A stretch of DNA of 41,586 nucleotides from Turicibacter sp. GTDB lineage: Bacteria; Bacillota; Clostridia; Lachnospirales; WQUN01. Where the stretch lies: NCBI GenBank assembly GCA_009778175.1, contig WRKH01000319.1, positions 1 to 41,586 on the forward strand. The letters run 5' to 3'. Within the stretch, counting starts at the first letter, position 1, and the number at the start of each line of letters is the position of its first letter. A program made the translations under genes and the position numbers. Of the stretch, positions 1 to 41,586 are shown piece after piece. Under the pieces are notes generated by a model. That model ran no database searches. It was not told the origin of the DNA and saw only the letters and a program-made list of their open reading frames with translations.

Positions 1-1
1 A

Positions 2-95
2 GGATTATGAACTTACCGTTAATTCTTCCGAAAATATGTCTATTATCTCTAATTTGCATACTCTTTTGAAGAAAATTTAGTTGAATACAGGCTCT
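2..95. repeat. left copy of a 94-bp terminal inverted repeat (matches reverse complement of 41493..41586)
   Basis: ggattatgaacttaccgtt...ttgaatacaggctct read here equals the reverse complement of the window end. Confidence 0.95.
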
Positions 96-3000
96 TAGAA
101 GTTAAATGTAGTGGCACTTCTAAGCCGTATTTATCAATTAGGGCGGACAATCCGCTAAAATCGGCGTGTCTGGAATCCGACTGTGCGTTCATTACAGCGA
201 CTAATTCCTGCTCACATTCACGGACGGCGTTTGGGTTTTCGGAAAAATCGGAAAGAAAAAGCCTAGTTGAGGGAGTTTCCTCAATAGGCTGTTCCTTTGT
301 GGCTAGTTCGTTAATTGGGACATCGCTATTTCTCGGGCTTGTGCTTGCATCATGCTGATTTTGCCCTTGTCTTTCGGATTCCACGTTCCCTGTTTTTTTG
401 CCGTTTCCGTCATCTTGTTGAATATCTGCTCCTCGGCTGTCGCTGTTTGGTGGGCTTGTTGCGTTTCGACTTTCTCCTGCTGTTGTTGATAGGTTGCCAA
501 TTCCGCCGTGGTCATTTTCGCCATTTTCTCCCAAAATTCCTTGATTGGCGTTTGGAACATCTCCGAGATTAGAGTTTGCGGCGTTTCCGCCACTTCCTCG
601 TTCGTTAGCGTGAAGATTATCTCGTTCAGCCTCGATAGGGCTGTTGTTTCTTGCCATTCCGTCAATTCCGCTTTCAATGCCGATATTTTGGGTTTTTGAG
701 CCGTTTTCAGCTGACTCTCCTTGGCTATCATTTCGGTTAGGCTTGTCTGCCACTTCTCCTCTTCCTTGGCTTGGGAGTTCCGTATTTGTTCCGCTTGTTG
801 GAGTTCCTGCTCCGTCCGCTGTTGGGCTGTCTGCTCGGCGGCTTGTTGTAGCATTTCCGCCATGCTCGGTTGATTCGGCGGTTGTTGGACTTGTCGGCGT
901 GTCCGTGATATTTGGATTATCTCGCTGTATTTCGTTTTGAGAAATTCCTCCGCCAATTGTTCCAACTGCTCTGTTGGAAGAAATATTTGCATCTCCGCCA
1001 ATACTTGGCTGTACTGATTGTGAAGATTCTTGTAAGCTGTCGCCGCCGTCTCGCTCGCTGTCGGTAGGAAGTTCAGCCGGTATTTCGTCTCCTCGTCCGT
1101 CCTCTCCCACACTTCCGCCATCGCTGTTGATATTTTCATTCCCACCGCTAGGCGTTCCGACTCGCTCATCGCTTTGTGCTGCTCCGACCACGTCATTTGT
1201 TGATTTTTCGCCATTTTTTAATCCTCCTACATTTTCCTCTGATATTTTGGGTTCTAAATCTCCCAATTCTATCCTATCAGAAAAATCTTCTTTTGTCAAG
1301 TTTTTTTGTCCGCCCTGGCGGACAGGCGAAAATAAATGTGAGTTGCGTGGGTCGGCTTGCATTAAGTCCGAAAATTTTTCGACTGTAATTGTAAATTCAG
1401 AACTCCTAGCGAACATTTCAATATCCTGCTCGTTCGGCGTAGGCTCTCTTTCCAGCATTATTTTGTTATCTACTAAATTTGTTAAAATGTAGGGATTTGG
1501 ATCGTCAAGCTCGGGATATATCATGTCGCCTACTTGCAATTTGCGAGGTTGTTCCAATTCCGCTGTGTCTGCAACATATTCTTGTTGTGTTACCTCGTTT
1601 TCGGATTGAAATGTGTTCAGCATACGAAAAGTATCGTCAATTTCTTCTTGCGTGGCACCAAGTGCATACTCGCCATTTCGCAAACGCTCTTGAACATTAG
1701 TCCAAAAATTGTTGATATGATTATAAAGCCCAGATTGCTCAGCGTTGTAATCTCCTATGTCATATCTAAAATAGTAGGTAGACAATTCAGTATCTGTGGG
1801 GTCATCTTTGAAAAAAATTAAGCCGCGCGTTTTATCGTAGCCACCACGCTGTTCTGCACGGCGTTTGCTTTCGACTTGCTTAAATTTATTGTCTGCCTCG
1901 TCCAAAGATAGCCGCTCAAATTCGTTAAAATCGGGGCTTTCGCTTGATTCTATCACAACAAAAGGCTTTGTGTAATCGGCTGTGTTGGATTTAGTTTCGG
2001 CTACAAAAGTTTCCCAATCGATTTGAGGGGCTTGCGAAGGTTTCGATTGCCTGGTAACGGTTTCTTCTTCAATCTCGTAATCTTCAACGCTGCCAAACTC
2101 CCTCTCTAATGCTTGATTGTATTCTTCTTGGCTATTCATACGTTCGCCTTGAAAATATTGAGGAAATTCCGTTTTGGCTTGTGCAGAGAGGTCTTCCTCT
2201 GCAATGTTCTCCTCTGCCATTTCTTGCTCATCCGCATTTATAATTTGAGAAATCGCATAATTCCCCTGCCCCAGTTCGATTGGATTCGTCGACTCCGCAA
2301 CGACAATATTCAACCCCTTACTTTTTAGCTGTTCAACAACATTGTCAAGACTAACAGCAGGAAAGCCCACAAACCTTGATATTGCTGAATTTGTTATCGG
2401 TACAACGCCAAAACCCAAATGTTCCGCCAGCAAATCGGCGTGTTTTTCATATGCCTCATAATCGGCTTCGTGGAAAAGTCCAAATTTGTACAGCACAATG
2501 TTTGTATTAGGCGGAACGTGTGGGGCAACGTCCGTAATGGCTTGTTCACGGCGTTGATGGTAGGGGTTGGGTTGCTCTTCTTGCGGCTCGGTATCTATTT
2601 CTTGTCGTTCTTTCGTCTCTTCTGCTCTCTCCGAAAATTCCTTTGTGGCGACCTCAATCTTACCAAAGACATTTTTAATAGCGGAAAGGGTCATATTATG
2701 CAAGCTGTCTTGCTCGCCACGCTCGTAAATACTTGGAACATTGTATTCCAAAATTTCAACGGTATGGGGTAATGGCTCGTTGGGGTACAGCCGCTTTACT
2801 ACTGATAAATAGGCACTATGCTTGGCGGCAAGCGTTATATCGGTCTTCTCGGCTGTTGTAAACTCGGATTCTATTAACTCGTAAATAGCTTGGATTTGCG
2901 TTGCCGTTTCGCCGTTAAATGGGCGTTTTGGCGTAATTATTCCGCCCAAAATCTCGTCCGCCGTTTCTTTCGTAAAATTTTCAAATCTGTTCGGAATAGG

Positions 3001-3258
3001 GCGAGCGTTCTCGGTGGGGACGGTTTGCGAGATATCGTACAGCCGCCTATCTACCAAAAATCCTACTGGGGTAAGTGTATTCGGTACATCATATCCAAGT
3101 TTTTGCCATTGGTCTAAGGTCGCTACTGTTGGATTTGTGATTTTTAGGGTCTTCGTAGATTCAAAAATCTGTTGTTTGGTGCTTTCGTTATCGATTCTGT
3201 ATAGGTGGTTGGCTGTGGTGCTGATAAATTCTTGCCAGTTTTCTTGTGTTATTTTCAT
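49..3258 (-). CDS. ICE large polyvalent protein: MutS-I-like segment, LPD25-like domain, long disordered G/S/N-rich region, DUF3849-like C-terminus
   Basis: 1069-aa ORF; 'YKFGLFHEADYEAYEKHADLLAEHLGFG...GFPAVSLDNVVEQLKSKGLNIVVAE' resembles MutS domain I; 'YYFRYDIGDYNAEQSGLYNHI' resembles LPD25; C-terminus 'ALIDKYGLEVPLHLTSKSLYSTKFSSKEYAN' resembles DUF3849. Confidence 0.8.
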   Translation of the reverse strand: MKITQENWQEFISTTANHLYRIDNESTKQQIFESTKTLKITNPTVATLDQWQKLGYDVPNTLTPVGFLVDRRLYDISQTVPTENARPIPNRFENFTKETADEILGGIITPKRPFNGETATQIQAIYELIESEFTTAEKTDITLAAKHSAYLSVVKRLYPNEPLPHTVEILEYNVPSIYERGEQDSLHNMTLSAIKNVFGKIEVATKEFSERAEETKERQEIDTEPQEEQPNPYHQRREQAITDVAPHVPPNTNIVLYKFGLFHEADYEAYEKHADLLAEHLGFGVVPITNSAISRFVGFPAVSLDNVVEQLKSKGLNIVVAESTNPIELGQGNYAISQIINADEQEMAEENIAEEDLSAQAKTEFPQYFQGERMNSQEEYNQALEREFGSVEDYEIEEETVTRQSKPSQAPQIDWETFVAETKSNTADYTKPFVVIESSESPDFNEFERLSLDEADNKFKQVESKRRAEQRGGYDKTRGLIFFKDDPTDTELSTYYFRYDIGDYNAEQSGLYNHINNFWTNVQERLRNGEYALGATQEEIDDTFRMLNTFQSENEVTQQEYVADTAELEQPRKLQVGDMIYPELDDPNPYILTNLVDNKIMLEREPTPNEQDIEMFARSSEFTITVEKFSDLMQADPRNSHLFSPVRQGGQKNLTKEDFSDRIELGDLEPKISEENVGGLKNGEKSTNDVVGAAQSDERVGTPSGGNENINSDGGSVGEDGRGDEIPAELPTDSERDGGDSLQESSQSVQPSIGGDANISSNRAVGTIGGGISQNEIQRDNPNITDTPTSPTTAESTEHGGNATTSRRADSPTADGAGTPTSGTNTELPSQGRGEVADKPNRNDSQGESAENGSKTQNIGIESGIDGMARNNSPIEAERDNLHANERGSGGNAANSNLGDVPNANQGILGENGENDHGGIGNLSTTAGESRNATSPPNSDSRGADIQQDDGNGKKTGNVESERQGQNQHDASTSPRNSDVPINELATKEQPIEETPSTRLFLSDFSENPNAVRECEQELVAVMNAQSDSRHADFSGLSALIDKYGLEVPLHLTSKSLYSTKFSSKEYAN
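303..1214 (-). CDS. nested overlapping ORF (303 aa, helical Q/E/A/K-rich) inside the 1069-aa ORF, different frame, same strand
   Basis: AGGAGG (1223..1228, minus strand) 8 nt upstream of ATG at 1214; 912-nt open frame with protein-like composition over the disordered part of the host ORF. Confidence 0.6.
   Translation of the reverse strand: MAKNQQMTWSEQHKAMSESERLAVGMKISTAMAEVWERTDEETKYRLNFLPTASETAATAYKNLHNQYSQVLAEMQIFLPTEQLEQLAEEFLKTKYSEIIQISRTRRQVQQPPNQPSMAEMLQQAAEQTAQQRTEQELQQAEQIRNSQAKEEEKWQTSLTEMIAKESQLKTAQKPKISALKAELTEWQETTALSRLNEIIFTLTNEEVAETPQTLISEMFQTPIKEFWEKMAKMTTAELATYQQQQEKVETQQAHQTATAEEQIFNKMTETAKKQGTWNPKDKGKISMMQAQAREIAMSQLTN
1308..1328. repeat. GC-rich palindromic insertion element (in frame)
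   Basis: gtccgccctggcggacaggcg; GTCCGCC-CT-GGCGGAC; encodes PVRQGGQ. Confidence 0.5.
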
Positions 3259-3286
3259 GTCTAATCCTCCTGTTTTTAAGTGAAAA

Positions 3287-3310
3287 AGGCACGAGGGGTG
3301 GTTCGTGCCT
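3287..3310 (-). terminator. rho-independent terminator
   Basis: minus strand AGGCACGA-accacccc-TCGTGCCT followed by TTTT. Confidence 0.75.
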
Positions 3311-3344
3311 TGCCACGTTATAATTTATATTTTTCGGTTTATCA

Positions 3345-4610
3345 TCAAGAACTTTCTTTAATCAACTCGTCAAGTGCATCCAATGCGTAATCTATGTCGA
3401 TTTCGCCCTGTTTCAGCGAAGTGGACGGCTTGAGTGGAGCGAATTTTTGGGGTTTCACGGCAACTGGCTCTGTTTTTGGCGGCACTGGCGGCGGAGCGGT
3501 TTGCTCCATCGGTGGTGTCGTTTCCATGACAAATTCTCCTTTCTGTGCAGATTTGAGGGCTTTCGGCTTGGGTTTGCTACTATACTGTTTTATGAATTTC
3601 AACTCGTGATATTCGGGCGAAAGCGTGTGATTCCATTCTTTATCCCTGTATTTGCTACTTGGTATGTATTTTTTGCCGATTACAGCGTATTCTTTGACGA
3701 TATTATTTTTGCGTAAATTTTTGATTATTGTGTGCTGATTGGCGAGCGGCAAATGGCAATCTTCCTGTAAATATCGCAAAAACTCGTCATTTTTATCGGT
3801 GGGGAAAAATTTATACGGCAGAATCTCAACGATTTTTCCATCTGTCTCTACGCCGATTACCCTTGTATCCAGCTGAAAATCGTAAAAGAATTTTTTCATA
3901 AAGAATGAACTCCCTTGCAGATTAGCCGTTTTGGATTTGTTCTCGATTTCGGCTATTTTATCCAATAAAATTTGATGCAAGCCGTCAAAAACGACATTTT
4001 TCACACTATCTTCGTTCAACTCCGTGAGTTTTACCAAATCTTCGTGAAAATCGTTATATGGCGTTTCTAAATCCACTCTATCGCCCCAAGCCGTACCGAA
4101 ATAATTGAACATCAAATAGCGTAAAGAGGCGTTTGTTAGACTTTCGGCGGGATTTTTGGCAGGTAATTTGTGTATTTCTCGGAGATTGATAATATTCCGC
4201 CAAAACTCGGACAGGAGTTTTGTTCTGTCCGAGTTCAGCAAATGTTTTCTGTGCCAAAAAGCCGTTGTAATGCTGTTATCCGTCTGAAATTTGCTTGGTG
4301 CAAGCGATTTGTTAGAGGGATTTTGGTAATAATTTGTCTGACTAACGTCAAAGAATTTCCCCTTGGTTTCCTCGAACGATAGTAAAATGCTTTCTGCACC
4401 TTTATTTATGGACACTCGGTTCTTTTCGGTGCTGTAAGATTTCCAATCGTCAAAAGTTTTTAAAACGGTCGGCTGTATATATTCGCCGTCCTGCCGACCT
4501 TGGTTTAATGCGTGTTCTTGCCATAAGAAAATTTCCCAGACGTTTTTTGTCGTGTGTTGTGCGAAATTCGCCATGATGTCCAACATACGCTTGTATTTTG
4601 CAAAATTCAT
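3345..4610 (-). CDS. ArdC-N/LtrC-like ICE protein
   Basis: 421-aa ORF; 'TFDDWKSYSTEKNRVSINKGAESILLSFEETKGKFFDVSQT' resembles the ArdC N-terminal domain. Confidence 0.65.
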   Translation of the reverse strand: MNFAKYKRMLDIMANFAQHTTKNVWEIFLWQEHALNQGRQDGEYIQPTVLKTFDDWKSYSTEKNRVSINKGAESILLSFEETKGKFFDVSQTNYYQNPSNKSLAPSKFQTDNSITTAFWHRKHLLNSDRTKLLSEFWRNIINLREIHKLPAKNPAESLTNASLRYLMFNYFGTAWGDRVDLETPYNDFHEDLVKLTELNEDSVKNVVFDGLHQILLDKIAEIENKSKTANLQGSSFFMKKFFYDFQLDTRVIGVETDGKIVEILPYKFFPTDKNDEFLRYLQEDCHLPLANQHTIIKNLRKNNIVKEYAVIGKKYIPSSKYRDKEWNHTLSPEYHELKFIKQYSSKPKPKALKSAQKGEFVMETTPPMEQTAPPPVPPKTEPVAVKPQKFAPLKPSTSLKQGEIDIDYALDALDELIKESS

Positions 4611-4638
4611 AGATTTCTCCTTTCAAAAATTAAATAAT

Positions 4639-6717
4639 CTATTTTGAGTGTGAGTTGGGCTTTTTGGGGTTTTCCTTGCGAGCCGCCGCTTGCTGTTGGG
4701 CGATTGTGTGGGTTTTTGGCGGCTCGGTTTGCTGTGCGGGTTTTTCCTGCTGTGCGGTTTTATCACGTTCCGTCCGTTCTAGTGCAAGTTTAACTGTTTG
4801 TCTGACAAAATCCGCAATGGCAGGTGTCGTTTTCTCGTTATATAAATCAGAGGAGAAAAAGGTTTCGACTGGTTTTTTTGTGTCGTCCGCCAAAGCTAAT
4901 TGAAAATCCTCGTTGAACCTTTTTGGGTTGCTATATAACACAAACGGCACGACTTCGGGTTTTGGCAGATTCTCGAATGTGCTTGTTATAGTTCCTTTTA
5001 TGAGGATTGGCTCATTATTCAACTGCGCGACTAAGCTGGGAATTTCTATTTTTGAGAAAGAGATTTTGGTTTCCAAGCCGCCTATACCAAAATCTTCAAG
5101 ATTGGTTAGCTGTGAATAATCCGATTTTTCATGCGTGATTTCGGGCGGTTTTAACTCTGCTAATTCCGCTTTTAAATTTGCTATTGTGTTCTGCAAGCCG
5201 AATTTTTCCTCGTTTAGAGACTCGATTTGGGTGTCTTTTGTGGCGATTATCTTATCTTTTTCGGCGAGTTGAGTTGAAAAGTCCTCTTTCGTAGTTTGCA
5301 TTTCCGTTCGCAGGACTTGTATTTGCTGTTTGAGGTCTTCAAATGTGGTAATCTGCTCCTGTACGGACGGAAATGGTTGCGGTTGCTCGGCGGTGGTCTG
5401 TACAGGCTCATTGCTAGGTATTTGTGAATTAAAAAAATCCGACTGTTCGGCGGATTTATCGGGATTGTTTGGATTGTTGGGCAACAAATCTGACGGTTCA
5501 GCGTGATTGTTGAGAGACTGCTCGGACTGCTTGGCTTGCTGTCTATCGTCTCGGATTGTCTCCGCCTCGTATGCGATTGCATCGATTTTGGCGATTTTCT
5601 CCTCACAATGAGCAATCTCTTTTTCGCAAATTTTGATGTTCTCTTCATGCCCACCTATTAGCCCTTTTGCAATCCAACCAAGTTCGTTTTCCTTGTAAAC
5701 AGCGTCTTTGCCGACCAACGCCCTGCCGAAATTCTGCACGTCTTCGCCAATTTTGTGATAGAATTTGGCTATATTGGTATATTTGTCGATTTTAGCTTGG
5801 CTTTTCTCGATTGCGGCTTTATCAGCGGCTATTTCTGACTGATACGCTCCCTTTGTGTCGAAAAATGTGTTGAGTTTGTCCGCTCCAAGCACTTTTGCAT
5901 TGTGAGCAATGGTTTTTAATTTTTCTATGAAACCTCTTTTGCGACCGACGTAGGCTTGGCGGTCTTCTAGGGCTTCTTTGTTGGAATTGATTAGGTCGGT
6001 GGCTAGTTCGTTCTCCTCTTTCCGCAAGCCGCCTTTTGCTTGTATGGCTTGCTTTTCGGCGATTTGCTCTTGCATGAAAGCCATTTGTTCTTGCATTGTG
6101 GCAATTATGGTGGTGTGGGCGGCTATTTCCTCCTGCATGAGAGGGATTATATTACCTTTTATCGTATCAAGGTCTTGCTTGTTTTCACGAGCGGCATCGA
6201 GCATTGCACCTGCAAGGATTTGTTGTGGATTTAGGTTGGCGGTTGATTGAGTAGTAGGCTCTGTATTGGCTTGTTGTTGTGATTGAGAATTTTTCTCCTG
6301 TTGTTGGTCGTCAAACGCCGCTTTTAACTCCTTAAATCTTGCCGTTTTCACAAGGTCAGTTACTTCTTTACCAACCCAATGCTTTCCACGAATACCAACT
6401 TTATCCTTAGATTGGGACAATAGCCCCTCTTTTATCAACTGGTCTCTTAGAGGTTTCGTAATCCCAAACTCCGTTTCAAGTTTTCCTGCATTATACGTAT
6501 ATACGTTATTTGGTATTACAGACTGCAATGGTGTGATTCGTGGAGTCGTATTGGCTGGCTGTGCGTTGTCGGCAACTGACTCTGATTGCTCATCGTCATT
6601 GGGTTGACTACTAGCCAAATTGTCATAAAATGCAGGGTCGTCAAATGTAGGCGGCATTTGGCTATCGTCATAGTCTGTAACTTCAACATTGTTTATATTT
6701 TGCTCGTTTTCATTCAT
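4639..6717 (-). CDS. possible internal-start isoform (692 aa) lacking the toxin and MutS-like domains
   Basis: AAGGAG (6726..6731) 8 nt upstream of in-frame ATG (MNENEQNINN) at 6717. Confidence 0.4.
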   Translation of the reverse strand: MNENEQNINNVEVTDYDDSQMPPTFDDPAFYDNLASSQPNDDEQSESVADNAQPANTTPRITPLQSVIPNNVYTYNAGKLETEFGITKPLRDQLIKEGLLSQSKDKVGIRGKHWVGKEVTDLVKTARFKELKAAFDDQQQEKNSQSQQQANTEPTTQSTANLNPQQILAGAMLDAARENKQDLDTIKGNIIPLMQEEIAAHTTIIATMQEQMAFMQEQIAEKQAIQAKGGLRKEENELATDLINSNKEALEDRQAYVGRKRGFIEKLKTIAHNAKVLGADKLNTFFDTKGAYQSEIAADKAAIEKSQAKIDKYTNIAKFYHKIGEDVQNFGRALVGKDAVYKENELGWIAKGLIGGHEENIKICEKEIAHCEEKIAKIDAIAYEAETIRDDRQQAKQSEQSLNNHAEPSDLLPNNPNNPDKSAEQSDFFNSQIPSNEPVQTTAEQPQPFPSVQEQITTFEDLKQQIQVLRTEMQTTKEDFSTQLAEKDKIIATKDTQIESLNEEKFGLQNTIANLKAELAELKPPEITHEKSDYSQLTNLEDFGIGGLETKISFSKIEIPSLVAQLNNEPILIKGTITSTFENLPKPEVVPFVLYSNPKRFNEDFQLALADDTKKPVETFFSSDLYNEKTTPAIADFVRQTVKLALERTERDKTAQQEKPAQQTEPPKTHTIAQQQAAARKENPKKPNSHSK

Positions 6718-7512
6718 TTTAATCTCTCCTTTTAATTTAGATATATTTGGGTACAAATCAGTTGTACCGTCTGTGCGACTTACAGCCACGGATTGATTCG
6801 CAGAGGTTATGACGGCGATAACGTCTGCTAAATCGGCTTGCGGAATGCGCAGGGTTTCTTGTGTGTCGGTGGTTTTTATGCCTGTGATTATAGGGGTTGT
6901 GGGTAGGTTGAGGAGTTTTGCGGCGGCGGTGGCTTGGTTGCCTATTATAATGTAGTCGTTGCCTTGTTGCAGGAAGAGTGCGTGGTTTGGGTGCTTGGCG
7001 GATTCGGTAGTGTAGGTGGCGTGGAGGGTTATGTCGGCTTGCTCAGCGAGCATGAATTTTTCGATACGTATGGCATCAGGGCGATAAGTTACAGGTTTTT
7101 TATACTTTCTGAAATCTTTTTCAAGGTCGTTGCCTATTTTCTCAAATTCAGACACCTTATTTGGATTTGTTACATTAACGTGTTGTTTTCTTATGGTGTA
7201 CGGAGTAGTTATGTAGTCTTCGGATACAGGAAACATATCTTGTAACAAAAATACAGATTTAATACCAAAAGTTTTTAGCGGTTGGATGCCTGAAACAGAT
7301 TTATTTTTGCTTTGTCTGTCAAGTATCATATTTTGATATTTGTTCCACTGTTTAGTGCATGGGGCAACCCAATATAAACCAGTAGTATCATCTTTTTTAA
7401 TGACATATACTGGTCTAACATCGCCTTTGAAAGCTTTGGGTAGTTTAGGGTCGTTAGCTTTGATATAGAAATCATTATCCAAAATATATAAATAACCTCG
7501 TTTGACACTCAT
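4639..7512 (-). CDS. fusion protein: N-terminal CptN/ToxN-like type III toxin domain + MutS-I-like domain + coiled coil + basic C-terminal tail
   Basis: 957-aa ORF; N-terminus 'KRGYLYILDNDFYIKANDPKLPKAF...RPVYVIKKDDTTGLYWVAPC...LLQDMFPVSEDYI..PY...RPDAIRIEKFMLAEQ' resembles CptN-type toxins; sits downstream of a repeat array and terminator. Confidence 0.7.
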   Translation of the reverse strand: MSVKRGYLYILDNDFYIKANDPKLPKAFKGDVRPVYVIKKDDTTGLYWVAPCTKQWNKYQNMILDRQSKNKSVSGIQPLKTFGIKSVFLLQDMFPVSEDYITTPYTIRKQHVNVTNPNKVSEFEKIGNDLEKDFRKYKKPVTYRPDAIRIEKFMLAEQADITLHATYTTESAKHPNHALFLQQGNDYIIIGNQATAAAKLLNLPTTPIITGIKTTDTQETLRIPQADLADVIAVITSANQSVAVSRTDGTTDLYPNISKLKGEIKMNENEQNINNVEVTDYDDSQMPPTFDDPAFYDNLASSQPNDDEQSESVADNAQPANTTPRITPLQSVIPNNVYTYNAGKLETEFGITKPLRDQLIKEGLLSQSKDKVGIRGKHWVGKEVTDLVKTARFKELKAAFDDQQQEKNSQSQQQANTEPTTQSTANLNPQQILAGAMLDAARENKQDLDTIKGNIIPLMQEEIAAHTTIIATMQEQMAFMQEQIAEKQAIQAKGGLRKEENELATDLINSNKEALEDRQAYVGRKRGFIEKLKTIAHNAKVLGADKLNTFFDTKGAYQSEIAADKAAIEKSQAKIDKYTNIAKFYHKIGEDVQNFGRALVGKDAVYKENELGWIAKGLIGGHEENIKICEKEIAHCEEKIAKIDAIAYEAETIRDDRQQAKQSEQSLNNHAEPSDLLPNNPNNPDKSAEQSDFFNSQIPSNEPVQTTAEQPQPFPSVQEQITTFEDLKQQIQVLRTEMQTTKEDFSTQLAEKDKIIATKDTQIESLNEEKFGLQNTIANLKAELAELKPPEITHEKSDYSQLTNLEDFGIGGLETKISFSKIEIPSLVAQLNNEPILIKGTITSTFENLPKPEVVPFVLYSNPKRFNEDFQLALADDTKKPVETFFSSDLYNEKTTPAIADFVRQTVKLALERTERDKTAQQEKPAQQTEPPKTHTIAQQQAAARKENPKKPNSHSK

Positions 7513-7536
7513 TTAACCACTCCTAAAATATGCAAA

Positions 7537-7562
7537 GGGTTTCTTGTATAAACAAGAAACCC
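7537..7562 (-). terminator. attenuator/terminator hairpin between antitoxin repeats and toxin ORF
   Basis: GGGTTTCTTGT-TTAT-ACAAGAAACCC followed by TTTGCATATTTT on the minus strand. Confidence 0.8.
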
Positions 7563-7564
7563 AA

Positions 7565-7865
7565 CGCTCAATCGGTGCATTTATATACCGCCCAGCCGGT
7601 AGCGGTTCGACTTGTCAAACGGCACATTTAGAGTAGCCTGCCGATAGCATTGAGTTTTCGGCTTTTTATACTGCATTGCCGATAGCAGTTCGACGTTCTA
7701 GCGATGTTTCTTTATTTTATAGTTCTGACACCATCGTTAGCAGAACTCACTTCACAGCTATTGTTTATACTGCCCAGCTGCGGACAGCGATTTCTTGCGA
7801 AACCTCCAACACTTATTTATACTTACCTGTTGGTAGCAGTCGAGCAAGCGTTGCCACTTGCAGAT
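7565..7865 (-). ncRNA. type III (CptI/ToxI-like) antitoxin RNA: six diverged tandem units, each foldable as an H-type pseudoknot
   Basis: units 7791..7843, 7750..7790, 7694..7749, 7654..7693, 7611..7653, 7565..7610; most begin TCGA/TCGC, with S1-S2-S1'-ATAAA-S2' layout, e.g. ACTGC..TCGGC..GCAGT-ATAAAAA-GCCGA and AGTTCTG..CGATG..CAGAACT-ATAAAATAAAGAAA-CATCG. Confidence 0.75.
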
Positions 7866-7899
7866 ATTTCAGTCTACGCCCCACATAATGAGGTGCGAC
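7866..7899 (-). repeat. degenerate CRISPR type I-C-like repeat (copy 2)
   Basis: minus strand GTCGCACCTCATTATGTGGGGCGTAGACTGAAAT. Confidence 0.6.
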
Positions 7900-7927
7900 A
7901 AGTGTTACCATTTCTTACTCTATAATC

Positions 7928-7956
7928 ATTATACCACACTAAAATCAAAAAGTCAA
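7928..7956 (-). promoter_or_regulatory. sigma70-type promoter of the antitoxin RNA
   Basis: TTGACT-17 nt-TATAAT on the minus strand. Confidence 0.85.
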
Positions 7957-7989
7957 ATTTTTTTGAAAAAATTTTGTTGTTAATAATTC

Positions 7990-8022
7990 ATTTCAATCCA
8001 CGCCCTCATAATAGGATGCGAC
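7990..8022 (-). repeat. CRISPR type I-C-like repeat (copy 1)
   Basis: minus strand GTCGCATCCTATTATGAGGGCGTGGATTGAAAT; matches the I-C style GTCGC...GCGTGGATTGAAAY. Confidence 0.65.
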
Positions 8023-8048
8023 AAGTGTTGCCATTTCTTACTATAATT

Positions 8049-8077
8049 ATTGTATCATATTGAAATCAAAATGTCAA
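8049..8077 (-). promoter_or_regulatory. sigma70-type promoter upstream of CRISPR-like repeat copy 1
   Basis: TTGACA-17 nt-TACAAT; the -35 overlaps the stop of the upstream gene. Confidence 0.85.
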
Positions 8078-9006
8078 ATTTTTCTCCCCAATTTCAAAAA
8101 AGCCGATTTTGCCATGTTTAACAACCTGTGGTCGGTTTTCCAACTATCTAAATGCAACAAATTGAAAAAATAGTCGTGGTCAAATATAATTTTTTTACGC
8201 AAAATTTCTTGTTCGGTATTTTTGTGATAATCATAAATTTTAAAAACAACCTCACATGATTCCACGATTTCGCCATTTTGGGGTTCGCTCTTGTGGCCAG
8301 TAAAATGATGTTTCAACCTTGCCCTTGGGCGATTCTTAAAACCCGCTATCTGCACCGTTTTTGAATCCGAACCAGCAAATAATGTTCCATACTCTTTCTT
8401 TTTAAGTTCACTATACAAAAAGCTGTCTTTTTTAATGTGTTGCCCAAAAAGTTGCTGACTGTCTGTCATATACAAAAAGAAACACGGTATATTTTCGACA
8501 GTCGCACCTACGCAATCCCACGCATCCCATTTTATATATTCTTCCAACATCGAACCTAATAAGTTTTCGCTATAATTTATTCCCATTATTTTCTTGATTA
8601 AATGGGCTATTTTGTCAAAATTAAGCAAAAACATCTGTTTAATGGTTTCGCTACGGACATCTCCGCTTTTTCGTTTATCTTCTCTATTATACGTCTTTTT
8701 TATGCGATATGGACAGCTTTCGTAGGTCGCTTGATTGTGATTGGCGAGCGTTGGAATATTTCGCCCACAATGTTTTGCATAAGATTTTTGCGTGGCGTTT
8801 TTTCCCTGCCCGTCCGGCAGGCGGGTATAAAAACCTATGATTTGTACTGGATTCAAACAAGCAGGGCGTTTTGCATAGGCTTGGATTTTATTATTGACAG
8901 CCAAATATTGAGGTGGTTGTCTGCCAGTCGCCTCTTCAAACACGTTTTTTATTATGGGAATTTCTTTTTCAAGCCCCATTGGCGTTTTAATTAAGCAATA
9001 TCGCAA
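8074..9006 (-). CDS. unknown protein, large gene of duplicated module copy 1 (probable TTG start at 9006; provided ORF 8074..9090)
   Basis: 'LRYCLIKTPMGLEKEIPIIKNVFEEATG' aligns with 'MRYCKLRAEEGNKIVPIIKEKFESATG' of copy 2. Confidence 0.65.
   Translation of the reverse strand: MRYCLIKTPMGLEKEIPIIKNVFEEATGRQPPQYLAVNNKIQAYAKRPACLNPVQIIGFYTRLPDGQGKNATQKSYAKHCGRNIPTLANHNQATYESCPYRIKKTYNREDKRKSGDVRSETIKQMFLLNFDKIAHLIKKIMGINYSENLLGSMLEEYIKWDAWDCVGATVENIPCFFLYMTDSQQLFGQHIKKDSFLYSELKKKEYGTLFAGSDSKTVQIAGFKNRPRARLKHHFTGHKSEPQNGEIVESCEVVFKIYDYHKNTEQEILRKKIIFDHDYFFNLLHLDSWKTDHRLLNMAKSAFLKLGRKI
8804..8825. repeat. GC-rich palindromic insertion element (in frame)
   Basis: ccctgcccgtccggcaggcggg; core CTGCC-CGTCC-GGCAG; encodes extra RLPDGQ-like peptide. 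Confidence 0.55.
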
Positions 9007-9035
9007 GTTTTTTCCCCCAAAAAGCCATAGTTTTT

Positions 9036-9341
9036 TTACAACATATCTATCGTTGGATATAAATTTTTTATTTCGAACCACCAATCCCATGTTTTTTGTC
9101 CGTGGCTGTTATTGTTAAATATTTCGGGAATATAACCCTCTTTTTCGGCTATTTTTAGCAGTTGCAAAATTGTTGAAAGCCCGATTGATACAGTCTGCTC
9201 GCCCGTTTGCAAAGCAAAAACAAGATTTTATTGACATTCGCCACAAGCCTGTTCGATTACTGTCAAGCCGTCTGTTGAAATTGTCAAACGTTCGTTGAAT
9301 GCGTCTTGTAGCATTCTTTGTTTTAGCTGTTTTGCGGTCAT
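9036..9341 (-). pseudogene. small gene of module copy 1, interrupted by an in-frame TAA
   Basis: frame reads MTAKQLKQRMLQDAFNERLTISTDGLTVIEQACGECQ*NLVFALQTGEQTVSIGLSTILQLLKIAEKEGYIPEI..., homologous to the intact 90-aa ORF 10353..10625; AAAGGAGGG SD upstream. Confidence 0.65.
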
Positions 9342-9403
9342 GAATCGCCCTCCTTTCTATCTGTATATCAAGTGATTGATTACACACGCAACAGGATATT
9401 TAT

Positions 9404-9432
9404 ATTGTATCACACGATTTCCAAAAAGTCAA
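9404..9432 (-). promoter_or_regulatory. promoter of module copy 1
   Basis: TTGACT-17 nt-TACAAT on the minus strand. Confidence 0.8.
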
Positions 9433-9462
9433 GTAAAAAATATGACATTTTTGTTACAGTTT

Positions 9463-10349
9463 TCAGCGAAACGAATCCGCAATATCCAAATGACGCTGTC
9501 CTCTTGGTTCAATTCTCCAAGTCTCAAAATTAACTATGTTGAAAAAATACTCAGTATCTATCAAAATATCTTCGCTGTAAATTTCGACATCATCCTGCCA
9601 TAATACAAATTTCAATCTTTCGGTTGCAGAACCGTTTTTAGGAATGGTTGAATGCCCCAAAAAAGCATATTCGACCTGCGTATATTTAGTAGTCAACAAT
9701 TTAACCGATTTGCTAGATTGCGGCTTAAAATATATGTTTTTGCAGTATTTTTTGAGAATTTTATGAATCCAACTATCGCTTTTGACTAAATGTCCGTAAA
9801 GCGTTTTGTTAAGCGATAAATACAGGAAAGTCCAAGCATAATTGTCTAATGTAGCCCCAATATAATTTGTGCCGTCCATAGCGAGATAATCACTCAACAT
9901 ATTTTTCAACGTATTATCCCCAAAAATCAGTCCTGTTTCCCTTTCCAAAAAATACACCACTTTATCAAAATTATCGAGCAAACGCTGCCTTATTTCCTTG
10001 GATAAATAATCCTTACTTTTGCCTGCCTGTCGGCAGACAGGGGCTTTCGGTCTTCCTTTTTATATTTTTGAGGCTTGGCGTAAATGCACAAATCATAGGC
10101 GGATTGGCTGTATTTTGGCATATTTTGTAACACCGCCTTTGTGTGCCGTTGATGAGGAGTGTATTTGCCGTGCTTGCTATAAAATCCTACGATAACTACT
10201 GGATTCTCGCAGTATGTGCATATTGCATATGCCTGTTTCTTTTCGCCTTGATAATACGGCTTTTTCACGCCTGTTGCACTCTCGAATTTTTCCTTTATTA
10301 TCGGAACAATTTTATTTCCCTCTTCTGCTCTTAGCTTACAATAACGCAT
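9463..10349 (-). pseudogene. large gene of module copy 2, frameshifted (ORFs 9990..10349 and 9463..9981)
   Basis: two ORFs together align with the copy 1 large protein; in-silico removal of 23 nt at 10021..10043 joins the frames. Confidence 0.7.
10021..10043. repeat. GC-rich palindromic insertion element
   Basis: gcctgcctgtcggcagacagggg; core CTGCC-TGTC-GGCAG; breaks the copy 2 gene. Confidence 0.6.
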
Positions 10350-10352
10350 TTT

Positions 10353-10625
10353 TTACCTCAAATCCAATTTGTAATCGTTTCTGATTGCTAACCAAAATTC
10401 GCTGTCAATAGGCGGAATGTGAAATTCGTTCTCCGCTGTTTTCAAACATTTGAGAATTGTGGTCAATCCAACCGAAAAATTTTCGCCGTTTTTTGTGGCT
10501 AGTGCAAAAATTATCGGTTCATCACAGATTTCACATTCTTGCTGTGTTTGCGAATTTGGTGTAAATTCGGCTCGCTTTTCAAATGTATCTTGCAATAGTT
10601 TTGTGCGGTATTCTTGCATCGTCAT
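10353..10625 (-). CDS. unknown 90-aa protein, intact small gene of module copy 2
   Basis: ORF with homologue in copy 1. Confidence 0.6.
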   Translation of the reverse strand: MTMQEYRTKLLQDTFEKRAEFTPNSQTQQECEICDEPIIFALATKNGENFSVGLTTILKCLKTAENEFHIPPIDSEFWLAIRNDYKLDLR

Positions 10626-10658
10626 AGTTTTCTCCTTTCTACTCCAAAAAATATTTTT

Positions 10659-10689
10659 TCGCCCTCCGCAGTTACAATGGCAGAGGGCG
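10659..10689 (-). terminator. hairpin terminator
   Basis: TTTCGCCCTC ... GAGGGCGAAA downstream of 10735..11853. Confidence 0.55.
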
Positions 10690-10734
10690 AAATACTAATT
10701 TTCAAAAGAATTGACACAAATCAAATATTTTTAT

Positions 10735-11853
10735 CTAGCGATTAGTTATAGAAATAACGTCCTCGCCAAAACCAACATCGAATCCAAACTGATTCGCAAG
10801 CGAGGTCAAAGGAACGAATAATTCCCCACCTCGCATAAATGGAGCGGCTGGCAAAGGCTGTGCCGCCCCGCCAACTCCAATTTGGAACGTCGCAACTCCC
10901 TCTCGAAACGTCATAAAACTCTGCTGTGAGGGATTGACAACGAAAATCTCGCCAGTATTGGCGTTGCGGGCGGATGCGGCTCGCATATCCCACAACTGCG
11001 TTATCGAAATCGGCACAAACCAAACGTCATTCGCCACCACAGGCGAAACGCTAAGCGGTTGCCCGTTAAATTGCACCGAAACAGCACTCGGCACGGACGT
11101 GCGATTGTTCGTGATAACCGCCACGGACGCAAGTTGCCGTCCTGGCGTATTTAACAGCGTTCCGTTCCGCCACAAGCCCACGGACGCACCGCCGTCAATA
11201 TTTACCGCATTAGTCAACCCAAACGCCTGCGCAATATCCTGTAATTGAGCAATATTCGTGTTCGGCACGTTGCCCACGACAAATATACCGTCCGCACGTT
11301 GACCCATGAACGCCCGAAACGCTCGTGCGTTCAAAAACGCCGAATCCATAGCAGGTGTGGGCTGTACGTTGAATCTTGCGCCATTCTGCACAAGGAACGG
11401 ATACGCCTCAAATGCCGATTGCAAATCCGAAGGAATGCTCCACGTGGACAAACCGCCCTCATTTAGGCTAAATTGGTTCTGCCAGTCGAACGTCGCCGCC
11501 CAATGAAACCAATCCTCGCCGCCATCGTCCAACGCACCCTGCGACAGCAACGCTCCAACCACGGAGTTATCCCCTGTTGACCGCAAATAATTGACTGGGA
11601 AAATAATTAAATCGTCCCCAGCCATATCCGCCAAAGCCGCCGCAAATTCGGGCAAAGTTGCCGTCTGTCTGCCGAGCAGTGTTTGGGCTGAAAATGCGTA
11701 AATATTGTAATTTTGGTTCAAATCGACCTCGATATACGATACATTTCGGTTGCCGCCGCTAGTTTGCACCTCACGGCTCGCCGCTTGCACTGAAACGCCC
11801 AACAATAGTGTGAATAATATCACAAAATTTAGTATTTTTGCTATTTTTAGCAT
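10735..11853 (-). CDS. secreted phosphodiester glycosidase (NAGPA-like) with copper amine oxidase N-terminal-like domain
   Basis: signal peptide; 'VNIDGGASVGLWRNGTLLNTPGR'; C-terminal 'PFMRGGELFVPLTSLANQFGFDVGF' resembles the Cu_amine_oxidN1 module. Confidence 0.7.
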   Translation of the reverse strand: MLKIAKILNFVILFTLLLGVSVQAASREVQTSGGNRNVSYIEVDLNQNYNIYAFSAQTLLGRQTATLPEFAAALADMAGDDLIIFPVNYLRSTGDNSVVGALLSQGALDDGGEDWFHWAATFDWQNQFSLNEGGLSTWSIPSDLQSAFEAYPFLVQNGARFNVQPTPAMDSAFLNARAFRAFMGQRADGIFVVGNVPNTNIAQLQDIAQAFGLTNAVNIDGGASVGLWRNGTLLNTPGRQLASVAVITNNRTSVPSAVSVQFNGQPLSVSPVVANDVWFVPISITQLWDMRAASARNANTGEIFVVNPSQQSFMTFREGVATFQIGVGGAAQPLPAAPFMRGGELFVPLTSLANQFGFDVGFGEDVISITNR

Positions 11854-11912
11854 AGTTTCCTCCTGTTTTTGAGATTTTTTAATCCTTGATTTGCTGTCAA
11901 CTCAATACAGAT

Positions 11913-11941
11913 ATTATATCATGGTCAATTTCAAAAGTCAA
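11913..11941 (-). promoter_or_regulatory. promoter of the NAGPA-like gene
   Basis: TTGACT-17 nt-TATAAT on the minus strand. Confidence 0.8.
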
Positions 11942-11950
11942 TGGGGAATA

Positions 11951-12949
11951 TTAAATTTTTGTTAAATCTCTTTCTTTTGAGTATATCTCAATCTGTTTTT
12001 CGAGTGAAATGTCGTTGATTAAAACAATTTTATCCGCCAAAATAGCGTTTTCGAGGTCGGTTGCTACTGCCACAAATTCCACTAATTTTACACGTATATC
12101 TAAAACCAAATCTTGAATTTCGTCCATGAACGATTGTTCTTTTTGGCTTGCCTGTGTGATTTGTTCATTCAAAAGATTTAACAAATTTGTTCTTTGCAAA
12201 ACTGTATCTGCAACAGGAATACCCGTACTAGTCAAGTTTATGTTAGTTTTAACGCCGTTTATCAATGTCCAAGGTTCATTTTCGTCAAATTCCGTATTTG
12301 TGGGTGTTTCGGAAATGCGTTCCGTTAATTCCCAAATCCAACAATCATTGACGTTGTACAGTGTTTCGCAATTATTTAGTATGAAATTCAAGTAATCGTG
12401 CAAAATTCGATATAATCCTCTATACGTATCAGAAAGAGCCTTGCGTTTGCCGTAAAATAGCCTTTCTAAGCAATCCATCGGCACGTCTGCCACATGGTTA
12501 AAAAATAATTCACTCGCAAATATTCTGTTAAAATTATCTTCGAGAAAAGTGTGTAATTTCAGCATATTTTGCTTGCGTATAACTAAATCGGATTTTGATG
12601 TTGGAATATTCGATAATTTATCAATTACGTGCAAATGCAAAGAGGTTGTAATTAGGTCGCCGATATACGTTTTTATCTGCTCTAATTCAGCAATTTTGCG
12701 TTCGTGGCGTTTTTCTTTTACTATGTGAAGTTTTGTATCTAGGTGCAGTTTGTTTGCCTGCATAAAGGCTATATATACGGCTAATGCGGAGATTGAACCG
12801 CCGAATATTGCCGTTGTTATTATAGCCCAACCGTTTGCGACTTCTCCGAAAAGTAGACCGCTTAGCAAGGATAGCAGGTTAATCAACCACGATAGCAAAA
12901 CAATCCCAACAATCACGAGAAAAATGCTTGTTATTATTTTTAATTTCAT
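11951..12949 (-). CDS. membrane protein of unknown function (two N-terminal TM segments)
   Basis: 332-aa ORF with hydrophobic N-terminus. Confidence 0.6.
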   Translation of the reverse strand: MKLKIITSIFLVIVGIVLLSWLINLLSLLSGLLFGEVANGWAIITTAIFGGSISALAVYIAFMQANKLHLDTKLHIVKEKRHERKIAELEQIKTYIGDLITTSLHLHVIDKLSNIPTSKSDLVIRKQNMLKLHTFLEDNFNRIFASELFFNHVADVPMDCLERLFYGKRKALSDTYRGLYRILHDYLNFILNNCETLYNVNDCWIWELTERISETPTNTEFDENEPWTLINGVKTNINLTSTGIPVADTVLQRTNLLNLLNEQITQASQKEQSFMDEIQDLVLDIRVKLVEFVAVATDLENAILADKIVLINDISLEKQIEIYSKERDLTKI

Positions 12950-12963
12950 GTTTCCTCCTTAAA

Positions 12964-12999
12964 GAGCCACAAGGGGCAGTAGTTGCCCCTTGTGGCTGT
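12964..12999. terminator. strong intergenic hairpin
   Basis: AGCCACAAGGGGCA-gtagt-TGCCCCTTGTGGCT. Confidence 0.55.
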
Positions 13000-13057
13000 C
13001 GTTAAAGTTGTTTGCGTGATGGACTTTGCCGTCCGTTCCGATTGCTTTGTTCGCCAT

Positions 13058-14119
13058 TTACCTATCCTGCCCTCGACTCTTCTTCTTTTGGGCTTTGGCT
13101 AGTTGGGCTTGTAGGTCTTTTAGTTGCTTTTCCAACTCTAGCCTTGCCTGTTGCTCCTTTTGCCTTGCTTGTTGCTCGGTTTGTAGCTTGCTTTGCAAGG
13201 TTTGATTGTTGCTTTGCAAGGTTTGGATGTTTTTCTTAAAGTTAGCAATAGTGGGTTTTAAAGATTCTCTCCCCTGTTCAACCGCCTGATCCCAAGCACT
13301 CACATATGGTTCTCTGGACACGTTTAACATCTTTTCAATTTCCTCTCTAACAGGATTATCCTGTGCGATATACTCGTTTTTTAGTCCCATTATCATGGCT
13401 TTTAGGGCTAAATCTGTTCCGATTACTATTTTTTGGGAAATTTTCCTATCTGCCAAAAGTCGCTCTATGACACTGTCAATATTCTTTATCTCTTCGACAA
13501 ATTCCATGCCCAACTGTCCGTCTGATGGATTTTTAGCAAATCCATGCTTAAATTTATTCAGCAAAAAAGGCAATAATAGGGCTTTCCCGTCTTTGGATAA
13601 CGTCTGCACAGTTTCTTCCCATAGCTTAATTACAGGGATTTTTTGCACCAATTCTTCCTTACCCAATACGTATTTTACCACGTATTCATTAGGTATTTGG
13701 TCGCTTTTATCAATCTGAATCAAAATTGCTTGTGGCAAAGGAATTGTTACTTCGTGTTGATTGACCATGTTCTTGTTCGCCAAATCCTGCAACACGCCGT
13801 GCAACTCATATTTAACTAATCGTAGCAACATGATTTCATCGTGCGTTGTCTGTGCCTCGAACAAGAATTTGTCGCCGTTAATGCTAAGCGGCAAATCCCG
13901 TCGCAAATCGGTCTCCATGTTGCCCGTAACTTCGCCGTCCGTGTTGAGCAAATCCTTTAAATCGTTGGCATCGAAGCTAACGATTGCGGTTACTGGGTCG
14001 TAATTCGTGCCCAAAAGGTCATTTACAAGTTTGACCGTTTCGGGTGGGTCGCACCTCAACATATCTAATATTGCATCATGCGTTACCAGTTTCTTCCGCC
14101 TATCCTCTTTATTCTCCAT
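13058..14119 (-). CDS. Rpn/PD-(D/E)XK nuclease family transposase-like protein with C-terminal coiled coil
   Basis: 'DLRRDLPLSINGDKFLFEAQTTHDEIMLLRLVKYELHGVL' and overall Rpn-like layout; C-terminus '...KKKSRGQDR'. Confidence 0.7.
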   Translation of the reverse strand: MENKEDRRKKLVTHDAILDMLRCDPPETVKLVNDLLGTNYDPVTAIVSFDANDLKDLLNTDGEVTGNMETDLRRDLPLSINGDKFLFEAQTTHDEIMLLRLVKYELHGVLQDLANKNMVNQHEVTIPLPQAILIQIDKSDQIPNEYVVKYVLGKEELVQKIPVIKLWEETVQTLSKDGKALLLPFLLNKFKHGFAKNPSDGQLGMEFVEEIKNIDSVIERLLADRKISQKIVIGTDLALKAMIMGLKNEYIAQDNPVREEIEKMLNVSREPYVSAWDQAVEQGRESLKPTIANFKKNIQTLQSNNQTLQSKLQTEQQARQKEQQARLELEKQLKDLQAQLAKAQKKKSRGQDR

Positions 14120-14170
14120 TTTTATACCGTTCGCCCTCGTGCAAACGCCGTGAGCAACTTCCTTTATTAT

Positions 14171-14199
14171 ATTGTAATCGGACTTTACAAAAAAGTCAA
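14171..14199 (-). promoter_or_regulatory. promoter of the Rpn-like gene
   Basis: TTGACT-17 nt-TACAAT on the minus strand. Confidence 0.8.
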
Positions 14200-14780
14200 C
14201 AAAAAATTTTTTGATATTTCGCTAAATCCAATTTTATGTCCCTACCGTTAATTTCAAAGCCAAAACGTCTATAAAATCGCACTAATTGCTCACTATACCG
14301 TGCCTTTTTGGCGGTTACAGTTTTTGCTCCCAAATTTATCACATAGTTCAAGTATATTTTCAGCAAATGCGAACCTAATCCCAAATTTTGGAAGTCACTT
14401 TCGATTTCAATAAGTTCCAAAAGTCCCTTTTTCTGCCATTCAGTCTCTTGAAAAGCATTGTCAAAGAACGCTCCTTTGAGACAGCCTATTTCTTTGCGAT
14501 CGTTTTCGTGCGAAACAAACACCCTAAACCAGCAATATATCATTCTAAGGTTACGGTCGAGCGTCTGTTCATAGGTTACATAAAAGGAATACTCGTTATC
14601 TTTGTAATCAAAAACGCCTGTATCTACAACGGATTGCATAACAAAAGACTCGCTTGTTTTTGGCGTTTCGCTCCAACTGATATTGTTAAGTTGTGATGTC
14701 TGCTCGTTAAAAAGATTGACGTTACTGGAAAAGTTCCTGTTTTTCCGCTCTTTCTTGAATAGTCGCAATAAATTTTTCAT
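14196..14780 (-). CDS. GNAT-type acetyltransferase-like protein
   Basis: start MKNLLRLFKK at 14780 after GGAGGAG; 'QNLGLGSHLLKIYLNYVINLGAKTVTAKKARYSEQLVRFYRRFGFE'. Confidence 0.6.
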   Translation of the reverse strand: MKNLLRLFKKERKNRNFSSNVNLFNEQTSQLNNISWSETPKTSESFVMQSVVDTGVFDYKDNEYSFYVTYEQTLDRNLRMIYCWFRVFVSHENDRKEIGCLKGAFFDNAFQETEWQKKGLLELIEIESDFQNLGLGSHLLKIYLNYVINLGAKTVTAKKARYSEQLVRFYRRFGFEINGRDIKLDLAKYQKIFC

Positions 14781-15242
14781 ACTTCTCCTCCACATCTCCA
14801 CGAAAGCGATTCTTGCGATCATCGTACAAAAATCGCTTGTTCCACTCAACTGTCCCTACTAGTAATCTTAACAGATTTTGCCAAGCATAGCAATAGAGCG
14901 GGTGGTTTATGCGGTTGGTAATGCTTAAAATATCCTCAAACAGAGTGATTGTGGTGTGTTCTATGCGACCTTTATCTTGGGAAAGGAATGTATAAATGTG
15001 TTCATTCGCTCGCAACTCGATTGGAATGTCGGCAAGTTCGATTTTTTCGTATGCCAGCATATCAATCAAAATCTGTGAAGTCTCGAAGACATAGTAAGAA
15101 TGGTATTCCAACAAGGAGTCTGCACGTAGTGCGTTTAGACTGAGAGACTCAATTTTCGAGATTTCTTGGCTTGTTTTGGCTATCAGAGCTTTTAGGGTGG
15201 ATAACCGTTTTTCAAATGGTGTTTTTACCAATTTCATCATTA
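14722..15242 (-). CDS. unknown protein (translated start probably MMKLVKTPFEKRL)
   Basis: AGGAGG upstream; provided ORF 14722..15333 extends through the terminator hairpin. Confidence 0.5.
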
Positions 15243-15260
15243 ATAAGTTCCTCCTAATAA

Positions 15261-15290
15261 AGCAAGGCGGTTTTTTAAGACCGCCTTGCT
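15261..15290 (-). terminator. hairpin terminator after the GNAT gene
   Basis: AGCAAGGCGGT ... ACCGCCTTGCT. Confidence 0.65.
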
Positions 15291-15329
15291 GAAAATGTGC
15301 GTTACAGCGGCAGCTATTTACTGATTTTG

Positions 15330-15944
15330 TCAACCACGTATATTAAACTCCATTTGCCTCTCACGTGGATCTCTCGCAAGAATCTCTTTACTAATCCATC
15401 TAGCAGGAACACAGCCCAATGATGTGTAGAAACGCTGAGTTTCTCTTGAAAATCCAGATTGAATATAGATTTTATGCGCAAAAGATTCTTTGGCTACTTT
15501 TTCTTCCACCATAGTAAATAGTGTTCTGCCGACACCTCGATGCCGATAGGCTTCTGAAACATAAAACCATCTTAATTCTACATACTCGTTGCAATCCCCG
15601 AAAAGTCGTTTGTTTGCCAAAATATAGCCCATCAACTTTTCTCCGTCAAATGCCCCAAATGCCCAACCTTTGTTGTGTATTAAAGCATCCACTAAATAAA
15701 TTTCCCGTTCTAGGCGTTCCTGCTCAGTCCAATCATAAATAATATCGCAATCTACCAATTTATTGTAGTTTTGCACTTCGTCGTATGTCCACATCTTCTC
15801 GATTTTTTGATGTCGATTGATATGTTTTAACATACCAATACGTGCATCGTAGACTGTTAATTGTCTGAGTTCTATCTTAAAGGATTTTCCTGGCCATGGG
15901 ATAAGCACAATTTTGTGTGGATTAATGTCTTCCATATGCTTCAT
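15330..15944 (-). CDS. GNAT family N-acetyltransferase
   Basis: 'LRWFYVSEAYRHRGVGRTLFTMVEEKVAKESFAHKIYIQSGFSRETQRFYTSLGC'. Confidence 0.75.
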   Translation of the reverse strand: MKHMEDINPHKIVLIPWPGKSFKIELRQLTVYDARIGMLKHINRHQKIEKMWTYDEVQNYNKLVDCDIIYDWTEQERLEREIYLVDALIHNKGWAFGAFDGEKLMGYILANKRLFGDCNEYVELRWFYVSEAYRHRGVGRTLFTMVEEKVAKESFAHKIYIQSGFSRETQRFYTSLGCVPARWISKEILARDPRERQMEFNIRG

Positions 15945-15953
15945 CTCCTTTCA

Positions 15954-16577
15954 TTATGGCAAAACACTAGTAGGCGGCAAAAATCCACTATTATTGCCCT
16001 GCGGATTGGTATTTGTGATACTAGCCAAACCGCCGCCCATATTCGTTCCGCTTGGGTTGCCTTGAGGAATTGTCGGCATAACCTGCGGCGTTGTCTGATT
16101 CATCATGTTTCCATGCCAATTTGCACTATTTACACCCTGTCGCAACGTATCAAATATTGGAATCCTGTTAGGGTCTTCGATAACGACTGGAACACCGTCA
16201 ATCCAGTTGACCCATACATCAAACGTGCGATTCAGAGAATCCGTAACGGTTATAACGCTAAACGTGCCGTAACTGGGCGGTAAACTCGACACATTTCTAT
16301 CTCGACGAATGTTTAGCATCGACTCGTCAACTCTGACGTTGTTGGATTGCGTGGGCTGTCCGAGCGTGTGAGACCAATTAGGTCCCGTCCTAAAATGGTA
16401 ATTACGAGGTGGCGAAATTCCTTGCGGAATGGTTGAATTTAACGGCTGTTGTAACTGCCCTGTCCGCACGGAAGTTGGTGCAATTAAGCTACTTGCCTGT
16501 AAATGCAATGGAATTCCAAAGTTTACGGCTATCCCTGCGGCTAATAGTGCGATTGCTGTTAGTATTGATTTTTTCAT
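15954..16577 (-). CDS. secreted protein of unknown function ending ...GFLPPTSVLP
   Basis: signal peptide; P/G/N-rich; in the sortase operon. Confidence 0.6.
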   Translation of the reverse strand: MKKSILTAIALLAAGIAVNFGIPLHLQASSLIAPTSVRTGQLQQPLNSTIPQGISPPRNYHFRTGPNWSHTLGQPTQSNNVRVDESMLNIRRDRNVSSLPPSYGTFSVITVTDSLNRTFDVWVNWIDGVPVVIEDPNRIPIFDTLRQGVNSANWHGNMMNQTTPQVMPTIPQGNPSGTNMGGGLASITNTNPQGNNSGFLPPTSVLP

Positions 16578-16612
16578 GATTTTGTCTCCTTTTTAAATAT
16601 TTTTGATAATCT

Positions 16613-16714
16613 TACAAAAACTCTATTATTTCTCGTCTAAAATCCTCTTCATTTTGCTCCTCAAACTCACGCCAATAATCTTCAAGATAATGTGCGTTGA
16701 ATGTTTCATTCATT
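16613..16714 (-). CDS. small protein (33 aa) MNETFNAHYLEDYWREFEEQNEEDFRREIIEFL
   Basis: GGAGG SD upstream; ATG overlaps the stop of the 79-aa ORF. Confidence 0.45.
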
Positions 16715-16949
16715 TTTTATCATTCCTCCCTGTATAAAATCCTTTGCCCATTCCTGGTGTTCCTAGACAAACACCGTTTTTTCTTGCTATTTCTTGCGTT
16801 ACAAGAGTTTCTTGCTCCCATTGACTAAGAAGATTTGTAGTTTTAGATATATCGTTGAGCAAATTGGGTTTAACCATTTCCGAAAGCCTTGGACGTACCC
16901 TAACACTACTCGCCAACAAATGAGAATAATCATTTTTGTTATCCATCAA
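16710..16949 (-). CDS. small protein (79 aa) with 'LGTPGMGKGF' motif
   Basis: GGAGGTG SD; overlaps the sortase stop codon. Confidence 0.5.
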   Translation of the reverse strand: MMDNKNDYSHLLASSVRVRPRLSEMVKPNLLNDISKTTNLLSQWEQETLVTQEIARKNGVCLGTPGMGKGFYTGRNDKK

Positions 16950-17584
16950 TACACCTCCACAGCCACAACAACCCGCCGCTGATTGCGAACATATTCAAGG
17001 CAAGTTACAAGCGTTAGCCTATTGTCGCCAAAATCCATGAGCGGAGAAAAATCCGTCTCTTCGATGAAAATCTCATGCGAAACGGCGTAAGTGCGGGAAT
17101 TTCCGCCTAATTCAAGTGTTATAATGTCCCCGATATTCAAATTTCTCACAAACCCAAAATACCCCGCTGAACCTCTATTATGCCCCGCAAGAACCGTGTT
17201 TCCGAAATTGAATCCCGAAAACCCAAAACGCCCTGCTCCTTTATCCATGTTGGCAAGATTTTCGCCCTCGAAAATTCGGACTGTTACACCCATGCGTTCA
17301 ACTTTTAGAGTGCCGATTCTCGTGCCTGTGGCTATGCCGTAGTTATTGGAAATGTCGGCTGTACCGCTTGTGTTTGCGGTAGTTGTGGGGGTTAGAGTCG
17401 TACCGTCTGCTAGGTGGATTGGGGCGGATTGTACCATTACGGGTTGTTCGATGTGAATCGCCTGTGCTGTGGGGCTTGCACCGAAAGCGTGAGGCGGTGC
17501 GGCTAATGTTGGCAATATCCACGTTGGCGAGAATATTGTCAATAGTGCGAAAAACGCAATTACTGATTTCTTGAAAGTTTTCAT
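16946..17584 (-). CDS. sortase (class D-like)
   Basis: 'LAGHNRGSAGYFG', 'RLTLVTCLEYVRNQRRVVVAVEVY' give catalytic His, Cys and Arg; signal peptide. Confidence 0.85.
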   Translation of the reverse strand: MKTFKKSVIAFFALLTIFSPTWILPTLAAPPHAFGASPTAQAIHIEQPVMVQSAPIHLADGTTLTPTTTANTSGTADISNNYGIATGTRIGTLKVERMGVTVRIFEGENLANMDKGAGRFGFSGFNFGNTVLAGHNRGSAGYFGFVRNLNIGDIITLELGGNSRTYAVSHEIFIEETDFSPLMDFGDNRLTLVTCLEYVRNQRRVVVAVEVY

Positions 17585-17587
17585 AGT

Positions 17588-18010
17588 TTATACCCTTTCT
17601 ATGGCATTAGAGCCGTGAAATATATTTTTATCGGCAAATTCAGGCGGATTGCCCTCAATCAAAAACGCTTGATATTCGGCGTTTGTGGTGTTAAATGCGA
17701 AAGTCGGCGTGGGCATTTTGTATTGCGGTTCAAAGACCCATTGCGGAATCGTGAGATTGTAGTCGTTGGCTAATTTATGGGCAATTGCCGCTAAAATGCA
17801 CAGATTTTCCTTGTTTGCGTCATCGAAAACAGGCGGAAACGCAATCATGTGCTGCTTTCTCTCGCTCCGCTTAAATTCATCTAAAAACGCACAAAGTGCA
17901 AATGTGAAATCTTCGTGCATGATGACGTTGGTCAATGTCAGATTTATTTCCTCTTCTCTTGACTTTTTCATGCGTTTTATGAATTGCCCATTATTATTAA
18001 GCATATTCAC
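17588..18010 (-). CDS. partner protein downstream of DUF6036-like nucleotidyltransferase
   Basis: 140-aa ORF 'CILAAIAHKLANDYNLTIPQWVFEPQY...NIFHGSNAIERV'. Confidence 0.6.
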   Translation of the reverse strand: MNMLNNNGQFIKRMKKSREEEINLTLTNVIMHEDFTFALCAFLDEFKRSERKQHMIAFPPVFDDANKENLCILAAIAHKLANDYNLTIPQWVFEPQYKMPTPTFAFNTTNAEYQAFLIEGNPPEFADKNIFHGSNAIERV

Positions 18011-18015
18011 CTCGC

Positions 18016-18774
18016 TTATCTATCGTGTCCATTGCGTTTCTTAGACTTTGATTGAGGAGCAGATTTCTTGCCCTTTAAGCTATCCAAAACATTGTCAATG
18101 TTATCGTTGTTTAGCGTTTTCGGATAATTTTCATCAAATTTCAACAACATTTCTTTGGACTCCAACTCGATTTTTTGAATTTCTCTATAAAAAATATCGT
18201 AATCTGCACTACTAAACAAGGCATCTAAAAATTCCTTTGAAGTTTTGGGAATGGTAACATTCTCGCCGTACAACTCAATCAATGCAGAATGTATCATTTT
18301 GCGAGAAATTGGTTTGCCAAGCCGCTTGTGTTCGGCTAAAACACCTGCAACATCAGACAAATCATATTTATATCGTCTGCCGCTTTTTAATTTCATGGCT
18401 ATGAGATACTCCGCTGGCACAACACGCACATCAAGCACGTTCGCAAAAGTGCGATAATGCCGAGAAACAGCAGCCAATTTATCAGAATAAGAAACGGTAT
18501 TCTTAAAATCGGAATTAAGCCAATTTGACGGCAAATCATGCAAATCAGACACATGGCTAACAGCGTCTTTCATCGCCGAACTAGCCCTTACAATAGCGTC
18601 AATATCGTGTGTTGCATTTCTGAATCCGTACTGGGCTATAATTGCCGCTCCGCCAATTAGGACAATCTCGGCGGGCATTTTGCCGCTTAATTTGCGGTAT
18701 ATTTTGCCCAAATCTTTAAGGTAATCGTCAAAATTTTCTTTTGTTATAAGTTTAGCAGACATCTCGCACCTCAC
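18016..18774 (-). CDS. DUF6036-like nucleotidyltransferase (AbiEii-type fold), C-terminus KSKKRNGHDR
   Basis: 'EIVLIGGAAIIAQYGFRNATHDIDAIVRAS'. Confidence 0.75.
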   Translation of the reverse strand: MRCEMSAKLITKENFDDYLKDLGKIYRKLSGKMPAEIVLIGGAAIIAQYGFRNATHDIDAIVRASSAMKDAVSHVSDLHDLPSNWLNSDFKNTVSYSDKLAAVSRHYRTFANVLDVRVVPAEYLIAMKLKSGRRYKYDLSDVAGVLAEHKRLGKPISRKMIHSALIELYGENVTIPKTSKEFLDALFSSADYDIFYREIQKIELESKEMLLKFDENYPKTLNNDNIDNVLDSLKGKKSAPQSKSKKRNGHDR

Positions 18775-19174
18775 ATTCTACAATATTAAACCGCAAAAAT
18801 TCGGGAATTGCCTTGCTTACGCTCTCTTTTTTTGGCTCGTCAGTCCCAAAAGCGATACATTCAGTAATTACGCCAATAGGATAGATTGGTTGTTGGAATT
18901 TTGCGGTTCGCAAGCTGTCAAAATTAGTGCATATCGGAATATCGTTCACACGACTCAAATAATCAAGCATTCCGAGAAGATACAACGATTCTGCATACCA
19001 TTTCGCTTGCCACAATCTGATTATTTCGTTGGATTGCAAAATGAGCAACATAAAATCTATATCGCCAATTTCTTTCAAAAAATGGCATATGTTGCCCTTG
19101 TAAACCTCAAATTCTAGGCGATTTGGGGTTTCTATATCTGCAAATTTATGCAATATCCTCTTGTTTTTATTCAT
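18752..19174 (-). CDS. unknown protein, possible cognate partner
   Basis: 140-aa ORF overlapping the start of the DUF6036-like gene. Confidence 0.55.
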   Translation of the reverse strand: MNKNKRILHKFADIETPNRLEFEVYKGNICHFLKEIGDIDFMLLILQSNEIIRLWQAKWYAESLYLLGMLDYLSRVNDIPICTNFDSLRTAKFQQPIYPIGVITECIAFGTDEPKKESVSKAIPEFLRFNIVECEVRDVC

Positions 19175-19185
19175 ATGAGTAACTC

Positions 19186-20109
19186 CTACCTATCGTGATT
19201 ATTGCGTTTCTTTGGCTTTGTCTTTGTAGCAACCCGCACATTTTCCTTGCTCAACTTCTTAAAAGACGGCAACAAAATTTGCTCATACCGTAACGAAATA
19301 GCCGACTTCAAGTATTCCTTGCGAACGTCCGACAGCGTGGGCGTTTCGTCAATAATATTGCTAATTTTGCCCAAATCAATCTTCGGCACGGTGCGTTTTA
19401 TAGAGTTTTGCAAAGGTATCGGCGGATTTTTGAAAATCTCGTGGTAAAGCATACGTTTTCCGTTCAGAGAATAGCACGAAGCGTGGTTATATTCTTCGCT
19501 TTTAAGTGCCGAAGGATTTTCGAGCAATTCCGCCATTTTATCGTCCGCAAGCAATGCCGATAAAGATGAGCCACAATCATAAATCGGAGCAAAACGCAAC
19601 TCGCCTTTTATCTCCAAAAATCCCCAATTATCCAAATGCCTGTCCTTGTTGCCAATCAAGGCATCAATCACGAACATATCCCAAAATTTCTCCCATGATT
19701 CCTGCCTATTCGCTATCAATTTGTGGGTTTTTATCACGTCTTGGACGCTTTCGATAGTCGTGCCTTTTTTACCGTCAACCTGCGTTTGATTCACCAAACG
19801 TGAAACCTCATGCAATCTGCCCACGCCCTCGGTAAAATCTTTGCAAGCCACAACAATTTTCCGTTGCCCTTTAACGTCCGTAAAATAGCCTAAGTGCGTT
19901 TCCTGTGCGACAATTCCGCAAGCGTTGAAAATCTGCGAGCCGATATGCTCAGAATACTGATTATTCATGTAACTCAGCACGTTTCGCTTGCTACGTATGG
20001 GATCGGGATATTTTATCATGTACACGGCGTTTTCGTATAAAATCGTGGTTTTTACCTCTGAACCACCGTATCTGTTGGCTAATTCCGTACCTTTATCGAA
20101 ATCAATCAT
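19186..20109 (-). CDS. HipA-like kinase-fold toxin (CtkA/HipA C-terminal type), C-terminus KPKKRNNHDR
   Basis: 'DMFVIDALIGNKDRHLDNWGFLEIKGELRFAPIYDCGSSL'. Confidence 0.8.
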   Translation of the reverse strand: MIDFDKGTELANRYGGSEVKTTILYENAVYMIKYPDPIRSKRNVLSYMNNQYSEHIGSQIFNACGIVAQETHLGYFTDVKGQRKIVVACKDFTEGVGRLHEVSRLVNQTQVDGKKGTTIESVQDVIKTHKLIANRQESWEKFWDMFVIDALIGNKDRHLDNWGFLEIKGELRFAPIYDCGSSLSALLADDKMAELLENPSALKSEEYNHASCYSLNGKRMLYHEIFKNPPIPLQNSIKRTVPKIDLGKISNIIDETPTLSDVRKEYLKSAISLRYEQILLPSFKKLSKENVRVATKTKPKKRNNHDR

Positions 20110-20359
20110 CCATCAATTCCTCCAAATAATCGTAAATTTCCTCCGCCTGCATGGGAGTCAAACGCCCCTCGACAACCCTATGTTTAACGGTAAAAAATAA
20201 ATTTCTGCCTAACCGCTCCAACTCAAATCTAGTGTTTTTTGTCTTAGTCAACCTGTGTTGCTCGTGGGCATGATAAAATTCCGTCAAATCCTCGCAGATA
20301 AACGGCATACTGGCAAAATCGGTGGGATTATATTTATATTTTGAAACCATAGTTGCCAC
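20102..20359 (-). CDS. small partner (putative antitoxin) of the HipA-like protein, probable GTG start
   Basis: GAGGTG-TTTTGC-GTG; stop overlaps the start of the HipA-like gene. Confidence 0.6.
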   Translation of the reverse strand: MATMVSKYKYNPTDFASMPFICEDLTEFYHAHEQHRLTKTKNTRFELERLGRNLFFTVKHRVVEGRLTPMQAEEIYDYLEELMDD

Positions 20360-20390
20360 GCAAAACACCTCTCTCGTTTATTATGTTCTG

Positions 20391-20419
20391 ATAATACCAC
20401 ACCCCCCCAAAAAAGTCAA
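20391..20419 (-). promoter_or_regulatory. promoter of the HipA-like operon
   Basis: TTGACT-17 nt-TATTAT on the minus strand. Confidence 0.75.
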
Positions 20420-20465
20420 GCGAGGGCAGAAAAAAATTTTCCCACCCTCACAAAACCTCTAAAAT

Positions 20466-23400
20466 CTACCAGCCAGTCTGTGGCAGTCGATTATTCCCAC
20501 CAAAAATAGTAGTCCCAGCAGTAGAATTACCAATAACCCATTCAATACCATGCATCCCGCCAACATCAACCCTATTAGCAAACACCATTCCGTTAGGCAA
20601 CACCGTATGCGACCGTGGCAAAACATTCACAATAACTCGAGCATGGTCAACCATAGTAAACCTCGCTGGCACCTGCCCAAAATGTACGCTAAACTCCGCC
20701 AAAACTCGCCCTGTGCAAATCCCAAATGTGCCGCTCCAAGCTCAATAACATTGTTCCTAGCACTCGACAGATTATCCGCAATAATAAACTCATTTCCGAG
20801 ATTCGTAACACCTCGAACATTATAACGAATATCAGCATTAAACGTACCTGTAACCAACTGATGAGCACGTACAGCTTGCGTTGGCAAAATATCTCGCCAA
20901 AAGAAATCCGTCAAAGATACGCTGCTTTCGTTGCGAATATTGCGAACCTCGTAAGTCATCTGATTGCCCTGCATAATTTCACGAGGTGCGGTTTTGTCGA
21001 TATTTACGCCAATATTTGCCGAATAGTTGACGAAAGTCGCCCTAATTATTTGCGTGGCAAATTCTATATCAAAATGCAATTCTTCCCGATTTATCATGTA
21101 AAATTGCGGTGTTGCAACCTCTATTGCAAAATAACGCCCCAACGGCAACGGACGTGATACAGCGATTCCTCGATTGTTGGACTCTATGCGGTCAACCAAA
21201 TTCCCAGTCCGATATTCAAAAATCTCAAAAACAGCCCCTTGCAAAGGCGTTCCTGCGGGCAATCCGTTAAGTTGGTTATCGTCAGCAGAAACCTTCGTTA
21301 TCTGCAACTGCCCCGCCATCGGCACATTTTCCCAACGGATTTCTGTGATTTGACCAGCGGTAAATTCTATCGTCCGAGGAATGTCATCCGAAAAATATCC
21401 TGGTGCAGGGCGAGTTTCTCGGATCGTATACCGCCCTGGCTGCAAAATTCCGCTCAAATCTATCAAGCCGTTGTTATCCGTGTAAAAAACACCGACAACA
21501 TTGTTGTTTTGGTCAAAAATCATAAATTCCACGTTATAAATCGGCGCACCCGTAACGGCATCTACTTTCAATATCCGAAGACCCGCCAATCTATGGTTGA
21601 CAACCTCCAAAACCGCTTGATGTCCTGCCGTAACTGTAACTGTGTGTACGGTTTGATCAAGCTGGTAGCCTGGTAAAGCCCGCACCTCAGTAACACGATA
21701 AACCCCAGGAGTGAGGTGGTTGAGCAAAATGCGGCCGTGTGCGTCCGTTACGAAACCGCCTGTAGCCGTCATTTGTGGGCTGTTTGCAGCTGTGCTTGGC
21801 TGATTTTGGTCGATTATGCTGCCTTGCACAAGCCGTCCATCTGCGTGGCGAATCTCAAATTCCACACCTGCGAGCGGCTCGCCTGTCGCTCCGTCCGTTT
21901 TCACGATTAACAAGCCGCTTGCAGGGGTATTTTCAACCACTAAAACGTACTCTTGCTGGCGTGTTTGCGGCGTTATGTGGAACATTATCGGCTCGGATAA
22001 TCCGATAAAACCTGTGGCTGGCATGGTTTCCGTCAAGAGATACGAACCGTAAGAGAGGGCGGGCAGGTAAATAAGGCCGTTACGGTCAGTTACGAAATCA
22101 AAGAAGCCCGTTTGTGGGTTGCGGACTCGAGTTGACTCGATAAAATCGCCGCCGAGTCTTGTGATTTCAAAGACTACGCCCTCAATCGGCTCACGTGTAA
22201 CCGAGTTGATTTTTCGGATTATAAGGTCGGCATGGCGGAAATTTTCTATTGTGATTACCCGATTTACGCCCGTTTCAACCGTGAACAAAGTCGGCTTGGC
22301 GAGCTGATAACCGTCAAGCGGTCGGGTTTCTATGGCTATGTAACGCCCTGCGGGTAAGCTGTTGAGGTTAATCCGCCCTGCGTTGTCGGTTGTCCATGTT
22401 GTGGTTAGGTCGTTGGGGTTTATAAGGCGTTCGCCTGCTGTACCATTGCCTAAATCTCGGGCTATTTCAAACTGCACTCCTGCTAAAGGCTGTTGCGTGT
22501 CGCCATCGATTTTTAGGATTGCGATGTCCGTTTCTCGGAAATTTTCTATCGTGATAACACGAGAATTGCCCGTTTCCACCGTGAAAAGTGTCGGCTCGGC
22601 AAGCTGATAACCGTCAAGAGTTCTTGTTTCGATTGCGATAAAACGCCCATTTGGTAAGGCGTTTAGAGCGATTCGTCCCGCATTGTCGGTTGTCCAAGTG
22701 GTGGTTAGCGTGGCGAGATTTATCAGGCGTTCGCCCGCCGTGCCGTTTCCGAGGTCGTGGGCTATTTCAAACTGAACACCCGCCATTGGCTGTTGCGTGT
22801 CGCCGTCTATTTTCAAAATCGCCATGTCTGTAAATCGGAAATTGCGGATTGTTATGATGTAGTCCATATTGTAGCCGACTTGGAAAATATGTGGCTCAAT
22901 CGGTGCAAAGCCTGGAAGCGGACGAGTTTCCGTGGCTACATACGTACCCGAGAGAAGTTCTGGCAAACGTATCAATCCTGCACTGTCGGTTAAAAATTCA
23001 AAGCCGCCCGTAAAGGAATTTTGTATACGAGCACCGTCAAATGCACTAATTTCAAAAGCTACGCCCTCGAGCGGTAGATTGGTTTCGCCGTCCACTTTTT
23101 GGATAACAACGGTGGATAGTCGATAGTTGACAAAACGCTCCGTTCGAGATTGCCCTGCCGCAAATTCAATCGTTCGAGCAGGTTCAGTGATGGCAAAGCC
23201 AGGTGGTGGGCGAGTTTCGATGATTTGGTACGCTCCTGGGGAAATATTGGGAACGGTCGCTATTCCACCCATGTTTGTAGTAACCCGTGCGACCAATTCC
23301 CCGCCAAGCGTACGCACCTCAAACTCCGCATTAGCAAGTGGATTCCCATCCCCGTCAACCTTTTCAATAATGAGACTAGGTGCGGGAAAATTCACAAACC

Positions 23401-26400
23401 TAAGCGTTTGACTTTGCCCTGCCGCCATTACCACGGTTTGACTTGGCTCGGTAATAACAAAACCTGGTGGTGCTCGAGTTTCGGTAACTACGTATGTGCC
23501 TGGCTCAAGGTTTGGTAATGTTGCCATTCCACCTTGTGAAGTAACAACCCTCTCCACCAATTCCCCGTCAAGCGTACGCACCTCAAATTCCGCATTAGCA
23601 AGTGGATTCCCATCCCCGTCAACCTTTTCGATAATGAGACTAGGTGCGGGAAAATTCACAAACCGCACCGTTGCCGTCTGCCCCGCCTGTAACTGCACCA
23701 TCTGCGAAACCGAATCCAAAACAAAGCCAGCAGGTGCTCGAGTTTCTATGACCTCATAAGCCCCTGGCTGCAAACCCGTAACAGTCGCTATACCACCTTG
23801 ATTCGTAATAACTTCAGCAACTCTCGTCCCCGCAATGGTACGCACCTCAAAAACCGCCCCCGCAAGAGGATTGCCGTTTTCATCCGTCTTCTCTATGACG
23901 ATTGTCGGCATTAACTCATTGACAAAACGGAGAGTCGCCGTCTGCCCTGCCTGTAAATCCACCGTTTGAGTGCCGTCCATAAGGACAAACCCAGCGGGTG
24001 CACGGCTTTCCGAAATTTGATAAACCCCTGGGTAAAGGTTAAAAATACTCGCTGTGCCGCCGATATTGGTCGTAACACGCTGAATTAACGTCCCCTGAAC
24101 GGTGCGTATTTCAAACTCCGCTCCTGCTAACGGATTGCCCTGCCCGCCAACTTTTTCTATAACGATGCCAGGATTGCGGATATTCACAAATCTCGCCCTC
24201 GCCACGGTTTCGGGCAAAACTCGGACACTTAGCCCTGGGGTCATCATCGTGTAGCCTAGAGGGGCTTGCAGCTGCTCCACATAGTACCAGCCCGATTGCA
24301 GATTCGGGACAGCGACAACGCCGCTTGCACCCGTGATAAATGTACCCACATACGTGCCGCTCTGGTTGCGGACTTCCACAGTTGCCCCCGCAAGTGGAAC
24401 GCCGAACTCGTCAATAACTTCGATAATTAAACTGCCCAATCTCGCCGAAACAAAGGTTTCAATCGACCGAGCCTGTGGGCGGATTTCCACGTTTCGGACG
24501 GTTTGCGGGTCAAATTCAAAGCCGTGAGGCACTTCAATTTCCCGAACAACAAACCAGCCTAGCAAGCCGTCAATCTCAATCAAGCCGTTGTGGTCAGTGA
24601 TAAATTCGCCGATAAGTTCGCCATTTATGCGGGTTACATTAAAACGAACACCCGAAATCGGCGTATTGTCAAAAGCGTCGATTTTTCGGATAACCAGCCC
24701 CGAATATGGGCGGTTCGTAAAATCTAGGAAATATGTTTGCCCATCTGCAGGGATAAAAATCGTCTGCGGAACAGCTGCCGTGCCGAGTGTGTAGCCATTT
24801 GGTGCGACAATCTGCGTAACGACAAAACTCCCTGGCGGCAAATTCGGCACTAAAAATTCGCCCTGTGCGTTTGTGCGGAAAATACCGTTCCCTGTGCCAA
24901 CGACAGCACCGCTGGAATCCTGTACACGAAACTCGCCATTTGCCAAAGGCAGTCCTGTAACCTCATCTCGTAAGGTTACAAGTAGCGAGCCGTATGGGTG
25001 GTTGGAAAATTCCAGCTGCAAAATCGTGTGCCCGTCTGGCATGAGAAAACCGTGTTGCATATTGTTGAGGGAAAGCACATAATTGGGCGGTGCTTGGGTT
25101 TCTCGGACGGCGTAAGTACCTGGCACAAGCCCTGTAATCACGATAGTACCCGTGTGGTTTGTGGTGTACGTGCCAATGACCGTGCCGAGCGTACCGCTGA
25201 CCCCTGCCGAAATGTGGATAAGTTCAAAGGTCGCACCTGCCAAGAGCCTCCCTGTTGTGAGGTCGGTTTTTCGGATTATAATTGAGTTTAGCGGCCAGTT
25301 CCAGACCTCATCGCCCGTTTGAAATTGGCTGCCGTCTGAAATTGAAATTTGACCTGCCACCATTGCTCGAATTTCATCGTCCGTCATGTTTTGGGCTTGG
25401 TCAAAAGTCGGGGAAATGCCGCTTAATTCGGGCGGTGGGGTGGGTTCGTAGATTTCGGGCGGGAGGGGTTCGTTTTGTTCGGGGATTTGCGGTATTTCCA
25501 CCCTGTTATCTACTTCAATTCCAAAAATATGGGGAATCAAGCCGTCTTGGATTAGCTGATAGGTGTTCTGCCCAGGTGCTAGAAAAATTCGGTAGCTGTT
25601 GTTGACATTTAGCGACATTCCAGGGGCAGCACGGGTTTCCGTTACCCGATACCAGCCTGGTTGTACGAAAGGCAGGACGATTCTGCCATTTTGGTCAGTT
25701 AGGAAATGCCCTAGATTTATGACATTGCCAGTGTTTGGGATTTCAAATTCCACTCGGAATTGCGTGAGCGGCACGGGCTGGAAAGTTAGGGCGTTCATTT
25801 TTGTGATTATTAGGGACGGCAGTAGTGTGTTTTCAATGATTAGCGTGTAATCCTCATTTGCTCGGATTTCTATCGTCCATGAGCGGTTTTGTTCCATTGG
25901 GTCTAGCCAGTAATTGTTTGCCGCTCTTGTTTCTATGATTCGATAAATGCCTGGCGGGAGTTCGTGTAGGCGGATTCTGCCGTTTTCGTCTGTTCTGAAC
26001 GGGTTGCCTGTGAGTAATCCTGCTCCTGGTTGGCTGAGTTTTTCTATGGTAAATTCAGCGTTTGGAATGGCTGTGCCTGTGATAGCGTCTCGTTTTATGA
26101 TTTCTAGGTAGGGGCGGCGGTTGTAGAAAGTTACGGTGTTGTCCTCGCCAGCTCGTATGGTTACAGTCTGCCAGTTTGGGCTGGAAAGGCTGTAGCCTGG
26201 CGGCGGGATTATTTCTGTGATTATTAGGGTGCGTTCGCCTTGCCCTTCGAAAAGCATCCCTGGTATAAAAATCCGACCTTGTCCATCTGTCGTGAATGGC
26301 GAACCTGCGACTGTCTGACCGTTTTCATAGACTACTTCAAAGACCGCTCCTGGTAGTAATTCTTGAGTGTCTTGGTCTCGTTTTATGATGGTCAAGCCTG

Positions 26401-28669
26401 GATTTTCATAGTTTCTTAAAATTATCTGATTGTTGTCGCCTGGGCTTAGGATTATTTCCTGCGGCGTGGAGATTAAAACATAACCTGGAGGGGCTTGGAT
26501 TTCCGTTAAAATGTATGTCCTAAACGGGATTAATTCGTTGCCATGCGAACCTCTTCCGAAAATGAAAATGCCGTTTGTGTCGGTTGTGCCTAGCCAAGTT
26601 TCGCCTGTAACAGGGTCTCGAAGTTCAAAAATTGCCCCTGCTAGGGGCTCGCCTGTGTTGCCGTCTATTTTTTGGACTTCTAAGCTAGATTTTTGGATAT
26701 TGTAGAAATTGATGGTGTTTGTTTGACCCCAAGTTATCGAGATGGATTGTGTGGGATTGTCAGGGGGCATATAGCCTGGGGGTGGAATTATTTCAGTAAT
26801 GGTGTAATGTCCTGCTGGCAGATTGTCAAATAAAATTCGACCAGAGCCGTCTGTTATGCCTGTGCGTTCTATGGGCAATCCGCTCGCATTACCGTCCACC
26901 GAAAAGCCCTCAATGCGGAAATGTGCACCTGATAGGGGTTCGCCTGTTAATTCGTCAAATTTCAGGACTTCTACCGCTCCGTACGGGTAGTTTTCAAATG
27001 TGATTAAAATGGAGCTGGGTACGTATTCTTCCGAGATGCCGAAACCAAAAACCACCTCGAAATTTTCGCCCAAGGTTTCTAGCAAATTTACTACATCTTC
27101 GAGTGTGATTTCGTCTGGGAGTTCCCATTCGGCAACCTCTCGGAAAGACATGACTACGCCGTTCCACGTAACCAAAACGTCCCAATCATCGACGTTTATG
27201 GTTATGTTTGGCGGGTGTAGCCAGAAGCCGTATGCTGTGTGTTGGGGGAGTAGGGAGTAGCCATCTGGTGCACGTTCTTCCTCTACCATGTAGAAACCCC
27301 ATGGTAGTCCAGTAATCGTCCAAACACCGTCTGTTACGGTGCTGGTAACGCCCTCGCTGCTTGATGTTGTTGCTCCTGCGGTTAGGACTTGCGAGAGATT
27401 TATGCCTGTGTTATCGAAGCTCCACGTAACATCGCCTAGATGACCGCCATCTGTTGAGCCGAAATGGGCGGACATTCCACGCAGACGGACTAGTGCGCCT
27501 GGGATATTTTCTCGGGTTAGTGCATCGATTTTTTGGATTGTTACTTCGCTGTTGGGGAGGGGTGGTGGTGGGGCAGGGGCGGGGGTTGGAGCGGGGGTTG
27601 GAGATGGAGTTGGTGTAATGCCTGGAGTGGGCGTTGGGGAGGGTGGTTCGACAACAATAACTCTCAATGCTTGAAAATACTCCACTCTGCCGCCAGGATA
27701 ACTTCCGCCGACTGTCTCTGGGGTAAAAACAAAATGGTTTCCGTGTTTGGAAAGATTTATTGCATATCTAAGCATATCTCCGCCGCCAAGTTGAGAGTAT
27801 GGGGCGTAAACATGACCGTATCCACGGACTCGCCAATCTGCAGCTTGATAGAAAAAAGTGGTAGTTCCAACCATTTCCGAGGTAAGGAGCAAAGTTTCGT
27901 TTAGCCAGCCCGCAGCAAGTGAAGTTTGTGCATCGGTTGGAATCAAGGCGGGAAAATTACTTGTGTTTATTGGGCCTGAAGATTGAAAGTTGCGGTACCG
28001 TTCTAAATATGCTTGGATATTTGGAGGAGAGTTTGCGGTCATTCCGCTTGGGATTGAGTGGTCTTGAAACACGAGCGTATCTCCCACAAAAGCCGATAAT
28101 GTCGGCACATCAATGGTGTTTGGCGTATTGATGTCAAAATTTGTAAATGAGCCGTTAAATGGGTCAACTTGTGGATTTTGAAAGGTATCTATGCTCTCTA
28201 CCATGCCTATGATTTCGCCCGTAAAATCTTGATTTGTTATAGAAAAATGTGCCGTGGGGGTTCTGACAATGTTATTTTGCGAGATGAGCTGTCGAGCCGC
28301 CAGACGATTTGCTTCGCTCCCAAATCTGAGCCGTCCGTTCAAATCAGCTATAACAGGTAGGTTCAATGAGTTTACAAAATATTGTGCCCTATACATATTT
28401 GTGGGTCCGTTGAATTGTATCCGTGGAGTGGCTTCAAAGTTATCGACTATTTGCATGGTATAACTCATATCGCCGTATTGTATGCGGGCGGCGGGTGATT
28501 CAGTGGGTTGTGTTATTTGTGATGGTTGAGGTGTTTGGGGTGTTTGTGCCGCTTGTACGTTGTTTAGATAATGGGTTGACCATTCGGACGGTAGTAGCCC
28601 TCCTAAGATTATCGCAATCATTGAAAATGCGATTATTGTTCTGGTTTTCCTGCTTAGTTTTCTTTGCAT
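20466..28669 (-). CDS. giant secreted CnaB/SpaA-type repeat adhesin, C-terminus frameshifted near 20690-20705, ending in LPQTGW
   Basis: signal peptide; about 21 CnaB-like modules '(I)(I)(E)K(V)DGDGNPLAGAEFE(I)R...'; last segment continues in another frame (20466..20702) to RLPQTGW. Confidence 0.85.
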
Positions 28670-28703
28670 TGGTTTATTCCTTTCTGTAATAAAAAAAGCC
28701 CGA

Positions 28704-29510
28704 TTATCTCTCGTGGCTTTTTGACTTATTTTTTGTGGGTAGGCGGTCGCTGTCGGAACGCTGTATCGGCTCGGCTGACCATGTTTTGATTTTTGCGTTC
28801 CATGTTAGGTTTTGTTTCGTCTTCTCGGCAAATGGTTTTATGAATTTTTCTATATAACCGTATATGTCTGAAAAATTTGGCTTGCCTGTTATGCGTTTTA
28901 GCTTGTTGTAGGCGACTTCTAAATCTTGCTTGCGAGTGTAAAATCCGTGAAATTCCTGCATAATTCTACGCTTTTTCCTAACAACATCAAATATATCGTT
29001 GGACTTGACGGAAATACAGTTAGATAAAGCATAAACATCAATCATATCTTTCATTCTCCGAAAAATATAATCGCTAGACATCACGGTTATTTTATCCGCC
29101 AAAATTTCATTCGGCAACACTCCTTTTATCAAAAAATCGGCAAAATGATAGATTTTGTTGCCGACAACAGGCATTACAGACATATCCAATTTGCATATAA
29201 CCGCCCCCGTTACATTGTTGACCACATTAAATCCCGCTGATTTCTTTTCAGCATACGTTCTAGTTGCGACGATGGCGTAATCACGCCGTAAACTCCCAAG
29301 AGAATCGTTCAACGTACTTTCCAAAAATTCCATCGTAGGTGGGTCGCCAACCCAGTTAGAATCAATATCTGTGGTTATGCGTTGCAACTCATCAAAGCCA
29401 TGCTCGACTAAAATCAATTTTGTTATTAATGCACCTTTGAACACTATCGGTGCGTTGTTTTCTGATATTTTTGCGATTATCTCGCACATCAATTTTTCTT
29501 CTGATGTCAT
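28704..29510 (-). CDS. AbiEii-like nucleotidyltransferase toxin, C-terminus NKSKSHER
   Basis: 'IVFKGALITKLILVEHGFDELQRITTDIDSNW', '..PNEILADKITVMSSDYIFRRMKDMIDVYAL'; start at 29510 after GAAAGGG. Confidence 0.7.
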   Translation of the reverse strand: MTSEEKLMCEIIAKISENNAPIVFKGALITKLILVEHGFDELQRITTDIDSNWVGDPPTMEFLESTLNDSLGSLRRDYAIVATRTYAEKKSAGFNVVNNVTGAVICKLDMSVMPVVGNKIYHFADFLIKGVLPNEILADKITVMSSDYIFRRMKDMIDVYALSNCISVKSNDIFDVVRKKRRIMQEFHGFYTRKQDLEVAYNKLKRITGKPNFSDIYGYIEKFIKPFAEKTKQNLTWNAKIKTWSAEPIQRSDSDRLPTKNKSKSHER

Positions 29511-29521
29511 AATTACCCTTT

Positions 29522-29959
29522 CTAATATTCGTTGTAAAATTCTCTCGCCCAATCTTTCATGTATTCAAAGCGTTCGGCGTGTTGTGGCTTGACAACAAGG
29601 TCGCCGAAAGTTTTATTGTGCTTATGGTAAAAATCGCTCAAAGCCTGTGCCAATGCGGATTCATCCATATTATCCCAATCGTCAAGCATATCGTTGATTG
29701 TTTGATTGAACGTGGTGCAACGCACCTTGCCGTTGGTTATGACTTCGATGTCGCCAAAGCTGTCAACTATGTGGTAGTTGATATTTTCGTAAATACCCTT
29801 TTGTTTGGCGAAAACGTCTATTTCCGTCTCGTTCAAGTAGCCGACGAACCATTGCAAATATTCCAGTGCCGAGCCATAGCAAATAATAACGTCCTCTTGC
29901 ACAACGTCATTTAGCCAATCTTGGTGCGTTATGTAATCTCCACAGCCTTTTGTTACCAC
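29522..29959 (-). CDS. partner protein of AbiEii-like toxin (probable GTG start)
   Basis: GAGGTG-TTTTGC-GTG leader identical to that at 20359. Confidence 0.6.
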   Translation of the reverse strand: MVTKGCGDYITHQDWLNDVVQEDVIICYGSALEYLQWFVGYLNETEIDVFAKQKGIYENINYHIVDSFGDIEVITNGKVRCTTFNQTINDMLDDWDNMDESALAQALSDFYHKHNKTFGDLVVKPQHAERFEYMKDWAREFYNEY

Positions 29960-29989
29960 GCAAAACACCTCGCTTTTCTTTATACTACA

Positions 29990-30018
29990 ATGATAACACA
30001 AATTGTTAAAAAAGTCAA
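29990..30018 (-). promoter_or_regulatory. promoter of the AbiE-like operon
   Basis: TTGACT-17 nt-TATCAT on the minus strand. Confidence 0.75.
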
Positions 30019-30021
30019 ACT

Positions 30022-30837
30022 TCACTCCACAAAAACATCTTTAGCAGAAATTTTCGCTCCTCGATTCAGCAATAGCTCAGCAAATTGGTGTTGTGTGCCT
30101 TTCATTGCAGTAGCGAATAATTCACGCATAAGTTGCGGTCGAACATTGCAATTATTGTCCAAATTTTCCCTAAACCACAGAGTCATGGTCTTGCTTTTTG
30201 AGACCAGTCGCTGATTTTTATACGTGAGAATGCCCACGCTGTCCAATGGTTCAAAATCGTTCTCGTCTACCAAATTTATATTGCTAGACTGCTGTTTAAG
30301 CGGTTCGCAAGGCATTTCGGTAGCTTGTAGTGTTTGCCCATAATTTCGGCATACGGCAGGGCGGACTTCGTATATTTTACACGCTTTTTCTTGTTGGTCT
30401 AAAAATATACAGGTTTGGGCGGTTTCAAGGGATAATTGTATTAACTGTCTCGCTAATTTTTCCCTTGATTTAGCCATTTTATAGCTACCTATCCCTAAAT
30501 ATTCCAAAATACAAAAAAATTCCCACAGTTGCACTTGGAAATCGTTAGTACAACAATCCGCACAGCCCTTGTTACAAAGGCTTTTAGCGTGTGCATTGCG
30601 TTCGTCTATCTTTTTGTAAACACGCAACAACTCCGCAATTATGCTGTTTTCGTTTATATCGGAATGACAATGTTTAATCTTCTTGCTACTTCCGCAGAAA
30701 CATGGGGAATTCCTTGACATTATGCCCACCTGTCCTAACTCGATAATCTCGAATTCGCTGATATAATCGTTGGTTGGGTCTGTTATAATCAATGTTTTGA
30801 GGCTTTTTATTTTAACCACCTCCATCCAATCTGGCAA
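30022..30837 (-). CDS. SEC-C motif + YkgJ-like cysteine cluster protein
   Basis: 'PCFCGSSKKIKHCHSD', 'CNKGCADCC', 'CIFLDQQEKACKIYEVRPAVCRNYG'. Confidence 0.75.
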   Translation of the reverse strand: MPDWMEVVKIKSLKTLIITDPTNDYISEFEIIELGQVGIMSRNSPCFCGSSKKIKHCHSDINENSIIAELLRVYKKIDERNAHAKSLCNKGCADCCTNDFQVQLWEFFCILEYLGIGSYKMAKSREKLARQLIQLSLETAQTCIFLDQQEKACKIYEVRPAVCRNYGQTLQATEMPCEPLKQQSSNINLVDENDFEPLDSVGILTYKNQRLVSKSKTMTLWFRENLDNNCNVRPQLMRELFATAMKGTQHQFAELLLNRGAKISAKDVFVE

Positions 30838-30854
30838 AATTTAATTTTATCAGC

Positions 30855-31706
30855 CTAAAACCGAAACCACTCATTAAAATCAAGATTAATAGAAAAACGG
30901 ATATATTCCAAAATATTTTGATTATGTGCGACTAAAAATAAGTCTTTAACATCTTGATTTTCAAATACAGGTTCGCCGCCCAACCAATATACCAATGGAG
31001 CAGCTACTGGCGGAATTATCCCTTTATCCGTTGGTATTCCGCCTAAAATTGTAGACCCTATTTCGTCAACCACGGGCTTTACAAAAGTTATTTCGTTTTC
31101 TACATCCAAGCATTTGCCAAAATTAGAATAATAGCCATATAGCCTACATAACAGCGGACGAACCTCGTAAATTCGACATTTTTCTTCTCTATTATCCAAA
31201 AATATACAAGGCACTGTAAGGCGTTTGCCAGAAATCTCATCAAAAGCAGCAAAAGTTGGAAACATTGGTCTTTGATTTTGAGCAACACGAATCCAATCTT
31301 TTAAGGAAGTGAACGCCCTTTCCGTTTTTCTAGTTTGAATATGCTTGACAATAGCAAAAAATTCCAATGCAGAGACTTCGGGGGCAGCCCAACAACATTT
31401 TGTACACTTTTTGCTACACATTGGCGTGGGTCTAGCTTGTTTTATATCTTCGTCAATCAGCTTGAACGCACGAAAAAGGTATGCCATAGCCGTATTTTCC
31501 TTGACCTCACTATGACATTCCGCATAAAACTTACCACTTCCGCAAAAACATTTATCCTCAGGCATATGAACACTCCTCAAATCGATTTCTCTTATTATAA
31601 ACCGACGATTGAAAATTGTCCAGTCATATTTCATTTTATCTGTCTTTTCAGCATATGGTCTTAATTCCCATTTGCCATCTTCTGTAAAATAATTATAATA
31701 TTTCAC
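30855..31706 (-). CDS. SEC-C motif + YkgJ-like cysteine cluster protein (paralogue)
   Basis: 'KCFCGSGKFYAECHSE', 'CSKKCTKCC', 'CIFLDNREEKCRIYEVRPLLCRLYG'. Confidence 0.75.
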   Translation of the reverse strand: MKYYNYFTEDGKWELRPYAEKTDKMKYDWTIFNRRFIIREIDLRSVHMPEDKCFCGSGKFYAECHSEVKENTAMAYLFRAFKLIDEDIKQARPTPMCSKKCTKCCWAAPEVSALEFFAIVKHIQTRKTERAFTSLKDWIRVAQNQRPMFPTFAAFDEISGKRLTVPCIFLDNREEKCRIYEVRPLLCRLYGYYSNFGKCLDVENEITFVKPVVDEIGSTILGGIPTDKGIIPPVAAPLVYWLGGEPVFENQDVKDLFLVAHNQNILEYIRFSINLDFNEWFRF

Positions 31707-32673
31707 TCAAAATCCCTCCCGATTCAAAAAAGTTATGACGGCACTATCCGCCGTTCCTCCAGTCCGCTCTCCTGCAAAGACTCTAATCGGCAAAGCCGCA
31801 AAGCCTTGTATTGACGATAATTCCAATATAAAATGTTGCTCACCGCTGGCGGCTTGCGATGGGCTTGAAATTATCATGATTCCTGGTCTGCCTGGAGTCT
31901 GCACGTCTACCCATTCAGCACTTGCATTTGTAGTAACGATAACTCGTATTTGCCCGTTATTTAGCATTTCTGCCTGTACATCTAAAATGCGGACTGGTTG
32001 CTGTGGCGTTGGACTGGGAGTTGGTGTAGGGCTTGGCGTTGGAGTTGGCGTATTTGTCGGTCTTGGTGTGTTTGTGGGGCGTGGCGAATTGCTCGGATGG
32101 GGCGTAGCTGTGGGTCTTGGGGTATTTGTAGGACGTGGCGTTGCCGTCGGCGATGGCGTAGGGCGAACAAACGGAGCGGACAAAATCGACTGAAAAGTAA
32201 TAGTCATCTCTCGTCCGTCCAAAATATATGCGTGATTCGCACTCACATTGACCGTATGTGCCGTATAGAGGAGCGGACGATAATTTACTCGCCAAATCCG
32301 TTGCGTGGCTGTATAGTCCTGCAAAGCCCCTCTAAAAATATCGGTTGCCGTCCACCTGCACCCAGACCTCGTTTGCGTGAATATCCGTTACAATCCGCAA
32401 ACTTACGCTGTGGGGAGCGATTGCGGGGATTTCTGAGATACTATAAATCCTGTGGTCGCCTGTATTCGTGGGTGTTATTACCTCGCCTATCGGCACAACT
32501 TCACTCACTAAACCATTTAACTCGTTTGCATAAACCACCACACGAGGCACGAAAAAAATCGCTATGATCGCCAATATTCCAAGCCCGAGTGCCAATAAAA
32601 TTACCACTGCCACGCCTAAAATTGTTAGCAAATTTTTTTCTAACTTCCCCTTTAATTCCCTTAATTTTTTCAT
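31707..32673 (-). pseudogene. membrane-anchored surface protein with PTPSPTP linker, split by a frameshift at a T5 run (ORFs 32332..32673 and 31707..32324)
   Basis: 'VQVDGNRYF' + 'RGALQDYTATQRIWRVNY' join when one T is skipped in TATTTTTAGAGG. Confidence 0.6.
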
Positions 32674-32693
32674 TTTGCATTTATCCTTTCTGA

Positions 32694-32870
32694 CTAAATA
32701 TGTTTTTTCCTCGACAAAGTTTGATACCTAAAAAGTTCAAACAAATCCTCCTTAAGTTCGTTATTTTCCGACCGATAAATCTGCAGCAACTCTTTAAGCT
32801 GTGCAATCTCCGCATCTTTTGTGTCTATGTCTTTTTGGGGTAATTCCCCTAATTTTTTTGCAAACGACAT
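32694..32870 (-). CDS. small coiled-coil protein (58 aa) MSFAKKLGELPQKDIDTKDAEIAQLKELLQIYRSENNELKEDLFELFRYQTLSRKKHI
   Basis: read directly; fits between operon genes; not in the supplied ORF list. Confidence 0.55.
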   Translation of the reverse strand: MSFAKKLGELPQKDIDTKDAEIAQLKELLQIYRSENNELKEDLFELFRYQTLSRKKHI

Positions 32871-32885
32871 AGTAAATCTCCTTTT

Positions 32886-34019
32886 CTAAAATATTTCCCT
32901 GCGGAAGAAAACAACTAGCAACACTACGCAAATCAGTATTGTCAATATTCCACTTATCAGAAGAATATACAAACCTCTCGTCTCTTCCGCTGAATTTGCC
33001 GCTCCGCCACGGCTGTTTGTGGTGTTTTCCGCCACTTGCTCAGAGTCTTCCTCTACAATGGACGTTGAGTTTGGATTTTCTGAAATCTCAGCATCCTCGC
33101 ATTTTTCAGGATTTTCAAGACTTTCGGAAGTCTCTAAAATTCCCTCTTCTGCCGTTTGGAAAATCTCGTCTGTTTCGAGTGGACGTACCGCTTGAAAAGT
33201 TGCTGTAAAGCCCAAAATATCGGTGTTTAGAAAGCTAACGAGTCCGTTATACTCGGCGGTTACGTTAAAGCCTGTGATAGTGGTGGTTGTAACACGTCCG
33301 CTGTATGTTGCGTGGGCTGTGAATCGTTCGCCTATGCCCGTATAATTTATTTCGCTGGTATGTGTAGCAGTCCAACGCACATCTGAAAGGCTGTAAGTAA
33401 CGCCGCCTTCAACCACCGTTCTCGGAATCAATGCCACGTCTCTATCGGGTAGGTTTGGAAATTCTCTCGTAACCGTAGCGACACGGCTGTTTGAAGTTCG
33501 TCCAGCCTCGGAAACCCGGATACTGTTCACGTCAAGGTCTAAAACGCCTGTAAAAAGCCCATCGTTAAAGTCGATTTGCGGCGAAAGTAAGCTCAAAATA
33601 TATTCAATATCGTTCGATGGGCTTTGGCGTTCTATGACCTCTGTAATGCTCTTTAATTCTACATTGTTAAGATTATCGCGCGTGATAAACGCAAGTTCAA
33701 AGAGATAACCGCCCCAATGAAGTGTTTCTCGAGAAATATGTTCGGGATTTTCGGCACGAGTCAGTTCATAGTGCATGATTAGCACATGACGGCCTCGCTC
33801 GTCTATGGTTTCGGTAACGGAAACTGGGAAAAGTTCTGGTGGGGTTGGGGGTTCTTCGATTCTTTCGGGTAAAATCGATGTGTGTGGGACGATTATCTCT
33901 ATTTGGGTTTCGGCTTGGACGGTTAGTGGTGCGAAAGTCTGTAGAATGAGGTATATAATCCATAAGAGGACGGGTAGTTTTCTCGGTAATTTCTTAAAAA
34001 GGTTCTGAATTTGCCTCAT
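32886..34019 (-). CDS. membrane-anchored surface protein of the conjugation operon
   Basis: start MRQIQNLFKKL at 34019; signal segment and C-terminal TM 'LYILLISGILTILICVVLLVVFF'. Confidence 0.65.
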   Translation of the reverse strand: MRQIQNLFKKLPRKLPVLLWIIYLILQTFAPLTVQAETQIEIIVPHTSILPERIEEPPTPPELFPVSVTETIDERGRHVLIMHYELTRAENPEHISRETLHWGGYLFELAFITRDNLNNVELKSITEVIERQSPSNDIEYILSLLSPQIDFNDGLFTGVLDLDVNSIRVSEAGRTSNSRVATVTREFPNLPDRDVALIPRTVVEGGVTYSLSDVRWTATHTSEINYTGIGERFTAHATYSGRVTTTTITGFNVTAEYNGLVSFLNTDILGFTATFQAVRPLETDEIFQTAEEGILETSESLENPEKCEDAEISENPNSTSIVEEDSEQVAENTTNSRGGAANSAEETRGLYILLISGILTILICVVLLVVFFRREIF

Positions 34020-35355
34020 CAACCAGGTCTCCCTCCTCGTCAAATTCTTCTTCTCCAACATCGTCAAAAATATCGTCCGTTTCCAAATTTTCAACCTCTT
34101 CCCCGCCCAGCATCTCTTCCGAAGTGTCGTCTATTGGAATAAAATCAGCAATTGTTTCGGTTTCGATAGGCGTTTCAGATTCGATTGTGTCTTCAAAACC
34201 GCCGTCCGTTTCCTCAAATGTCATTTCATCTGTTGGTGGTGGCAAATGTGAATCTAATAAATCTTCATGCTCTGGATCGATATAAATTTCAGATTCATCA
34301 GAAAAATTCTCAGAATCATCTGCATTTTTGCCAAAACCTGGGAGTTTGATTTTCCCTTTTGAAATCATGACGGCTAACACACCAATGGGAATAATGGCTA
34401 AAATTAGCAACATACTGCCACTGCCCGAACTTTGTTGTACAGGCTCGGGCTCGGGTTCGAGAATTGGGATTGGCGTGGGAGTAGGTTCAGGCGTAGGAGT
34501 CGGCTCAGGTTCTGGTTGAAAGAGATTCGCCAAGTTGTTACCGACATCTCCGCCTACCAAACCCCCTGTATTATCAGGGATTTCTTGGCTTTGGATAAGC
34601 TGAAATAAATCCCATTCGGTAACGGCGTTTAGAAAATGCACGTTTTGATTGCCACTCGCACGGTCAATAATTATATAAAAGACGTTATCATTTGCGGTGC
34701 GGACAAGGAAAAACTCGTGAGTTTCGGTCATTGCGTGGTCAACAACGTCCGCCCAACCTGCTGTGTTAAATCCGCCCTCTTCGTCTGTTGTTGGCGGAGT
34801 GGGCTGTTCGCCTGTGTTTATCGTAATATTTACTCCGCCTTGTGTGATTTCAGTCTGCCCTGTTTGCTGATTTTGTCCTGTTGTTGGAGTTTCCGTCCCA
34901 TCCACGCCTGTAACCGTCAATTCTCCAGTCGGCTCTTCAAAGATTTCTTCGATTTCCTCAGGGGCAAAAAATGGGTTGATAATCTGCACAGGTACGCTAA
35001 TATTGCCCATTCCGTCCGCCGCCGTTATCTCTATAAATTCGGAAAGTGTGTCGTCTCTGTTTATGGCGTGTTCAATCACAAAAGTAGCACGAGTGGCTGT
35101 ATTCTGCACAAGCACAGTAATCGTACTAAAATCATGTGAGAAAGCTACCTCGATTATCTGCAAAATTCGCTCACGGTTGTCATATGCGATTATCGGCGGA
35201 GCAGGAGCGTTTGTAGGTTCGATTGGTTGCTCCGTTTCCTCGGACTCTTCGGCTAAAAGCGATGTCGAAAAAACCAAGCAAACAAGCAAAACACAGCCGA
35301 TTTTACGAAATATTCCGTAGTTTTTCCAATTCTTCAAGTTTGTCATCACTCTCAA
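33994..35355 (-). CDS. DUF4366-like (CD1107-type) mobile element protein
   Basis: 'HEFFLVRTANDNVFYIIIDRASGNQNVHFLNAVTEWDLFQLI'. Confidence 0.8.
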   Translation of the reverse strand: MRVMTNLKNWKNYGIFRKIGCVLLVCLVFSTSLLAEESEETEQPIEPTNAPAPPIIAYDNRERILQIIEVAFSHDFSTITVLVQNTATRATFVIEHAINRDDTLSEFIEITAADGMGNISVPVQIINPFFAPEEIEEIFEEPTGELTVTGVDGTETPTTGQNQQTGQTEITQGGVNITINTGEQPTPPTTDEEGGFNTAGWADVVDHAMTETHEFFLVRTANDNVFYIIIDRASGNQNVHFLNAVTEWDLFQLIQSQEIPDNTGGLVGGDVGNNLANLFQPEPEPTPTPEPTPTPIPILEPEPEPVQQSSGSGSMLLILAIIPIGVLAVMISKGKIKLPGFGKNADDSENFSDESEIYIDPEHEDLLDSHLPPPTDEMTFEETDGGFEDTIESETPIETETIADFIPIDDTSEEMLGGEEVENLETDDIFDDVGEEEFDEEGDLVDEANSEPF

Positions 35356-35557
35356 CCCTTTCAGCCCCTTTTTCCTCTAAAACAACAGGTTTGTTCATGT
35401 TTTCGATAAACTGCATAAGTTTGCCGATGTCATCGCCGCAAGCATCAAGAATTTCCTTGTTTAATTCTGCCCTCAATTCCTCTTTGAGAGCGATCAATTT
35501 TTCCTCTGTTGCCGTTATTTTGCCAAAAAGTGTCTCTATTTTCCTTTTCCTCTTCAT
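35303..35557 (-). CDS. DUF4315-like small coiled-coil protein
   Basis: 84-aa ORF directly upstream of the DUF4366-like gene. Confidence 0.65.
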   Translation of the reverse strand: MKRKRKIETLFGKITATEEKLIALKEELRAELNKEILDACGDDIGKLMQFIENMNKPVVLEEKGAERVESDDKLEELEKLRNIS

Positions 35558-35570
35558 AATAAAATCCCCC

Positions 35571-38500
35571 CTATTCTAATATCCTTCCGAAATTTCTGAT
35601 AACCCCAAAAGCGTTGATAGAATTATTTTCCAAATCGGGTCCAAAAGCTGTAATCAAAACGGGGTCAATCACAAAGGGACGGCGTGTTGCCCCATTCGTA
35701 TACGCTCCTCTCGGTGCGCCGACCATGACCTCGAAATGTAGATGTACACCTGTGGAAGCCCCTGTCGTCCCCATTATTCCAATTTCCTGTCCGTTCGTTA
35801 CCATGCTCCCCACAGCGATTCCGCTTGCTATGCTGTCCAAGTGCATATAAATGGCGTGAACTTCTAGGATTTCGTTATATAAAACTATCCAATTTCCAGC
35901 GGTTGGGCTGTTTTGTCCGACAAAGATAATTTCTCCGTCCATAACGGCTAATATTGGCGGTAACGGTGCATTAATGCTTATTCTGCTAATGTCAATGCCT
36001 TGGTGGAAAACTGGGTCGTCGTCTGTACTGCCGAGTGGGTGCTGTCTATATCCGAAAGTTGAACTTAACGGTACTGGCGAGCTAAACCAAAAATAGGGGA
36101 CTGGGCTGCTTAATTGCACTCCGAAATGTCCGTTTTCTAGCATGGATTCAAAGCGTTCTCGTTGCTCCTCGGTTAGGGTTTCTTTTAGCATTTCTACAAA
36201 ATTATCCCAGTCGTGATAGTGGTTTACTAGGTAGATTACTGGGTGCAATGGGTCTGCTGTTAGCTTTTGTTGGTCGAGTTCGTATTGCATATGGAAAAAT
36301 TCGTCAACTAGCGACTTCCAATCAGGCATGGTGGTGAAATCGCCGTGTTTCGCCGTTAGGTAGAAAATCACTAGCCGAATGTCAAAACCTGGCTCGTCTT
36401 TGCGTTCGATAGTTACCTGTAATGCCCCAAAAATTGGGTCGTTTAGCAATCTTTCTGTGTCAACCGACAGATATAGTTCATTTTCCTTTGAGGCGTAATA
36501 TTGCAGAATATTGGCGGTTTCGCCTAGTGGAATGTCGGGCGAGTTGAAATTCAGCCAGCTAAGCCAACCCACAATCGTTAAAACAATCGTCGAAACTATC
36601 GCAACGACCACGAGAGCAATGAGTAAAAACGGCAAAATCACAGCAATCCCAGCCATGATTATTACCAAAATCCAAACAAAAATGTTGATTGCAAAAACTA
36701 TGACCTTTGCAATAACTGTGATTATTGCTTTAACAATCGCCTTTGTAGCTTTTGCGGCAAGTTTTTTCGCTTGACGTTGCACGGCGGCTTTGGCTTTGTT
36801 GGCTATGTAGGTTGTGGGCTTGTAGTTTTGCCAGTTTTTGACGTTTTGTATACCTTGCGTGGTTTTTAACAACGCCTTTGGAATGGGATTTAAGCGTGAA
36901 AATTGATGTGGTGTAGCCGAGATTTTATCATTATTTGCGGCGAACGAGATTTTTCCACTTATTTTTGGCTCGGACGTTATTTTTTCGTTGTTTTCTCGGA
37001 AAGCCATTTTGCCATTTTGTGGACGTTCGCTAACACTTGCGTTTAAAGGTTGTTGCTGTGGCTGTGGTTTGTGAAAATCTTGCGAGGTCAGCGGCTTGTT
37101 AAAATCTATATTTTGTGGACGAACGGTTGACTCTTCTAATCCGCTCTCTCTGCCACTTCTGCCACGCCGTCTGCGTGAGCCGCTTTCTGACCTTTCCGAC
37201 TTATCTTTCTTATCCGCCGTTTCGGCACTTTCCAAGCCACTATCTTTGCCCCTCTTTTTAGCACGTTCCTCGGCTTTTTCAGCCTTTTTGGTAGCCTTGA
37301 TTTTCTTATTTAATCGCCGCTGATTTATCTTGTTTTGGTCGTATTCGGCGACTGTTGGGGCTAAAATCCGCTCGGAAGTTTTCAGAGCAAGGTCAATCTG
37401 AGAACTCAATACCTTTTTGGTATTGTCTAAGCCAATATCGGCTATGTCCATTGAAATATCGTTTTGGATTTTTTGACCGTCTTCACGTGTATCCTCGGCT
37501 GTTAAATCGTTATATGTGGTCTTGCGGACCGCCTTGTTGATTTGCTTAAATTCGCCCCTAAACTCGCCTTTTATCTTTTTGCCTTGCGAATCTCGATGAG
37601 TTAGCCGTTTATTGTAATATTGTGCCGATTTTTCCGCCTTTTTATCGGATTTTTCGTCTATATTGGCAAATTTACCCAAGAGGACGTTGTAGTTTTTATC
37701 AGAAACGGCTAGGATTTTTTCATTTGCGGTGTCCACTTTTTTGTGCTTAACGTGCGGATTATAGTTGAGTTGTAGGCGTTCCTGCAAATCCTTGACATCA
37801 TTGAATTTTTCTCGTTCCGTGTCGAGACGACTGCCTTTGGAATCATTGAAATCAATGGGATAGGACGTGGATTGTTCTTCTAATTCGTCTTCGATATGTG
37901 GCTTAAAATCAACTTTATCGGAAACAAAATCGTCCGCCTGCCCGTCTTGGTGGGTTTCGTCCGAATTAAATTCAAATTCTTCAAAGCTGGTTTTGTCGGA
38001 ATTATCAAGGTTAAATATTTTCGGATTGCGGATAATTTCGCTGTCCGTTAGCGTTGACACACCGAAACTTTCCCTTATTTGAGTTATTTTCTGCTCAACT
38101 ATCGGCGGCAATTTTACTCCAAAATCGGCTTTACAGGCTAATTCTTCTATGATTTCGCTGTCGGTGGAGTTTTGCGGCAGTCTCAATTCTTCGCATATAA
38201 TAGCCTTGATGTCGGCGTGTTCTTCTGTTGCAAGGGCGATTTCTAGCTGACGACGTGTGGGTTTTTTACCTCTTCGACGTGGATTGGACTTTTCGGACTT
38301 GGTTGCCGCCTCACTCGGCTCGTCTTCTCTTTTGCCGCTGACCGACATTTTGTCCTTTGTAATATCATTGTCAAACTGCATTTTATCGGAATCTTTGGTA
38401 TATGTGAAAACTTTGTCGCTTATATTGCCCTCGCCTGTGGATATTTTATCGGATTTTTTATCGTCCGAAAAGAAATCGGCGACCGCTTTTCCTGCATTTA

Positions 38501-38639
38501 TCACATTTGCAGGGGCTGTTATGACGGTTTCCACAGCGTTTCCTAGTTTGTCGCCAAAATCTTCTGTTGGATTGTATGTAGGTTTTTCCGTCTCGGATAA
38601 TAAATCTTTGCGTGTGCGACTTGTTGGTCTTCTCGGCAT
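35571..38639 (-). CDS. T4SS-associated M23 family peptidase (CD1108-like) with long charged N-terminus
   Basis: 'STFGYRQHPLG...FHQGIDI...HAIYMHLDSIA...STGVHLHFEVMVG'. Confidence 0.85.
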   Translation of the reverse strand: MPRRPTSRTRKDLLSETEKPTYNPTEDFGDKLGNAVETVITAPANVINAGKAVADFFSDDKKSDKISTGEGNISDKVFTYTKDSDKMQFDNDITKDKMSVSGKREDEPSEAATKSEKSNPRRRGKKPTRRQLEIALATEEHADIKAIICEELRLPQNSTDSEIIEELACKADFGVKLPPIVEQKITQIRESFGVSTLTDSEIIRNPKIFNLDNSDKTSFEEFEFNSDETHQDGQADDFVSDKVDFKPHIEDELEEQSTSYPIDFNDSKGSRLDTEREKFNDVKDLQERLQLNYNPHVKHKKVDTANEKILAVSDKNYNVLLGKFANIDEKSDKKAEKSAQYYNKRLTHRDSQGKKIKGEFRGEFKQINKAVRKTTYNDLTAEDTREDGQKIQNDISMDIADIGLDNTKKVLSSQIDLALKTSERILAPTVAEYDQNKINQRRLNKKIKATKKAEKAEERAKKRGKDSGLESAETADKKDKSERSESGSRRRRGRSGRESGLEESTVRPQNIDFNKPLTSQDFHKPQPQQQPLNASVSERPQNGKMAFRENNEKITSEPKISGKISFAANNDKISATPHQFSRLNPIPKALLKTTQGIQNVKNWQNYKPTTYIANKAKAAVQRQAKKLAAKATKAIVKAIITVIAKVIVFAINIFVWILVIIMAGIAVILPFLLIALVVVAIVSTIVLTIVGWLSWLNFNSPDIPLGETANILQYYASKENELYLSVDTERLLNDPIFGALQVTIERKDEPGFDIRLVIFYLTAKHGDFTTMPDWKSLVDEFFHMQYELDQQKLTADPLHPVIYLVNHYHDWDNFVEMLKETLTEEQRERFESMLENGHFGVQLSSPVPYFWFSSPVPLSSTFGYRQHPLGSTDDDPVFHQGIDISRISINAPLPPILAVMDGEIIFVGQNSPTAGNWIVLYNEILEVHAIYMHLDSIASGIAVGSMVTNGQEIGIMGTTGASTGVHLHFEVMVGAPRGAYTNGATRRPFVIDPVLITAFGPDLENNSINAFGVIRNFGRILE

Positions 38640-38650
38640 GATAACACCCC

Positions 38651-39586
38651 CTAATTTACGACTTTTTCAACAATGGATTTACTTTGTTTAATCATTCCGA
38701 CCATTACCACTTTCATAATTAAAAGCGGCACAAAATCCCAAAAAACCACTTCGCCAGAGTTCGCTATGTTCGTTACAGTATTTAGCAATATGCCTGAGAA
38801 AACCGTTGCAATGACGATGATTAAGAGGGCTTGTAATCCGTAAACCATGATAGTTTTTAGAAATCCCTCGCCAACTCGTTTGTATTCCGAATTTGAGAAA
38901 GTGGCGAGCGGAATAGGTGCAAGGCTTGTGAGCAAGGCGACTTCAAACATACGTGAGATTAGCGTGTAAAGTATGAACATTTGGGCAATAAACGCTAATA
39001 CAAGTGTGATAATCGAGATAGCCCAAATTTGCAAAATATCTCCGAAATCCATTACTCGGAGACCATCGTAGAGAGTTGAAAAATCAGTATTTGCACTGTC
39101 TGCCACGTTCATATTAAACATTTCAAACAGGGCGGGACCTAGGCTAAACAACATTCTGACGATGTTAAAGGCGTTTGAAAGGATAAACAGGCTGATTATG
39201 AATTTCGCTCCCCACCGCATGAAGATGTTAAACTCGAATTCTCGCATATTGCCTTGTAACACGCCTGTTGCAAGTTCGTGCATGGATAGCACTACTAAGA
39301 TTACTAGCCCAAACGGTAGCAAAATTGATTGTCCGATGTCTAGCAGATAGGAAAATACGCTCTGTCCGACAACTGCGACTTCTATGTTTGTGTTCATAAA
39401 TTCAAAACCTGTGAGTTCCTCTGGGTGGGCGGCGAGCATATCTCCGATTGTTGAATCCACTCCTATCATGTCAAAGGCGTAGTTTAGGGAATTTACTGCC
39501 CAACCTGCTACGGTGTCTTTGATTGGTTGTGTAACGTGCTCGATAATCCAATCAAATGCACCTCCGAGCATATCTCCGATGTTCAT
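38651..39586 (-). CDS. VirB6/TrbL-like T4SS membrane protein
   Basis: polytopic membrane protein 'LTSLAPIPLATFSNSEYKRVGEGFLKTIMVYGLQALLIIVIATVF'. Confidence 0.8.
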   Translation of the reverse strand: MNIGDMLGGAFDWIIEHVTQPIKDTVAGWAVNSLNYAFDMIGVDSTIGDMLAAHPEELTGFEFMNTNIEVAVVGQSVFSYLLDIGQSILLPFGLVILVVLSMHELATGVLQGNMREFEFNIFMRWGAKFIISLFILSNAFNIVRMLFSLGPALFEMFNMNVADSANTDFSTLYDGLRVMDFGDILQIWAISIITLVLAFIAQMFILYTLISRMFEVALLTSLAPIPLATFSNSEYKRVGEGFLKTIMVYGLQALLIIVIATVFSGILLNTVTNIANSGEVVFWDFVPLLIMKVVMVGMIKQSKSIVEKVVN

Positions 39587-39611
39587 ATTCTACCCCTTTT
39601 CTGCACAAAAA

Positions 39612-39632
39612 AGCTACCTTGTTACGGTAGCT
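39612..39632 (-). terminator. rho-independent terminator of the Rpn-like cassette
   Basis: minus strand AGCTACC-GTAACAA-GGTAGCT followed by a T run. Confidence 0.75.
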
Positions 39633-39643
39633 TTTTCGGTTGG

Positions 39644-40753
39644 TTACTTTGTTTCGTTGTTTGGGCTACTGTTGGATTTTTTGGCTTGCTTGGCAGCTCG
39701 GCGGGCGTCTGCCTCTCGCTTGGCTATTGTGTAGGTTTTGGGTTTTTCGGCGGTTTGTGTAGCTTGATTCCGCCGTTCTAGTTCCTCTACTTTTGCCTCC
39801 GCTGCTTGCCTTGCCTGTTGCTCAGCTTGCCTTGCCTTTTGCTCGGCTTGCCTTGCCTGTTGCTCGGCAAACAATTTTTCCTCCAAAGCTGCAATATGCT
39901 CCTTGTATTTCTCACGCTCACGTTCTCGCTCTTGCCGCTCACGTTCACGGTCTTGCAAAGCCTTCCGCCTACGCTGCTCCCACTCGTTGACCTGCGGCGA
40001 TATTACTGCACTTCTAAGTTCCTGCGACAGTGTCAACGCCGTTGCATTGGTTATGTTTGCCATTTTAATTGTCCTTTCCATATCCTTATGCGGAGTCTTC
40101 AAAACCTTGCAAATATCCCAAAGTGCATGATACTTTTCGTCCAAGTTCTTCTTGGTTCTAGGCATCTTTGACAATTCTATCAAAAACATCTGATATTTAT
40201 CGTCTGGAAATAATTTTCTGCCAGTCTCTCGTATCGTGAACAGGTCTATACAGGAAACGAAATTTTTGTTATCCGATAAATTTTTTAGCTTAGACGTTGA
40301 AAATCCTAGCTGTATCACATCGGGTGCATCTTCGTATTCCTTGCCACTCTTTAATCCCATTTTTGTTCTGTTGGAAAAACTCAAAACAATTCGCTCTGGG
40401 AAATCATGTTGTGGCTCTTTTTGAATCTCCATGCCGATATTTGTGAGTTTTATGCGGTTTTCAAACTTTCGCACACTTTCGCCCGTTATGTCGGCAATCA
40501 TCTTTTTGTCGTCCAAAACTTCGGGTGCATCCGCTTTCTGCACCGTTGTCTTGTCCACTTTGGAAATAGGCTCAAAACCGTATATTTTCTGCACTTCGTT
40601 CACGATTTCCGTATACAGAGCGTTGTTTTTGTTGTTCATGAAAATGTGTTCGGTGATAATGTCGCTAGTTACCGTCTTTAAGCCCAAATACCAGTCTAAC
40701 TCCGCTTGGGTTATTTCCACGCTATTCACGTTATTTTCGCTATTTTTGCCCAT
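39644..40753 (-). CDS. Rpn/PD-(D/E)XK nuclease family transposase-like protein with R/E/Q coiled coil
   Basis: 'IGMEIQKEPQHDFPERIVLSFSNRTKMGLKSGKEYEDAPDVIQLGF'. Confidence 0.7.
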   Translation of the reverse strand: MGKNSENNVNSVEITQAELDWYLGLKTVTSDIITEHIFMNNKNNALYTEIVNEVQKIYGFEPISKVDKTTVQKADAPEVLDDKKMIADITGESVRKFENRIKLTNIGMEIQKEPQHDFPERIVLSFSNRTKMGLKSGKEYEDAPDVIQLGFSTSKLKNLSDNKNFVSCIDLFTIRETGRKLFPDDKYQMFLIELSKMPRTKKNLDEKYHALWDICKVLKTPHKDMERTIKMANITNATALTLSQELRSAVISPQVNEWEQRRRKALQDRERERQEREREREKYKEHIAALEEKLFAEQQARQAEQKARQAEQQARQAAEAKVEELERRNQATQTAEKPKTYTIAKREADARRAAKQAKKSNSSPNNETK

Positions 40754-40773
40754 TCGTTCGCCCCTTTTCTAAT

Positions 40774-40802
40774 ACTATACCACGCTCATTACATCTTGTC
40801 AA
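40774..40802 (-). promoter_or_regulatory. promoter of the Rpn-like cassette
   Basis: TTGACA-17 nt-TATAGT on the minus strand. Confidence 0.8.
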
Positions 40803-40820
40803 GGATTTTTTTGAATTTTT

Positions 40821-41507
40821 TCACGCTGCTCGAACTTCCTCAGGCTTAGTGGTCATAACCTTATAAAGCTCCGTATCATCAGGAAATTTATCACGAAACG
40901 GCAAAATAATCCCCTCGCAACGAATCAACCCCTCACCCACGCCCGAATTTTTCACGAAATTCAGCTGCTCGGGCGAAATACTCAACATTTTCGCAAGTGC
41001 CTCTCGGTCGTCCGAAGATTGGCTTAACATCAGCACAAAATTGATATTTTTAATGATACTCTGCACCGATTTCGTAACGAAAAGGTCGGAGACATTTTGT
41101 GTGATTGCGGTCGGTCGTCCGCCCCATTTTCTGAACCGCTTAAAAATGTCAATCGTGTACTGGGCGGTCTCTGGCTCTCCGAGCAACAAGTGAAATTCGT
41201 CCATATAATACCACGTTTTCATGTGCTGGTTGCGGTTGATTGTAACCTTGCTCCACACGGCATCTTGGACGATTAACATTCCGAGTTGTTTAAGGTTTTT
41301 CGTTAATTTTTGAACGTCAAAACAGATAAGTCGATTGTTTAAATCGACATTCGTGCGGCAGTTGAACATATTCATAGAACCTGTAACGTACAATTCCATA
41401 GCAAGAGCGATGTTTTGGGCATCTTCGTTGTCTATTTTCCGAATTAAATCCCATAAATCTTGCAAAGTCGGAATATTTTCTCGGACAGGATTAGAGCCTG
41501 TATTCAA
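40821..41507 (-). CDS. virB4: VirB4-like conjugation ATPase, C-terminal part only (N-terminus lost at the terminal repeat)
   Basis: 'TWYYMDEFHLLLGEPETAQYTIDIFKRFRKWGGRPTAITQNVSDLF...ILPFRDKFPDDTELYKVMTTKPEE'; no Walker A region. Confidence 0.85.
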   Translation of the reverse strand: MNTGSNPVRENIPTLQDLWDLIRKIDNEDAQNIALAMELYVTGSMNMFNCRTNVDLNNRLICFDVQKLTKNLKQLGMLIVQDAVWSKVTINRNQHMKTWYYMDEFHLLLGEPETAQYTIDIFKRFRKWGGRPTAITQNVSDLFVTKSVQSIIKNINFVLMLSQSSDDREALAKMLSISPEQLNFVKNSGVGEGLIRCEGIILPFRDKFPDDTELYKVMTTKPEEVRAA

Positions 41508-41586
41508 CTAAATTTTCTTCAAAAGAGTATGCAAATTAGAGATAATAGACATATTTTCGGAAGAATTAACGGTAAGTTCATAATCC
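41493..41586. repeat. right copy of the 94-bp terminal inverted repeat
   Basis: agagcctgtattcaacta...ggtaagttcataatcc is the reverse complement of positions 2..95. Confidence 0.95.

Follow-up and report, generated by a model that had tools for sequence, protein, structure and literature searches.

A 303-aa open reading frame (ORF) lying entirely within a 1069-aa ORF on the same strand (nested ORF, 303..1214; host ORF, 49..3258; both on the minus strand) is, judging from the sequence, probably a real dual-coding gene that is translated by internal initiation; no homologue of its product was found in the collections searched. Dual coding is the reading best supported by the TnpV genes that occupy comparable positions in related elements, by an excess of openness in the nested frame, by a Shine-Dalgarno (SD) sequence and ATG at the start of the stop-free stretch, by skewed synonymous codon choice in the host and by a phase shift in its codon-position composition. 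In particular, the overlap is probably real because related elements carry TnpV in this frame and in linkers of this type, and the nested ORF is a variation on an arrangement already used there.

The host ORF and the element that carries it

The window, that is, the whole stretch of 41,586 nt that was analyzed, is one entire contig, and the host ORF is the gene at its low end. The features needed below are as follows.

49..3258, minus strand: host ORF, 1069 aa, with an ATG start and its own AGGAGG; a large polyvalent mobile-element protein
2992..3246, minus strand: N-terminal stretch of the host (residues 5-89), with a weak likeness to the N-terminal domain in the giant ORFs that host TnpV
1705..1971, minus strand: host LPD25 domain, residues 430-518 (PF18840; E 6.4e-13)
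1223..1228, minus strand: SD sequence AGGAGG, 8 nt 5′ of the nested ATG, inside the host VGG codons
1218..1220, minus strand: nested-frame TAA stop, one codon 5′ of the nested ATG
303..1217, minus strand: low-complexity host linker (G/S/N/T/D), sharing its bases with the nested gene
303..1214, minus strand: nested ORF, 303 aa, running from ATG to TAG in the +1 frame relative to the host ORF
49..302, minus strand: C-terminal tail of the host past the nested gene

The window looks like a conjugative element, and on the same strand as the host ORF it carries a gene with a TraG P-loop, a TrbL gene, a gene for a CD1107-like protein and one for an M23 peptidase protein that includes a CD1108-like stretch. 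The host shares LPD25 with the large polyvalent proteins of that family at a score above the curated cut-off (49.6 bits; cut-off, 27), whereas the relatives found had little in common with it beyond the LPD25 neighbourhood. Comparison of the host N-terminus with the profile of the domain found in the TnpV-hosting giant ORFs, which we take to be ArdC-N-like, was suggestive only (hhalign E 0.0019, probability 14%). Viral and genome contigs, plasmids and phages, when searched with the host protein, yielded one match, to LPD25 only; no close orthologue of the host was found in the collections searched, and a search for orthologous elements through the neighbouring 421-aa gene gave one weak match only. 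Just before the host start, at about 3280..3310 (minus strand), a strong hairpin is followed by a T run, resembling an intrinsic terminator, and the host may therefore have its own promoter.

The predicted start site of the nested ORF

The distance between the two start codons (3258 − 1214 = 2044, which is 1 modulo 3) places the nested ORF in the +1 frame of its host. Its start region reads 5′-GTAGGAGGATTAAAAAATGGCG-3′, with AGGAGG at 1228..1223, a spacer of 8 nt and the ATG at 1214..1212, and the host translation across the SD is N-V-G-G-L-K-N-G. The original prediction, which had described a 303-aa ORF fully nested in another frame of the 1069-aa ORF, opened by AGGAGG-8 nt-ATG and with an SD that itself encodes VGG of the host, thus agrees with the coordinates (1228..1212, minus strand, for the opening) and with the host translation. 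The entire minus strand (41.6 kb) has only 10 copies of AGGAGG, and several of these stand ahead of gene starts. We estimate that a suitably spaced copy would precede a given ATG by chance in about 1 in 600 to 1000 cases, and that this rarity is a factor independent of the openness statistics given below. The RNA around the nested start is predicted to be weakly structured.

Since the nested-frame TAA lies just before the ATG, the stop-free stretch is in effect the nested ORF itself. The same stop bears on the possibility that ribosomes shift from the host into the nested frame to give a fusion protein instead of initiating internally. An A-rich tract that could invite such a shift (host codons TTA AAA AAT, read as A_AAA_AAT) does follow directly after the SD-like element, but it suits a −1 shift while the nested frame is +1, the TAA bars entry from upstream, and an SD with a spacing of 8 nt to the ATG makes an ordinary start site. 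We therefore regard frameshifting as highly improbable, and favour internal initiation because of the standard SD-ATG, the weakly structured start region and the blocked upstream entry.

The predicted product (MAKNQQMTWSEQHK...) would begin MAKNQQ, or AKNQQ. A single-sequence AlphaFold model of it was all-helical but poor, with low confidence (pLDDT 58, pTM 0.29).

Openness of the two frames

To compare the openness of the nested frame with chance, the amino acids of the host were held fixed and synonymous codons were resampled from the usage of the element. Over the 304 codons no nested-frame stop was seen where 6.0 ± 2.1 were expected (P = 6e-4). When the segment's own codons were shuffled, a test that is conservative if the nested gene has already shaped the host codons, about 3 stops were expected and none was seen (P = 0.005 to 0.008). 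A stop in the +1 frame arises only where a host codon of the form xTA or xTG precedes an A or G. Such codons specify hydrophobic residues, and the expectation in the linker is low because these residues are few there, as against about 12-22 stops expected over a comparable length of ordinary stretches of the element's genes. The openness of the nested frame is mostly, but not wholly, due to this scarcity. The original prediction had named codon bias of the host frame as an explanation that would undo it; composition and codon bias account for the length only in part.

These numbers also bear on the possibility that the overlap arose by chance, with few hydrophobic residues giving few xTA or xTG codons and few +1 stops, and with the open frame and the AGGAGG-ATG as coincidences. 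The lowering of the expectation to 3-6 stops per 304 codons favours this explanation, as do the lack of homologues of the nested protein in the collections searched and a codon-likeness that, past openness, does not discriminate. Against it stand the P values for openness, which run from 6e-4 to 0.008, the position of the SD-ATG at the exact start of the open stretch, the abnormal synonymous codon choice and the repeated occurrence of real genes (TnpV) in this frame within comparable linkers. We consider chance unlikely.

The test was also run in reverse. With the codons of the nested gene resampled synonymously, the host frame contained a mean of 16.9 stops and was never free of them in 20,000 trials, and shuffling the nested gene's own codons gave zero host-frame stops with P = 0.0015. 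The host frame, likewise, is no side effect of the nested gene, and both frames are more open than synonymous resampling permits.

Codon choice and phase of the overlap

Over the nested interval, synonymous codon choice in the host was strongly skewed (G = 126.8, 37 df), with GGA, CGA, AGC, ACA and GCA in excess. The corresponding G/df was 3.42; the 52 control windows averaged 1.5 and reached at most 2.9. In the same interval the third codon position of the host resembled second-codon-position composition (score +0.039; control maximum, 0.031) and its second position resembled first-codon-position composition (+0.097; control maximum, −0.029), so that both scores exceeded those of all 52 controls, in the pattern expected from a nested +1 gene. 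The position-2 score is due in part to the glycine-rich linker; the position-3 score is cleaner, with a small margin. Most of 13 TnpV overlaps showed similar phase-shift values and nearly all of their flanks did not.

Inside the ORF the nested-frame coding score rose from about −0.5 per codon to about +0.2; past it, in the host tail (49..302), the nested-frame statistics dropped while those of the host frame stayed normal. Both the coding score and the phase shift are partly a result of the low-hydrophobic composition of the linker. A codon-likeness z of 4.66 (control maximum, 2.58) was set aside as reflecting mostly the absence of stops. When stops were scored neutrally, controls reached a z of 5.19 where the nested ORF had 5.20, and the known TnpV overlaps had an average of 0.7, so that codon-likeness beyond openness is not discriminating.

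The same compositional data bear on which of the two frames came first. The original prediction was of overprinting in a disordered linker. The low complexity (G/S/N/T/D) of the host frame across the nested ORF was borne out, and dual coding in this linker from an internal SD is the best-supported part of the proposal. Overprinting also implies that the nested frame arose second, which is only one possible order; taken by codon position, the base composition agrees with the nested frame as well as with the host frame, or better. The nested gene may instead be the older one: an upstream gene that ended after LPD25 would have lost its stop and read through a pre-existing gene for a helical protein, with the G/S/N/T/D linker as a by-product. 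Such an order, which is compatible with dual coding now and overlaps it in probability, would explain why the composition of host positions 2 and 3 is that of nested-frame codon positions 1 and 2. A helical gene read out of phase yields just such residues, and this order is in keeping with the similarly low-complexity linkers in which the conserved TnpV sits. The improbable openness of the host frame given the nested protein (0 of 20,000 by resampling; 0.0015 with own codons) and the continuation of the host for 84 residues with normal coding statistics argue against it, and we hold it as a minority possibility.

TnpV genes nested in related elements

The precedent for the present overlap comes from TnpV (PF14198), a conserved Pfam family whose hosts have linkers equally low-complexity in appearance. 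When TnpV loci of related genomes were surveyed (L016-L045), 14 of the 30 were nested in a longer same-strand ORF, all 14 in the +1 frame, as is the 303-aa ORF. Two relatives of the host (L011 and L012) likewise contain nested +1 ORFs in a low-complexity linker, which are TnpV by Pfam (E 1.7e-20 and 1.4e-18). TnpV was found inside long LPD25-carrying ORFs at L011, L012, L062, L064 and L065, most with SD-like sites, and TnpV-bearing loci were also noted at L010-L012 and L062-L068.

The nested ORF and TnpV are thus alike in lying on the same strand and in the +1 frame, within a low-complexity linker of a large polyvalent mobile-element protein; TnpV often has its own SD-ATG, and the phase-shifted composition is similar. 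They differ in that homology between the two proteins is undetectable, in length (303 aa as against roughly 100-200 for TnpV), and in position, the nested ORF coming after LPD25 whereas TnpV lies between the N-terminal domain and LPD25. In addition, no SNF2 part was detected in the 1069-aa host, unlike in the TnpV hosts.

Could the nested protein itself be a very divergent TnpV? The sole profile alignment paired nested residues 284-299 of 303 with TnpV columns 93-108 of 111, which brings the two C-termini into register, but it was not significant (hhalign probability 0.4%, P 0.14). The nested protein had no match to PF14198 (cut-off, 27 bits), there were no TnpV matches in the whole of its own genome, it is longer than the TnpV ORFs seen (about 100-200 aa), and the N-terminal GKYGRMR-YLK motif was absent by eye. 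Membership in the family is therefore quite improbable.

Nor did other searches reveal relatives of the nested protein. No homologue was found among 196 relatives, 391 genomes of the class and 325 of the order (overlapping sets), and none in GTDB contigs by peptide pattern, a scan that detects close relatives only, or in viral contigs or plasmids. It matched no known family in Pfam, and a sequence search of the PDB gave nothing significant. Two loci considered as homologues (L002 and L070) showed weak helical matches to HsdM-like and NusA-like proteins, which were taken as chance.

Proposed double reading of one message

Under dual coding, one mRNA of the conjugative element would be read twice. 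Translation from the host start would yield the 1069-aa LPD25 polyvalent protein, while ribosomes starting independently at the internal AGGAGG-ATG would make a 303-aa protein, probably helical, from the +1 frame. The host may tolerate the overlap because the shared 304 codons would encode only a flexible linker between the LPD25 region and the tail; we infer both the translation of the nested ORF and the flexibility of the linker. On the ground of homology to lambda Xis, a role in excision has been postulated for TnpV of Tn4451 (PMC3158075). By analogy, the nested protein might conceivably be an accessory that helps the element to excise, transfer or establish itself and that is made together with the host protein, a role that we put forward only tentatively.

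The linkers of large polyvalent mobile-element proteins could be recurrent nurseries for +1-frame genes, with unrelated proteins arriving independently, an idea to which we give slightly less than an even chance. If true, an element would pack two proteins into one stretch and make both from one message. The survey of TnpV loci, about half of them nested, suggests that this group of mobile elements commonly has +1 overlaps, and the +1 nesting of TnpV is apparently a general overlap in mobile elements that is little described: a limited literature search found no description of it, although such a silence says little about whether one exists. To our knowledge, long gene pairs that are fully nested on one strand are rare in cellular genomes, and most annotation rules discard such genes; a 303-aa product would be long for its kind. 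The TnpV overlaps provide ready positive controls and suit analysis of the OLGenie type. The pop gene, one of the long embedded overlapping genes described from bacteria, is similarly a long ORF entirely within another gene, ompA, and differs in being antisense and studied by experiment (PMC7103648), whereas the present ORF is on the same strand, in the +1 frame and known from sequence alone.

Other features of the element

A second +1 stop-free stretch lies at 5247..5654 (minus strand; 135 codons, GTG start) within a gene for a 957-aa protein (4639..7512, minus strand). It contains no stops where 2.9 were expected (P 0.014), and its coding score is slightly negative. The N-terminal 150 residues of the 957-aa protein match the CptIN type III toxin family (NCBIfam NF047359; E 2.7e-25) with 89.0 bits, just under the cut-off of 90, and this CptIN-like part is joined to a long protein in which a DUF6674-like region occurs. 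At 20627..28669 (minus strand) the window encodes a surface-protein-like product of 2680 aa with about 21 SpaA/prealbumin-like stretches, and at 39644..40753 (minus strand) a gene for a transposase of the PD-(D/E)XK nuclease family is located between two transfer genes, one TrbL-like and the other TraG-like.
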